51,906 nt of DNA, taken from positions 1-51,906 of the forward strand of contig JAFQXN010000005.1 in the NCBI GenBank assembly GCA_017406905.1, written 5' to 3'. How positions within the stretch are numbered: the stretch's first letter is position 1; every line of letters starts with the position of its first letter. The notes under the pieces were generated by a model. It did no database searches, was not told where the DNA came from, and saw only the letters and a program-made list of their open reading frames with translations. Of the stretch, positions 1 to 51,906 are shown in pieces. The position numbers were made by a program, and so were the translations under genes. This stretch comes from Candidatus Saccharimonadota bacterium. GTDB taxonomy: Bacteria > Patescibacteriota > Saccharimonadia > Saccharimonadales > Saccharimonadaceae.

Positions 1-1020
1 AAATCTCCAAACTTGTGCAGAAGAGCCATTTAGATTCCAAGCTTGCACATTTGTTCCATCTCTCGCCTTCTCTGCTCCTCCCGCCACATCAATAGCTTTA
101 TTACCATTTAAAACTGAAGTAATTTTATAGGTTCCAGAGAGGGCACTACCTACACTCACTCCAACATAAGATTTTTCCTCCACCGCTCCGCCAAACCAAT
201 CTTCAAAATACGAATAAAAATTCCTATTCCCATATGCCGAACAACTATCACCATACCCATACCCCGCCGCCAAAGCCGCACCATTCGGCTGATACGGCGT
301 ATATCTATAAAGCGCCGAAGTTGCCAACGAACGTATATTCACCGACGTTCCACCACATCCAGCATTCGGATTATATTGTACATAGTTCCAGCCCAAAGGA
401 TAATTTGTCCATCCCCCATCTAACACCGTCCTGAACAACGCCGCCGCATTCCTTATCTGATTCTTGAATCCATAATATTTAGACGAGCACGCAGCCGTAT
501 CCGGGCATCCATACCCCGCCGCCCTTTGATAATCCCAACTATTCGGAATAGGATCCGTAATCATCCCTGTTTCCTTCTGTAACAAAACAATCAACACCTG
601 CGGATTTATCCGATAATCCTGCGCTGTCTGCCAAATAATATGCGCCGCCGTCTCCCCATTCATATTCTCTTCCGCAAGACAAACTGTATGCCCATCCCTC
701 ACGTGCCAAGTTGTCGGCGGAGTGCTATCAGAAAAATAATCCACCCTTGTCCCTACACTCCCAAAATTAGTATTATAACAGCGTCCTTTGGACCACAAAA
801 AATTCTGTATATCCGCTTCGCTCATCGAATTATAATTGCTCATCTGCCAGTCAGACATTATATATCCTGGATCAAAGTTCGCCAGGTTAGCAGCTTCTGC
901 CGCCTCATTATCCCTAAACCTATGATTCAAAAACGCAAACAAAGCCACCGCCACAAACACACCAAGTATTAAATACTTCGTTCTTTTATCCCTTCGCCTT
1001 CTTTGCACCACTTCACTCAT
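1..1020 (-). CDS. Secreted protein with lysozyme-like region and ricin-type lectin domain (3' part cut off)
   Basis: The frame is open from the ATG at 1020 to the window edge (340 codons, no stop). It has an Arg/Lys-rich start, a membrane anchor or signal segment at about residues 18-36 (LILGVFVAVALFAF), and a long extracellular region. Motifs such as INPQVLIVLLQKETG, GYGCPDT, NAGCGGTSVNIRSLATSALY and CSAYGNRNFYSYFEDWFG match a secreted hydrolase-like domain common in Actinobacteria and Saccharibacteria. The last visible residues (YKITSVLNGNKAIDVAGG, ending AQVWRF) look like the first repeat of a ricin B-type beta-trefoil lectin with its QxW motif. It overlaps the upstream gene by ATGA, so it is probably translationally coupled. 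Surface attachment or cell-wall binding is inferred. The Glu in LQKETG is a possible catalytic residue, but this is unproven. Confidence 0.75.
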   Translation of the reverse strand, partial: MSEVVQRRRRDKRTKYLILGVFVAVALFAFLNHRFRDNEAAEAANLANFDPGYIMSDWQMSNYNSMSEADIQNFLWSKGRCYNTNFGSVGTRVDYFSDSTPPTTWHVRDGHTVCLAEENMNGETAAHIIWQTAQDYRINPQVLIVLLQKETGMITDPIPNSWDYQRAAGYGCPDTAACSSKYYGFKNQIRNAAALFRTVLDGGWTNYPLGWNYVQYNPNAGCGGTSVNIRSLATSALYRYTPYQPNGAALAAGYGYGDSCSAYGNRNFYSYFEDWFGGAVEEKSYVGVSVGSALSGTYKITSVLNGNKAIDVAGGAEKARDGTNVQAWNLNGSSAQVWRF

Positions 1021-1577
1021 ACTTTTGCTTCTCCCTTTATTGCCCCAGTCTTGCCATCCGCATCTAAATTAATTACTATCTGATATAAACCACTATCCAA
1101 CTCTGACACCGGCACGTCAAAACCCTCACACGTAGAAGTAGCCGCCGAATCCACAATCGCAGAAACATCACTATACTCCTCAACGCCATCTTTCAATAAA
1201 CTCAAACCACAACTCCCACCAGACAAATATTGATCTATATTCACCCTTATCATCAAACTATCTCCGCTCACCCCAGCATAAGTCATCACCCCCGACAAAA
1301 CTTCTGCCGTATTTGGATCCTCCCCCTCATATTGCACGACTTTTTCTTTTTCCGGCGCCGTCTCAATCTCACCTTCGCTCTTCTCCTCATCCTTCATCTC
1401 ATCTTTCGTCTCTTCCTGTGAGACCTCTGCATCTTTATTCCCACTATCATCTTTCACTTTAAAATATACATCCCACACAAAATAGCACACTACACCTGCG
1501 CCCACAAAAAGCATCACCATCAAAATCCAATATGCCCACTTCTTACTACCGTTTTTTCTTTTGCGTTTTTGTGCCAT
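1017..1577 (-). CDS. Membrane-anchored hypothetical protein with acidic linker
   Basis: The 186-residue protein is not assigned to a named family. It has a very basic N-terminus (KRKRKNGSKK), one membrane segment at about residues 15-36, a strongly acidic Glu/Lys/Asp linker to about residue 85, and a small extracellular domain with two cysteines (GGSCGL and STCEGF) that could form a disulfide. The start ATG follows an AGGAG at 1589-1593 and a TATAAT at 1601-1606. It is the first gene of a two-gene operon, with a 4-bp ATGA overlap into the secreted lectin protein, which suggests a shared envelope role (inference). Confidence 0.7.
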   Translation of the reverse strand: MAQKRKRKNGSKKWAYWILMVMLFVGAGVVCYFVWDVYFKVKDDSGNKDAEVSQEETKDEMKDEEKSEGEIETAPEKEKVVQYEGEDPNTAEVLSGVMTYAGVSGDSLMIRVNIDQYLSGGSCGLSLLKDGVEEYSDVSAIVDSAATSTCEGFDVPVSELDSGLYQIVINLDADGKTGAIKGEAKV

Positions 1578-1600
1578 AAATTACAATACTCCTATCTACC

Positions 1601-1606
1601 ATTATA
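1601..1606 (-). promoter_or_regulatory. Extended -10 promoter (TGTTATAAT) for the 1577 gene
   Basis: TATAAT on the minus strand is preceded by TGT and lies 23 nt upstream of the ATG. This gene has a short leader containing AGGAG, unlike the leaderless genes in the window. Confidence 0.6.
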
Positions 1607-1644
1607 ACAAATACATCAAAAAAACACAATCAGTAAATCCCAGA

Positions 1645-1962
1645 TTATAAATCCAAAATCTCCATAGCTTTTTCTAAAACCTTCCTCTCCTCTTCAGTAC
1701 AATCCATCATCCTTGCTTTAAATAATTCAATCGTCTCCTCATGCTTATAATTCAATATCTCCAAAGTCCTCGCCGCACCGGGTACTTTCTTCAATACTCC
1801 TTTTTCCACTAAATTATCAATATGCTCCGCCACAGCCGAAACGCTAGATAATCCAAGCCCAGTCATAATTTCACGATAAGACGGCGAATACCCATTTTCC
1901 TCAGTAAAATCCTGCAAGAAATTCAAAACCGCTAATTGTTTTTTTGTTAATTTAATTGCCAT
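1645..1962 (-). CDS. LexA N-terminal-domain-like transcriptional regulator (no protease domain)
   Basis: The 105-residue protein opens with the LexA-type winged-helix signature (LTKKQLAVLNFLQDF, NGYSPSYREIMTGLGLSS, VAEHIDNLVEKGVLKK) over residues 1-75. A short helical acidic tail follows (TEEERKVLEKAMEILDL). The S24 autoprotease domain of real LexA, with its Ser/Lys dyad and Ala-Gly cleavage site, is absent, so RecA-triggered self-cleavage is not possible. The ATG is 19 bp from the divergent LCP gene start and the two promoters overlap, so it probably represses itself and the LCP gene (inference). Confidence 0.75.
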   Translation of the reverse strand: MAIKLTKKQLAVLNFLQDFTEENGYSPSYREIMTGLGLSSVSAVAEHIDNLVEKGVLKKVPGAARTLEILNYKHEETIELFKARMMDCTEEERKVLEKAMEILDL

Positions 1963-1967
1963 TATGT

Positions 1968-1977
1968 TATAATTATA
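1968..1977. promoter_or_regulatory. Overlapping divergent -10 boxes
   Basis: The palindromic stretch contains TATAAT on the plus strand at 1968-1973 (8 nt before the ATG at 1982) and TATAAT on the minus strand at 1972-1977 (9 nt before the ATG at 1962). Both genes would be almost leaderless, and the two promoters cannot easily be occupied by polymerase at the same time. Confidence 0.65.
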
Positions 1978-1981
1978 AACA

Positions 1982-3721
1982 ATGGATAAAAATAAATCAA
2001 TCGATGGTCTTACTGTTCATCGCCCAAAAAAGGCGCCCACTAGGGCTACCACTAAAAAAACCACAGCTCGCACTTCATCTAAATCACCCAAATCCACCCC
2101 TAAACCCTCCAAGAGCCCAAAGCCAGTAGTTAAATCCCAACCTATTAATAAAACTCCTGTTGAACCGCACAAATCTCACCCCATTTCTATCACTACACCT
2201 ACCGAACAGTCAGTCCCTCAAGATTCAGAAGTCCCGACCGCCAACTCAACTGAAGACCACACACCCTTAGCCAGCGCCGAAGACTTTCTTAAGCCAGTCC
2301 AGGCCTTCGATTTTGATGAACAAAGTGGCGAACTCAAAGCCTCCACTACCCCCACCGACAATACACCTAAAAAACCCAAAAAAGAAAAGAAAAAAATGTC
2401 CAAAAAACGTAAAATTATTCTCAGCATCATTCTTACTATTGTATTTATCCTCATCGCCGGCGTAATCTGGTTTATTATATGGGGCAACGACATCATCGCC
2501 AAAATCACCGGTGGTCAAGGTAATGTCTTAGATCTCCTTACTTTTATGGAAGAAAAATATGAGCCTCTAAAAACCGACGAAAACGGTCGTACCAACATTC
2601 TTGCCTTCGGCACTAGCGGATATAATATGGAGGGCGATGAAGGCAACGGCACCCACGATGGCGCCCAACTCACCGATTCCATTATGGTCATCAGCCTTAA
2701 TCAAGAAACCGGCGACGTCGCCATGCTTTCCCTACCACGCGATCTCAAAGCCTCGCCTACTTGTACCGCCACTGGCAAAATCAACGAAGTTTATTGGTGC
2801 AACAATATCAACGGCGACGATGAGCAAGCTGGCGCTCAGGCCCTCATGGCAGAAGTCGGCAATATCCTCGGTATAGATTTCCAATATTATTCGCACCTTA
2901 ATTGGGGTTCACTTGTCCAAATCGTTGATACTCTCGGCGGCATCAATATCACCCTAGATGAGGACATCTCTGATTATTACTGGACTGGCGCCGTCTTTGA
3001 AGCCGGCACCGAATATACCATCAATGGTGAACAAGCCCTTGGTCTCGCCAGAGCTCGTCATGGCACTTCCGGTGGTGACTTCTCTCGTGGCGCTTCTCAA
3101 CAAAAAATCCTTATCGGCATCAAAAATAAAGTCTTCGAAAAAAATCTTTCCATCACAGACATACTCAGTTTAGCTAGTACACTAGGCGACAATCTCCGCA
3201 CCAATTTCTCCATTGAAGAGATGAAAACTCTTGCTCACTTAACTTCTACTTTCGACTTTGACAACATGCGACAAATCTCCCTAATTGAACCAGAACGCCT
3301 TATGACTACCGGCACCATCAATGGTATTTCATACGTACTACCCTCAGGTGGCGCCGGTTACTATACTCGCATCCAAGATTATGTCGCTAAAATGCTCTCC
3401 AATGACCCTCGCATCTACGAAGATTCTAGTATTCTCGTCCTTAATGGCACCGAAACTCCAGGCCTAGCCTCCACAGAACAAGCCGCTCTTGAGTCTGATA
3501 AATATCAAAACATCTACATAGACGACGCCCCAGAAGGAGAATACACTGATCAATACACCCTCTACGCCCTCACCGACACTGCCCCCAATACTCGCAAATT
3601 ACTTGAAGAAAAATACAACACCCAAGCAAAAACCCCCGAGGAACTTCCCGAGGGCATCATCACAGAATGTGACTTCGTTTTAATCATCGGAAATACTGCT
3701 AGCGACTCTACTAATGATTAA
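1982..3721 (+). CDS. LytR-CpsA-Psr (LCP) family cell-wall glycopolymer ligase
   Basis: LCP enzymes attach undecaprenyl-linked glycopolymers to peptidoglycan on the outer face of the membrane. The 579-residue protein has a cytoplasmic Lys/Pro/Thr-rich tail of about 143 residues, one membrane helix at about 145-168, an LCP domain at about 195-400 (LSLPRDLKAS, YYSHLNWGSLVQIVDTLGGI, ARARHGTSGGDFSRGASQQK; Arg and Asp residues typical of pyrophosphate binding), and a C-terminal LytR_C-type domain beginning ILVLNGTETPGLAS. The start fits a promoter 8 nt upstream. Its 3' end overlaps the convergent jag gene by 42 bp. The long disordered cytoplasmic tail is unusual in length. Confidence 0.9.
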   Translation: MDKNKSIDGLTVHRPKKAPTRATTKKTTARTSSKSPKSTPKPSKSPKPVVKSQPINKTPVEPHKSHPISITTPTEQSVPQDSEVPTANSTEDHTPLASAEDFLKPVQAFDFDEQSGELKASTTPTDNTPKKPKKEKKKMSKKRKIILSIILTIVFILIAGVIWFIIWGNDIIAKITGGQGNVLDLLTFMEEKYEPLKTDENGRTNILAFGTSGYNMEGDEGNGTHDGAQLTDSIMVISLNQETGDVAMLSLPRDLKASPTCTATGKINEVYWCNNINGDDEQAGAQALMAEVGNILGIDFQYYSHLNWGSLVQIVDTLGGINITLDEDISDYYWTGAVFEAGTEYTINGEQALGLARARHGTSGGDFSRGASQQKILIGIKNKVFEKNLSITDILSLASTLGDNLRTNFSIEEMKTLAHLTSTFDFDNMRQISLIEPERLMTTGTINGISYVLPSGGAGYYTRIQDYVAKMLSNDPRIYEDSSILVLNGTETPGLASTEQAALESDKYQNIYIDDAPEGEYTDQYTLYALTDTAPNTRKLLEEKYNTQAKTPEELPEGIITECDFVLIIGNTASDSTND

Positions 3722-4156
3722 TTTCCTCTCACGCCCTTCCCCCTCAGAATGTGTTTCAATATCTGAATAATCTTGCGCAAATTTATGCACAACTCTTCTA
3801 TCTGCTGCATTCAAATTTAATTCAATCGGCTTCCCAGTTTCCCTCACCCTACGAATCCATCCTTCAGCCTTCTCTTCAATCTTATCCGCCCTCTGTCTCT
3901 TATAATTCGCCACATCCACATTCACTCTCGTCACCTCGGCATCTTTAGAAACCAAAGCCATCGAAACTATATGTTGAAGCGCCCGCAAATTATCCGCATT
4001 CCTACCAATCAAAAGCGAATTGAGAGAAGTAGATGGCACAGATAATTGAATCACTTCATCATCTATCGTAGAAGTCACGGCCACATTTATTCCAAAAAAA
4101 CTCAATAAATCTTCGAGGTATCGTGCCGCGAATCTAATTGACTCATCTTTATTCAT
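3680..4156 (-). CDS. khpB: RNA-binding protein Jag/KhpB (KH and R3H domains)
   Basis: The 158-residue protein has a KH-like domain (SLLIGRNADNLRALQHIV, about residues 45-75) followed by an R3H domain (LNAADRRVVHKFAQDYSDI to GRERKLIIS, about 110-150). Jag/KhpB binds RNA in the cytoplasm and affects elongation and division in Gram-positive bacteria. The N-terminal Jag_N domain of firmicute homologues is missing, giving a short form. It lies 2 bp downstream of yidC in the usual rpmH-rnpA-yidC-jag order. The last 42 bp are antisense to the end of the LCP gene. Confidence 0.88.
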   Translation of the reverse strand: MNKDESIRFAARYLEDLLSFFGINVAVTSTIDDEVIQLSVPSTSLNSLLIGRNADNLRALQHIVSMALVSKDAEVTRVNVDVANYKRQRADKIEEKAEGWIRRVRETGKPIELNLNAADRRVVHKFAQDYSDIETHSEGEGRERKLIISRVASSISDD

Positions 4157-4158
4157 AT

Positions 4159-5268
4159 TTATCTCCTTTTCTTTTTAATATCTTTAGCGGAGATACGAGT
4201 TATTTTTGTTCCTGTTTTTTTATTTTTTACAATTTCTGCTTCTTTTATATCACTCAATTCCTTTAGCACTGCCTTATCAGTAGTGGTATCAATCTCATCC
4301 TCCACTTTACGTAATATCATCCTTTGCTGCACTACAGTTATTACATTACTCAAGAAATAATAAAACGACAGGGCCCCATTCAAATTAAACATAATTATAA
4401 ACATCATCACCGGCATCATCATAGACATCTGCCCGGTTGCCATACTACTTATCTCCGAATCATTTACTTCTTTCCCATCCTTCGCATCCTTTATAAGATC
4501 GCGGAATTTCTTCTTTTTAACAGATTTACCAGAGGGCATCTGCTGCTTCATAGCCCAATACTGTACTAATGACGCCAAAACCGCACACACCAATATAAAC
4601 AAAGCACTCCAACTAAAATGACCGGTAATCACATCGCTCGCCTTTACATCTAAATCTACCCAACCAAATAATTGTGGATGGAAATCATAAATCGTCTTCT
4701 CTTCTACTGGAATGTCAGTATTTGTCAAATCCGCCAAATACACTTCTTGCTTCCCCTCAAGCTCTCGTATTTCTGAACCTTCATACGCCACGATATCGTA
4801 CGCCCGATTCATCAAATTATCCGTCGGGAGAGGCGTCGCAATCACCCTAATAGCTGAAAAAATCGCAATAAATATCGGAAGCTGTATCAATAAAGTCACA
4901 ATTGAAGCAAACGGCTTTATATTATATCTTTTATACAAGTCCATCGTCTGCAAAGATTCCATTTGCTTATTACCCTTGCAATTCTTTTTAATCTGAGTCA
5001 GCTCTGGCTGAATCTTCCGAATCAATTTCGTCTGGTTTAGCTGCTTCTTAGTTAATGGCCACATTAAAAGCTTCACCAAAATAGTAAATATAATTATCGC
5101 CAAACCAAAGTCATGCACCAAATTAAAAATCACAAACAAAATGTTTACAATAGGCTGCACTACGATTAAATCTATTAAATTAAACGGACTACCCGTCAAA
5201 ATCGAACCCACCACAAAACCTATCACCAACGCCCAAATCACTATCTTTTTTACACTCATCTTACCCAT
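4159..5268 (-). CDS. yidC: Membrane protein insertase YidC/Oxa1
   Basis: This is a membrane insertase for Sec-dependent and Sec-independent substrates. The 369-residue protein has an N-terminal helix, the Oxa1 core (DFGLAIIIFTILVKLLMWPL, KIQPELTQIKKNCKGNK, LYKRYNIKPFASIVTLLIQLP) and later helices (FSWSALFILVCAVLASL, MMMPVMMFIIMFNL, ALSFYYFLSNVITVVQQ). The Arg and Lys residues of the hydrophilic groove are present. A loop of about 60 residues between the second and third core helices is longer than usual. The basic C-terminus (AKDIKKKRR) suits ribosome binding. It overlaps rnpA by 8 bp. Confidence 0.93.
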   Translation of the reverse strand: MGKMSVKKIVIWALVIGFVVGSILTGSPFNLIDLIVVQPIVNILFVIFNLVHDFGLAIIIFTILVKLLMWPLTKKQLNQTKLIRKIQPELTQIKKNCKGNKQMESLQTMDLYKRYNIKPFASIVTLLIQLPIFIAIFSAIRVIATPLPTDNLMNRAYDIVAYEGSEIRELEGKQEVYLADLTNTDIPVEEKTIYDFHPQLFGWVDLDVKASDVITGHFSWSALFILVCAVLASLVQYWAMKQQMPSGKSVKKKKFRDLIKDAKDGKEVNDSEISSMATGQMSMMMPVMMFIIMFNLNGALSFYYFLSNVITVVQQRMILRKVEDEIDTTTDKAVLKELSDIKEAEIVKNKKTGTKITRISAKDIKKKRR

Positions 5269-5611
5269 TATAACATACCCTACTTTCTTCCACTAATCTA
5301 TCTATCATTTTCTCCACTTCCCCAAACGGCATCGTCATCACATCACTAGAGTAAACCACAAAAACATAATCAACTCCCTTCGGTATATTATCCAAATTCA
5401 ACCTTAACGCCTCATACATCCTCCTCCGTATCTTGTTTCTCCCTACAGCCGACTTCAATACCTTCTTTGATACCACCACAGCCATTCTAGTAAAACCCCT
5501 CGTATTTTTAGTAAACACCAAAGACATTTTTGCAGCACGAATCGTCTTACCTTTCTGGTAGACATATCTCACCCCACCCCGTGAATGAAATCGATACTTC
5601 TTATTCAACAT
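5261..5611 (-). CDS. rnpA: Ribonuclease P protein component
   Basis: The protein subunit of RNase P processes tRNA 5' ends. The 116-residue protein carries the family signature around KSAVGRNKIRRRMYEALR (RNR motif) together with RFHSRGGVRYVYQKGKTIRA and MAVVVSKKVLK. It sits between rpmH and yidC in the conserved origin cluster and has its own promoter (minus-strand TATAAT 11 nt upstream of the ATG) just after a terminator-like hairpin. Confidence 0.93.
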   Translation of the reverse strand: MLNKKYRFHSRGGVRYVYQKGKTIRAAKMSLVFTKNTRGFTRMAVVVSKKVLKSAVGRNKIRRRMYEALRLNLDNIPKGVDYVFVVYSSDVMTMPFGEVEKMIDRLVEESRVCYNG

Positions 5612-5622
5612 AACACAATATA

Positions 5623-5628
5623 ATTATA
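5623..5628 (-). promoter_or_regulatory. -10 promoter element for rnpA
   Basis: A TGATATAAT on the minus strand lies 11 nt before the rnpA start and allows only a very short leader. Confidence 0.55.
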
Positions 5629-5633
5629 TCATT

Positions 5634-5677
5634 AAAAAACGTCGGCAAGGCACCCTCCAAAAGAGAACCCCGCCAAC
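5634..5677 (-). terminator. Terminator-like hairpin after rpmH
   Basis: On the minus strand GTTGGC pairs with GCCGAC across a partly paired loop and is followed by TTTTTT (plus positions 5634-5639). It would separate rpmH transcripts from the rnpA unit. Confidence 0.5.
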
Positions 5678-5683
5678 ATTTAA

Positions 5684-5821
5684 TTAAGCAGATAATTTAG
5701 CACGGCCCTTAATGCGACGACGAGCCAACACTTTCCTACCATTCTTAGTGGCATTTCTCTTCATAAAACCATGCTCAACCTTACGCTGCTTTTTATGCGG
5801 CTGATATGTTCGTTTCGGCAT
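5684..5821 (-). CDS. rpmH: 50S ribosomal protein L34
   Basis: This short reading frame of 45 residues was found by translating the minus strand. It starts [19 protein letters not shown] and continues with [17 protein letters not shown] and KGRAKLSA, which is L34 almost throughout. An AAGGA precedes the ATG. Its place beside dnaA and rnpA is the conserved bacterial origin arrangement. Confidence 0.96.
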
Positions 5822-5861
5822 ATTATTCCTTAAACTTTAAATTATTTCAAATTCTTTATAT

Positions 5862-5867
5862 AGTATA
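5862..5867 (-). promoter_or_regulatory. -10 promoter element for rpmH
   Basis: TATACT on the minus strand lies about 40 nt upstream of the rpmH start and directly beside the DnaA boxes that begin at 5874, so DnaA binding may affect rpmH expression (inference). Confidence 0.45.
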
Positions 5868-5873
5868 GCGCAT

Positions 5874-6001
5874 TTTTCCACATTTTTCAAGGAGTTTTCC
5901 ACAATGTTTTTAGAGATGCTGCCTTTCTTGTGGAAAATTCCCCCTCTATTTTTCATCCTCATATTACAACACAATTTTTCTCTCCCAAAACCTGTGGAAA
6001 A
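5874..6001. other. oriC part 1: DnaA boxes between rpmH and dnaA
   Basis: Four copies of the 9-mer TTTTCCACA or its complement TGTGGAAAA lie at 5874-5882 (+), 5895-5903 (+), 5929-5937 (-) and 5993-6001 (-). The first two are 21 bp apart, two helical turns. The last one is 15 bp upstream of the dnaA -10 box, which fits autoregulation of dnaA as known in other bacteria. Confidence 0.75.
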
Positions 6002-6016
6002 CTACCAACTCCATGC

Positions 6017-6022
6017 TATAAT
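6017..6022 (+). promoter_or_regulatory. -10 promoter element for dnaA
   Basis: TGCTATAAT lies 28 nt upstream of the ATG at 6051. The leader contains AAAGGAGG at 6033-6040. Transcription from here excludes any start further upstream. Confidence 0.65.
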
Positions 6023-6050
6023 AAATAGTACAAAAGGAGGTCAATCAATA

Positions 6051-7415
6051 ATGTATGACGTTTGGAAAAACGCACTTGCTGAGATAGAACAGCAAATTTC
6101 GGCTGCTAATTTTTCCACCTGGTTCCAAGATACCTCTCTCATCTCTACCGACAATGGCAGTATTATCATCGGCGTCAAAAATTCCTTCTACGTCAAACAA
6201 CTTCGCAATCGTTATATTGATATTATTAAAACTGCCCTCAAAAATAACAATATCGAAGTCAATACTATAGATTTCGAAGTTCAAACCAACGTCAAATCCA
6301 AAGTCCGCCCTCGTGAAATCACTAAAAGTGACACCGCCATCAAAAATCGCGTTAAAACCATCCGCAACCAATCACCAAAAGAACAGTCTAACCACAGCAC
6401 CGGCCTTAACCAAAAATACACCCTGGATAATTTCGTCGTAGGCTCTAATAATGACCTCGCCGTATCAGCTGCCCGCAGCATTATTGATGCTCCTGGCGAC
6501 CGCTACAATCCATTCTTCCTCTACGGTGGCCCAGGCCTCGGTAAAACCCATCTCGTTCAAGCCATTGGTAACGAATTATTAAAACGCAACCCAAACCTCA
6601 AAATCTTCTACACCCCCATCTCCCACTTTTACTCGGACTTCATCGACTCAGTTAAACTCGGTAAGGGTAAAGAATTTAACTTAAAATTCCGAAAACTAGA
6701 TGTTCTAATTATCGATGATTTCCAATTCATCGTAGGCAAAGAGAAATCTCAAGAAGAGTTTTTTAATATCTTTAATGACCTTTATCAACTCAATAAGCAA
6801 ATCATCGTCACTTCAGATCGCCTACCTAGTCAAATTAAATCTGTCGACGAAAGATTAGCCTCTCGCCTCACCTGGGCTGGCGCCTTCGACCTCCAACTTC
6901 CCAAATTCGAAGACAAATGTGCCATCCTTCAAGCCAAAGCTGAACTCATGGGCGCAGAAATCGAATCCGAAGCTATCGAATATATCGCCGAAAACGTCAA
7001 TACCAACATCCGCGACCTAGAAGGTGAATTCTCCACCATACTCCTAATGTCTGAAGTGCGTGGCCTCACCCCACTTGAACTCATCCAAAATGGTTCAGTC
7101 AACGTTAATAAATCCTCCAAACTTCGCCCCACCTCACCCAAGCAAATCGTTGAAAAAGTCGCGAAATATTATCAACTCACCGTCAAAGATATGTGCAGTA
7201 AATCACGTGTTGCTAACATCAAAACAGCTCGCCAGGTTGCCATGTTTATCTTATCCAAGGAATTAAGTCTCAGTACCAACAAAATCGCCTCTGAAGTTGG
7301 AGTTAAAGATCACACTACTGTCATGCATGGCATCAAGAAAATTGAAAAAGATCTCAAACTAGACTTCGCCCTTCGCGATCAAATCGAGGAAATCAAGGAA
7401 AAAATCTATGGCTAA
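6051..7415 (+). CDS. dnaA: Chromosomal replication initiator DnaA
   Basis: DnaA binds DnaA boxes and melts the origin. The 454-residue protein has domain I (VWKNALAEIEQQISAANFSTWF), a short linker, an AAA+ domain with Walker A GGPGLGKTH at about residue 157, Walker B VLIIDDFQF, and the C-terminal box-binding helix-turn-helix with signature VKDHTTVMHGIKKIEKDL. The start at 6051 is chosen because AAAGGAGG lies 10 nt upstream and the protein then begins like other DnaA proteins. An open frame extends back to 5904 but would cross the DnaA boxes and the promoter. Confidence 0.97.
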   Translation: MYDVWKNALAEIEQQISAANFSTWFQDTSLISTDNGSIIIGVKNSFYVKQLRNRYIDIIKTALKNNNIEVNTIDFEVQTNVKSKVRPREITKSDTAIKNRVKTIRNQSPKEQSNHSTGLNQKYTLDNFVVGSNNDLAVSAARSIIDAPGDRYNPFFLYGGPGLGKTHLVQAIGNELLKRNPNLKIFYTPISHFYSDFIDSVKLGKGKEFNLKFRKLDVLIIDDFQFIVGKEKSQEEFFNIFNDLYQLNKQIIVTSDRLPSQIKSVDERLASRLTWAGAFDLQLPKFEDKCAILQAKAELMGAEIESEAIEYIAENVNTNIRDLEGEFSTILLMSEVRGLTPLELIQNGSVNVNKSSKLRPTSPKQIVEKVAKYYQLTVKDMCSKSRVANIKTARQVAMFILSKELSLSTNKIASEVGVKDHTTVMHGIKKIEKDLKLDFALRDQIEEIKEKIYG

Positions 7416-7433
7416 TAAAATATTTACTCATTT

Positions 7434-7500
7434 TGTGGAAATCCCGTGCAAAACTCTCTGGAAAACTCCGTGTAAATCACGCGTAAAAAAATGTGTACAA
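7434..7500 (+). other. oriC part 2: phased array of DnaA-box-like 9-mers
   Basis: Six sites resembling TGTGnAAAA in the same orientation start at 7434 (TGTGGAAAT), 7445 (CGTGCAAAA), 7457 (TCTGGAAAA), 7469 (CGTGTAAAT), 7480 (CGCGTAAAA) and 7492 (TGTGTACAA). Spacings are 11, 12, 12, 11 and 12 bp, so all face one side of the helix. A further TGTGTAAAA is at 7522-7530. Degenerate phased boxes suggest cooperative loading of a DnaA filament. Confidence 0.65.
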
Positions 7501-7607
7501 TTATACCCACAATACACAAAATGTGTAAAAAATAATTTATTCACTACTTTTTCCCACCTTCCCCACTTCTTTTCCCACAACCCAACTACCCCAATTACTC
7601 AACTATT

Positions 7608-7665
7608 TTATCCACTATTCCACAAGCCCTACTATTACAACTACATAATATTTAAATAATAGAAA
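7608..7665 (+). other. oriC part 3: DnaA boxes, GC patch, DnaA-trio-like repeats and AT-rich unwinding region
   Basis: TTATCCACT (7608-7616) and TATTCCACA (7616-7624) are followed by a short GC patch (7625-7630) and then trinucleotides CTA CTA TTA CAA CTA (7629-7643). An AT-rich stretch runs to about 7665. This order (box, GC tract, trios) matches the basal unwinding system described for Bacillus subtilis oriC. The pyrimidine-rich stretch at 7545-7606 also holds TTTTCCCAC-like degenerate boxes. Confidence 0.6.
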
Positions 7666-7679
7666 GAAAGGAAATTTAC

Positions 7680-8780
7680 ATGAAAATTAAAGTCACACAA
7701 GAAAAATTAAGCAAAGCTTTAAATAATGTTAGTCGTGTAGCTATCGGTAAAGTTACACTCCCTATATTGAATAATGTCTTGATTAGAGTAGACAATAAGA
7801 AAGTATCCTTAATCACTACCAATCTAGATATGGCCGTAGTAGACTTCCTACCAGTCTCTAGTTCCGAGGATGGTGTAGTTACCGTACCAGCCAAACTCCT
7901 CGCCGAATTTGTATCCAACTTACCAAAAGGGGAAACCATTGAAATATCCTCAGATGATACTAAGGTTACCATCTCTGCGGGTAAATACTCCTCCACTATT
8001 AATGGTACTCTCGCTGATGATTTTCCAGAATTACCAGAAATCAACGAAGCACAAGCCGTAGTATTTAAAATTGGCGTAGATGAATTTAAAACTGGTATCA
8101 ATCAGGTTATTATCGCTAGCTCAAATGATCTTACGCGCCCAGCTCTCACCGGGGTTTTCTTTGGTACTAATGATCATACTTTAGCTATTGCTGCTACAGA
8201 TGGCTATCGCCTAGCTGAAAAGAAACTCATCGACAAGGTTGAAAGCGAAGTTAAAGCTATCGTGCCGTCTGGTTCCCTTCAGGAAGTCCTTCGCTCCATT
8301 AACGATGATGTTGAAGAAGTGGAAATCTCATTCAATGATGATCTGGTGCGCTTTAGGCTTGGTGAAGTAGAGATTATTTCAAAACTTATCGATGCAAGCT
8401 TCCCTGATTACCAGAAACTTATCCCTAAAGACAGCAATATCCACGTTACCCTTAATCGTGAAGAGCTTATTCGCGTCACTAAATTGGCAGCTCTCTTTGC
8501 TCGTTCGGTAGGTGGTTCTATTATTTGCGAAAGTAAATCTCCGGACATTTTCTCGGTCAAATCCATTGCTAATGAATTTGGTGAAAATGATTCTCAGATT
8601 GAGACCTCAGTAGACAAAGACGGAAAAGTAAATCTTAATTCCAGATTCCTTATAGACGCACTTAACGCCCTCGAAGAAAAAGACATAGAATTTAATTTTT
8701 CAGATCGCGTTGCCCCCATTCTACTCAAAAATAAAAAGAGTAATAAATATACTCATATAGTAATGCCACTCAATTCATAA
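7680..8780 (+). CDS. dnaN: DNA polymerase III beta subunit (sliding clamp)
   Basis: The ring-shaped clamp tethers replicative polymerase to DNA. The 366-residue protein has the usual three-domain length, with KVTLPILNNVLIRV near the N-terminus, TDGYRLAEKKL in the second domain and the C-terminal end HIVMPLNS, typical of the clamp's pocket. The start follows GAAAGAAAGGAAA. It overlaps the recF start by one base (TAATG). Confidence 0.96.
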   Translation: MKIKVTQEKLSKALNNVSRVAIGKVTLPILNNVLIRVDNKKVSLITTNLDMAVVDFLPVSSSEDGVVTVPAKLLAEFVSNLPKGETIEISSDDTKVTISAGKYSSTINGTLADDFPELPEINEAQAVVFKIGVDEFKTGINQVIIASSNDLTRPALTGVFFGTNDHTLAIAATDGYRLAEKKLIDKVESEVKAIVPSGSLQEVLRSINDDVEEVEISFNDDLVRFRLGEVEIISKLIDASFPDYQKLIPKDSNIHVTLNREELIRVTKLAALFARSVGGSIICESKSPDIFSVKSIANEFGENDSQIETSVDKDGKVNLNSRFLIDALNALEEKDIEFNFSDRVAPILLKNKKSNKYTHIVMPLNS

Positions 8781-9790
8781 TGATTATTAAATCCATCAAA
8801 CTCACCAACTTTCGCAACCATTCCCAATATTCCCTTGAATGTAACAATGAAACTTCTCTTATACTCGGTGAGAATGGCTGTGGTAAAACCTCGGTTCTAG
8901 AAGCTATCTACATTTTAACCAGAGGTAAAAGTTTTCGCGCCACCGATTCGGATATCCTTAAACGTGGTACCAATTTCTACCGTATAGAATTGGAATTCAC
9001 CAACGGCTATAAAAATATCGCCACCTATGATGGTAAAAATAAAACTTTTATTGTGCAGGATAAAAAAACTAAACGCTTACCCAAGAAAAACAAATACCCC
9101 GTAGTGTTATTCTTACCATCAGACCTCAACCTCATCAGTCATTCTCCCAGCCGTCGTCGAGACTATTTTGATCGTATTTTTAGCCAATTTAGTGAAACCT
9201 ATAGCACAAGCCTATCTAAATACGAAAAAGCCCTCAAGCAGCGTAACGAGCTGCTCAAAAACGATTTTCTCACCAAAGAAGCATTATTTTCATGGAATAT
9301 CCTTCTAGCTAAATATGGCGCAGATTTATACAACTTCCGTAAAAATTTTATTCAAGAATTTAATCACAAAATTACCAACATCTACCATTTCATTGCTGAT
9401 AACAATGATGAAATAGAAATCACATATAAAACTGACGCTACTGATATGACAGACAATAAATATCTCCATCAATTAGAGCAAAGTTTTGATAAAGATTCAT
9501 ATCTTGGGCATACAAGTTTCGGCATTCATCGAGACGATTATATTTTTCAATTCAATCATGAGGCTGCCGACGGTTCCGCCTCAAGGGGTGAGACCCGCTC
9601 CATCATTCTTGCTCTTAAATTTATCGAAGCCTCGCTCATTTATGAGAAGCTACAATTAAAACCCATCATTCTTCTAGATGACGTCTTTTCCGAACTCGAT
9701 GAGACTCGCCGCCATTGCCTGGTTAAAAACTTCAAAGATAATCAAGTTATCATCACTAGCGTAGAAATGATAACCGAACATAATCTTTAA
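8780..9790 (+). CDS. recF: DNA replication and repair protein RecF
   Basis: This SMC-like ATPase helps RecFOR load RecA at gaps. The 336-residue protein has Walker A GENGCGKT at about residue 30, the family pattern KLTNFRNHSQYSLE, and Walker B with D-loop IILLDDVFSELDETRR near the C-terminus. It is translationally coupled to dnaN by TAATG. Its last 4 bp overlap the convergent gene at 9787. Confidence 0.94.
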   Translation: MIIKSIKLTNFRNHSQYSLECNNETSLILGENGCGKTSVLEAIYILTRGKSFRATDSDILKRGTNFYRIELEFTNGYKNIATYDGKNKTFIVQDKKTKRLPKKNKYPVVLFLPSDLNLISHSPSRRRDYFDRIFSQFSETYSTSLSKYEKALKQRNELLKNDFLTKEALFSWNILLAKYGADLYNFRKNFIQEFNHKITNIYHFIADNNDEIEITYKTDATDMTDNKYLHQLEQSFDKDSYLGHTSFGIHRDDYIFQFNHEAADGSASRGETRSIILALKFIEASLIYEKLQLKPIILLDDVFSELDETRRHCLVKNFKDNQVIITSVEMITEHNL

Positions 9791-12018
9791 TTGTTTAATG
9801 CGTAATAATCATTCAAGAAAGCTATTACCGGGTTTTCATTACCTTCAAAATACAATATATTATTATACGCTGTCGCATCACCGGAATATTGTCTCAGTGC
9901 GTCTGTAGCCCTTGCCAGGGATACATACCTCTGTGCGTATTTATATTTTTGCCAATCCGGATTGTTAGACGAATTTACAAAAGCCGCCCCAGACGCAATT
10001 CTCTTCTCCTCATCTGATGAGCTAATGAATTTCTTTATCATCCCCAAAATGTCCGATATAAAAGGCACGGAGTCAGAATTTTGATTTAATGAATCTAAAA
10101 TCCCACCATCCATTACACCTAACGGGGTAGTTCTATTATCATTATTTTTTATAAATCCCGCTAATATCGAATCGTTATTAATTGTTCTCACTCCAGATTC
10201 ATTCAAGGTGGTATTCTCTTCTACAAATTTTATAAATTCCGCATCGCCATACGGATTATTTAGTGTAGTTACATCAAACGTCGCAATCTCAGAACACCCA
10301 GCCGAGCCAACTGCACCAATCCTACCGTAAGTTTCACAATCCCCAAATACCGACAAATAACCATCCACACTATCCGCGTATGATGATAATGTTAGGGATG
10401 ATATAGCCTTCGCTGTGGTAGCCATAAAAGAACCCACGCGGGATAATGTTGAATCACTAGATAACCTCAAGTTTACCCCAAAATTATATATAATAGATCC
10501 CAAAAAAGTATTTTTAGATGTTATATCAAAAGGACTTCTGTTCATTCTATCCGCCGCCGCATCCATCGCTATTATATTTTGATTCAATCTACTGTATGCC
10601 ACTACAGCCGCTGCGTCACCTGGTGTTCCGCCACTTGCCTTCGCCAATTCCTTTCCTACATTTACGGCACCTTCTACTAGAAATTCCCCAGCATTCACAC
10701 CTTTTATTGTTTCGTAAGAGTTATCAACTAACGATTTAGACATAGTCGGGGCCACCAAATCCAAAATCGCCGACGAAGCCTTCTCTACCCCGTTACTGAT
10801 CAATCTCCCAATTGAACCTTTTACCTTTGAGGATGTAGAAGCAATAGTCTCGTTAGTAGTAGCTCCGCCATTCGCTACGCCCAGCTGGCTTTCTACTGTT
10901 TTTAACACTCTATCGGAAGAATAGTTTTCTACTTTATTGGCATCTATTTTTTCACCAGATAATATAGCGTATAAACTTGGTGAATCAAGCGGCGTACCAT
11001 AAGTTCTCACTACTTCGCCAGTTTTAACATCTACTACTTCCGATTCTGCGCTCTGGTATAAATAATTCATGGCCTCATTGATTTTAGATTCATTCCCTTC
11101 CCCAGCCTTCATCTTGCTGATATTTTCCATAAACACTAAGAAAAATAAACTAGACCTCTGCTCTTTAGATATAGTATCTGCTACCTTTAAGGTGTCGGCT
11201 GCATTCAATGTTGCTTCAGCAGAAGTCTTGGCCAAATTCTTCTCGCCCACCTCATTAATAAAACCAGCCACATCGCTACTAGACTTTGCCGCATTGCCGT
11301 CAAGATCATATTCATAATAAATTTCTTCCGCACCAGTCTTTTCGTTAACCTTAGTCTTTTCCACTAATGACGCATTATTAACGTCTATATCACTACCTTC
11401 CCCAATTAAAGATTTCATCACTCTATCAAAATCCGAATTTCCCGTATAGTTATTTCGAGTCGTTCCAATTTTTTTAAACACTTCTTTTGCTGCATCATCA
11501 TAATAATATGCCGCTCTCGAGTAAGTAGCTTCATTGAATGCATCATACAATACTACATTATTACTCACTTCCGTAACAAAGTTATCAGCCGTAATTATTT
11601 TGTCATTCATTTTTAAGACAGAACTTATACCACTATCGTTATCCTCTACAAAATCACCATTGCCATCTATATATCCTACTAATACATTTTTCTTTTTTAG
11701 TCTTTCCGCCGTATTGGCAGGAATGTCGCCGGCATAAAGTGCTTGCTGAAACACCAATATCTTACTCTGTACTGCATCGGCATACTGTACGTCGGTTTCT
11801 TCAATTAACCTCTCAGAAATAGCTGAAGGTATTAAGTTGCCCGATCCAAACAACACCAAAAACACCACTAAAATCGCCGTAATAAACCCCACCGCGCCTA
11901 AAGATTTTATTTTTTTACCCAAACTATTTTTTGATTTTTTCCCGTTGACATGAGAAATAATCTGATTATTCTTAAGCGCTGCGCTCTCGCTCAGCCGTAA
12001 TATTTCTTCTGCCGACAT
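9787..12018 (-). CDS. Large single-pass membrane protein of unknown function
   Basis: The 743-residue protein is not recognised. About 37 cytoplasmic residues precede one membrane segment at about residues 40-62 (VGFITAILVVFLVLFGSG). The remaining roughly 680 residues are predicted outside the cell: mostly Ala/Ser/Asn/Asp-rich helical sequence, few cysteines, and no motif I can assign. There are several hydrophobic stretches (for example IVAYSRLNQNIIAMDAAADRM-like helices) but no clear further membrane spans. A monocistronic unit is likely, with a TATAAT 10 nt before the ATG. A role in an envelope-spanning apparatus is possible but unsupported. Confidence 0.7.
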   Translation of the reverse strand: MSAEEILRLSESAALKNNQIISHVNGKKSKNSLGKKIKSLGAVGFITAILVVFLVLFGSGNLIPSAISERLIEETDVQYADAVQSKILVFQQALYAGDIPANTAERLKKKNVLVGYIDGNGDFVEDNDSGISSVLKMNDKIITADNFVTEVSNNVVLYDAFNEATYSRAAYYYDDAAKEVFKKIGTTRNNYTGNSDFDRVMKSLIGEGSDIDVNNASLVEKTKVNEKTGAEEIYYEYDLDGNAAKSSSDVAGFINEVGEKNLAKTSAEATLNAADTLKVADTISKEQRSSLFFLVFMENISKMKAGEGNESKINEAMNYLYQSAESEVVDVKTGEVVRTYGTPLDSPSLYAILSGEKIDANKVENYSSDRVLKTVESQLGVANGGATTNETIASTSSKVKGSIGRLISNGVEKASSAILDLVAPTMSKSLVDNSYETIKGVNAGEFLVEGAVNVGKELAKASGGTPGDAAAVVAYSRLNQNIIAMDAAADRMNRSPFDITSKNTFLGSIIYNFGVNLRLSSDSTLSRVGSFMATTAKAISSLTLSSYADSVDGYLSVFGDCETYGRIGAVGSAGCSEIATFDVTTLNNPYGDAEFIKFVEENTTLNESGVRTINNDSILAGFIKNNDNRTTPLGVMDGGILDSLNQNSDSVPFISDILGMIKKFISSSDEEKRIASGAAFVNSSNNPDWQKYKYAQRYVSLARATDALRQYSGDATAYNNILYFEGNENPVIAFLNDYYALNN

Positions 12019-12028
12019 AACTAATATA

Positions 12029-12034
12029 ATTATA
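12029..12034 (-). promoter_or_regulatory. -10 promoter element for the 743-residue gene
   Basis: TGTTATAAT on the minus strand is 10 nt before the ATG at 12018. It lies back to back with the plus-strand promoter at 12064. Confidence 0.55.
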
Positions 12035-12063
12035 ACATATATCCGATATTATTCATAATCTGT

Positions 12064-12069
12064 TATAAT
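12064..12069 (+). promoter_or_regulatory. -10 promoter element for the RNA methyltransferase gene
   Basis: TGTTATAAT lies 7 nt before the ATG at 12077, which predicts a leaderless transcript. Confidence 0.6.
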
Positions 12070-12076
12070 ATATGGC

Positions 12077-13240
12077 ATGACTGAAATCTCTAAAATCATA
12101 CCCGGCGGGCAAGCCCTTGGTACCCATGAAGACGGACGCAAAATATTTTTTTGGAATGCCTTACCTGGTGAAATCGTAAAAACCTATAACATTGCTAAAC
12201 GTAAATCTCATTACTACGAAGCCGTCGCTACCGAGATTTCCAACCCTTCTCCGTATCGCATCACGCCACAAGATAATTGTTTTCTTTCGACTTCTCCATG
12301 GCAAATTATTAAATACTCACAAGAATTACAATTTAAGCAAGATATAGTCGTAGAACTTTTCCGCGAACATCAAATCATCATCCCTACTCCAGAAATTTTC
12401 ACCGATAATTGCGATTTCCATTACCGCAACAAGATGGAATATGCCCTTTATTGGAATCATCAAACCAATAAGATTGAACTAGCTTTTCACGAACGAGGCT
12501 CCCACCGCAAACTCCCCATCTCTCGTTCGTCTATTGAACGTCCTGAAATCTTCACCGCCGCTCAACAAATCATCAAAGACCTCAATTCTCGCCACGAAGA
12601 AGCCCGTAAATATCAATCCCTACTTCTTCGTTGCAATCAAAATGGTGAAGTTTCTGGCGGCTTATATGAGAATCACCAACCCCACCCAATTTTCAAAAAT
12701 CTCACTGACCAAATTCTCGGCTATACCTATTCTTATTCTCCCAACGGATTTTTTCAAATCAATCTCCCTGTTTATGAGCTGGCCCTCACCGAAATTCAAA
12801 AACATATCACCACCGATCAAGTCCTCGACCTTTATGCTGGCGTTGGTACCATCGGCCTCTCCGTTGCTCGCGACAAACAACTCACCTTAGTTGAGTGTGA
12901 CAAGGCCGCCTTTCGAGAAATGGAAAAAAATATTCCCGTCACCTCTCAAAATCCACCTCTCGCTATCTTATCCAAATCTGAAGATGCGTTGAATTATATT
13001 GCTCCCGATCAAACCGTCATCTTGGATCCACCTCGCGCTGGCTGCGATCAAAAACTCACCAATAAACTCCTCGAAATCCAACCGGAAACAATTATTTACC
13101 TCTCCTGCAATCCCGCCACTCAAGCTCGCGACATCAAAAATCTCTTGCCAAAATATCAAATTGCCGAAATCAAAACCTTCAATTTCTTCCCGCGCACGCC
13201 ACACATAGAAAATCTCGCCATCCTCAAACGGAACCATTAA
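12077..13240 (+). CDS. RNA (uracil-5-)-methyltransferase, TrmA/RlmD family
   Basis: This is a SAM-dependent m5U methyltransferase of 23S rRNA or tRNA. In the 387-residue protein I see SAM motif I VLDLYAGVGTIGLSVA, motif IV ILDPPRAGC, and the catalytic nucleophile in IIYLSCNPATQARD, plus the C-terminal FPRTPHIENLAIL, all diagnostic of the family. The N-terminus keeps only a short remnant of the TRAM-like domain (GGQALGTHEDGRKIFF). Whether the target is rRNA or tRNA cannot be read from the sequence. The start is set by the promoter 7 nt upstream; no Shine-Dalgarno sequence is present. Confidence 0.9.
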   Translation: MTEISKIIPGGQALGTHEDGRKIFFWNALPGEIVKTYNIAKRKSHYYEAVATEISNPSPYRITPQDNCFLSTSPWQIIKYSQELQFKQDIVVELFREHQIIIPTPEIFTDNCDFHYRNKMEYALYWNHQTNKIELAFHERGSHRKLPISRSSIERPEIFTAAQQIIKDLNSRHEEARKYQSLLLRCNQNGEVSGGLYENHQPHPIFKNLTDQILGYTYSYSPNGFFQINLPVYELALTEIQKHITTDQVLDLYAGVGTIGLSVARDKQLTLVECDKAAFREMEKNIPVTSQNPPLAILSKSEDALNYIAPDQTVILDPPRAGCDQKLTNKLLEIQPETIIYLSCNPATQARDIKNLLPKYQIAEIKTFNFFPRTPHIENLAILKRNH

Positions 13241-13313
13241 AACTATACATTTTACACTATAGAATTTTTCAAAAACACTCTGCAATTTTATTCATTTTTA
13301 GCTAAAAATATGC

Positions 13314-13319
13314 TAGAAT
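13314..13319 (+). promoter_or_regulatory. -10 promoter element for tRNA-Ser(GGA)
   Basis: TGCTAGAAT, an extended -10, lies 11 nt upstream of the tRNA 5' end. Confidence 0.5.
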
Positions 13320-13330
13320 CTTCTTAAGAC

Positions 13331-13420
13331 GGAAAGGTGGCCGAGTGGTTTAAGGCGCACGCTTGGAAAGCGTGTAAACTCGCAAGGGTTTCGCAAGTTC
13401 GAATCTTGTCCTTTCCGCCA
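13331..13420 (+). tRNA. tRNA-Ser (anticodon GGA)
   Basis: The acceptor GGAAAGG pairs with CCTTTCC. The anticodon arm CACGC-TTGGAAA-GCGTG gives GGA. A long variable arm, typical of serine tRNAs, and the T-loop TTCGAAT follow. The discriminator is G and CCA is encoded. Confidence 0.95.
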
Positions 13421-13502
13421 AAATTGCATCTAGAATAGCTCGCTATTCTAGAGGGAATTTTAAGGAATGGTTCAAGATTTTATATCTTGTCCTTTCCGCC
13501 AA
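13421..13502 (+). repeat. Hairpin and duplicated tRNA-Ser 3' end
   Basis: Directly after the tRNA lies a perfect 10-bp hairpin (13429-13438 with 13443-13452, loop CTCG). This is followed by a second copy of the tRNA 3' end: 19 bp at 13484-13502 are identical to 13403-13421 (part of the T-arm, acceptor strand, CCA). The duplicate is not a functional tRNA. It may be a remnant of an integration event or of local duplication. Confidence 0.7.
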
Positions 13503-13533
13503 TTACATCCGCCAAAATCACATGGAGTAGAAG

Positions 13534-14349
13534 GTGAGCGAAAACACACTAATAGAGTTGAGGGGTTTAACGAAACGGTATGGCTATGGCGACACCGAGT
13601 CGTTTGCTCTCAAAGATTTCGATTTGACCATTAAGCGTGGCGAATTTATTATGATTATGGGGCCATCGGGTTGCGGCAAGACTACCCTGCTCAATATTAT
13701 AGGCCTCCTAGATCGCGCCTCACGGGGCGAATATATCCTAAATGGTGAAAACGTCGCCAGTATTTCCGCACGTCGCCAAGCTCGGCTTCGCGCCAAAAAA
13801 ATCGGTTTTGTTTTTCAAAATTTCAATCTCATTGAAGATTTACCAATTTTGGAGAATGTTGCCCTGCCGCTAGTCTATACTGGATATACTAAAACTTCTC
13901 GCCTTAAACACGCCTCCAACGCTTTAAAAAGATTTCATCTTCAAGAGCGCGAATACTATCTTCCGTATCAGCTTTCCGGCGGTCAACAGCAACGCGTAGC
14001 TATCGCAAGGGCCATCGTAGGTAACCCCGAAATCATCCTTGCCGACGAACCTACTGGTAATCTAGATTCTCGTTCATCACATATAGTTATGGAAGAGCTC
14101 AAAGCTATACACGACGAAGGCAATACTATTATTATGGTTACCCACAATCCCGCCCTCACCGTTTATGCTACACGCGTTATTAACATGCTAGACGGCCAAA
14201 TCGACACCGATATCAAGACGGTCGCCGACGCCAATCTGCCACAACCCATCAGTGTTAAAATCAAAAAGAAAAAATCCGAATTTTCCTCTCTCATTTCTGC
14301 CGATTCCAAAAGATCTCGTAAACATAAAAAATCCCGGAGGAAACGCTGA
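13534..14349 (+). CDS. ABC transporter ATP-binding protein, MacB/LolD type
   Basis: This ATPase powers the MacB-like permease encoded next. The 271-residue protein has Walker A GPSGCGKTT at about residue 44, Q-loop FVFQNFNLIEDL, signature LSGGQQQRVAIARA, Walker B IILADEPTGNLD and the H-loop MVTHNP. The Lys/Arg-rich tail of about 40 residues after the ATPase core is longer than usual. The start is GTG, with GGAG at 13523-13526 upstream. The stop overlaps the permease start (TGATGG). Confidence 0.93.
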   Translation: MSENTLIELRGLTKRYGYGDTESFALKDFDLTIKRGEFIMIMGPSGCGKTTLLNIIGLLDRASRGEYILNGENVASISARRQARLRAKKIGFVFQNFNLIEDLPILENVALPLVYTGYTKTSRLKHASNALKRFHLQEREYYLPYQLSGGQQQRVAIARAIVGNPEIILADEPTGNLDSRSSHIVMEELKAIHDEGNTIIMVTHNPALTVYATRVINMLDGQIDTDIKTVADANLPQPISVKIKKKKSEFSSLISADSKRSRKHKKSRRKR

Positions 14350-15581
14350 TGGCTCTACTATTACGCACTCATTTCAAATTGGCCAAAACATCAATCCGAG
14401 AGAACCGCACCAGATCATTTCTCACGTGCTTAGGTATTGCTATTGGTGTAGCAAGTATTATCTTGATTTTATCGCTTATGGGCAGTATTTCTAATCTCAT
14501 TCAAAACGAAATCGGTGAGATTGGCGCCGATCTCATCGTCGTTCGTCCTAGCTCTACCAAAGATTCTGTCACCAGTATAGTTGAGGAGCTTACCTCTGCT
14601 AATTCATTCCAAAAATCCAGCCTCGCTATTTCGGATGTTCCCGCCATCGCTAAATTGGAAAATGTTTCTGCGGCAGCTCCTATCGCCATCTCTAACAACA
14701 CTATTATTTCAGAAAAAAACACTCTTTCTAGTGTGCCGGTTTTGGGCACCAATTTAGATTTCATCAAAATAGAGCCGCTCTCTATGCGATATGGTGCATT
14801 TCTTAACGAACACAACGCAGAAAATTCTGTAGTCTTAGGCCACACTCTCTCACTTGCACTATTTAACACTATTAATAGTACAGTCGGCAAGACGGTTACT
14901 ATCATGGGTGAAAAATTCATGATAGTCGGAGTTCTAGACGAAGTTGATAAATCTATCAATTTTGACAATATTGATTTCGACAACGCTCTCATTATGGACA
15001 TCGATAGCCTAGATAGAATTACCGGTTCTACTCAAATTCAGCAAATCAACATTAAAGCTGCCAATACAGATAGTCTCTCCACTATTTCCCAAGACATAGA
15101 AAACGAACTCTTCAATCAAAAACTCGGCGACAAAAACTTCACCGTCGCTTACGGTGACGCTATTACCCATCCGGCCAGCTCGCTCTTTACTATCGTCTCC
15201 GGTATGCTTACTATTGTTGCCGCTATTTCTCTAGTAGTCGGCGGTATTGGTGTTATGAATATCATGCTCGTTTCAGTTGCAGAACGTACTCACGAAATCG
15301 GCATTCGCAAAGCCGTTGGCGCTTCGTCTCGCAATATTCTCATGCAATTCCTCTTTGAGGCGCTCATACTATCCATACTCGGCGGCATTCTTGGACTTAT
15401 CTTGGGTTATGTTTTGGCTTTTCTGCTCTCTGTCATCACTCCGTTCGCCCCATACATTAGCTGGGAAATTATCGCCATTACCTTCCTTACTACCATTTCC
15501 GTCGGTATCATATTTGGTATTTATCCGGCCCTCAAAGCTGCCAGTAAAAATCCCATTGATTCCCTCAGATATTATCGCTAG
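14349..15581 (+). CDS. MacB-like ABC transporter permease
   Basis: This FtsX/MacB-family permease probably works with the preceding ATPase to export peptides or to act on envelope substrates by mechanotransmission. The 410-residue protein has one N-terminal helix (about residues 22-45), a periplasm-like MacB_PCD domain (about 50-270), and three C-terminal helices with the FtsX motif ERTHEIGIRKAVGAS. It overlaps the ATPase gene by one base. No MacA adaptor is nearby, consistent with a single-membrane cell. Confidence 0.92.
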   Translation: MALLLRTHFKLAKTSIRENRTRSFLTCLGIAIGVASIILILSLMGSISNLIQNEIGEIGADLIVVRPSSTKDSVTSIVEELTSANSFQKSSLAISDVPAIAKLENVSAAAPIAISNNTIISEKNTLSSVPVLGTNLDFIKIEPLSMRYGAFLNEHNAENSVVLGHTLSLALFNTINSTVGKTVTIMGEKFMIVGVLDEVDKSINFDNIDFDNALIMDIDSLDRITGSTQIQQINIKAANTDSLSTISQDIENELFNQKLGDKNFTVAYGDAITHPASSLFTIVSGMLTIVAAISLVVGGIGVMNIMLVSVAERTHEIGIRKAVGASSRNILMQFLFEALILSILGGILGLILGYVLAFLLSVITPFAPYISWEIIAITFLTTISVGIIFGIYPALKAASKNPIDSLRYYR

Positions 15582-15584
15582 TGG

Positions 15585-15590
15585 TATAAT
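15585..15590 (+). promoter_or_regulatory. -10 promoter for murE (6-nt gap)
   Basis: TGGTATAAT ends exactly 6 nt before the ATG at 15597, with no Shine-Dalgarno sequence, so a leaderless transcript is predicted. Confidence 0.65.
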
Positions 15591-15596
15591 AATCTT

Positions 15597-16841
15597 ATGA
15601 AGAAATTATTAGAAAAAATCCCTTTCTACAATAAAGCCGTTCTACCATATCACTATATTCAAGCTGTTGCGGCTAGTGTTAAGTACGGCCATCCTGGCAA
15701 AAAACTACGTGTTATTGGTGTCACTGGTACAAACGGTAAAACCACTACTTGTTTTATGATTTGGAACATGCTAAACGCCGCCGGCCATAAAACAGGCATT
15801 ATGACCACGGTCGCATGGGGCGTCAAAACTCTCAAACCAGAGCTTGGCCATATGACTACAGTTGATGCCAACACCCTTAACCATCGTATTTCACAGATTG
15901 CCAATTCCGGCGCCGAATTTCTTGTACTAGAAGTCACATCTCACGCACTTGCCGAATTTCGCACTTTTGGCGTACCGATAGAAATCGCCGTCTTCACAAA
16001 TCTTACGCATGACCACCTAGATTATCACAAAACTACCGCTAAATATCGCGCCGCCAAAGGTAAACTCTTTAAAAAAGCCAAATTCAGTATCCTTAACGCC
16101 GACGATGCCGCTACTTCATATTATAAAACCATCTCTAAAGCATATACTACCTACGGCATAAAACATGGCGTAAACCGCGCCCAAAATATCCAGCTCTCAG
16201 TCTCCGGGGTAAAATATTCATTTGGTGATATAAATATCGAGACCAAAATCCCAGGTGAGTTTAATGTGTATAATTCCCTTGCCGCAGCACTCGTTGGTCA
16301 AAAGCTTGGCCTATCCAACTCAGAAATTGAGCATGGTATTTCTAGCCTCAATTCCGTTGAGGGCCGTATGAACATTATCGACGAAGGCCAACCATTCACC
16401 GTCATTGTAGACTATGCCCATGCGCCCGACGCCATCCAAAAAGTCTTCAATTCAGTCAGTGGGCATAAAGGCAGAATTATCTCCGTACACGGTGGCGCAG
16501 GTCGCCGCGATCCATCTACCCGTCCAATTCGTGGCGAAATTCTCGCCAAACACTCCGACATCGTCATTATCACAGAGGACGATTCTCGTGACGAAGATCC
16601 AGAAAAAATCGCCCAAGGCTTTATCGAAGGCGCTGAAAAAGCCGGCAAGGTTCTCAATAAAGACCTCTTCAAAGAATTAGACCGCAAAAAAGCCATCCAG
16701 CTCGCCTTAGATAAAGCTAAAAAAGGTGACCTCGTCCTCATCCTTGGCAAAGGTCACGAAAAATCCATCCTACGCGCCGACGGTCCTCACGAGTTCGAAG
16801 ACATCAAAGTTACCAAGAAATTACTTAAGGCTCGTAATTAG
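15597..16841 (+). CDS. murE: UDP-N-acetylmuramyl-tripeptide synthetase (MurE-type Mur ligase)
   Basis: The enzyme adds the third amino acid to UDP-MurNAc-dipeptide in the cytoplasm. The 414-residue protein has P-loop GVTGTNGKTTT near residue 42, LEVTSHALAEFRTFG, the Mur central motif NLTHDHLDYHKT (carrying the lysine-carbamate-type region), and the C-terminal DYAHAPDAIQKV and HGGAGRRDPSTRP. The N-terminal UMP-binding domain is reduced to about 35 residues. The substrate motif, DNPR in meso-DAP enzymes, reads DDSRDEDP here, so the third residue of the stem peptide cannot be called with certainty. It ends overlapping the convergent Mur-like gene by 17 bp. Confidence 0.88.
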   Translation: MKKLLEKIPFYNKAVLPYHYIQAVAASVKYGHPGKKLRVIGVTGTNGKTTTCFMIWNMLNAAGHKTGIMTTVAWGVKTLKPELGHMTTVDANTLNHRISQIANSGAEFLVLEVTSHALAEFRTFGVPIEIAVFTNLTHDHLDYHKTTAKYRAAKGKLFKKAKFSILNADDAATSYYKTISKAYTTYGIKHGVNRAQNIQLSVSGVKYSFGDINIETKIPGEFNVYNSLAAALVGQKLGLSNSEIEHGISSLNSVEGRMNIIDEGQPFTVIVDYAHAPDAIQKVFNSVSGHKGRIISVHGGAGRRDPSTRPIRGEILAKHSDIVIITEDDSRDEDPEKIAQGFIEGAEKAGKVLNKDLFKELDRKKAIQLALDKAKKGDLVLILGKGHEKSILRADGPHEFEDIKVTKKLLKARN

Positions 16842-17568
16842 CAATACCTTCCACGATGTGCTTCTCTTCAATACCAAGGCTATTGGCTATTGCTGCCGCA
16901 CACGCCATATATGATACTGCAGTCTCGCCAGTTACAAATGTTGCCACCGACATAATATCCGACCTCAGCGACAACGTCGCCTCAGTTCCCTTTGGATACA
17001 ATTTTGAATTTAATATTTTCACGTCAGAACTCGTCTGTCCATAAGTTACGGTTTGCGCCTTACCTTTAAATACTTCAAATGTTTGATAATTTAAATCATC
17101 ACTATTTAACACTACAATTTCCGGCTTCATATCAAACAGGGTTTTCTCATTTTCCAAATACTCTCCCGGTTCCATATCTTGTAAACCAGCTGTCACAAAA
17201 TTCGTCATCGCCGCCACATATACCGGTAATCCATAAAAAATATTATCCCTTAAACCCTCTGCTGGTACCGTCACAATCACGTAATTCGCCCCAGCCTTCC
17301 AGGCATCACTCAAAAATTTATGTAACATTCCAATCTTAAACGGCTGGTCGGAAGCCAACACTGCCACCTGCTCGCCGGTCGAACGCAAAATCTCATGCAC
17401 ATAATGTGCCACAATTGTTTTACCTGTAGTTCCAGTAATCGCAACTAGCCTCATATCCTTCGTCGGATTTCCGTAATAAGACTTCAAAAGTCGAGCTTTT
17501 ATTTTCTGCGACTTACCTTTTAACCCCCCCTTTTTACTAGATTTATTGGTTCTTTCTCGCGCTCCCAT
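16825..17568 (-). CDS. Truncated Mur-ligase-like protein
   Basis: The 247-residue protein has a basic N-terminus, the Mur-type P-loop ITGTTGKTIVAHYVHEIL at about residue 40, and central-domain landmarks (VTVPAEGLRD at the position of LEVTSHAL, MTNFVTAGLQDM at the position of NLTHDHLDYH, VVLNSDD). It stops at GIANYEP, exactly where full-length Mur ligases enter the C-terminal amino-acid-binding domain. The active-site His/Asp pair is altered. It may be an inactive or regulatory paralogue; it stands tail to tail with murE, overlapping it by 17 bp. No sign of a recent frameshift is visible. Confidence 0.7.
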   Translation of the reverse strand: MGARERTNKSSKKGGLKGKSQKIKARLLKSYYGNPTKDMRLVAITGTTGKTIVAHYVHEILRSTGEQVAVLASDQPFKIGMLHKFLSDAWKAGANYVIVTVPAEGLRDNIFYGLPVYVAAMTNFVTAGLQDMEPGEYLENEKTLFDMKPEIVVLNSDDLNYQTFEVFKGKAQTVTYGQTSSDVKILNSKLYPKGTEATLSLRSDIMSVATFVTGETAVSYMACAAAIANSLGIEEKHIVEGIANYEP

Positions 17569-17590
17569 AAAATAATTCCCTAAAAATTCC

Positions 17591-17681
17591 TGGCGGAAGA
17601 GAGAGGATTCGAACCTCCGAACGGGTTAACCCCGTCACACGATTTCGAGTCGTGCGCCTTCAACCACTCGGCCACTCTTCC
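17591..17681 (-). tRNA. tRNA-Ser (anticodon CGA)
   Basis: On the minus strand acceptor GGAAGAG pairs with CTCTTCC. The anticodon loop CTCGAAA gives CGA. There is a long variable arm, T-loop TTCGAAT, discriminator G and encoded CCA. A TGGTAGAAT extended -10 (17689-17694) lies 7 nt upstream of the 5' end. Confidence 0.94.
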
Positions 17682-17755
17682 ACCTTCCATTCTACCATAA
17701 TCCTTCCCAATCGACAACCGTCACCAGTTTGAGCCATCGAGCATCTCAAGTATGC

Positions 17756-17761
17756 TATAAT
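17756..17761 (+). promoter_or_regulatory. -10 promoter (6-nt gap) for the DUF6512-like gene
   Basis: TGCTATAAT ends 6 nt before the ATG at 17768. This decides the start over an in-frame ATG at 17729, which lies upstream of the promoter. Confidence 0.65.
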
Positions 17762-17767
17762 ATCCTT

Positions 17768-18337
17768 ATGGATAACACATTCAACCTTTGGCTCGGCGTC
17801 ATTGTCATCTCTGCCATCGGTACTTTTGCCCATTTCCTTTACGACATCAGTCGCGAAAACCACATCCTCGGCCTTTTCACGGCTGTCAACGAAAGCACCT
17901 GGGAGCACATCAAAATCGCCATCACTCCTACACTCCTCTGGTGTCTCTATGATGGATATTTCTATGGCGAAAATCCTAATTATTTCTGCGCTAAACTTAT
18001 CAGCCTTCTCATTCTCACATTTTTTATTCCCGCAGTTTTTTATTCTTACAAAAAATTCACCAAACGCCCCATCCTGCCCATAGACATCGCCACTTTCTAC
18101 GCTGCCATCATACTTAGTCAGCTCGCTTTCTATGCCATCCTTGGGCTCAGCCCCATGGCACACGTCGCTACCTATCTCTCCTGCATTGGCCTCTTCATCT
18201 TTTTCGGTTGCTACATGACTCTCACCCTCGACCCTCTCAAATTTTTCATCTTCAAAGATCCCATCACCGGCAAATACGGCTTTCGCGCGCATCGTCGCGT
18301 CAAATTCAAAAATCCCCGCAAGCCTTCAAAAAAGTAA
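17768..18337 (+). CDS. DUF6512-like integral membrane protein
   Basis: The 189-residue protein has about six hydrophobic segments. The N-terminal pattern GTFAHFLYDISRENHILGLF and VNESTWEHIKIAITP matches what I know of the DUF6512 family from Firmicutes, whose function is unknown. The C-terminus is basic (RRVKFKNPRKPSKK). It is monocistronic, between tRNA-Ser and tRNA-Arg. The family call rests on motif memory only. Confidence 0.75.
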   Translation: MDNTFNLWLGVIVISAIGTFAHFLYDISRENHILGLFTAVNESTWEHIKIAITPTLLWCLYDGYFYGENPNYFCAKLISLLILTFFIPAVFYSYKKFTKRPILPIDIATFYAAIILSQLAFYAILGLSPMAHVATYLSCIGLFIFFGCYMTLTLDPLKFFIFKDPITGKYGFRAHRRVKFKNPRKPSKK

Positions 18338-18364
18338 TTTATACCACATTTCTTCAAAATATGG

Positions 18365-18370
18365 TATAAT
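18365..18370 (+). promoter_or_regulatory. -10 promoter for tRNA-Arg
   Basis: TGGTATAAT lies 75 nt upstream of the tRNA, leaving a long precursor leader. The leader can form an 8-bp hairpin between 18411-18418 and 18434-18441 immediately before the tRNA 5' end. Confidence 0.5.
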
Positions 18371-18445
18371 AATACAGTCACCTATACGGTGATGCTCATT
18401 TAATTTCTAGGTGGATGTGCGATTAATTTCTAAACATCCACGTAT

Positions 18446-18522
18446 GCACTCGTAGCTCAGTTGGATAGAGCGTTGGCTTGCGGAGCCAAAGGTCGCACGT
18501 TCGAATCGTGTCGAGTGTACCA
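18446..18522 (+). tRNA. tRNA-Arg (anticodon GCG)
   Basis: Acceptor GCACTCG pairs with CGAGTGT (one G-U at the first pair). The anticodon arm TTGGC-TTGCGGA-GCCAA gives GCG. The D-arm AGCTCAGTTGGATAGAGC and T-loop TTCGAAT are standard, discriminator A, CCA encoded. Many bacteria read CGN with an ACG anticodon edited to ICG; a GCG anticodon here reads CGC and CGU directly. Confidence 0.94.
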
Positions 18523-18531
18523 AATGAAAAT

Positions 18532-18555
18532 CGAGAGCTTGCTCTCGTATTTTTA
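18532..18555 (+). terminator. Intrinsic terminator after tRNA-Arg
   Basis: CGAGAG and CTCTCG form a stem with a CTTG loop, followed by TATTTTTATT. Confidence 0.7.
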
Positions 18556-18560
18556 TTTGC

Positions 18561-18566
18561 TATAAT
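18561..18566 (+). promoter_or_regulatory. -10 promoter (6-nt gap) for the PAP2 gene
   Basis: TGCTATAAT ends 6 nt before the ATG at 18573, and no ribosome-binding site is present. Confidence 0.65.
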
Positions 18567-18572
18567 AAAATC

Positions 18573-19067
18573 ATGAATTGGGATTTAGCCACAGACGTTA
18601 TTCTCTATGCGAGCTTTGCTATCCTCGCGGTTTTTGTTATACTTGGAATCTGTCAATGGATTAAACGCAAATCTCTCAAAAAAGTAGACTGTCAGCTCCT
18701 CTGGATGCCTCTTCCTCTCGCCCTTATGGCCATCACTTACGTCATTTTTGATAAATTTCTCATACTAAACACTCGCCCAGATGGCTCCGGTGAGCCCTCG
18801 TTCCCTTCTACGCACGTCATGGTCGTCGCCACCATTTTTCTACTAGTCGCTCTTGCTATCCCAACTTACATCAAATCCAAGCTTGCCTGTACCACCCTAG
18901 ATATTATCATGCTTGCCTTCCTTGTTCTCGTCTCCGTGGGCCGCATTTTCGCCAATCAACACTGGCTCTCCGACGTCCTCGGTGGTCTTGCCTTTGCACT
19001 CATATTTGCTGTCATCTATTATCTAACAGCCATAAGGAGAAAAAAGCATGCCCAGCATCTTCACTAA
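18573..19067 (+). CDS. PAP2-family membrane phosphatase
   Basis: This family dephosphorylates lipid phosphates, such as undecaprenyl pyrophosphate. The 164-residue protein has about five membrane helices and the three family motifs: KFLILNTRP (KX6RP), PSFPSTH (PSGH-like) and GRIFANQHWLSD (the SRX5HX3D equivalent, with Gly in place of Ser). The likely role is lipid carrier recycling for cell-wall synthesis (inference). The 3' end overlaps the HIT gene by 20 bp and supplies its Shine-Dalgarno sequence. Confidence 0.88.
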   Translation: MNWDLATDVILYASFAILAVFVILGICQWIKRKSLKKVDCQLLWMPLPLALMAITYVIFDKFLILNTRPDGSGEPSFPSTHVMVVATIFLLVALAIPTYIKSKLACTTLDIIMLAFLVLVSVGRIFANQHWLSDVLGGLAFALIFAVIYYLTAIRRKKHAQHLH

Positions 19068-19428
19068 AATCATCCAAGGCGAAATTCCTTGCTACAAAAT
19101 CTACGAAGACGATAAGACCATCGCCTTTCTCGACATCCACCCAGAGACCAAAGGTCATACCCTGGTTGTACCCAAAAAGGAAATCGACAAAATCTACGAT
19201 CTTCCCGACGAAGACTATCAAGCACTTATGCGCACCGTACAAAAACTCTCCAAGCATCTGGAAACAAAACTTGGAGCTCGCACCCTCTGGAAAGTTATCG
19301 GCACTGACGTTCCTCACGCTCACGTCCATCTTCTTCCCTATGATAAAACTTGGTACCATGGCCGCGAAGTCCCAATGACCGACGCCGATTTTGAACAAAT
19401 CCGTAGTTTGCTAGAGTTTAAAAAATAG
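19048..19428 (+). CDS. HIT-family nucleotide-binding hydrolase
   Basis: The 126-residue histidine-triad protein hydrolyses nucleotide phosphoramidates or related substrates. Visible motifs are IFTKIIQGEIPCYKIYED at the N-terminus, HPETKGHTLVVPK, and the catalytic triad HAHVHLLP near residue 91. The start is set by AAGGAG ahead of the ATG, inside the end of the PAP2 gene, so expression is translationally coupled. Confidence 0.92.
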   Translation: MPSIFTKIIQGEIPCYKIYEDDKTIAFLDIHPETKGHTLVVPKKEIDKIYDLPDEDYQALMRTVQKLSKHLETKLGARTLWKVIGTDVPHAHVHLLPYDKTWYHGREVPMTDADFEQIRSLLEFKK

Positions 19429-19450
19429 CTCAGCCCTACCGACTTAAAAA

Positions 19451-19472
19451 GCCCCGCCACAATAGACGGGGC
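19451..19472. terminator. Bidirectional intrinsic terminator
   Basis: GCCCCG pairs with CGGGGC. A-runs lie before the stem on the plus strand, so on the minus strand it is followed by TTTTT and ends the small gene at 19487. It separates convergent genes. Confidence 0.7.
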
Positions 19473-19486
19473 GAGGGGTTGGCTTG

Positions 19487-19708
19487 TCATTTGCGTTTAC
19501 CAAGTTCTATTACTGGCCGTCGAGCCTTAATGATTTTCCATCCAGGCTCTATTTCCTCATGGTCGTTGCTGGCGCGCTCATCAGAGTCATCCACGGAGAT
19601 AATTTTAAATCCCTCCGCCTTCATCGACGCCAATTTTCTTTCCAGGGCCTCTTCTCCGCTTGATTTATCTACATAGAACAGTTCTGTCTCGTTGTCAATG
19701 AATCCCAT
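19487..19708 (-). CDS. Small hypothetical protein (73 residues)
   Basis: The sequence starts MGFIDNETELFYVDKSS and is hydrophilic with alternating Lys and Glu. It has a probable alpha/beta fold but no family I recognise. The ATG at 19708 is chosen because AGGAGGTGAGG lies directly upstream with good spacing. A GTG at 19717 is in frame but overlaps that Shine-Dalgarno sequence. A terminator follows the gene. Confidence 0.6.
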   Translation of the reverse strand: MGFIDNETELFYVDKSSGEEALERKLASMKAEGFKIISVDDSDERASNDHEEIEPGWKIIKARRPVIELGKRK

Positions 19709-19828
19709 TTTCCTCACCTCCTCAGGTTCTCGTAAATCATGACTAATTCAACAACTCTCAAGACGGCCAATTTAGGCTCCCAAAAACCAACCCCCACACC
19801 ATTATATCACACTCTACGCTACGCATGT

Positions 19829-19834
19829 TATAAT
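19829..19834 (+). promoter_or_regulatory. -10 promoter (6-nt gap) for the HEXXH protein gene
   Basis: TGTTATAAT ends 6 nt before the ATG at 19841 and decides that start over the in-frame ATG at 19739. Confidence 0.65.
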
Positions 19835-19840
19835 CAAAAT

Positions 19841-21604
19841 ATGAACACGAATCACGAGCAATCAAACACTGCCCCCGAAGGCTCCACCGAAACTAAATGG
19901 TCTGATCTGGAATCCCTCGCCAAAAACGGCCCCTCGGGCAGCGTCCAAGAACAAGTAAATTTAACGCAGGGATATTCAGAAACCAATAAACTCCTACTTC
20001 CAGCTAGCTCAGAAGTAAACCAAAATATAGTCGAGACGCAAAGAGACCACAATTGGAGTTTAGGTAGAAAAGTTCTCTCAATTGCAGGGGTGATTAAAGA
20101 GGCCATTACCAACAAGGCTAAGCAAATCGTCGGCAAAGAAATGATTGGTCGCAGCTACTTTTTCGATCGATATGATAGCAACATACAATATATCAAACAA
20201 CACACTGAAGACGAAGAGTCATTTAATCCTACCGAAGTTTATCAGGATTTAATGCACGATTTTCCAGAGCTCAGAAATGTTAAACTCGTCAGTTTTATAG
20301 GTATCAATTCTTTCGCTATACATCACCTCAAGGAAAACAACGAAGATGCCCCAACGATACTTTTCAACTTTGGTCCGAACACTTTTATCGTACAACAGCC
20401 CGAACAATCCAAAAAATTCAAAGATCTCCCATACAGCCAGCAGGAAGAGCTTCTCAAAAATAATTTTTACGATTATGATCTAGATATCCTAGTGCCAAAA
20501 CCGAAATCAGAAAAAGATACCAATGTAGCAGGCATGCTAAAAGCGGTGTCCGAAAAAATGGGCAAAAGTCCCCACGAACTCCTACAGAACAAAAGATTGA
20601 TGTCCACTTTTGTTTTTGTGCATGAGTTTGGTCATCAACTTGATTTCAGAAGAAATTACCTAAATCCTCGCCTCGAACAACAAATCAAAGAAAAAGGAAA
20701 AATATATGACAGATGGCAAGCAGTCCATGATGCCAGGGCGGCATCTGATCGGGAGCGTCAAAATGACGGCTATGACAAAATAACCGAGGATGGCCGCAAG
20801 AATTTCGGCCATAATGCGCAAGAACATTTTACGCGCAAAGCCGAGCTATATCGCAGTCGCCACAGCGAGTCTGTCGCCGATACGGTAGCAATTGATTTTA
20901 TTATTAAATATGCGGACAAATACAATTTCTTCAATCAAGATAGTAAACCTATTAGTGAAAATTACAATCAAAACTATCAAGAAATGCAAGCTCAAAAACA
21001 TAACGCGGAGCTATCTGAAGCCGAATGGACAAAGCTACGCCAAAATCTAGAGCATGATACCTGGTCGGCTAGCGTCCTAGCAAGCTTATATGGGGCGAAC
21101 GACGAGTTATTTGATAGCGCCTATATGTATGCCGGAGCGCAAAATAATCCAAACGAGCTCAAAACCAGTGCTGATAATTTTCTCAGAAATGGCCTCAAAT
21201 ATACAAGGCAATGCGTTTGGAATAAGCAAAAATTCGGTGAACACTTCGGCACTAATGACACCAGTGGCTATGATGCAAAACCAGACCTAAAATCCACGCT
21301 TGAGGCCCTTGCTGGTTATAATGATTGGCGCCAAACGAACCAAGCCGAAAATAAAGATTACCAAGGCGACAAACAGCAAGATATAGAAGTTAAACGCGAT
21401 AATGTAATTTCCAAGATGGTTCTTGAAGACTTCTCAATTATAAGTGACCTGATCGATGGACAGCCTCGTTCAAGAGAAGAGATTCAAAGGCGTTATCAAC
21501 AACTATCAGCCGATTACAAAAATAGAAAAATGGATAATCAGGCCGACCGCCTAGATAAATTATTCCAAGCATACTCATCCATCAACGCAGTGCAGCCAAT
21601 CTAG
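19841..21604 (+). CDS. Putative zinc metallopeptidase-like protein of unknown family
   Basis: The 587-residue protein is hydrophilic, with no signal peptide or membrane segment, so it is probably cytoplasmic. The motif FVFVHEFGHQLDFR at about residue 260 is a classic HEXXH zinc site. The downstream ESVADTVAIDF at about residue 342 could supply the third ligand Glu as in gluzincins. The rest is rich in Asn, Gln and charged residues, with long helical stretches and a basic region RRYQQLSADYKNRK at the end. No substrate can be inferred. An alternative is a non-enzymatic protein that kept the fold. Confidence 0.7.
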   Translation: MNTNHEQSNTAPEGSTETKWSDLESLAKNGPSGSVQEQVNLTQGYSETNKLLLPASSEVNQNIVETQRDHNWSLGRKVLSIAGVIKEAITNKAKQIVGKEMIGRSYFFDRYDSNIQYIKQHTEDEESFNPTEVYQDLMHDFPELRNVKLVSFIGINSFAIHHLKENNEDAPTILFNFGPNTFIVQQPEQSKKFKDLPYSQQEELLKNNFYDYDLDILVPKPKSEKDTNVAGMLKAVSEKMGKSPHELLQNKRLMSTFVFVHEFGHQLDFRRNYLNPRLEQQIKEKGKIYDRWQAVHDARAASDRERQNDGYDKITEDGRKNFGHNAQEHFTRKAELYRSRHSESVADTVAIDFIIKYADKYNFFNQDSKPISENYNQNYQEMQAQKHNAELSEAEWTKLRQNLEHDTWSASVLASLYGANDELFDSAYMYAGAQNNPNELKTSADNFLRNGLKYTRQCVWNKQKFGEHFGTNDTSGYDAKPDLKSTLEALAGYNDWRQTNQAENKDYQGDKQQDIEVKRDNVISKMVLEDFSIISDLIDGQPRSREEIQRRYQQLSADYKNRKMDNQADRLDKLFQAYSSINAVQPI

Positions 21605-21641
21605 CCAAAACACAACTCTCGCCTCCTTTCCCATTTCATGG

Positions 21642-21647
21642 TATAAT
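21642..21647 (+). promoter_or_regulatory. -10 promoter for valS (with leader)
   Basis: TGGTATAAT lies 35 nt before the ATG at 21683. The leader contains AAGAGGAAA, so this gene belongs to the leadered class. Confidence 0.6.
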
Positions 21648-21682
21648 TATCATAAGTATTAGAGTAAGAGGAAAATCAAAAC

Positions 21683-24667
21683 ATGAAATTCGCGAGTAGT
21701 TACGAACCGAATCAATATGAATCGGATATTTATGCCGCCTGGGAAGCCTCCGGCATCTTCAATCCTAAAATCTCCACCGTGCCCGTTGACAATGACGGCG
21801 ATGGCGTAGACGACCGAGAGGAGGGTGACACTGGCGCTCAAACTAAGCCCGCAGCGAGTGAGCATTTTGCAAGCCCGAGCGAAAGTCGAGAAGCCGAGTC
21901 GAGCCGAGTACCGGATAGTCCCGGGCGCAGGCCCGATTCGGCGACGAAACTTTCGCCCGGCGAGCAGCAAACCGCGAACGAACGTGGGCTTAGTCCTGAC
22001 AGCGACACTTATTCTATCGTCATGCCCCCGCCCAATGCCAACGGCAATTTACACATCGGTCACGGCCTCACCATCGCCCTCGAAGATTCCCTCGCTCGCT
22101 ACTATCGCCTCAAAGGCAAATCCTCTTGGTATATTCCCGGTGCCGACCACGCTGGCTTCGAGACCTGGGTTGTTTACGAAAAATCTCTAGAAAAACAAGG
22201 CCACACCCGTTTCGAATATTCCCGCGACGACCTCTATGCGAGAGTTTGGGATTTCGTCGCCGAACAGCGCGGCAATATGGAGCTCCAACTTCGCGCATTG
22301 GGCGCCTCTTGTTCTTGGAACGACCTTACTTTCACGCTAGATGAGAATGTCATCGACCGCGTTTATACTACTTTCGAAAAAATGTGGAACGACGGCCTCA
22401 TTTACAGAGGCGAAAAGCTCGTCAATTTCTGCCCCAAACACCGTACAGCCTTCGCCGATATTGAGGTCGAGCACAAAGACGAAAAAGGTACCCTCTGGGA
22501 CATTGAGTACAGGCTGGCGGAGAAATCTGACTCTACCGCGAACGAGTGCGAAGTCGGATCCATAATCGTCTCTACCACTCGCCCAGAGACCTTATTCGGC
22601 GACGTCGCCGTAGCGGTCAATCCTAACGACGAGCGTTACAAGGCTTTAATCGGTCAGCACGTCCATCTTCCCCTGACGGATAAAACTATCCCCATTATCG
22701 CCGATGAACACGCCGATCCTGAATACGGCACTGGCGCTGTTAAGATTACACCTGCTCACGATTTCGACGATTTCGAAGTCGGCGAGCGCCACGGCCTTCT
22801 CCGTATTAAAGTTATTGCCGAAGATGGCACCATGATTAATGTACCCGAAAAATACCACGGCCTCACCACCGCCGAATGTCGCAAAAAAGTCCTCAAAGAC
22901 CTCAAAGAGCAAGGTCTCTTAAAAGGTGAGCATAAAATCACTCACTCTGTTGCCCATTGTTACAAATGCGACACCGTCCTTGAACCGATGCTCAAAAAAC
23001 AGTGGTTTATCGATGTTGAAAAACTCGCTAAAGTCGCCATCGAACATCTCGAAAACAACGAAATCAAATTTTACCCAGAAAATAAACAAAAAGTCCTCAT
23101 CAATTATCTCAAAGGCCTCAAAGATTGGAACATTTCTCGTCAAATCCCTTGGGGTATTGCTATTCCAATGTTTAAAAAAGCCGACAACCAAGCCACCGAC
23201 GAGCCGGATTGGATTTTTGATCGTCGCACCAATCTTCAAGAAATCGAAAAAGCCGGCGTTAAATATGTCCGCGATGAAGACACTTTTGATACCTGGTTCT
23301 CATCTAGCCATTGGCCTATCGTTTGTACTGATTGGACAGAAGAAAATTTCAATCCCTATTATCCACTTAACGTTATGGAGACTGGCGCCGATATTCTCTT
23401 TGCCTGGGTGGCTCGTATGATTATGGTTGGGCTGTATGTCACCGGCGAAGTGCCATTTAAAGAAGTTTATCTTCACGGCTTAGTTCTCGATGCGCATGGC
23501 AAAAAGATGAGCAAGTCCAAGGGTAATGTCATCAACCCAATGGACTTAGTTGCCAAATACGGCTCCGACGCTTTCCGCCTCGGCATCTTGAGGAGGCGCT
23601 CCGCCGGCATGAACCAGGCTTTCAGCGAAAATTCTGTCATTTCCGGTCGCAACCTCTGCAATAAATTATGGAATATCTCCAGATTAATACAGAACATGGT
23701 AGATGAGGATGAAAGCCAATCCGAGGCTGTGACAAGTGAGCATTTTGCCAGCCCGAGCGAAAGTCAAGGAGGCAAGTCGAGCCGAGTACCGGATAGTCCC
23801 GGGCGCAGGCCCGATTCGGCGACGAGACTTTCGCTCGGCGAGCAGCAAACCGCGAGCGACCACAGCCTCGGATTGACTCCTATCGTTACATATACCACCC
23901 TCAACATGGGTGAAGACTGGATCTGCCGCGAAATTAACAGCTGCTTGGAGCAGGTCGAAAACTCTATTCGCGACTACCGCTTTGCCGAAGCCGTCGAAAT
24001 CTTATATCAGACCATCTGGGACAAATACGCCGACTGGTTCCTTGAAAGCCAAAAAATCTATCAAAACACCAGTCTTCTCAAGCAGACTCTAGAAACTCTC
24101 CTTATTGCTCTTCATCCCTTTGCCCCATTTGTTACCGAGGCTATCTGGCAGAACTTATCCTGGACTGAGGGCTTTATTGCCACGCAAAAATGGCCCTCTA
24201 GGCTTGTTTACGACGCTATAACAGCCGAGCAATTTGAAAGGCTCATAACCGTCGTTCAGGAAGTCAGAGGCACCTTACAAGCCCTTCCAGGCACCAATAA
24301 TGCCAAAAAATACGGCCTCATGTACGACAACGACGGGCTTATTGCGGATAATGAGCTGCTCATCAAAACCCTCGCCAAAGTCCCAGCGATTAATCCTCTC
24401 AATGGTTCCCCGCGCGGCCTTAGGCTCGCCCTCGCTAATCACGAACTCTACCTAGATGTCCCTGAGAAGGTCGTCAAGGAGTACAAAGACGCTCTCACTC
24501 AGCGCATCCTCTCCGTTGGTCGCGAACTTGATGCCCTCAATCTTCGTATGCAAAATCCTAACTACATCGACAAGGCTCCCGCTCACCTCGTTAAAGAAAC
24601 TCAGGATCAAATTAAAGAAAAAGAGTCCCTCATTTCTCGTCTCAAGACTCAACTCTCCCTCATCTAA
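21683..24667 (+). CDS. valS: Valyl-tRNA synthetase with two in-frame palindromic inserts
   Basis: The enzyme charges tRNA-Val. The 994-residue protein has class I motifs NLHIGHGL (about residue 127) and KKMSKSKGNVINP (about 608), the editing domain (STTRPETLFGDVAVAVNP), the zinc-ribbon-like HCYKCDTVLEPM, the anticodon-binding domain, and a C-terminal coiled coil. Residues about 54-104 and 679-731 are foreign, repeated segments (SEHFASPSES..., RVPDSPGRRPDSAT...) encoded by repeat family A. The first sits between the N-terminal helix and the HIGH motif, the second at the junction of the catalytic and anticodon-binding domains. Both keep the frame and should form surface loops if translated. Confidence 0.95.
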   Translation: MKFASSYEPNQYESDIYAAWEASGIFNPKISTVPVDNDGDGVDDREEGDTGAQTKPAASEHFASPSESREAESSRVPDSPGRRPDSATKLSPGEQQTANERGLSPDSDTYSIVMPPPNANGNLHIGHGLTIALEDSLARYYRLKGKSSWYIPGADHAGFETWVVYEKSLEKQGHTRFEYSRDDLYARVWDFVAEQRGNMELQLRALGASCSWNDLTFTLDENVIDRVYTTFEKMWNDGLIYRGEKLVNFCPKHRTAFADIEVEHKDEKGTLWDIEYRLAEKSDSTANECEVGSIIVSTTRPETLFGDVAVAVNPNDERYKALIGQHVHLPLTDKTIPIIADEHADPEYGTGAVKITPAHDFDDFEVGERHGLLRIKVIAEDGTMINVPEKYHGLTTAECRKKVLKDLKEQGLLKGEHKITHSVAHCYKCDTVLEPMLKKQWFIDVEKLAKVAIEHLENNEIKFYPENKQKVLINYLKGLKDWNISRQIPWGIAIPMFKKADNQATDEPDWIFDRRTNLQEIEKAGVKYVRDEDTFDTWFSSSHWPIVCTDWTEENFNPYYPLNVMETGADILFAWVARMIMVGLYVTGEVPFKEVYLHGLVLDAHGKKMSKSKGNVINPMDLVAKYGSDAFRLGILRRRSAGMNQAFSENSVISGRNLCNKLWNISRLIQNMVDEDESQSEAVTSEHFASPSESQGGKSSRVPDSPGRRPDSATRLSLGEQQTASDHSLGLTPIVTYTTLNMGEDWICREINSCLEQVENSIRDYRFAEAVEILYQTIWDKYADWFLESQKIYQNTSLLKQTLETLLIALHPFAPFVTEAIWQNLSWTEGFIATQKWPSRLVYDAITAEQFERLITVVQEVRGTLQALPGTNNAKKYGLMYDNDGLIADNELLIKTLAKVPAINPLNGSPRGLRLALANHELYLDVPEKVVKEYKDALTQRILSVGRELDALNLRMQNPNYIDKAPAHLVKETQDQIKEKESLISRLKTQLSLI
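21842..21994 (+). repeat. Palindromic intragenic element A, copy 1
   Basis: Arms ACTAAGCCC (21842-21850) and GGGCTTAGT (21986-21994) are perfectly complementary, with weaker complementarity further out to about 21825 and 22010. The 125-nt core (21857-21981) is nearly identical to that of copy 2 (8 differences by hand count) and has internal inverted repeats, for example 21873-21885 with 21949-21961. It is in frame with valS and has no stops. Confidence 0.8.
23717..23875 (+). repeat. Palindromic intragenic element A, copy 2
   Basis: The outer arms at 23717-23731 and 23861-23875 are 15-bp perfect complements (CAATCCGAGGCTGTG and its reverse complement) and have no similarity to the arms of copy 1. 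The core 23735-23859 is the same 125-nt unit in the same frame and orientation. Confidence 0.82.
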
Positions 24668-24688
24668 CCCCAGCACAAGCATCCACGA

Positions 24689-24717
24689 TTGACATTTCAA
24701 AACATTTATGCTATAAT
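24689..24717 (+). promoter_or_regulatory. Full sigma-70-type promoter for the GH13 gene
   Basis: TTGACA (24689-24694), a 17-bp spacer and TATAAT (24712-24717) with TGC before the -10. It is the best two-box promoter in the window. A 60-nt leader ends in AAAGGGGTG before the ATG. Confidence 0.75.
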
Positions 24718-24777
24718 AAACAAACCTAGCACATTCATTTTAGTATTTTGCCAAATCTAAAGAAAGGGGTGATTCTT

Positions 24778-26079
24778 ATGGCAAAATCTCGTTTATCGGA
24801 AAAAACTTTAATTTATCAAGTCTGGCCGATTTCTTTTATCGAACCTCAATTCCGAGGAGACAATCGCTCTGCGCTGAAGAAAATCTCCGATTTTCTTCCC
24901 AATCTTTCCAGGCTCGACATCGATTATCTGTGGCTTAGCCCCATTTATCTTTCACCGTGGCTCGACCATGGTTACGATGTTGCTAACTACCTGGAAATCG
25001 ATCCCCGTTTCGGCAACTTAGAAGAGTTCAAAAGTCTTGTCAAAACCGCCAAAAGCCATAACGTAAAGGTCATGATGGACTTAGTTCTCAATCATACTTC
25101 TATTCTCCATCCATGGTTCAAGCGCTATCCAGAGCGCTACTGCTGGGGTAAATCCAATCACTCTGAGTGGTCGAATCTTTTCGACGGAGGTTCTAGCTGG
25201 GAATTTTCAGAAGACAGAGGCGAATTTTATCTCCATCTCTTCGACAAAAGCCAACCGGATCTCAACTGGTATCCAAACGGCCCTACCGGAAATCCCAACC
25301 CTGTTCTTGTCCAAGAGTTTCAATCTATTGCCAACTTCTGGCTTAATCAAGGCGTTTCCGGCTTCCGTTTGGACGCCACGCAGGTCATCAATAAAGACGC
25401 TAAGAGCGACCATTTCAACCCCATCGAAACCACCACGAAGTATGCCAATCTGGCTACTAGAGTTATCAGCGCCATATTTGACGAACCCCGTGAGAACACT
25501 TATCTTCTGGTAGAGTGTTTAAACCTCTCTGGCGACATGATCAAGTTCTACTATAATCATGCGCCGGTCAACGCGGTAATGGACAATACGCCCATCAACA
25601 CAGTAATCGTCACCACCGATCAGTTAGTTGCGGAAAGCGGCTTAGACAGGTATATTTCGGCAATCAAGAAATCTGCCGAGAGTTGTCCCGAAGGATATGC
25701 CCATGTAACCGAATCCCACGACGGGCCTCGTTTTACCTCTGCAGCCAACCTAAGTGGCAAAGACGCAATTGATGTTCTCTTCGGTTTACACCGGGGGGAA
25801 AGATTCTGCTCTCCCAACACTATCATTGTGTATCAGGGGCAAGAACTCGGATTACAAAATCCCACTCGCGAAGAACTGTCCGACAAGCAAATGCTTTCTC
25901 TAGACAGGCAGGCCAGGTTGCGTTATGCACGCGGCGAATCTCTAGAAGATCTCCGCCCGACCTCTAGGGCTAACGCTCGTATCCCCTTCCACATGGAAGA
26001 GTATCATCGTCAAGAATCCGACATGAGCTCTTGTCTTCATTATTTCAGAAAGTCGGTAAAATTCTGGCGCAAAGTATAG
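24778..26079 (+). CDS. Alpha-amylase family (GH13) glycoside hydrolase
   Basis: The 433-residue protein probably cleaves alpha-glucosidic bonds of small oligosaccharides in the cytoplasm; no signal peptide is present. Conserved regions: YLWLSPIYLSPWLDHGYDV, VMMDLVLNHTS, GVSGFRLDATQV (nucleophile Asp near residue 198), YLLVECLN (acid Glu near 245) and TESHDGPR (transition-state Asp near 313). The usual C-terminal beta domain is very short or missing, as the protein ends soon after the barrel. The start follows AGAAAGGGGTGATT. Substrate, whether trehalose, sucrose or isomaltose type, cannot be decided. Confidence 0.88.
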   Translation: MAKSRLSEKTLIYQVWPISFIEPQFRGDNRSALKKISDFLPNLSRLDIDYLWLSPIYLSPWLDHGYDVANYLEIDPRFGNLEEFKSLVKTAKSHNVKVMMDLVLNHTSILHPWFKRYPERYCWGKSNHSEWSNLFDGGSSWEFSEDRGEFYLHLFDKSQPDLNWYPNGPTGNPNPVLVQEFQSIANFWLNQGVSGFRLDATQVINKDAKSDHFNPIETTTKYANLATRVISAIFDEPRENTYLLVECLNLSGDMIKFYYNHAPVNAVMDNTPINTVIVTTDQLVAESGLDRYISAIKKSAESCPEGYAHVTESHDGPRFTSAANLSGKDAIDVLFGLHRGERFCSPNTIIVYQGQELGLQNPTREELSDKQMLSLDRQARLRYARGESLEDLRPTSRANARIPFHMEEYHRQESDMSSCLHYFRKSVKFWRKV

Positions 26080-26097
26080 AGTGCCACCGATAAACGA

Positions 26098-26127
26098 AAA
26101 ACCCGCGCCTTCGTGCGCGGGTTTTTA
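26098..26127. terminator. Bidirectional intrinsic terminator
   Basis: AAACCCGCGC and GCGCGGGTTTTT form a strong stem with flanking A and T runs, between the convergent GH13 gene and the coiled-coil membrane protein gene. Confidence 0.85.
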
Positions 26128-26155
26128 CAGAGTTCAAACAATTTTATCCCTATCG

Positions 26156-26836
26156 TTAATAACGTTCCTTTTTTACTCCCTGCGCTATTCCTTCCGCCAC
26201 CGAGCCTGCTACCGTGCCGGCCGATTGCGCCACCGTTGGCGTTACGTCCGCCACCCCCTCTTTGATAATCGGCAAATGTGTCTGTGCATGATACGCCGCC
26301 AGAGCTCGCCGCTTCGTCACCAGGTACATAGACAGCGAAATCACGCATCCAAATAATAACACCGTTCCGCCGACAAAATAAAACACCACATAATATTCCA
26401 TCCCCACCGTCTTATAAAGCACCCCATAATCCTTATTCTCTAGCTCAAACTTTTCCATTTCCAAATGACTTATCTGTGACCAAAGCTCAGACACCTCTCT
26501 CTGGCAAGCGACACGCTGTGTATACCAGCCATCTGCCATCATATCAAGCGAATTGCATTCGTCTTCTTTGGCATCATGCTGCGTCTGTAGTTCCGCCACC
26601 TCTTGGTCAATCTCTGCCACCCTCGCCCGCGCCGCCGCTACATTCTGCTCGGCTTCTGCCTCCGCTGCCGCAGCCCGTTCCTCGTTTATTTTACCTGCCT
26701 CATTTTGTTTCACCGCTCCTAGCGCAATCAGTCCACCGCCCGCCACTAGTGCCACAATCAAAATCACCAGCGAAATAGTCTTAAATACTCTATTCCCTTT
26801 CTGATAATTTTCCTCTGTTAAAAATTGTTTTTCCAC
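26156..26836 (-). CDS. Two-pass membrane protein with central coiled coil, unknown function
   Basis: The protein (about 226 residues from the GTG chosen) has a membrane helix (ISLVILIVALVAGGGLIALG), an Ala/Glu-rich heptad region of about 90 residues with two cysteines, a second helix (YYVVFYFVGGTVLLFGCVISL) and a cytoplasmic tail with AGTVAGSVAEGIAQG. GTG at 26836 is preferred because GGAAAGGA lies 5 nt upstream. A TTG at 26866 is also in frame but sits in the T-run of a leader hairpin. No family recognised. Confidence 0.65.
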   Translation of the reverse strand: MEKQFLTEENYQKGNRVFKTISLVILIVALVAGGGLIALGAVKQNEAGKINEERAAAAEAEAEQNVAAARARVAEIDQEVAELQTQHDAKEDECNSLDMMADGWYTQRVACQREVSELWSQISHLEMEKFELENKDYGVLYKTVGMEYYVVFYFVGGTVLLFGCVISLSMYLVTKRRALAAYHAQTHLPIIKEGVADVTPTVAQSAGTVAGSVAEGIAQGVKKERY

Positions 26837-26989
26837 CTTTTTCCTTTCCGCCGCACCTCCAAACAAAAATGCGACTATTTACTTAGTCGCTAAACTACAA
26901 TTTGCTCAATTGAGACAAATGCGTAAATAGCCGCATCTCAATCTCAATTGAAACAAAAACGCAAATTGTAGCTTAGCACTTTCATTATA
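26837..26989 (-). promoter_or_regulatory. Structured leader with attenuator-like alternative hairpins
   Basis: A minus-strand TGATATAAT (-10 at 26984-26989) starts a leader of about 140 nt. A 17-bp stem (26961-26977 with 26889-26905, one mismatch) is extended by CTCAATTGA pairings. Near the gene, TAGTCGC/GCGACTA (26884-26890 with 26871-26877) and the following T-rich stretch look like an intrinsic terminator. The segment 26871-26882 can pair instead with 26923-26934, giving mutually exclusive folds. Confidence 0.5.
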
Positions 26990-27010
26990 TCATGCTCCAC
27001 TTGTAAATAC

Positions 27011-27044
27011 AAAAAATCCCCCACCAAAGCAAGCTCTGGTGGGG
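27011..27044 (-). terminator. Intrinsic terminator of the 48-residue gene
   Basis: On the minus strand CCCCACCA pairs with TGGTGGGG and is followed by GATTTTTT. Confidence 0.8.
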
Positions 27045-27064
27045 CGCAGTGGGTTAAAGTACAA

Positions 27065-27211
27065 TCACCTGTCATTCCCCGGAAGGGGGAGACGCGGATC
27101 GTAGTTTTCGTACCCCGGAATATCGGGGCCTTCCTTCCCGAGTCGGGAAAGACGATCTTCCAGTTCCCTCGCGATTTCATCGAGGGACCGTCCCCTGTTG
27201 TTATCAAACAT
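27065..27211 (-). CDS. Small hypothetical protein (48 residues)
   Basis: The start MFDNNRGRSLDEIARELED is chosen because AGGAGGTG lies 4 nt before the ATG at 27211; the open frame continues upstream to 27268 without such a site. The protein has one charged amphipathic helix and a Pro/Gly-rich tail (IPGYENYDPRLPLPGNDR). A promoter (TGATATAAT, 27286-27291 minus) and a strong terminator bracket it, so it is an independent transcription unit. Function unknown. Confidence 0.6.
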   Translation of the reverse strand: MFDNNRGRSLDEIARELEDRLSRLGKEGPDIPGYENYDPRLPLPGNDR

Positions 27212-27355
27212 AGGGCCACCTCCTAACGCGTTTCTGCCCGCCGGCAAATCCAGAGTATAAGTCAACAAACCCGTACTCTACTATCATTATATCACATTAT
27301 CATAAAAAAGTCAACTGAGCACACGATTCTGCCCAGAATCCTAGCCACCCCGTCA

Positions 27356-27562
27356 CTATTTTTTGTTAAACTTATTCAAATCAAATAACGGCCGCTTATC
27401 ACCATCAATAATCCCCTGCGCTTCACGCATCAGCTTCTCTAGAGCCGCCGCAGATGATGCCGAGCCTATATGGACGGTTCGCACCACTTTTCCCTGTTCT
27501 TTATAGCACACTTGCACTCCAGTAGCACCGGAAGTCGTTTTGAATTTCCGTATGTAAGCCAT
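27356..27562 (-). CDS. Small protein resembling the N-terminus of IS1634-type transposases
   Basis: The 68-residue protein starts MAYIRKFKTTSGATGVQVCY and contains HIGSASSAAALEKLMREA. This matches, from memory, the N-terminal DNA-binding segment of IS4/IS1634-family transposases (RKxKTASGATAVQ, HIGSAHSxAEL). The DDE catalytic domain is absent; no frame continues it downstream. A TACAAT box ends exactly 6 nt before the ATG, as in the other leaderless genes, so it seems to be expressed as a small protein. It is either a remnant or a domesticated DNA-binding protein. Confidence 0.6.
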   Translation of the reverse strand: MAYIRKFKTTSGATGVQVCYKEQGKVVRTVHIGSASSAAALEKLMREAQGIIDGDKRPLFDLNKFNKK

Positions 27563-27974
27563 GCCCCAATTGTATCACGCCGGCCCCGATATGCACACCA
27601 TTTCCACTAGCTTTTTCCACCAAAACCATAAACATTTTCTGGCTATTTCCCTGTTGCCTAGCAACCACCACGGCTGGCAACCCGGCTTGACAAACAATCC
27701 CGCTCGCGCTAAAATTAACCCAACAACTGGCAACCTCAAATGCAGTTGGGAGTACGCACGAAGTTTTAGCATCCGCCACATTATTTTAGAAGGAAGATTT
27801 AAACGCTAAAACCGACTGAGAATCAAATTTAGCATCCGCAGGGAATTATCTCTAGACGGAATTATTGCTTATGCAATAAAAGGGGGAAGCGGTCAACCGA
27901 AAGAAAACCGCAAATGCTTTTTTGTCAAAAAAAATCACGTGTTTCAAGGGCGTGAAATTTGTTGTATTACCTAT
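27563..27974 (+). other. Gene-free stretch with repeats and possible structured RNA
   Basis: No convincing gene is present in these about 410 bp. They hold the TACAAT promoter of the minus-strand small gene (27569-27574), an 8-bp inverted repeat GTTTTAGC/GCTAAAAC (27763-27770 and 27805-27812), a 12-bp direct repeat TTTAGCATCCGC (27765-27776 and 27828-27839), a hairpin TTATTGC-TTAT-GCAATAA near 27865, and GCGGT/ACCGC followed by a T-run near 27890-27926 that looks like a plus-strand terminator. A small RNA is possible, but I recognise none. Confidence 0.3.
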
Positions 27975-29000
27975 ATGAATATACCTATTACACAATCTAA
28001 AGCCTGGGCACAACTCCAAGATGATCTAGGAGAGAAATATTTTTTTCGGCAAGCTGACGGCTATCAGTATTTAGCTATTCTTAAGCAAACGCCGGCGGGG
28101 AATTACCTCTATTGTCCTTATGGTCCCGCAGCAGAAGATGGCGCCAGTTTTAAGCGGGCTATTAAATCACTTCACGCGCTCGCTAGCGGTCAGAGAGCCA
28201 TATTTATTAGAGTTGAACCCACCGACGCAAAAATGGTTAATCATTTACCAGATACGGCCAAGAAATCTCAAGATCTTAATCCTAAAGAAACCTGGATTCT
28301 TGATTTATCGGGAAGCGAAGCCGAGCTTAAAGACAAACTTCCTTCTCGTTTATTGCGTTATTATAAATCCGCCACTAAAAAGGGCATTACTATCGAAAAA
28401 TCTCACCGATCAGAAGACATCAAATATCTTCTAGATCTTCAGCGCGCCCTGGCTAAAGAAAAGGGAATCAACACTTTTTCCGAACACTATCTGCAGACAG
28501 AACTCAAACAGCCTTTCGCTACTCTGTACTTGGTAAAATTAAAGAACGGAACATGGACGGGTGACGCGCCTGGAGGGGGCCCCCCGCTGAGCGTACGCGA
28601 AGTGGGGGAGGAAAAGGCGCGGCAGGACCCGCCCAGAGGATATTCAGCAGTACCCGCCGAGAAAATAGTTGCCGCCGGTCTAGTTTTCGATGACAACACC
28701 ACCAGATATAACCTCCAAGGCGCCCAATCTGACGAGGGCCGCAAACTCCACGCCACCGGTATCCTCACTATTCAGCTCATTCTCGACGCTCACGCTCAGG
28801 GCCAAAAACTCTTTGACTTCTGGGGTGTCGCTCCCGAAGGCGCGCCGAGTACTCATCCCTGGGCTGGCTTTACCAATTTTAAGAAAACTTTCGCCGGCTA
28901 TCAAGAAAACCACGCCGGCACTTACGACATTGTCTTAAAACCCGCCAAATACAAGCTCTACCAAACCACCCGCAAGCTCAACCGTCTCCTCCGCAAATAG
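27975..29000 (+). CDS. FemA/FemB-family peptidoglycan bridge ligase with insert B
   Basis: FemABX enzymes use aminoacyl-tRNA to add amino acids to the lipid II stem peptide. The 341-residue protein begins MNIPITQSKAWAQLQDDLG; GNAT-like folds are suggested by WILDLSGSEAELKDKLPSRLLRYYKSATKKG and the C-terminal LFDFWGVAPEG and HPWAGFTNFKKTFAG. Residues about 193-222 (TWTGDAPGGGPPLSVREVGE...) come from repeat family B, inserted between two predicted beta strands. The ATG at 27975 is used because the upstream extension in the frame does not match the family. It is followed by a second, separately promoted paralogue. Confidence 0.88.
   Translation: MNIPITQSKAWAQLQDDLGEKYFFRQADGYQYLAILKQTPAGNYLYCPYGPAAEDGASFKRAIKSLHALASGQRAIFIRVEPTDAKMVNHLPDTAKKSQDLNPKETWILDLSGSEAELKDKLPSRLLRYYKSATKKGITIEKSHRSEDIKYLLDLQRALAKEKGINTFSEHYLQTELKQPFATLYLVKLKNGTWTGDAPGGGPPLSVREVGEEKARQDPPRGYSAVPAEKIVAAGLVFDDNTTRYNLQGAQSDEGRKLHATGILTIQLILDAHAQGQKLFDFWGVAPEGAPSTHPWAGFTNFKKTFAGYQENHAGTYDIVLKPAKYKLYQTTRKLNRLLRK
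28551..28638 (+). repeat. Palindromic intragenic element B, copy 1
   Basis: An 88-nt unit differs from copy 2 at three positions by hand count. It folds as nested stems: GGACGGGT with ACCCGCCC (28555-28562 and 28627-28634), GCGCCT with AGGCGC, and CCCCC with GGGGG around a small loop. It is G+C-rich compared with its host gene, in frame and stop-free. Confidence 0.8.
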
Positions 29001-29030
29001 TCACAATACCTCACCCTCACAAAACTATGC

Positions 29031-29036
29031 TATAAT
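29031..29036 (+). promoter_or_regulatory. -10 promoter (6-nt gap) for the second FemA/B gene
   Basis: TGCTATAAT ends 6 nt before the ATG at 29043. Confidence 0.65.
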
Positions 29037-29042
29037 AGGCAT

Positions 29043-30248
29043 ATGAAATTTGAGCCTATCACCCCAAGCGACTTCGCCGCTTACACCGCCACCAGCCCTT
29101 ACAAATCCTTTATGCAGACCCCTGAAATCGCCAAATACCGCGAACAAAATGGTTGGACTCCCTACTATTTTGCCGTCACGGAAGATGGCCAGATCAAAGC
29201 CGCCACTATGCTTGTCGCCAAACCCACCTTTCTGGGTAAATCCACCTTTATTGCCCCTGGCGGGCCTCTCTTAGATCTTGAAGACGCCAAACTCGTCAAC
29301 TTTTTCTTCACCCACCTCAGAAGATACATCAAATCTCACAATGGCTACACTCTTCAAATCAGCCCCTACTACGAGCTCATCGCGCGCAATCGTAACGGCG
29401 AACCCGTCCCGGGCGGCTTCAATCACCAAAAAGCCCTCAAAAATCTCTCAAATCTAGGCTTTAAACCCCTTGCTACTCCAGACCAGCCCAAATACCTTTT
29501 TGTCATGGATATCAATAATCGTACCCCAGATCAACTTTTTGCCGATTTCAAGCGCAATACTCGCGGTCATATCCGTAAAGCCGAAAAAATGGGCGTCAAA
29601 GTCCGTGAACTGGACAGGGAAGAACTACCCATCTTGAAACAAATTACCGAATCCACCAGTAAGCGCCGTGACTTTACCGACAAGCCCCTCTCTTACTACG
29701 AGCAAATGTATGACCTTTTCCACGCCAAAGGCGAAGTCAAGTTTATCGTTGCAGAGGCTCATATAGAAGGGGCAGCCGACAATGCTGTTACATGGACGGG
29801 TGACGCGCCTGGAGGGGGCCCCCCGCTGAGCGTAAGCGAAGTGGGGGAGGAGAAGGCGCGGCAGGACCCGTCCAGAGAAGGTATTATCTCAAGCTCTACG
29901 CCTCTCAGTACCTCCATGTTTATCCTCTACGGCGACGAAGTCGTCTACCTCTTTAGCGGCAGCGACGAAAAATACATGAAAGACTACAATGCCCAATACG
30001 CCATTCAGTGGCACATGATTAAATACGCTGCCAAGCACGGCTTTCAAAAATACAATTTTTACGGCATCAACGGTCTTCCTGACGTCAATTCCAAAGATTA
30101 CGGCATCTACGATTTTAAAAAAGGTTTCACTTCTGCCACTACTGGCCATGTAGTCGAGCTCATCGGCACCTTTTCTCTTCCCACCAATTCATTTTTCTAC
30201 CACTTGCATTCCAGTCTCGGTAAAATCAAAAAATCTCTTAAACATTAG
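29043..30248 (+). CDS. FemA/FemB-family peptidoglycan bridge ligase with insert B
   Basis: The 401-residue protein is a full-length FemABX homologue: SPYKSFMQTPEIAKYREQNGW, GGPLLDLEDAKLVNFFF, DFKRNTRGHIRKAEKMGVKV, and the second GNAT half with MFILYGDEVVYLFSGSDEKY and KYNFYGINGLPD. Residues about 250-279 are encoded by element B, at the same structural position (a loop after a FIVAEA-type strand) as in the preceding paralogue. With two Fem ligases, stem-peptide cross-bridges of more than one residue are plausible (inference). Confidence 0.92.
   Translation: MKFEPITPSDFAAYTATSPYKSFMQTPEIAKYREQNGWTPYYFAVTEDGQIKAATMLVAKPTFLGKSTFIAPGGPLLDLEDAKLVNFFFTHLRRYIKSHNGYTLQISPYYELIARNRNGEPVPGGFNHQKALKNLSNLGFKPLATPDQPKYLFVMDINNRTPDQLFADFKRNTRGHIRKAEKMGVKVRELDREELPILKQITESTSKRRDFTDKPLSYYEQMYDLFHAKGEVKFIVAEAHIEGAADNAVTWTGDAPGGGPPLSVSEVGEEKARQDPSREGIISSSTPLSTSMFILYGDEVVYLFSGSDEKYMKDYNAQYAIQWHMIKYAAKHGFQKYNFYGINGLPDVNSKDYGIYDFKKGFTSATTGHVVELIGTFSLPTNSFFYHLHSSLGKIKKSLKH
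29790..29877 (+). repeat. Palindromic intragenic element B, copy 2
   Basis: The same 88-nt unit as copy 1, in the same frame. Here the outer stem GGACGGGT/ACCCGTCC is perfect. Confidence 0.8.
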
Positions 30249-30288
30249 CCTTGCCAAGCCACCCCGGCCCCCTTTATCTCAAATATGA

Positions 30289-30294
30289 TATAAT
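30289..30294 (+). promoter_or_regulatory. -10 promoter (6-nt gap) for the P-type ATPase gene
   Basis: TGATATAAT ends 6 nt before the ATG at 30301. Confidence 0.65.
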
Positions 30295-30300
30295 TAATCC

Positions 30301-32601
30301 ATGAATCTCACAGGTCTATCTTCCGCACAAGTCGCGGCCAAAATTGAGCAGGGCAGAGTAAACAAAGTTTCCCGCAAAAAAACCAATTCCGTCAGCAAAA
30401 TCATCATTCGTAACACTCTCACAATCTTTAATATTGTCAACCTCATTTTGGCACTCATGATCATATCTGTAGGCTCCTATAAAAATCTCCTATTTATTTT
30501 CATCGCCATCGCCAATACTCTCATCAGTATTATTAATGAAATTCGTGCCAAGCGCACCATTGACAAAATGCGTCTTATTGCCGAACAGAAGCCCACCGTT
30601 ATCCGCGATGGCAAAACTATTCAAATACCACCTACAGAAATCGTCGATGGCGATTTGCTTATCCTCAGTCTTGGCGACCAGGTTATTGTTGACGCCAAGG
30701 TTGAAGAAGGCCAAGTTGAAGTGAACGAGTCCTTTATCACTGGCGAATCAGATAACATCCTCAAGCACCCCGGAGATAAACTCATCTCTGGTAGCTTTAT
30801 CGTCTCCGGCACCTGCAAAGCTTCCGTGGTTGCTGTCGGTTCTGAAAATTTCATCAGTAAGCTTGAATCTTCCGCCCACACCATCAAGACCGCCGATTCT
30901 AAACTCTTTACCATCATGAACAACATCGTCAAATACATCTCTTTTGCCCTTATTCCGATTGGCGCCCTTCTTCTCTGGGCGAGGTTCCGCGTTCCAGATA
31001 GCACGCCAGAAGTAGCCATCACTAGCACTGTTGCAGCACTTATCAATATGATTCCCGAGGGGCTTATCTTGCTCACTTCTAGCGTCCTCGCCCTCGCCAC
31101 CATTCGCCTCAGTCGCCAAAAAGTCCTTGTGCAAGACCTCTACTCTATTGAGACTCTCGCTCGCGTCGATTGTATCTGCCTCGACAAGACCGGCACACTT
31201 ACCACCGGCAAAATGACCGTCAAAGATCTCATTCCGGCTAAAGGTCAAAGCAAAAATGCCCTTGAGGCTGCATTTACGGCCATTCTAAGCCATTCTACTG
31301 CCGACAACGCTACAAGTGCTGCCTTAAAGCAAAAGCTTCTTAAAACGGCCAAAAATCGCGAAATAAACGATAATGTCGAAATCATCCCTTTCTCTTCAGA
31401 CCGTAAATATTCCGGCATCAAAACCCCCAAATCCGAGCTTCTCATGGGCGCTCTCGAGTTTATGACTAAAAATCCTGAATATCTCAAACAAGAGAAATCC
31501 CTTGAAGGCGACTACCGCATCATCTCAGTTATTAAAAAAACGCCCGAAAAAGAAACCCTTTTAGGCTTTGCATTGCTTGAGGACGAACTTCGTAAAGATG
31601 CCAGTGACATCATCAAATTCTTCATCGACAATAATGTCGACATCAAAGTTATTTCCGGTGATAATCTCTCCACCGTCCAATCTATCGCCACTAAAGTCGG
31701 CATTCCTAATCCTACCCCTGTCGACCTCTCCACCCTAGATACCCCGATAAACTACGAAAAACTTGTAGAGACCTACAATATTTTCACTCGCGTCAAGCCA
31801 GCCCAAAAGAAATCTCTCGTTCTCGCCCTTAAAAAACAGGGCAAAACCGTCGCTATGACTGGCGATGGCGTCAATGATATCCTCGCCATGAAAGAGGCCG
31901 ATTGTTCTATCGCTATAGGAGAAGGTTCAGATGCTGCTCGCCGTTCCGCCAAGCTCGTTCTTCTCAATTCGGATTTTGCCGCCGTTCCAAGCGTCATCGC
32001 CGAAGGCCGTCAATCTATCAATAACCTCGAACGTAGCACCACTCTTTTCCTCAGCAAAACCGTCTACGCCTCCATTCTCGCCGTATTTTTCGTCATTTTG
32101 CCCCTAGAATACCCCTTCAGTCCAATCGAAATGTCGCTCCTTAATTTTGCCTGCATTGGCTTTCCGGGCCTCGTTCTCGCTCTCGAGAAAAACACCGAAC
32201 GCATCAAAAACAATTTCACCAAAAATATCCTTCAATATTCCGTTCCTATCGGCCTCACCGTCTCTATTGTTATGCTCGTGCTCGCCACTGTGGCCGAGCT
32301 CAAGGGCTTCTCTCGCCCAGAGCTCACCACCATCTCCGTATTTGTCACTTTCTCTATCGATTTAGTCCTCATTTACTGGATTTCCCGCCCGCTCAATCCA
32401 CTTCGTACTACCTTACTCGCCAGCATTATTGGCATTATTGCCATTGCCTTCTCTGTACCGACTCTTCGGCGGCTCCTAGATTTTACCTTCCTCTCTCTTG
32501 ACGGCATCATCGTCACCATAGCCGCCATCTCTGCCGGCCTCATTATCTTCAACTTCTTACGCCTCATCGCTCGTCGCATCAGCGGCAAAATCTTCTCCTA
32601 G
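30301..32601 (+). CDS. Cation-translocating P-type ATPase, CtpE-like
   Basis: This is an ion pump of the plasma membrane. The 766-residue protein has the actuator motif ITGESD, phosphorylation site DKTGTLTTGKM, hinge MTGDGVND, the M4 motif NMIPEGLILLTSS and about ten membrane helices. The opening GLSSAQVAAKIEQGRVN and the PEGL motif resemble the CtpE group, linked to calcium uptake in mycobacteria. N-terminal heavy-metal-binding domains and a CPC motif are absent, which rules out a copper or cadmium pump. The stop codon is immediately adjacent to the convergent CAP gene's stop. Confidence 0.93.
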   Translation: MNLTGLSSAQVAAKIEQGRVNKVSRKKTNSVSKIIIRNTLTIFNIVNLILALMIISVGSYKNLLFIFIAIANTLISIINEIRAKRTIDKMRLIAEQKPTVIRDGKTIQIPPTEIVDGDLLILSLGDQVIVDAKVEEGQVEVNESFITGESDNILKHPGDKLISGSFIVSGTCKASVVAVGSENFISKLESSAHTIKTADSKLFTIMNNIVKYISFALIPIGALLLWARFRVPDSTPEVAITSTVAALINMIPEGLILLTSSVLALATIRLSRQKVLVQDLYSIETLARVDCICLDKTGTLTTGKMTVKDLIPAKGQSKNALEAAFTAILSHSTADNATSAALKQKLLKTAKNREINDNVEIIPFSSDRKYSGIKTPKSELLMGALEFMTKNPEYLKQEKSLEGDYRIISVIKKTPEKETLLGFALLEDELRKDASDIIKFFIDNNVDIKVISGDNLSTVQSIATKVGIPNPTPVDLSTLDTPINYEKLVETYNIFTRVKPAQKKSLVLALKKQGKTVAMTGDGVNDILAMKEADCSIAIGEGSDAARRSAKLVLLNSDFAAVPSVIAEGRQSINNLERSTTLFLSKTVYASILAVFFVILPLEYPFSPIEMSLLNFACIGFPGLVLALEKNTERIKNNFTKNILQYSVPIGLTVSIVMLVLATVAELKGFSRPELTTISVFVTFSIDLVLIYWISRPLNPLRTTLLASIIGIIAIAFSVPTLRRLLDFTFLSLDGIIVTIAAISAGLIIFNFLRLIARRISGKIFS

Positions 32602-33567
32602 CTAGAAGTTAGAAAAGTATTGTGACCAATGTGTCTTATACTGAGTGTCAGGATTAAAATAGAGCCCCACCGACAATTTCGTATATTCTGGATTCAAAAT
32701 ATTTTCACGATGTGCTTCTGAATTCATCCATGCCGCCACCGTTGTCTCTGGAGATACCGCCGAATTACCCACCACTAGATTTTCACCTTCTATTGATTCC
32801 ATATTGCTATTCGGGTTATCGCAGGCCGTACTCCAGGGACGGCCGTCTGGGCGTGTATGCGAGTAAGACTTCACTAACTCTTCAGCCCGCGTCTCCGCCG
32901 CCACAGCACAAGTGTCGCCCCAGCTCAACACATTCAGCCCATTTCTCACGCGCTCTTGGTTCACCAAAGACAGTACTTCGTATTCCCATTTCAGTTTAGG
33001 CACCTCTACCACCGTCACCTTTATCGAATCTCTCCTTTTGCCATCATAAGTACCGGCGGTTACGGTAGTAGTTCCTGTCCCGGCAATTATTGGAAATCTA
33101 CAAGTTTCCGACGAATAACCCAACCACGTTCGCGCTCCAGAGTAAAACCCAGCAATTACATTTGTGTCGCTCGTTTGCCAATACATATCGCCAAGCCCAG
33201 ATAAGCCACCACCTACGCAAATATCAAAATCCGCCGTCTGAAAAATAGTAATTTCATCTTCCGCCCAAAGTTCACCGTCTGGTGCTGGTGTTGAATCCAC
33301 CCCACTCAACGTATGCACTGAAGTCACGTAATTCTTTTGCGCTTCTGTCAGCTCGCTATCCGTATTGCCTTCCGCCCCAATCAACTCTGGCTGTTCAATC
33401 TCTTCTTTCAATTCGTCGCTGCGTTCTCCCACCACCCGGAAATCCATTCCTCCATTCAGCAGAATCGCCCCAGCTACTAATACGCCCGCAATCAAAATCG
33501 CCGCCGCATTCAAAGAAAGCAGAATCGTTATCTTCGTTTGTTTAAGACTTGCGGCCACCATTTTCAA
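32602..33567 (-). CDS. Membrane-anchored CAP (SCP/PR1) domain protein
   Basis: The 321-residue protein has an N-terminal membrane helix at about residues 14-37, a linker, an Ig-like (BIG2-type) region (TNVIAGFYSGARTWLGYSS to DSIKVTVVEV), and a C-terminal CAP domain (LSLVNQERVRNGLNVLSW, AETRAEELVKSYSHTRPDG, EGENLVVG, WMNSEAHRENILNPEYTKL). The CAP cavity histidines in SHTRPDG and AHRENIL and the Glu in EGENL are present. It is exposed on the cell surface, with function unknown in bacteria. It overlaps the upstream 7TM gene by 26 bp. Confidence 0.9.
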   Translation of the reverse strand: MKMVAASLKQTKITILLSLNAAAILIAGVLVAGAILLNGGMDFRVVGERSDELKEEIEQPELIGAEGNTDSELTEAQKNYVTSVHTLSGVDSTPAPDGELWAEDEITIFQTADFDICVGGGLSGLGDMYWQTSDTNVIAGFYSGARTWLGYSSETCRFPIIAGTGTTTVTAGTYDGKRRDSIKVTVVEVPKLKWEYEVLSLVNQERVRNGLNVLSWGDTCAVAAETRAEELVKSYSHTRPDGRPWSTACDNPNSNMESIEGENLVVGNSAVSPETTVAAWMNSEAHRENILNPEYTKLSVGLYFNPDTQYKTHWSQYFSNF

Positions 33568-34888
33568 TCATCGTCCCCATTAGACTAATTATCATCTCCA
33601 TTTCAGTCAAATCTTTACGGTCTAACAGTGATTTTGACATCGGCTTGCCGAGCACTACCTGGCCAATTACATCTCCATTTGCATTCGTCACTACCGCTAC
33701 TTTTGAAATCCCGCACTCTCTTACGGTCTCCCTATCTAGCTCAGAAATATTTTGCCAAATCCCATGTTCTGGTTTTTTTAAATTCGGCAACGCTACCAGT
33801 TTATCTGCAGGAAGCCTATAATCGTCCGCCACATAATATTTACCGTTCACCAAGAATCCTACGTACGAAAAATGCGTATGTTCCGCCAAGAATCCAGATA
33901 TATCCTTCAGGTTCACTCTGGATTGATTTAGTTTTGTTAATTTTTTCACAATGTATGCAATGTCTATCTGTTTAGTCATAATCAACGATCGCGTAATCGC
34001 AAAAATCTCCGAAATCGCAGGCGTCAGCAGTAGCACAATTGCAATCATGATGAAATTCAGTAGAATTACCTGAAAAGATGGATTTGCTACCTTAAACAGC
34101 GCCGAGAAAATCAAATGAAACACCAAAAGATATACAATTATCGCACCACCAATAATCACGACCGAAGACATAATCTTCAGCCAACTCGTAGCCAACGAAA
34201 TCATCCGATACCTTAGTACTGCATAATAAAAGCCCAGCATCGTCAGACCAATCAGTAGCGGCCCTATCCAAATCAAATCATACCTATTCATCGGCATAAT
34301 CAGGTCGAAAATCAACGAGAAAAACCCTGCCACCGCCAGGCCAATCAAGAAAAACAAATATCCCCTCTTTGTGTCTTTCTTCGTCGCGTGCTTTATTTTG
34401 TATACTAAAGCAAGACAAAACGCCGGCACAATCGTACAGAAATACACAATATAAGCAGAATAGAACCAATGATCGGTATTGATTACTATTGAATTTCCGC
34501 TATTTGATAAAATAATCTCCTTATATAGTACCGACGGGTCATACAAGAAAATAGTGGACAAAATTGCTCCTACTATCAAGAAAACAGAAGTCAATATTTT
34601 GCCATATTTATACTTCCATGCGACATACCCCAGAATTGTCGAATCCATCAGGATCGCTCCTACGTATATACCCTTTATCAACCAAGGCGCTACCGCGTAA
34701 TCCAGCTCACTCGTCCCTAGCGACAAACAGATAGCTATAGACACACCCCATAGTACTTCGCCGATTGCTGCCACAAAAAACCACAAACTATGTTTTCTTT
34801 CAGATTTTGAGCTCCCAAACACCAGTGCTAACGCCGACAAGATCGTCAACATCGACACCGCAATCACCAAGATATAAACCAAATGCAC
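33542..34888 (-). CDS. 7TM sensor-like membrane protein with GAF-like tail, no kinase domain
   Basis: The 448-residue protein has eight or nine hydrophobic helices resembling the 7TM region of some histidine kinases, then a cytoplasmic GAF-like domain from about residue 325 (FLAEHTHFSYVGFLVNGKYYV, VAVVTNANGDVIGQVVLGKP). No HisKA or HATPase motifs follow, so it cannot be a kinase itself. The start is GTG with AAAGGAGGT 5 nt upstream. It is co-transcribed with the CAP protein, whose display it might sense or control (inference). Confidence 0.7.
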   Translation of the reverse strand: MHLVYILVIAVSMLTILSALALVFGSSKSERKHSLWFFVAAIGEVLWGVSIAICLSLGTSELDYAVAPWLIKGIYVGAILMDSTILGYVAWKYKYGKILTSVFLIVGAILSTIFLYDPSVLYKEIILSNSGNSIVINTDHWFYSAYIVYFCTIVPAFCLALVYKIKHATKKDTKRGYLFFLIGLAVAGFFSLIFDLIMPMNRYDLIWIGPLLIGLTMLGFYYAVLRYRMISLATSWLKIMSSVVIIGGAIIVYLLVFHLIFSALFKVANPSFQVILLNFIMIAIVLLLTPAISEIFAITRSLIMTKQIDIAYIVKKLTKLNQSRVNLKDISGFLAEHTHFSYVGFLVNGKYYVADDYRLPADKLVALPNLKKPEHGIWQNISELDRETVRECGISKVAVVTNANGDVIGQVVLGKPMSKSLLDRKDLTEMEMIISLMGTMIENGGRKS

Positions 34889-34937
34889 GATAGACCTCCT
34901 TTAGATACTTACTTCTATTGTACCACAACCATAAAAA

Positions 34938-34958
34938 AGCCCACAAATTTTGTGGGCT
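34938..34958 (-). terminator. Intrinsic terminator of the methyltransferase-like gene
   Basis: AGCCCACAAA pairs with TTTGTGGGCT and is followed on the minus strand by TTTTTT. Confidence 0.85.
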
Positions 34959-34979
34959 GAAAGGGGGTTAAAAGGGGGG

Positions 34980-36029
34980 TTAAATTTTGTTGAATGTTAC
35001 CATAACGGCTGAAGGCGTGGCATTATAGGTATCCAAAGCGTACTCAGCGCTGAACTTCATACCGCGTGCCCACAGCTCCTTGCGGACGGCCTCCACCGCA
35101 CCGATGTTTTTCAGAGCATCGCCCTTCAGCTGCAGCTCCGGCCAGTCAAAAATCTTCATACTCCGCTGCAAATAGGGGCAGTCCAACTGTAAATCGAAGA
35201 AAAACACGCCATCGTTCTTCAGCAATCTGTACACCGGCACGATTACGGACTCCGTAAACAGCTTCAATGGATAATACGACGCCACACCACCCAACATCAC
35301 GAGGTCGGCATCCTGGCAATTCGGGTTATTCAACGCGTGCGCCATATCTTTGATTTCGTACTCTACTCCTAAAAGTCCCAGATAATTTCTGAACAGGGAA
35401 TCAGGTTTGATGGATGAATCGATATCAAACGCCAGCACTTGCTGTTCGCGCGGCTTGAACTTAAATCCATGCCACCTGGCCCAAGCCATCCGCCCGGCTC
35501 CGAGGTCAACTACCTTGGAGAAACGCCCTCTACGCTTGTCGTGTACCGTCATCACGAGATCGGCCACAAAAAGCTGCCTTTCACGATTGTACACGAAAGT
35601 CGGATCGTTCCTTACGAAATCATAAATCTTATCAGATTCGGGCACGTTTTTCGTCCAATCGCCCATCAGATTGTAGCCGGCCCCATACGACATCTCCAGC
35701 GCCGCCGAGGGCGAAGAATATACGCTCATCAGCCAGGGAAAGAAAAAGTCCGATTCCGCTCCGCCGTAATCCACTGTAAACTGCGCCAGCCCAGCATTCC
35801 TTGAAATCTTCGGGCTTATAGAGTCCATAATTTTATTGAGCCTATTCCGCGGAATTTCCTCATGCTTTGAGTAAAAAACGTCATAAATCTCATTCACAAG
35901 CCCACTATCGGCTTTCTCGTTACCATCAGCCAACTGCTTCTCACGAATCTCCACATACTTCGTAAACTCTTCTTCACGCATCTCACGGGTTCGTTTTACG
36001 GGGTCAAAAAGTTCATCATGCTTTAACAT
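34980..36029 (-). CDS. Class I SAM-dependent methyltransferase-like protein
   Basis: The 349-residue protein has a helical N-terminal half rich in Arg and Glu, then a Rossmann-type core: VVDLGAGRMAWARWHG (motif I), VLAFDIDSSIKP (acidic end of beta 2), DADLVMLGGVASYYPL and LLKNDGVFFFDLQLD. The substrate is unknown. The ATG at 36029 fits AAGGAGG 7 nt upstream. A GTG at 36035 is too close to that site. A TGTTATAAT promoter lies at 36072-36077 and a strong terminator follows the gene, so it is monocistronic. Confidence 0.75.
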   Translation of the reverse strand: MLKHDELFDPVKRTREMREEEFTKYVEIREKQLADGNEKADSGLVNEIYDVFYSKHEEIPRNRLNKIMDSISPKISRNAGLAQFTVDYGGAESDFFFPWLMSVYSSPSAALEMSYGAGYNLMGDWTKNVPESDKIYDFVRNDPTFVYNRERQLFVADLVMTVHDKRRGRFSKVVDLGAGRMAWARWHGFKFKPREQQVLAFDIDSSIKPDSLFRNYLGLLGVEYEIKDMAHALNNPNCQDADLVMLGGVASYYPLKLFTESVIVPVYRLLKNDGVFFFDLQLDCPYLQRSMKIFDWPELQLKGDALKNIGAVEAVRKELWARGMKFSAEYALDTYNATPSAVMVTFNKI

Positions 36030-36071
36030 GCTCACACCTCCTTATTAAACTGCGCCCCCTTTATGCGCCTA

Positions 36072-36077
36072 ATTATA
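36072..36077 (-). promoter_or_regulatory. -10 promoter for the methyltransferase-like gene
   Basis: TGTTATAAT on the minus strand is 42 nt before the ATG. The leader contains AAGGAGG. Confidence 0.6.
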
Positions 36078-36150
36078 ACATTACTAACAGATTCCGTCCA
36101 GAGGTTCGTCACTATCATACTCTGATTATAGCATATTAAGCAAAGAAAAA

Positions 36151-36168
36151 GCCCCAGAAAACTGGGGC
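36151..36168 (-). terminator. Intrinsic terminator of the 114-residue gene
   Basis: GCCCCAG and CTGGGGC form the stem, followed on the minus strand by TTTTTC. Confidence 0.85.
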
Positions 36169-36205
36169 GGGCGACGCAATCTGATTGGTATTCGATCAAG
36201 CGAAA

Positions 36206-36550
36206 TTATCCTTGAAGACACATTATCTTATGTGCGTTGGGGTGCAAGCGCACTGTCTTCTTCAAATCTTCAGCCCAAACTAAACGTGATATCATCACGC
36301 CGTTTCTGCCGTGAGACCGCCCCACCACAATTGCGAAATTTTTGAGGCAACACCCCGAACATTTATCGGGGTTAAACATTTCCTCCGTCACAACGTAGTG
36401 GGCTATTGTGCTGCCGCACAGCGCACAAGATTCATTATCATCTGGAGCAAATTCCACAATCGCGCCAGATGTCTCATCGTATACGCAAACTGGCTCATCT
36501 GTCAAATTAATCAATTTATTCGTTAGACGATCCAGTTGATAATCTTGCAT
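36206..36550 (-). CDS. Small zinc-ribbon-like hypothetical protein
   Basis: The 114-residue protein has INLTDEPVCVYDETSGAIVE near the N-terminus. This recalls a short 'NLTPHxV' domain seen in phage and plasmid hypothetical proteins. A four-cysteine pattern (CALCG...CSGCC) over residues 42-67 probably binds zinc, and a basic C-terminus follows. It has a GGAAGGGGG-type Shine-Dalgarno sequence and its own terminator. Function unknown; nucleic-acid binding is a guess. Confidence 0.6.
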   Translation of the reverse strand: MQDYQLDRLTNKLINLTDEPVCVYDETSGAIVEFAPDDNESCALCGSTIAHYVVTEEMFNPDKCSGCCLKNFAIVVGRSHGRNGVMISRLVWAEDLKKTVRLHPNAHKIMCLQG

Positions 36551-36648
36551 GATATACCCCCTTCCTCTTTAAAGTACAATCAAACGTCGCCGAACAATCA
36601 TATCACGAATTTCAAAATCCGTAAATGCTTAAGGACGGCCATTAACCT

Positions 36649-37935
36649 TTAGTGGTCAATATTTATCCTCGGGTAAATATTAAGCGCGTACGGATCGGTC
36701 GGCTTTACCCCCGATTCAATTTCGTAATATGCCGCCGCTGCCACCATCGCACCATTATCTCCCGAGAGCTTTGGCTCAGGGAAATACGCCTCCGGCAATG
36801 CCTTACGCAACGCTGCATTTGCCGACACCCCTCCTGCCACTACCACCGATTGCACCTCTGGATGTTCTTTCAGTGCCATAGTTATTTTTTCACAAAAAAT
36901 CTCTACCGCAGTCTCCTGAAAAGACGCCGCAAAATCTGCCACTTGTTTAGCGGACAACAAGTCTTTCAACTGATGTGAAGGGTACGAAATCGGCACCCCT
37001 ACCTCTTTCTGCACGGCTCTCAGCACTGCAGTCTTCAGCCCAGAAAACGAAAAATTTAGCCCCTCCATCTTCGGATGTGGCAATCGGTATTTGCCCGGGT
37101 TGCCAGGAGAAATGACGCTAGGTTCAGCATGCTCTGCGGGACATGAAGACTTGGCCAGAAGCGACTTAGGAGCTGTGCCCGAAGGGCACGCTGAACCTAG
37201 CGTCATTTCTCCATCGGCCGCCTTTGCAATACTTGGCCCACCCGGATAGGGAAGCCCCAGTATCTTTGCTACCTTATCAAAGCACTCCCCCACCGCATCA
37301 TCAACCGTAGTTCCAATAATCTCAAACTGATTATGCGCCGGCATATACAAAATCTGTGTATGCCCACCCGACACGACTAAGGCTAGAACGGGGAACGTCG
37401 GAACCTGTGCTTTCTGAAGCATAGAATGATTTGAAAAATTAGGAACGTATATTCCAGACGACACCGACGGGTTCGCCCGCGAAGCGGGCGGTTCTGTCGG
37501 CTGTCCTGCGTATGACGTTCCTAATTTTTCAAGTCCCGCTGAAGAAAACACAGGTTCGACGTTCCCGCTTATAAGCCAATTCGCGTACACGTGTGATTTC
37601 AGATGATGTACGGCATATAGGGGCTTATCATACAAAATCGCCAACATCCTCGCCGTTAAAGTTCCCACCAGCAACGAACCTAGTAGCCCCGGTGCGTGCG
37701 TCACTGCGATTGCATCAATATCATCCCAGGTGCATGAAGCATCGGCCAATGCCTTTTTTACCACTGGCATTATCGCTTCAAGATGCGATCTCGCTGCCAC
37801 TTCCGGTATCACCCCTCCGTACTCGGCAAAAATATCAATTTGCGACACCACCACGTTCGACAAAATTTTTCGCCCGTCTTCAACCACGGCCGCCGCCGTC
37901 TCGTCACAACTTGTTTCTATTCCTAGAATTTTCAT
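36649..37935 (-). CDS. tsaD: tRNA N6-adenosine threonylcarbamoyltransferase TsaD with two inserts
   Basis: TsaD transfers the threonylcarbamoyl group to A37 of ANN-decoding tRNAs. The 428-residue protein is about 85 longer than usual. Core motifs are intact: GIETSCDETAAAVVEDG, VTHAPGLLGSLLVG, metal ligands in HHLKSH, VSGGHTQI, DDAVGECFDKVAK, GLNFSFSGLKTAV and VVAGGVSANAALR. The excess lies in residues about 124-182 (nested palindrome D) and 242-277 (element C, read in the opposite orientation to tlyA), both in loops between conserved blocks. The promoter TATAAT is exactly 6 nt before the ATG. Confidence 0.95.
   Translation of the reverse strand: MKILGIETSCDETAAAVVEDGRKILSNVVVSQIDIFAEYGGVIPEVAARSHLEAIMPVVKKALADASCTWDDIDAIAVTHAPGLLGSLLVGTLTARMLAILYDKPLYAVHHLKSHVYANWLISGNVEPVFSSAGLEKLGTSYAGQPTEPPASRANPSVSSGIYVPNFSNHSMLQKAQVPTFPVLALVVSGGHTQILYMPAHNQFEIIGTTVDDAVGECFDKVAKILGLPYPGGPSIAKAADGEMTLGSACPSGTAPKSLLAKSSCPAEHAEPSVISPGNPGKYRLPHPKMEGLNFSFSGLKTAVLRAVQKEVGVPISYPSHQLKDLLSAKQVADFAASFQETAVEIFCEKITMALKEHPEVQSVVVAGGVSANAALRKALPEAYFPEPKLSGDNGAMVAAAAYYEIESGVKPTDPYALNIYPRINIDH
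37106..37212 (-). repeat. Palindromic intragenic element C, copy in tsaD
   Basis: Arms 37106-37128 and 37190-37212 are perfect 23-bp complements. The core (CTCTGCGGGACATGAAGACT... to GTGCCCGAAGGGCAC) is shared with the tlyA copy, but lies antisense to tsaD. It adds the stop-free peptide ACPSGTAPKSLLAKSSCPAE to TsaD. Confidence 0.85.
37391..37566 (-). repeat. Nested palindrome D in tsaD
   Basis: The outer arms 37391-37409 and 37549-37566 are complementary except for one missing base. The inner arms 37431-37448 and 37515-37532 are perfect 18-bp complements. The centre contains CGCCCGC-GAA-GCGGGCG and CCGAC/GTCGG stems. The two arm pairs suggest one element inserted within another. Confidence 0.75.
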
Positions 37936-37941
37936 CTCTTA

Positions 37942-37947
37942 ATTATA
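37942..37947 (-). promoter_or_regulatory. -10 promoter (6-nt gap) for tsaD
   Basis: TGATATAAT on the minus strand ends 6 nt before the ATG at 37935. Confidence 0.65.
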
Positions 37948-37962
37948 TCACATTACGCATAA

Positions 37963-38397
37963 TCATTCATGATGATAAGGCCCACCAATTGCGATTTGAG
38001 ATGCTCGATATATCTGTTCCACCACTATCAATCTCGCCATTAAATGCGGAAATACTAATCTCGAAAATCCCCACACAAAGTCCGCCCTTTTCCTTACAAA
38101 ATCATCAAATCCATAAGCTCCGCCCACCAATATTACCACATCTTTGCCACTCGCAAAAGCCTTTTCCAACCTCTGTGAATATTCGCCCGATGATATATTT
38201 TGCCCTCTCTCGTCACAGCAAATCACTACCTCGCGCGCTGCATCAAATGGCCACCGCCTCAAATATGCGACAAGCTTTTCCTCCTCTATAAATTGCCATT
38301 CTATATTATAAGGCTTTCTCAGTCTTTTCTCATACTCTGCGCACGCCTCAGCGCACCACCCACTATTTTTTCGCCCTCCGGCGATAATCTTAACCAT
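37963..38397 (-). CDS. rlmH: 23S rRNA (pseudouridine-1915-N3)-methyltransferase RlmH
   Basis: The SPOUT-family enzyme methylates pseudouridine 1915 in helix 69 of 23S rRNA. The 144-residue protein has CDERGQNISSGEYSQRL, VILVGGAYGFDD (the knot's SAM-binding loop) and the C-terminal EQIYRASQIAIGGPYHHE, which is diagnostic. It is leaderless by the same 6-nt promoter rule. Confidence 0.95.
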   Translation of the reverse strand: MVKIIAGGRKNSGWCAEACAEYEKRLRKPYNIEWQFIEEEKLVAYLRRWPFDAAREVVICCDERGQNISSGEYSQRLEKAFASGKDVVILVGGAYGFDDFVRKRADFVWGFSRLVFPHLMARLIVVEQIYRASQIAIGGPYHHE

Positions 38398-38403
38398 CCC
38401 CTC

Positions 38404-38409
38404 ATTATA
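38404..38409 (-). promoter_or_regulatory. -10 promoter (6-nt gap) for rlmH
   Basis: TGATATAAT on the minus strand ends 6 nt before the ATG at 38397. Confidence 0.65.
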
Positions 38410-38457
38410 TCACACTTACGCTAAAAAGTCAATATTTCCATCTTGTCCATCCTGTAA

Positions 38458-38463
38458 TACAAT
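38458..38463 (+). promoter_or_regulatory. -10 promoter (6-nt gap) for the MBL-fold gene
   Basis: TACAAT ends 6 nt before the ATG at 38470. Confidence 0.5.
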
Positions 38464-38469
38464 ATAAGC

Positions 38470-39120
38470 ATGAAAATCACTAAATTTGAACACTCAGGCC
38501 TCGCAATCGAGAAAGATGGCAGAGTCATCCTCTGCGATCCCGTAGAATATAACAATATTCTACCTCCTTTTGATAACGTCGCCGCAGTCATTATCACCCA
38601 TAAGCATAGCGACCACCTACAGCTAGAGCTTATCACTAAAATTATCGCCGCCAATTCTGCCGCCAGAATTTTTTGTCCCGCCGACGCCTCACCTCTCCTC
38701 AAGGGCTCTATCGTTGTCAGAGATGGGGAAGAACGCGAAGTAGAAAACTTCAAAATCAAATTTTTCGGCAAAAATCATGCCTCAGTCGTGCCAGAGCAGA
38801 TTCCCTGTGAGAATATCGGCTTCGTGATTGATGACCAATTTGCCAATCCGGGCGACGCCTTCACTCCAGTTCCAGTCCAACCAGAGGTCCTCTGCGTTCC
38901 CATTTCTGCTCCTTGGTGCAAGATCTCTGATTGTGTTGAATACATCAAATCTGTCAATCCTCAAATCGTTATCCCGATGCACGATGCGGTTCTCTCAGAT
39001 ATGGGCAAAAACTTCAGTAATAGCTGGATAGAATCCTCCTGCAAATCTCTCGGTATCAAATTTGCTCTTCTCGCCCCCGGCGCCTCCATCGAGACTGACC
39101 AGCCCAACCAAATTTCTTAA
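38470..39120 (+). CDS. Metallo-beta-lactamase-fold hydrolase (UlaG/UPF0173-like)
   Basis: The 216-residue protein has the MBL metal motif ITHKHSDHLQ (HxHxDH), preceded by HSGLAIEKDGRVILCDP, and later ligands in NHASVVPEQIPC and IPMHDAVLSD. The small size and the opening KITKFEHSGLAIE match the UlaG-like group of uncertain substrate. The protein is predicted to be cytoplasmic. The stop lies 2 bp before the duplicated tRNA-Gln terminator region on the other strand. Confidence 0.88.
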   Translation: MKITKFEHSGLAIEKDGRVILCDPVEYNNILPPFDNVAAVIITHKHSDHLQLELITKIIAANSAARIFCPADASPLLKGSIVVRDGEEREVENFKIKFFGKNHASVVPEQIPCENIGFVIDDQFANPGDAFTPVPVQPEVLCVPISAPWCKISDCVEYIKSVNPQIVIPMHDAVLSDMGKNFSNSWIESSCKSLGIKFALLAPGASIETDQPNQIS

Positions 39121-39121
39121 C

Positions 39122-39256
39122 CCAACTCAAAAAATGCCCCTGGAGGCAACAAACGTCATGGCTAGACTGGCAGGATTCGCACCGAAGGTCCGAATCCCCA
39201 ACTCAAAAAAATGCCCCTGGAGGCAACAAACGTCATGGCTAGGCTGGCAGGATTCG
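39122..39256 (-). repeat. Tandem duplication of tRNA-Gln 3' end plus terminator
   Basis: Units 39122-39179 and 39198-39256 are nearly identical (one substitution, one extra A). Each contains, in minus-strand order, the tRNA 3' part with CCA, then a TGCC/GGCA hairpin and a T-run, an intrinsic terminator. The inner unit belongs to the functional tRNA-Gln. The outer is a tRNA fragment with decayed T-arm sequence at 39179-39197. Confidence 0.75.
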
Positions 39257-39310
39257 AACCTGCGAATGACGGGACCAAAACCCGTTGCCTTACCACTTGG
39301 CGACAGCCTA
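39236..39310 (-). tRNA. tRNA-Gln (anticodon TTG)
   Basis: On the minus strand acceptor TAGGCTG pairs with CAGCCTA (U1-A72 as in bacterial tRNA-Gln). The anticodon loop TTTTGGT gives TTG, the T-loop is TTCGAAT, and CCA is encoded. A TGATAAAAT -10 (39321-39326) lies 10 nt upstream. Confidence 0.95.
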
Positions 39311-39355
39311 ACGTTCTTTCATTTTATCACACTCCCGCCAGAAAATAAAGTGTGC

Positions 39356-39361
39356 TATAAT
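39356..39361 (+). promoter_or_regulatory. -10 promoter (6-nt gap) for ftsK
   Basis: TGCTATAAT ends 6 nt before the ATG at 39368. This decides the start: the frame is open back to 39062, but across the tRNA-Gln gene. Confidence 0.7.
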
Positions 39362-39367
39362 AACCTT

Positions 39368-41551
39368 ATGGCTACCAAAAAACGTAAATCTACCAAACGT
39401 ACCAGTTCTAAACGGCGCAACACCAGAAAAGAAGCGCCAGTCGAACACGAGCTTCCGGGCGGCTTTTGGCGACAAATCGCAGCCGTCATCATGATTGCAC
39501 TTGCCCTCTTTTTCGTTATCACTTGGTTTGGTCATGGCGGCACCATGCTTAATAGTATCCACGAATTTTCTCTCAGCATCATCGGCTTCGCGGCCTATTT
39601 TATCCCTGCACTACTCGTCTACCTCGCCGTCAAAATCTTCCGCAGCGACGATAATCGTGTCGCCGTGCCAGTCTATATCGCCAGCTTCCTTATGATTTTC
39701 TGGATTGCCGGTATTGCTGCCATCTGGCATAACGGCGGCTACGTTGGCACTTGGCTCAACTCTCTTATGACTAATGTCCTCGACCAGGGCGTAGTCATCT
39801 TCATTTATGCCGTTCTCATTTTTATCACCACTGCATTCATTCTCCAGTTATCTCCCCTTACTTTCTTTAAAGGTACTAAAAATCTCGTCAAGACCACCAA
39901 GAAATCTGGCGCTTCCTCAGATGATTCCCCTAAATCCAAAAAGCTCGGCCAGCTTGAAATCAAAGTCAATTCCGGCCTTACCGCGTCCGAGCCAGCTCCT
40001 CAATCTAGCTCTAAACTTCTTCACAAGGCTCCAGCTAAATCCGCCGAGCCAGTCAAAGAAGAAAAGGCCCTTGTCGCCATATCTGATCCAGATTGGAAGA
40101 TGCCCCCAGTCGACCTCTTAGAAAAGAAACAGTCTCCCGCCGACGCCGGCAACATCCAGCAAAACGCCTACATTATCAAATCTACTCTTGCGGAGTTCGG
40201 TATTGAAGTTGAAATGGAAGGCGCCAATGTCGGCCCCCGCGTCACTCAGTACACCATGCGTCCGCCTGCTGGCGTCAATCTCTCCAAAATTCTCGCTCGC
40301 GACAAAGAGCTCGCCCTTAATCTCGCCGTCGATAAGATTCGTATCGAAGCCCCTATTCCAGGTACTCGCTCTGTTGGCGTCGAAATTCCTAACGCTCGCT
40401 CTGCCGATGTTCGTATGCGCGGCGTTATCGAGTCCGACGAATGGAAAAAATCCACCGACCCGCTCACTTTCGCCGTAGGTAAAGACATCTCTGGTCGCGC
40501 TGTTGTTGCTAACCTCGCTAAAATGCCCCACCTCCTCATCGCCGGTACCACCGGCTCCGGTAAATCTGTTATGACCAATACCCTTATTAGCTCTCTCCTT
40601 TATCGTAACGCCCCCTCCGACATGAAGCTTATTATCGTTGATCCTAAGCAAGTAGAAATGGCTCAATACCAAGACATTCCTCATCTTCTCACCCCTATCA
40701 TCACCCAGACCGACAAAGCTCTCTCTGCCATGAAATGGGCGGTTGGCGAAATGGAACGCCGCTATACCTTGATGGCGGAAGAAAAAGTTAAAAACATCAG
40801 CGATTATAACGCCAAAGTCGCTAAAGAGCAAAATCCCGAAAAAGGCGGCAAAATGCCGTACATCGTCATTATTATCGACGAAATGGCCGATCTTATGATG
40901 ATGGCAGGGAAAGACCTCGAAATGCTCATCGTTCGCATCGCTCAAAAAGGTCGCGCCGCAGGCATCCATCTCGTACTTGCCACTCAGCGTCCTGAGGTTA
41001 AGGTTATCACTGGCCTTATCAAAGCCAACATTCCTGGCCGCATTGCCTTCGCCGTCGGCTCGCGCATCGATTCTCAAATCATGCTTGACCAAGGTGGTGC
41101 CGAAAAGCTTCTCGGTAAAGGTGACATGCTTCTGCTCACTACTGAAATGATGGGTAAGCCCCGCCGTATTCAAGGCGCATGGGCTTCAGATGACGATATT
41201 AACAAAGTCACCGACTTTCTCCGCGCTCAGCGCCCTCCAGAGTATAACGACGAAGTTGTCGCGCAGCCAGTCGCCATCAAAGGCATGGGCGGTGACACCG
41301 GCGACATGGGTGGTCTCGGCCGCCGCTTTGATCCCAATGATCCTATAGTTCGTAAAGCCGTCGAAATTTCTCTCAGCAAAGGTAAATTCTCTACCGCTAT
41401 GCTTCAGACTTACCTCGGCAAAGGCCACGGCTTCGTTTCTGGTCTCGCTATATGGTTTGAGGAGATTGGCGTCATCGGCCCTCAAAACGGCAACAAGCCC
41501 CGCGATCTCCTCATTTCCTCTATGGAAGAGTTCGATAATCTCGCGCAATAA
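39368..41551 (+). CDS. ftsK: DNA translocase FtsK/SpoIIIE
   Basis: FtsK pumps chromosomal DNA through the division septum. The 727-residue protein has a basic N-terminal tail, four membrane helices (residues about 36-160), a Lys/Pro linker of about 100 residues, the alpha/beta motor with Walker A AGTTGSGKSVMTN and Walker B VIIIDEMADLMM, and a gamma winged-helix domain (DPIVRKAVEISLSKGKFSTA, LQTYLGKGHG) for KOPS-like sites. The linker is short, as in SpoIIIE. The start is set by the promoter 6 nt upstream. Confidence 0.95.
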   Translation: MATKKRKSTKRTSSKRRNTRKEAPVEHELPGGFWRQIAAVIMIALALFFVITWFGHGGTMLNSIHEFSLSIIGFAAYFIPALLVYLAVKIFRSDDNRVAVPVYIASFLMIFWIAGIAAIWHNGGYVGTWLNSLMTNVLDQGVVIFIYAVLIFITTAFILQLSPLTFFKGTKNLVKTTKKSGASSDDSPKSKKLGQLEIKVNSGLTASEPAPQSSSKLLHKAPAKSAEPVKEEKALVAISDPDWKMPPVDLLEKKQSPADAGNIQQNAYIIKSTLAEFGIEVEMEGANVGPRVTQYTMRPPAGVNLSKILARDKELALNLAVDKIRIEAPIPGTRSVGVEIPNARSADVRMRGVIESDEWKKSTDPLTFAVGKDISGRAVVANLAKMPHLLIAGTTGSGKSVMTNTLISSLLYRNAPSDMKLIIVDPKQVEMAQYQDIPHLLTPIITQTDKALSAMKWAVGEMERRYTLMAEEKVKNISDYNAKVAKEQNPEKGGKMPYIVIIIDEMADLMMMAGKDLEMLIVRIAQKGRAAGIHLVLATQRPEVKVITGLIKANIPGRIAFAVGSRIDSQIMLDQGGAEKLLGKGDMLLLTTEMMGKPRRIQGAWASDDDINKVTDFLRAQRPPEYNDEVVAQPVAIKGMGGDTGDMGGLGRRFDPNDPIVRKAVEISLSKGKFSTAMLQTYLGKGHGFVSGLAIWFEEIGVIGPQNGNKPRDLLISSMEEFDNLAQ

Positions 41552-41559
41552 GCCGGGCA

Positions 41560-41622
41560 ATTAAGGGTAAATTATTTAAATTATCTGGCGTGCAGCGAAT
41601 AGCGAACTAATTTACCCTTAAT
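41560..41622. repeat. Intergenic palindrome E after ftsK
   Basis: Perfect 15-bp arms ATTAAGGGTAAATTA (41560-41574) and the reverse complement (41608-41622) enclose a 33-nt centre with no similarity to elements A-D. There is no T-run after the stem, so it is not an ordinary terminator. It resembles the other elements in having long perfect arms. Confidence 0.6.
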
Positions 41623-41659
41623 CGCTGGGTACTTATTTGCTTTATTCGGATGCCTATGA

Positions 41660-41665
41660 TATAAT
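41660..41665 (+). promoter_or_regulatory. -10 promoter for the rpsF operon
   Basis: TGATATAAT lies 60 nt before the rpsF ATG. The leader contains AAAGGAG, and a direct or inverted CAGC/AAGCAAACA-type pattern near 41678-41708 could allow S6:S18 feedback (unproven). Confidence 0.55.
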
Positions 41666-41725
41666 TAAAACAATATCAGCTCAGCAAACAAGTCAATCTG
41701 TGTTTGCTTTAACCAAAGGAGTCAC

Positions 41726-42085
41726 ATGAAAGAATATGATTTCTGTGTTCTATTTCACCCTGATTTAGAGATGAATATAGATCCCGCTCTCAATAAAGTC
41801 AAAAAAATCATCGAGAGCAATGACGGTAAAATCCTTAAAGAAGAAAGCGAAGGCAAAAAACGTCTCGCTTATACCATCAATGGTCAAGATTTTGCTATCT
41901 ATTATTACTTCAGGATATCTGTTCCGGCCATCGCTCCGGCCAAAATCTCCAGTGCCATGAATATCACCGACGAGGCGCTTAGGTATCTCATCGTCAAGGC
42001 AGAGGACCACAAAGTCAAGCCGGAATCTCGCCGCAAGGCAAAAGTTTCTGAAGAAACAGAAACCCCAGAAGAAGTACAAGAATAA
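41726..42085 (+). CDS. rpsF: 30S ribosomal protein S6
   Basis: The 119-residue protein has the S6 ferredoxin-like fold pattern (KEYDFCVLFHPDLEMNIDPAL, GKKRLAYTINGQDFAIYYYF, ITDEALRYLIVKAE) and an acidic tail (EETETPEEVQE). S6 binds S18 on the 30S platform. It is the first gene of rpsF-ssb-rpsR-efp-tlyA, with AAAGGAG 7 nt before the ATG. Confidence 0.95.
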   Translation: MKEYDFCVLFHPDLEMNIDPALNKVKKIIESNDGKILKEESEGKKRLAYTINGQDFAIYYYFRISVPAIAPAKISSAMNITDEALRYLIVKAEDHKVKPESRRKAKVSEETETPEEVQE

Positions 42086-42102
42086 AAGGAGAATAATTTA
42101 TT

Positions 42103-42573
42103 ATGCGCGGATTTTCAAAAGCTATTATCACCGGCAATCTCACTCGCGATCCAGAGCTTCGCACTACGCCTAACGGCGCCAGTGTCTGTAGCTTTTCGGT
42201 AGCGGTCAACCGAGTCTATAGGGATACTAGCGGTGAGCAAAAAGAAGACGTTTCTTTTATCGACTGTTCAGCGTGGGGTAAGCTTGGCGAAATGATTAAC
42301 CAATACGCTAAAAAGGGTACCGGTGTGCTAGTCTCCGGTCGCCTCGATCAGCGCAGCTGGGAAGACAAAGCCACCGGCACTAAACGCTCTCGTGTCGAAA
42401 TCGTTGTCGAAGATTTTAACTTCACCGGTGCCGCCGCAAATCGCGACGCTGGCAGCAATTCTTACTCCGGTAATTTTGGAGCCTCTGGCGCTTCCGAAGC
42501 CCCAGCTCCAGCCAGTGACATCCCTGACGACATCCCAGAAGGGGAAATCGACCTCAGTGATGTTCCATTTTAA
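42103..42573 (+). CDS. ssb: Single-stranded DNA-binding protein
   Basis: The 156-residue protein has an OB fold ([54 protein letters not shown]), a Gly/Ala/Ser/Pro linker and the acidic tip [14 protein letters not shown] that recruits partner proteins. The gene lies between rpsF and rpsR as in most bacteria. AAAGGAG is upstream. Confidence 0.96.
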
Positions 42574-42599
42574 CAAAATACATGAAAAGGAAGGACAAA

Positions 42600-42797
42600 A
42601 TGAAAAGATTAAAAAATGATCCAAGTATGTACTTCGATTATCGCGACGTCAAAACACTTCAGCGTTACATCGATGCATACGGTCGCATCGAGCCAATCAG
42701 TAAGACTGGCCTATCCGCCAAGCAGCAGCGTCAGCTTGCAGTAGCCGTTAAGCGCGCTCGCCACTTGGCACTCTTACCATTCGTTTCAAACAGTTAA
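42600..42797 (+). CDS. rpsR: 30S ribosomal protein S18
   Basis: The 65-residue protein [20 protein letters not shown] to [10 protein letters not shown] is S18. ATG 42600 is chosen because AAGGAAGGA lies directly upstream; an in-frame ATG at 42582 would be inside that site. The zinc-binding cysteines of some S18 proteins are absent. rplI (L9), which often follows rpsR, is not here; efp comes next. Confidence 0.95.
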
Positions 42798-42806
42798 GGA
42801 GTTATC

Positions 42807-43367
42807 ATGTACGGACCAACAGATCTAAAGAAAAACACTCTAATTACTTTAGACGGTCAGCCGTATAAAGTAGTCGAATACTCTCAAAAAGTTATGGGCC
42901 GCGGCGGCTCCATAGTGAACGTCAAGGTTAAAAACCTCATCACTGGCGCCCTCCTCCCCAAAACTTTCAAAGGGCAGGAAAAAATCGAGCCCGCCGAAGT
43001 TACCACTCGTAAAGTTCAATATCTCTACCGCGACGATGAAAAATTCTATTTCATGGATCCGGAATCCTTTGAGCAATACGAACTCAACGCTGATATGGTC
43101 GGCGATTCCCAAGATTTCATGAAAGATGGCGACGAAATGGAGATCCAATTCTACAATGGTACTCCCATCAATCTTCAGTTACCTAAGAACCTCTGGCTCA
43201 CAGTCACTTACACCGAGTCAGTAGTTAAAGGCGACACCACCAGCTCTGTCATGAAGGACGCCACCCTTGAAACCGGCGTAGTAATCAAAGTCCCCGCTTT
43301 CATCAAAGAAGGCGACGTCGTATCGGTCGACACGGAGACTTATGCCTACCGCGAACGTAAAAAATAG
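42807..43367 (+). CDS. efp: Translation elongation factor P with arginine at the loop tip
   Basis: EF-P relieves ribosome stalling at polyproline stretches. The 186-residue protein has the KOW-like first domain and two OB domains ending DVVSVDTETYAYRERKK. The tip residue that is Lys in most bacteria and carries the modification is Arg32 here (VMGRGGSIV), as in the arginine type rhamnosylated by EarP in Pseudomonas. No earP-like gene is present in this window. AAGGAG precedes the ATG. Confidence 0.95.
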   Translation: MYGPTDLKKNTLITLDGQPYKVVEYSQKVMGRGGSIVNVKVKNLITGALLPKTFKGQEKIEPAEVTTRKVQYLYRDDEKFYFMDPESFEQYELNADMVGDSQDFMKDGDEMEIQFYNGTPINLQLPKNLWLTVTYTESVVKGDTTSSVMKDATLETGVVIKVPAFIKEGDVVSVDTETYAYRERKK

Positions 43368-43992
43368 AGGCTATCGTAAAATTGAGGGTGCTGCCCGCGC
43401 CTTCAATTTTGATTTCCGCGGCAAAGTAGTTCTCGACATCGGCTCCTCTACCGGCGGCTTCACTGAGTATGCCTTAAATCACGGCGCTCAAAAAGTCATC
43501 GCCGTTGAAAAGGGCACCAACCAAATGCTAGAACCTCTCCGCAGCGATCCTCGCGTCGACCTCCACGAAAAAACCGACATCTTCGATGTGGGCTGGATGG
43601 CGACACTAGCGTACTCTGCGGGACATGAAGACTTGGCCAGAGCGGCCCGGAGCGTGCCCGAAGGGCACGCTAGGGTCGCCATCCAGCCCCCTAACATTAT
43701 CGTAGCTGACGTATCCTTCTTATCCTTGACAAAAATCCTAAAGTATGCTAAAATGAACATAGCACGTAGCGATACGGACTACTTAGTTATGCTAAAGCCG
43801 CAATTTGAAGCTAGCCCAGACCAGCTTAGTAGCGGCATAGTCAAAAACGAAAAATATCGTCGTCAAATCATCAAAAATTTTGAACATTGGCTCAAGCAAA
43901 ACGATTTTATCATTATCAAAAAACGTGATAACACCATACAAGGCAAGCACGGTAACTTAGAAAGATTTTACTGGCTCAGAGCAAGCAGCTAG
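43342..43992 (+). CDS. TlyA-family rRNA 2'-O-methyltransferase (no S4 domain) with insert C
   Basis: TlyA methylates 16S and 23S rRNA ribose. The 216-residue protein has the FtsJ-like core: FRGKVVLDIGSSTGGFTEYAL (SAM motif), VIAVEKGTNQM, NIIVADVSFLSLTKIL and DYLVMLKPQFEA. The N-terminal S4 domain of usual TlyA is missing, as the protein starts directly at GYRKIEGAARAFNF. Residues about 83-116 are the peptide of element C, placed between TDIFDV and PPNIIVADVSF. It overlaps efp by 26 bp. Confidence 0.88.
   Translation: MPTANVKNRGYRKIEGAARAFNFDFRGKVVLDIGSSTGGFTEYALNHGAQKVIAVEKGTNQMLEPLRSDPRVDLHEKTDIFDVGWMATLAYSAGHEDLARAARSVPEGHARVAIQPPNIIVADVSFLSLTKILKYAKMNIARSDTDYLVMLKPQFEASPDQLSSGIVKNEKYRRQIIKNFEHWLKQNDFIIIKKRDNTIQGKHGNLERFYWLRASS
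43590..43689 (+). repeat. Palindromic intragenic element C, copy in tlyA
   Basis: The outer arms GGGCTGGATGGCGAC (43590-43604) and its complement (43675-43689) are perfect. After one mismatch, CTAGCGT (43606-43612) pairs with ACGCTAG (43667-43673). The core matches the tsaD copy on the plus strand. Both strands are free of stops here. Confidence 0.85.
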
Positions 43993-44087
43993 TTTTTCAG
44001 ATATACCCTAAGGAGCACGAAGACTTAGTTAAAGCGGCCATAGAGCTGTCACCTAAAGGGCGCACCTAAAAATCTAGTTGCTTTTTT
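43984..44087 (+). repeat. Degenerate element C-like palindrome acting as terminator
   Basis: The imperfect arms 43984-44000 and 44065-44082 enclose a decayed version of core C (GAGCACGAAGACTTAGTTAA, AAAGCGGCC, GAGCTGTC, AAAGGGCGC). The right arm runs into TTTTTT. It includes the tlyA stop codon and probably terminates the rpsF operon. Confidence 0.6.
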
Positions 44088-44100
44088 AAGCACGACCATT

Positions 44101-44106
44101 TATAAT
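44101..44106 (+). promoter_or_regulatory. -10 promoter for the pilus operon
   Basis: TATAAT ends 7 nt before the pilM ATG at 44114, so leaderless pilM is expected; downstream genes use Shine-Dalgarno sequences. Confidence 0.55.
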
Positions 44107-44113
44107 AATATAT

Positions 44114-45160
44114 ATGAACTTATTGCATGGCGTGGGCGATTTCTTCTCGCTAGATATCGGGACAAATTCGATGCGTATCGTACAGCTTTCTGGTGGCGGT
44201 CAGCGCGGCTGGACTCTCCAAAAATATGCATACGTCCCCATTGACCAGAAACTCACCGCAGATTCTTCCGATCTCGGCAAGAAACGTCTCGGCGAGGCTA
44301 TTCTTGGCGCCGTCAATCAAGCCGGCATTAAGACTAAAAACATCGCGCTCGGCCTACCGGCCAGCAAGACTTTTACTTCCATTGTCGAGACCGAAACTCT
44401 ACCAGAAAAAGAACTCAAGAAATCATTCAAATATGAGCTAGATAAATACGTGCCAATGGCCATGAGTGATGCCAAGGCAGATTACGTCCTTCTTGGCCCC
44501 AGTCCGAATGATCCAGCCAAGACCGAAGTCCTAGTCTCATCTGTAGCTAAAGATTACGCCGAATCCACGATGGAAATGATTGAAAAAACCGGCCTCAATA
44601 TCGTCGCGATGGAGCCAGAGCCCTTAGCTATGGCACGTTCATTAGCTATACCCGGCGCTATCGACGCTACCATGATGGTAGATTTTGGCGAAAAATCCAC
44701 TGATCTCGTTATCGTTTATAAAAATCAACCCCGTCTCGTGCGTTCCATTCCTGGCGGTTTCAATATTCTAGTCAGTACCGTCACTGGCGGCCTCAGCGTC
44801 CGTGAAGACCAAGCCCGTCAATTCATTCTCAAATTCGGCCTTGACAGTAATCAAGTCGAAGGCCAAGTATTCAAAGTTCTCAATTCTCAGCTCGATAATT
44901 ACGCAGCCGAACTAGCCAAGTCCGTCCGTTTCTTCCAGACCAAATACATCAATGGTAAAGTCGGCGGCATCGTCCTCTCCGGCTATGCCAGCATGATTCC
45001 ATTCTTCGCCGAATATATCGAAGCTAAGACCGGTGTCCCTACCATGAAGGGTAACCCATGGCAATCCGTCCGCACCACCCAAGAGCAACAACGCGCTCTG
45101 GTCAATGTCGCCAGCGAATTTGCCGTCGTAATCGGCTTATCAGAAAGGAGTAATGATTAA
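44114..45160 (+). CDS. pilM: Type IV pilus assembly protein PilM
   Basis: PilM is a cytoplasmic actin-like ATPase of the pilus alignment complex. The 348-residue protein has the phosphate motifs FFSLDIGTNSMRIVQLSGG and MMVDFGEKSTDLVIVYKN, and the adenosine motif IVLSGYASMIPFFAEYIEAKTG. It is the first gene of the operon, and its stop overlaps the pilN start by one base, after AGAAAGGAG. Confidence 0.93.
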   Translation: MNLLHGVGDFFSLDIGTNSMRIVQLSGGGQRGWTLQKYAYVPIDQKLTADSSDLGKKRLGEAILGAVNQAGIKTKNIALGLPASKTFTSIVETETLPEKELKKSFKYELDKYVPMAMSDAKADYVLLGPSPNDPAKTEVLVSSVAKDYAESTMEMIEKTGLNIVAMEPEPLAMARSLAIPGAIDATMMVDFGEKSTDLVIVYKNQPRLVRSIPGGFNILVSTVTGGLSVREDQARQFILKFGLDSNQVEGQVFKVLNSQLDNYAAELAKSVRFFQTKYINGKVGGIVLSGYASMIPFFAEYIEAKTGVPTMKGNPWQSVRTTQEQQRALVNVASEFAVVIGLSERSND

Positions 45161-46368
45161 TGGCACGCGAAATTAATCTAGTTCCGGATATCAAGGATGA
45201 GATGATTAAAACTCTCAAATTGAGAAACTTCATTTTCTTCCTCTGTATTGTTGTCGCCTCAGCCAGCGTCGCCGCTATCGCAATTTTCCTTACCATCGCC
45301 GGCGGTCAAAATCTTGCCATTACTAGCAAAGAAGAGACCATCAGTAAACTTTCCGAAAAGTTAGCTAATTACAGCGACCTTAATGAATTTCTTACTATCA
45401 AAGGCCAAGTGGATAACATCTCCACGACTACAGACAGCAAGAAAGTCTTCTCTCGCACCTTCAATATTCTAGGTGCCATGTTGGCCGATTTTACCGCGAC
45501 CGACACTACTCAGGTAGACACCGTCCACATCTCGGAGCTCAGCGTTAATTTCTCCGAAGATGGCAGCCCGGTCTTGACCTTCGACGCTCAAGCCAACGCT
45601 GGAGTAGAACCATTCATTGATTACCGCGTGCTCGACGCATTCCAGAAGAGCATGCAATATCTCAAATACGATTATGGTGATTATGTCGATAAAGACGGCA
45701 ACGCCATCCCTGCCTATTGTATTATCGAAAAAGGTGCAGATGGCGCCATGTTTAAAGACGAGCGCAATAATCTTTATGCCTACTGGACCATTAATGGTGA
45801 AGGCTGTAACACCTTAGCCGACGGAGAAGGCACTTCTACTTCCGCCAATGTCAATCTTGCCAATCAATACGATATAGAAGAATATGAAGATCAACAAGTT
45901 GTACGCATCTGGCGCACTCCACAATATGAACAATGGTATCGCGCAGAAGCTGTAGAGGGCTCACCATATATGTCTGAAGACGGTCAAATTTCCAACGTAG
46001 CTCATTTCGTTAGCAGTTGTATCAATTATAAATTAGAAGTTAAAAACGGCGTCGCCACCAAGTTAGACGATTCCGATAATTCATGCGATTTAGTGCCTAC
46101 CAATTCTGACGGCACTGGCGGTATTTCAATCTCCGAATCATCCAACGGTCGTGATGCTTCCGATGAGCTCGTGTTGCGTTTTTCGGCCACTGTCGCACTC
46201 TCGCCAGATGTCTATACATTCTCTAAACACCACTTTACGGCTCTTCCACCTACCAAACGCTACAACGTCACAGATTCTTATGTCCAGGTACAACACATGT
46301 TTAGTAAGCGCGCTGCCGATTGTGCCAAAGATGATGCCGCCTGCAACGCCGCGAAAGGAGGACAATAA
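45160..46368 (+). CDS. pilN: PilN-like type IV pilus protein
   Basis: The 402-residue protein starts MAREINLVPDIKDE, the PilN N-terminal motif that binds PilM, followed by a membrane helix at about 23-48 and a periplasm-side region. It is about twice as long as usual PilN (around 200), because of an extra Asn/Asp-rich extracellular domain with four cysteines (residues about 180-310). Identified by its position between pilM and pilO-like genes and by the N-terminal motif. It overlaps the next gene by one base. Confidence 0.8.
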   Translation: MAREINLVPDIKDEMIKTLKLRNFIFFLCIVVASASVAAIAIFLTIAGGQNLAITSKEETISKLSEKLANYSDLNEFLTIKGQVDNISTTTDSKKVFSRTFNILGAMLADFTATDTTQVDTVHISELSVNFSEDGSPVLTFDAQANAGVEPFIDYRVLDAFQKSMQYLKYDYGDYVDKDGNAIPAYCIIEKGADGAMFKDERNNLYAYWTINGEGCNTLADGEGTSTSANVNLANQYDIEEYEDQQVVRIWRTPQYEQWYRAEAVEGSPYMSEDGQISNVAHFVSSCINYKLEVKNGVATKLDDSDNSCDLVPTNSDGTGGISISESSNGRDASDELVLRFSATVALSPDVYTFSKHHFTALPPTKRYNVTDSYVQVQHMFSKRAADCAKDDAACNAAKGGQ

Positions 46369-47285
46369 TGGCTAAAGAAGTAGCAATCAGCAAAAGGCTC
46401 AAAATCTCAGAAGCCCAGCAATATATTATATTGTCAGTGCTCGGCGCCTCTATATTTCTTGGTGCTGCCATCGCGCTTGTTTTACACTCCGTCCAAGAGA
46501 TTTCCTATAACACCAAAGTCATTATGGCTCAAGAAGAATCCATCGCTGCCTATTCTAAAGTCATTGAGACTATCGGCGTATGTGAGCAGCCTAAAGGCGA
46601 CATCTACACGACTGATGAGCTCAAAAACTGCGATCCAGACAGCATCGAAGTCTCTTCTATTCCAGGCACGCTTCGTGCAAATATTCTCGAAGGTTTAGCC
46701 TCCAACGAAGCTCTCAATTCCGTTTCTAAGCAAACCGATTCCGAATGTATCAATCCTTCCACCGGCAAGAATTACACCTACAAAGAACTCAACGAAAAAT
46801 ACCAAAAAGCCGAAGGCACCACTGAGCTTAACTCTGCTACTCAGCTCATTAAAAGCTGTTCCGCCCTCCGCGTCATCCCGGATGCGCTGCCAGATCACAA
46901 GAACGAAGAGGCCCTTCTCGCCAGCCTCAATAAATTATTCCTCGAATCTGGCTGGGAGCCAGAATCCCTCAGCCCAAGTGGCACATTTTCCGTCGCCAAT
47001 ATTGGCACTAATCTCAATGTTGTCTCAGTTAATCTAGCAGTTGAATCCAACACCGCTACCACTATGAGGGTACTTAACAATATCGAACGTTCCATCCGTG
47101 AATTTGATATTCAAGGCGCCACTATTGAATGGGGTGGCGATGATGCCTTAATCGTTAACGCTCAAGCCACCGCTTATTATATGAAACCCGTATCTATTTC
47201 TAGTGAAGAAAGCAGCACGCTCATCACCCACGATGGTTCTGCTCAATCTTCCACTGATAGTGCTAACGAAGAGGAGGAACTATAA
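46368..47285 (+). CDS. PilO-like type IV pilus protein
   Basis: The 305-residue protein has one membrane helix at about residues 21-43 and an extracellular alpha/beta domain; two CxN/D cysteines (VCEQPKG, LKNCDPD, SECINPS, IKSCSALR) may form disulfides. There is no strong sequence motif; the call rests on its place after pilN, the topology and the domain size. AAAGGAGG lies before the ATG. Confidence 0.65.
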   Translation: MAKEVAISKRLKISEAQQYIILSVLGASIFLGAAIALVLHSVQEISYNTKVIMAQEESIAAYSKVIETIGVCEQPKGDIYTTDELKNCDPDSIEVSSIPGTLRANILEGLASNEALNSVSKQTDSECINPSTGKNYTYKELNEKYQKAEGTTELNSATQLIKSCSALRVIPDALPDHKNEEALLASLNKLFLESGWEPESLSPSGTFSVANIGTNLNVVSVNLAVESNTATTMRVLNNIERSIREFDIQGATIEWGGDDALIVNAQATAYYMKPVSISSEESSTLITHDGSAQSSTDSANEEEEL

Positions 47286-47286
47286 T

Positions 47287-47610
47287 ATGAAAACTGATCT
47301 CGCCACTTCAATCGGTGTTGCTATTGTTGGCATTCTTATCTCATATTTCGTTTGCAATATGCTCGTTCCAGGCTCCACGGACAGGGAAGTCAAGACTATC
47401 AGCTCCTCGTTTACCGCTGATGTCGCCGAGCCGAACATTGAAGTATTTAACTACAAAGCCCTTAATCCTACGGTCGAAGTCTACGTAGGTACTTGCGACG
47501 AATATGACGAAGAAGGGAATTGTATCTACGGCGAAAACGTCACCACTGTCATCACTGATGTTAGCGATGACAGCCTCACCGCCGGCGGAGAAGACCAGGA
47601 GAATCCATAA
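47287..47610 (+). CDS. Small membrane protein of the pilus operon
   Basis: The 107-residue protein has an N-terminal membrane helix (SIGVAIVGILISYFVCNML) and an acidic extracellular domain (PTVEVYVGTCDEYDEEGNC). The start ATG at 47287 follows GAGGAGGA. It overlaps pilB by one base (TAATG). By position it may take the PilP slot, but no lipoprotein motif is visible. Function unknown. Confidence 0.6.
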   Translation: MKTDLATSIGVAIVGILISYFVCNMLVPGSTDREVKTISSSFTADVAEPNIEVFNYKALNPTVEVYVGTCDEYDEEGNCIYGENVTTVITDVSDDSLTAGGEDQENP

Positions 47611-49373
47611 TGGCTCTCCTTACCAAAGACGCCGAGAATCGAATCGTCAATCTCCTCTTAGCGGAGGGTTTAGCCGATCCCAATCTTGTGCTAAGTATTA
47701 AACAAGAGGCTGAAGCCAACGGCAAGCCAGTCCTCTCAGAACTTATTAACCGTCAGCTCATCAGCAACGACATGGTCGCCCATGCCACCGCTGTTATTAT
47801 CGGCGTACCCTATGTCGAGCTCAAAAACATCACCATTGACCAAGACATTCTCGCCAAAATACCTGGCGATGCTTCCTCGCGCGTCCTCGCCGTACCTCTC
47901 GGTGAAAAAGACGGTATGCTCAACGTCGCCATGGTAGATCCTACCAACGTCCAAACTACCGACTACATCTCCAACCTCATCAATCAACCCATCCGCGTCT
48001 GGATGTCCTCAGAACGTGGTGTTCGTGAAATGCTCGAAAAATACCACGGCGATTTCTCCGGCGTCAAAGAAGCTGTTCGCGAGACTGGCGAGGAAGCCGT
48101 CGAAGAAGCACGCTCCAATGTTAAGACTATCGTCCAAGATTCACCAATCTCTAAGGCGCTCACTACCATTCTCAGTTATGCCGCCAAGACCAAAGCTTCC
48201 GATATCCACATTGAGCCACTCGAGACCTCGCTCATCATTCGTTGCCGCATCGACGGCGTACTTCGCAAAATCATGGAACTCCCCAAAACAGTCGCCCCCG
48301 CACTCGTTTCACGCATCAAAATTCTTTCCAATCTCAAAATCGACGAACACCGTATCCCCCAAGACGGCCAATTCACGGTCTTAGTCGACGATAAGGAAAT
48401 CGATCTTCGTATCGCCATCTCTCCAGTTACCTGGGGCGAGCAAGTAGTCATTCGTCTTCTTGATAAAAAAGGCGTTTCTATGGAAATCGAAAAAATGGGT
48501 ATGTCCGGCCGTGCCCTCCGTTCCGTCTTGGCTGGCATCAAGAAACCAAACGGCATGATTCTCACCTCTGGCCCTACCGGTTCTGGTAAGTCCACCACTT
48601 TGTATGCGCTCATTCAGCAAATCAAATCCGAAGAGATCAATATTGTCACGCTAGAAGATCCGGTCGAGTATAAAATGGACGGCATCAATCAAATCCAAGT
48701 CAATGTCGACGCCGGCCTCACCTTCGCTTCCGGTCTCCGCTCCATCCTTCGTCAGGACCCAGACGTAGTAATGGTAGGTGAGATTCGTGACTCCGAGACC
48801 GCCGGTCTTGCTGTGCAGGCCGCCCTTACTGGTCACCTCGTCTTTTCCACCCTCCACACCAACTCTGCTGCCGGCATCCTTCCACGTCTCCTTGATATGG
48901 GTATCGAACCATTCCTTTTGGCATCCACCCTTAATGTCGTCATCGGTCAGCGTCTTGTTCGTCGCATCACGGAAAAGCGCGAAATGTACAAATCTTCCGA
49001 AGTAGAAACCAAAGGTATCAACAGCATCGTCGGCGATTTATTGCCCAAAGACAAAGAATCCGTCGCATCCGTCAGTGAAGATCTTGGCTATCCTGGCCTG
49101 CCAGTTAAAAATGATGATTTTTATATGCTCGCAAAAGGTATGGACACCAAAGAAACTCCAGGCGGCTACACCGGCCGTGCCGGTCTTTATGAGACCATCG
49201 ATGTAGATGAAGATATCCAGAAATTAATTATTTCTCATGCCACCGCCAATGAAATTATGCGTCTCGCCAAGTCAAAGGGTACCGTCACTATGCGCCAGGA
49301 TGGTGTTCTCAAAGTATTATCTGGCATAACATCAATAGAGGAGGTAAACCGCGTAGCTAGTGATTTATCATAA
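47610..49373 (+). CDS. pilB: Type IV pilus extension ATPase PilB
   Basis: The 587-residue hexameric ATPase drives pilus polymerisation. It has an N-terminal GspE_N-like domain (MVAHATAVIIGVPYVEL), Walker A GPTGSGKSTTLY at about residue 320, the Asp box VTLEDPVEY, Walker B DPDVVMVGEIRDSETA and His box TGHLVFSTLHTNSA. The tetracysteine zinc motif of typical PilB and GspE is absent from the 440-500 segment, which is Lys/Glu/Ser-rich instead. The P-loop DNA is shared with pilT over 32 bp. Confidence 0.95.
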   Translation: MALLTKDAENRIVNLLLAEGLADPNLVLSIKQEAEANGKPVLSELINRQLISNDMVAHATAVIIGVPYVELKNITIDQDILAKIPGDASSRVLAVPLGEKDGMLNVAMVDPTNVQTTDYISNLINQPIRVWMSSERGVREMLEKYHGDFSGVKEAVRETGEEAVEEARSNVKTIVQDSPISKALTTILSYAAKTKASDIHIEPLETSLIIRCRIDGVLRKIMELPKTVAPALVSRIKILSNLKIDEHRIPQDGQFTVLVDDKEIDLRIAISPVTWGEQVVIRLLDKKGVSMEIEKMGMSGRALRSVLAGIKKPNGMILTSGPTGSGKSTTLYALIQQIKSEEINIVTLEDPVEYKMDGINQIQVNVDAGLTFASGLRSILRQDPDVVMVGEIRDSETAGLAVQAALTGHLVFSTLHTNSAAGILPRLLDMGIEPFLLASTLNVVIGQRLVRRITEKREMYKSSEVETKGINSIVGDLLPKDKESVASVSEDLGYPGLPVKNDDFYMLAKGMDTKETPGGYTGRAGLYETIDVDEDIQKLIISHATANEIMRLAKSKGTVTMRQDGVLKVLSGITSIEEVNRVASDLS

Positions 49374-49382
49374 TGCTTGTGG

Positions 49383-49388
49383 TATAAT
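49383..49388 (+). promoter_or_regulatory. -10 promoter (6-nt gap) for pilT
   Basis: TGGTATAAT ends 6 nt before the ATG at 49395, giving pilT its own leaderless transcript inside the operon. The in-frame start at 49377 lies upstream of the hexamer. Confidence 0.65.
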
Positions 49389-49394
49389 AAAACT

Positions 49395-50477
49395 ATGGAA
49401 AGTACTGGGCAAATCAACACACCAAAAATCGAATCTTTACTCGAAGAATGTATCAAACGTAACGCTTCCGATTTGCATATCCAATACGGCCTCCCGCCAA
49501 TTTTGCGCATTGATGGTATGCTCACCCCAGTAGCTGGTGGCACTCCTCTCAATGAGGAAGCCGTTCGCAGCCTCATCTTCGCCACTCTAGACGAAGATCA
49601 GCAAAAAATCCTTCTCAAAGACAAAGAATTTGACTTTTCATTCGCATTTGGCGATATTGCCCGCTTCCGCGTTAATGCCTTCCATGAGCGCGGCAAATTG
49701 GCCGCCGCCTTCCGTCTCATCCCCAACCAAATCAAAAACATCAGCGATCTTGGTATGCCGGCCGTCGTCGAGACCTTCGCCGAGTTTCCTCGTGGCCTCG
49801 TATTGGTCACTGGCCCTACCGGTTCTGGTAAGTCCACCACTCTCGCTGCTTTAGTCGATAAAATCAATCGCGAAAAGGCTACCCACATTATTACCATCGA
49901 AGACCCTATTGAATTTACTCATAAGTCTATCCGCTCCGTCATTGCACAGCGTGAAGTTCACTATGATACTTTCAGTTTTGCCGCCGCCCTTAGGTCGGCA
50001 CTCCGTGAAGACCCTGATGTTGTACTTATCGGCGAGATGCGCGATTTAGAGACCATCCAGGCCGCCATTACTATCGCCGAGACAGGCCACCTTGTCTTCG
50101 CCACACTTCACACCAACTCTGCCGCCCAATCTATCGACCGCATGGTAGACGTTTTCCCGGCTCACCAGCAGCCACAAGTTCGTACACAGCTTTCCAATAT
50201 GCTCATGGCCATTTGCGCCCAACGCCTCGTGCCGGCCATCGGCGGCGGTCGTGTAGTTGCCGCTGAAATCATGATTGCTAATTCCGCCATCCGTGCTCTT
50301 ATTCGTGATGGCAAAACCCATCAAATAGACACTGCCATTCAAACTGGCGCCGAACAAGGTATGCAAACCATGGATCGCACTCTTGCTAAGCTTGTCCAGA
50401 CCGGTGTTATCACCTACGATTCTGCTCGCGAATATGCCGTAGACATCAACGAACTAAACAGATTAGTCAAGGGCTAA
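49395..50477 (+). CDS. pilT: Type IV pilus retraction ATPase PilT
   Basis: The 360-residue ATPase powers pilus retraction. It has the N-terminal PAS-like domain with ASDLHIQYGLPPILRIDG, Walker A GPTGSGKSTTL, Asp box ITIEDPIEFTH, Walker B DPDVVLIGEMRDLETI, His box TGHLVFATLHTNSA, and the C-terminal AIRALIRDGK motif typical of PilT. A retraction motor implies dynamic pili useful for host-cell contact. A separate promoter suggests independent control from pilB. Confidence 0.95.
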   Translation: MESTGQINTPKIESLLEECIKRNASDLHIQYGLPPILRIDGMLTPVAGGTPLNEEAVRSLIFATLDEDQQKILLKDKEFDFSFAFGDIARFRVNAFHERGKLAAAFRLIPNQIKNISDLGMPAVVETFAEFPRGLVLVTGPTGSGKSTTLAALVDKINREKATHIITIEDPIEFTHKSIRSVIAQREVHYDTFSFAAALRSALREDPDVVLIGEMRDLETIQAAITIAETGHLVFATLHTNSAAQSIDRMVDVFPAHQQPQVRTQLSNMLMAICAQRLVPAIGGGRVVAAEIMIANSAIRALIRDGKTHQIDTAIQTGAEQGMQTMDRTLAKLVQTGVITYDSAREYAVDINELNRLVKG

Positions 50478-50478
50478 A

Positions 50479-51684
50479 ATGAAGCGATTTAATTATAAAG
50501 CCAGAGAGAAGGAAACAGGCAAACTCGTCAAAGGCAATATCCAAGCCGAGACAGAGCAGATTGCCGGTCGTCTTTTGATTGAACAAGGTTACATTCCTCA
50601 ATCAGTCGTAGAAGAAGGTGCCGGTCCACTCAATAAAAAAGGCCACGTCACTACTAAAGACCGTATTATGTTTACCCGTCAGCTCGCCACCCTTATCGGG
50701 GCCGGCCTCCCACTAGCGGCCTCTTTGCGCACCGTGGCAGGGCAGACCGAGAGCAAAGCCATGAAAGCCGTCATCGAAGAAATTCTCGCATCCGTAGAAT
50801 CCGGTAAAAGTCTCTACGAAGCTTTCTCCGCTCACGCCGATATTTTCAACGGTGTTTATCTCGCACTCATTCAGGCTGGCGAAAAGTCCGGTACTCTAGA
50901 TCTCGCACTCAAACGTCTCGCCGACCAAGAGGAAAAAGACGCCGCCCTCATGTCCAAAATCAAAGGCGCGCTCGTCTACCCCGCCATTATTTTAGTGGTT
51001 ATTATTGCCGTGCTTGCTTTCATGATGATCATGGTGGTTCCTCAAGTTCGCAATCTTTACGACGACATGGGCAAGGAATTGCCAGGCCTCACTCAGTTTC
51101 TTGTCAACGTCACTGATTTCTTCGGTGACTTTTGGTGGCTTATTCTTCTCGTTGTTGTCGGTATTGGCGGCGGTATTTTCTACTTTGTCAAAAAGACTCC
51201 CGCTGGTCGCAAGGTTGCTGATAGTTTCAAGATTCACGCACCCATCTTTGGCGGCTTGTTCCGTAAACTTTACGTTTCACGTTTTGCGCGTACGGCCGAA
51301 ATGATGCTTGCTACAGGTGTGCCAATGCTTGATTCCGTCAGGATCGCTATCGAATCCGTCAGCAACACCGTAGTAGAAGAAGAATACAACAAATCTCTCG
51401 AAGTTATCAAGAGCGGCAAACCTCTTTCTGCCTCGCTTGAAGGTTTAGATTACATGCTACCACTTGTCCCACAAATGTCCGGCATCGGCGAGGAATCTGG
51501 TAAGATCGACGAAATGCTTGGCAAAGCCGCCCAAGTTTACGAAAACGAGCTCGAAGAGCAAGTCAATAATATTTCCACCATGATTGAGCCTATTCTCATG
51601 GTCATCATGGCCGGCCTCATTGGCGTAGTAGTCGGCGGTACGCTTCTTCCGATTTACTCCCTCGTGAACTCCGTCACTGTATAG
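50479..51684 (+). CDS. pilC: Type IV pilus inner-membrane platform protein PilC
   Basis: PilC couples the motor ATPases to pilin assembly. The 401-residue protein has two GspF domains (FTRQLATLIGAGLPLAASL; FARTAEMMLATGVPMLDSV) and three membrane helices (about 170-195, 215-240, 370-395), the usual size. The start lies 1 bp after the pilT stop. It is followed by a terminator. Confidence 0.95.
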   Translation: MKRFNYKAREKETGKLVKGNIQAETEQIAGRLLIEQGYIPQSVVEEGAGPLNKKGHVTTKDRIMFTRQLATLIGAGLPLAASLRTVAGQTESKAMKAVIEEILASVESGKSLYEAFSAHADIFNGVYLALIQAGEKSGTLDLALKRLADQEEKDAALMSKIKGALVYPAIILVVIIAVLAFMMIMVVPQVRNLYDDMGKELPGLTQFLVNVTDFFGDFWWLILLVVVGIGGGIFYFVKKTPAGRKVADSFKIHAPIFGGLFRKLYVSRFARTAEMMLATGVPMLDSVRIAIESVSNTVVEEEYNKSLEVIKSGKPLSASLEGLDYMLPLVPQMSGIGEESGKIDEMLGKAAQVYENELEEQVNNISTMIEPILMVIMAGLIGVVVGGTLLPIYSLVNSVTV

Positions 51685-51719
51685 CGCCCGGCAGGGAATA
51701 TTACAGCCTAAGCCTCAAT

Positions 51720-51741
51720 CCGCCCGCAAGGGCGGTTTTTT
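51720..51741 (+). terminator. Intrinsic terminator after pilC
   Basis: CCGCCC-GCAA-GGGCGG is followed by TTTTTT. Confidence 0.9.
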
Positions 51742-51820
51742 ATCGTCTCCTTTTTGTAAAACCCAATGTCGCTCAATCGTTCTTGTGCGACGCATAAATA
51801 ATAAATGAAAGGATGTCTAT

Positions 51821-51906
51821 ATGATTAGGCAAAATATAAAAAATAAACAGGGCTTTACCATTATTGAGGTGGTACTTGTGCTTGCTATCGCCGGTCTTAT
51901 CTTCTT
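51821..51906 (+). CDS. Type IV prepilin (5' end only)
   Basis: The frame starts MIRQNIKNKQGFTIIEVVLV and continues hydrophobic to the window edge (28 codons). The short basic leader, Gly/Phe cleavage site (QG|FTIIE) and Glu at position +5 are the class III signal recognised by prepilin peptidase. GAAAGGATG is upstream. It probably encodes a pilin subunit for the preceding machine. Confidence 0.9.
   Translation, partial: MIRQNIKNKQGFTIIEVVLVLAIAGLIF

Follow-up and report, generated by a model that had tools for sequence, protein, structure and literature searches.

Shared insert in two adjacent FemAB genes

The window analyzed in this study, a stretch of 51,906 nt from a Saccharibacteria genome, carries two adjacent genes with Pfam FemAB matches, FemAB1 (27975..29000, + strand) and FemAB2 (29043..30248, + strand), and raises the question of how an almost identical short sequence came to lie in both. 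The ATG of FemAB1 at 27975 agrees with the starts of its orthologues, and the ORF spans 27939-29000 with a GTG at 27939 as a possible alternative start. The shared unit, here called family B, occupies 28551..28638 in FemAB1 and 29790..29877 in FemAB2, in both cases on the + strand and in frame, with covariance model (CM) scores of 100 and 110 bits, respectively. As originally predicted, it is an 88-nt unit with three differences (85/88 nt identical, 97%), is richer in G+C than its surroundings (72-73% vs 46% in the remainder of the host genes), and folds as nested stems, which we find to be of 9, 7 and 8+2 bp (z = -2.5 for copy 1 and -5.4 for copy 2 relative to shuffles). The strong divergence of the host genes was confirmed as well. 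Flanks of 30-200 nt around the insert are 23-35% identical, that is, random and unalignable, and a DNA comparison of FemAB1 with FemAB2 gave a significant match for the element only (E=3e-38). The proteins are about 32% identical across a 153-residue stretch, insert included.

The position of the insert was compared in AlphaFold models of FemAB1 and FemAB2 built from orthologue alignments. The FemAB1 insert lies between strands 182-190 and 229-239 (pLDDT about 50) and the FemAB2 insert between strands 232-239 and 286-296 (pLDDT about 25). In these two models, which are the basis for the loop assignment, both inserts occupy the turn of the same beta-hairpin and replace it by a predicted disordered loop, in agreement with the same structural position proposed earlier.

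The relatives compared were Saccharibacteria, mostly genomes from ruminant-gut metagenomes together with Candidatus Nanosyncoccus alces. FemAB2 is present in 33/33 Saccharibacteria loci, 31 of which have FemAB1 alongside. Family B also resides in FemAB1 of G012 and L046; most FemAB1 loops are short and variable, and the FemAB2 loop is either empty (VAEVNGKPLSAAMF) or holds other sequences, so that family B is no constituent part of FemA/B proteins throughout the lineage. The other FemAB2 fillings are mostly hairpins from unrelated families (14/15 with z of -3.5 to -12.8), and this loop is the target of at least three unrelated palindrome families.

Dispersal in the genome and the genus

BLAST detected six family B copies in this 585-kb genome, four beyond the FemAB pair, located in FemAB1, FemAB2, IleRS, TyrRS, MnmA and one intergenic region before glyA, and the covariance model raised the number to eight. 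With the same type of search, 86 of the 174 genomes of the genus were found to carry the element; of 295 genomes sampled across the order, only six lying outside the genus gave hits, and these were weak. Within a single Saccharibacteria genus, family B is scattered through roughly half of the species. Copies are few (1-25) and irregularly placed, and the insertions are species-specific, with empty orthologous sites in existence. Among viral contigs, one search pattern gave 0 matches and a shorter pattern one, on a contig without a CM match. Short versions of 52-56 nt stand beside full copies at L149:1495-1552 and L162:1836-1897; they retain the outer and second stems, lack the terminal hairpin, and are possibly internal deletions.

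Conserved fold

Fold statistics were calculated from 129 aligned copies, in which 97.4% of the structural cells are standard pairs and 20 of 26 pairs show changes on both sides. Compensated cells number 625 vs 165+-13 in shuffles, and slid controls are 38-50% paired. While the stem sequences vary, there is next to no variation in the internal loops GGGTGAC / GGCAGGACCC and GGAGGGGGnCCCCC / GGGGGAGGA. Selection on the fold and hairpin-templated correction are both possible sources of the stem covariation. Family B is a palindromic, stably folding repeat of about 100 nt that occurs dispersed. No Rfam match besides tRNAs was found in the window.

In-frame insertion in protein-coding genes

Taking ORFs of at least 150 aa, 89/129 copies fall within ORFs, and 69 of them are internal and in frame, 45 in sense and 24 in antisense orientation. 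The hosts are many and unrelated, with essential genes among them, and include IleRS, TyrRS, MnmA, Tgt, PriA and FtsI-like genes. None of 17 candidate cases, a limited test, revealed a gene split out of frame by the element. In 73-89% of copies, five of the six frames of family B are open; the remaining frame contains the invariant TGA of GGGTGA. The encoded peptides differ between frames. Certain sites recur between species, namely in IleRS (six genomes), Tgt (five) and an FtsI-like transpeptidase (five). At the Tgt and TyrRS sites the element is found in opposite gene orientations, and these are therefore independent hits. Downstream of the family B copy, the IleRS of L003 holds a second, different insert (PSPVKTGARTPSRDEGISSS) that resembles a family in the FemAB2 loops of L026, L028 and L039.

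Two further palindromic families were found in the window. A single ValRS gene contains D1 in frame at two sites (21857..21981 and 23735..23859, both + strand and of the same strand polarity), the two copies being 94% identical; no further D1 copies were found in the genome. D6 is located in frame at 37106..37212 (+ strand), antisense in TsaD, and at 43590..43689 (+ strand), sense in an FtsJ-like methyltransferase, and the FemAB2 loop filling of L032 closely resembles it. A tandem partial duplication of a tRNA gene 3' end (55 nt, 96%, spacing 77 nt) was also observed at 39129-39260.

Chromosome-strand polarity

The orientation of family B tracks the chromosome strand as defined by GC skew and does so irrespective of gene direction. 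Where a contig bears at least two copies, 121 copies in all follow the majority orientation and 12 the minority, where about 40 minority copies are expected under the null. The element strand is the C-rich strand in 111/129 copies, and in 78 of 90 independent sites (p=5e-13) after orthologous insertions were collapsed by a strict two-flank rule. At internal genic sites, the C-rich strand is used in 22/24 sense and 13/13 antisense cases. Both kinds of site share the bias, and the polarity is therefore not a by-product of gene direction. In the genome studied here, the skew is negative on contigs C9 (345 kb) and C8, where every copy is in + orientation, and positive on contig C4, where every copy is in - orientation. 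The D6 family, with copies in the window and on G000 C9 and C7, displays the same polarity, 7 of its 8 genomic copies being in one orientation.

The skew around dnaA was examined in the window (1-51906), G000 C9, G145, G174, G163 and G068. It is very strong (0.1-0.4), does not change sign at dnaA and stays constant for hundreds of kb, which ruled out an origin assignment from skew at dnaA; the share of long ORFs on the C-rich strand, 60%, is a weak indicator. Since, in addition, dnaA lies on the C-rich strand in 5/6 genomes, this genus may have an unusual origin position or skew convention.

Element ends, flanks and the search for a mobilizer

Recently duplicated copies share the ends CATGG...CCAGA, which approximate the mobile unit. 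A logo of 129 copies displays a left-flank preference of about T-T-A-C, the last C of which may belong to the element; the left flank of copy 1 is CGGAA (28547..28551, + strand), directly 5' of CATGG. The preference recalls TTAC, the target of IS608. Target duplication was not seen at the empty sites, where every comparison is diverged; the two most informative ones contain AACAT and are ambiguous, with no clean excision or target-site signature.

The Y1 transposase domain (PF01797, Y1_Tnp) was searched with a positive control and has 0 matches in this genome. It occurs in 8/174 genomes of the genus (7 over the cut-off), with a distribution that does not track family B. Mobilization by RAYT/Y1 was rejected, Y1 being missing from 166/174 genomes.

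Origin of the FemAB pair

One account in the original prediction was that the element already resided in the ancestral FemAB gene and was conserved after duplication. The structural loop common to both paralogues agrees with this, but the tandem orthologues of relatives, with their short, empty or differently filled loops, refute it because empty orthologues exist, and an element identity of 97% stands against a flank identity of about 30%; we regard an origin before the duplication as practically eliminated. Plain gene conversion between the genes, also proposed, is unlikely because their flanks share no homology. The remaining proposal, movement by insertion, is borne out with the addition that the loop tolerates it, the unit being a mobile palindrome that is dispersed and present in many genes.

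The two FemAB copies are 97% identical to each other, and the next-closest copy in the genome reaches 87%. Comparable close neighbor pairs were found in G004, G121, G132 and G103, and near-identical neighbor pairs have similarities of 1.00 at 430 bp, 0.96 at 1239 bp, 0.93 at 792 bp and 0.92 at 1242 bp. The near-identical pairs include an excess of pairs that lie close together (5/31 vs 18/327, p=0.04), a mild effect confined to the near-identical ones. A clear dependence of copy similarity on distance was rejected, mean similarity being flat, and most neighboring copies are not mutual closest relatives. Local hopping is thus a tendency only. The FemAB pair is most simply explained by a recent 1.24-kb hop into the neighbor's equivalent tolerant loop, and two insertions out of one common source are possible.

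Proposed mechanism and alternatives

We propose that family B is a non-autonomous palindromic mobile element of about 85-95 nt, which we name Saccharibacteria coding palindrome. It probably moves via single-stranded DNA at replication forks, with the FemAB pair as a recent hop. One strand of the element would fold while single-stranded behind the fork and would be pasted into the same strand, on the 3' side of a TTAC-like site, in the manner of the IS200/IS605 'peel and paste'; such same-strand pasting would give rise to the polarity. Selection would then retain only frame-keeping insertions in tolerant loops, and the FemAB copies would stem from a recent, probably local, hop from one gene to the equivalent loop of its neighbor.

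Copying without any transposase would also fit part of these data, if a stable hairpin were copied nearby at stalled forks by template switching or ectopic copying and the polarity came from the asymmetry between leading and lagging strands. There is no transposase correlate, very similar copies lie 0.4-5 kb apart on the same strand, and the stem covariation could itself stem from hairpin-templated correction. However, the copies are spread across whole genomes and the genus, have sharply defined ends with the TTAC-like flank preference, and possess invariant internal loops, and we hold this explanation to be unlikely. Alternatively, selection and not the insertion process might produce the polarity, either because the element's G-rich strand is tolerated only on one replication strand or because the element serves as a chromosome-polarity signal. 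This is rather improbable: although polarity is strong in two unrelated families and the genome skew is strong, half of the genus is devoid of family B, the copies are few and irregularly placed, and the insertions are species-specific. A functional RNA, a segment that is intron-like or bypassed in translation, or a protein loop with an adaptive role would account for the conserved fold and the invariant internal loops, yet sense and antisense copies occur in genes at the same site, internal insertions keep the frame, which a spliced element would not need, there is no Rfam family, and the peptides differ between frames. This reading has very little probability. Returning to spread through single-stranded fork DNA, its extension to several unrelated families of Saccharibacteria coding palindromes, moved by an unknown transposase or by none, is tentative, with chances slightly below even.

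Relation to known systems and significance

To our knowledge, most protein-coding palindromes described so far come from Rickettsiales, and their mode of movement has been an open question since 2000. The Rickettsia palindromic elements (RPEs) were reportedly described by Ogata in 2000 and 2002. According to PMC3767692 and PMC10969869, RPEs are palindromes inserted in frame in many unrelated genes, including IleRS and tRNA-modification enzymes. RPEs and the Wolbachia palindromic elements share with family B the in-frame palindrome of about 100 nt and the solvent-exposed segment, and with the Saccharibacteria palindromes in general the occurrence of several families, hot-spot sites and the lack of a known transposase. 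Family B differs by its Saccharibacteria phylum, its GC-rich sequence with invariant internal loops of its own, its species-to-species turnover with many empty sites, and its strong chromosome-strand polarity, which goes unmentioned in the RPE passages considered here. By lifestyle rather than by direct sequence comparison, family B may be regarded as an RPE-like coding palindrome, set apart from RPEs by phylum, sequence and strand polarity.

The orientation of IS200/IS605 elements recapitulates the direction of replication (PMC5371812), and family B likewise follows the chromosome strand. Folded ends and, possibly, a TTAC-like tetranucleotide alongside the insertion are further features in common with IS608 of this family. 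Unlike IS200/IS605, family B contains no tnpA or tnpB and forms a single hairpin instead of two end hairpins; the Y1 HUH transposase characteristic of elements mobilized by IS200/IS605, of PATE/REPIN type, is missing from most carriers, and membership in IS200/IS605 is rejected because of this missing transposase. REP/REPIN sequences are short imperfect palindromes mobilized in trans by RAYT transposases and sometimes intragenic (PMC3116915), with GTAG/CGTC REPs among them (PMC3733652). Family B resembles them in being a short imperfect palindrome that is at times intragenic, but it has no conserved GTAG/CGTC tag and no RAYT, and consists of single units of 85-95 nt mainly in coding DNA. Integron attC sites go with a cognate integrase and cassette arrays; family B occurs as single dispersed units. 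No such elements in Saccharibacteria or Patescibacteria were found in the open-access literature.

Family B represents a parallel coding-palindrome system from a distant phylum whose genomes are streamlined, offering far more than 100 sequenced copies, empty sites and repeated hits on the same loops. Selfish peptides of 25-60 residues accordingly lie in the loops of core enzymes of these epibionts, aminoacyl-tRNA synthetases among them. The strand polarity of family B points to single-stranded DNA, and if spread at the fork is true, it would offer a first way into how RPE-like elements move.
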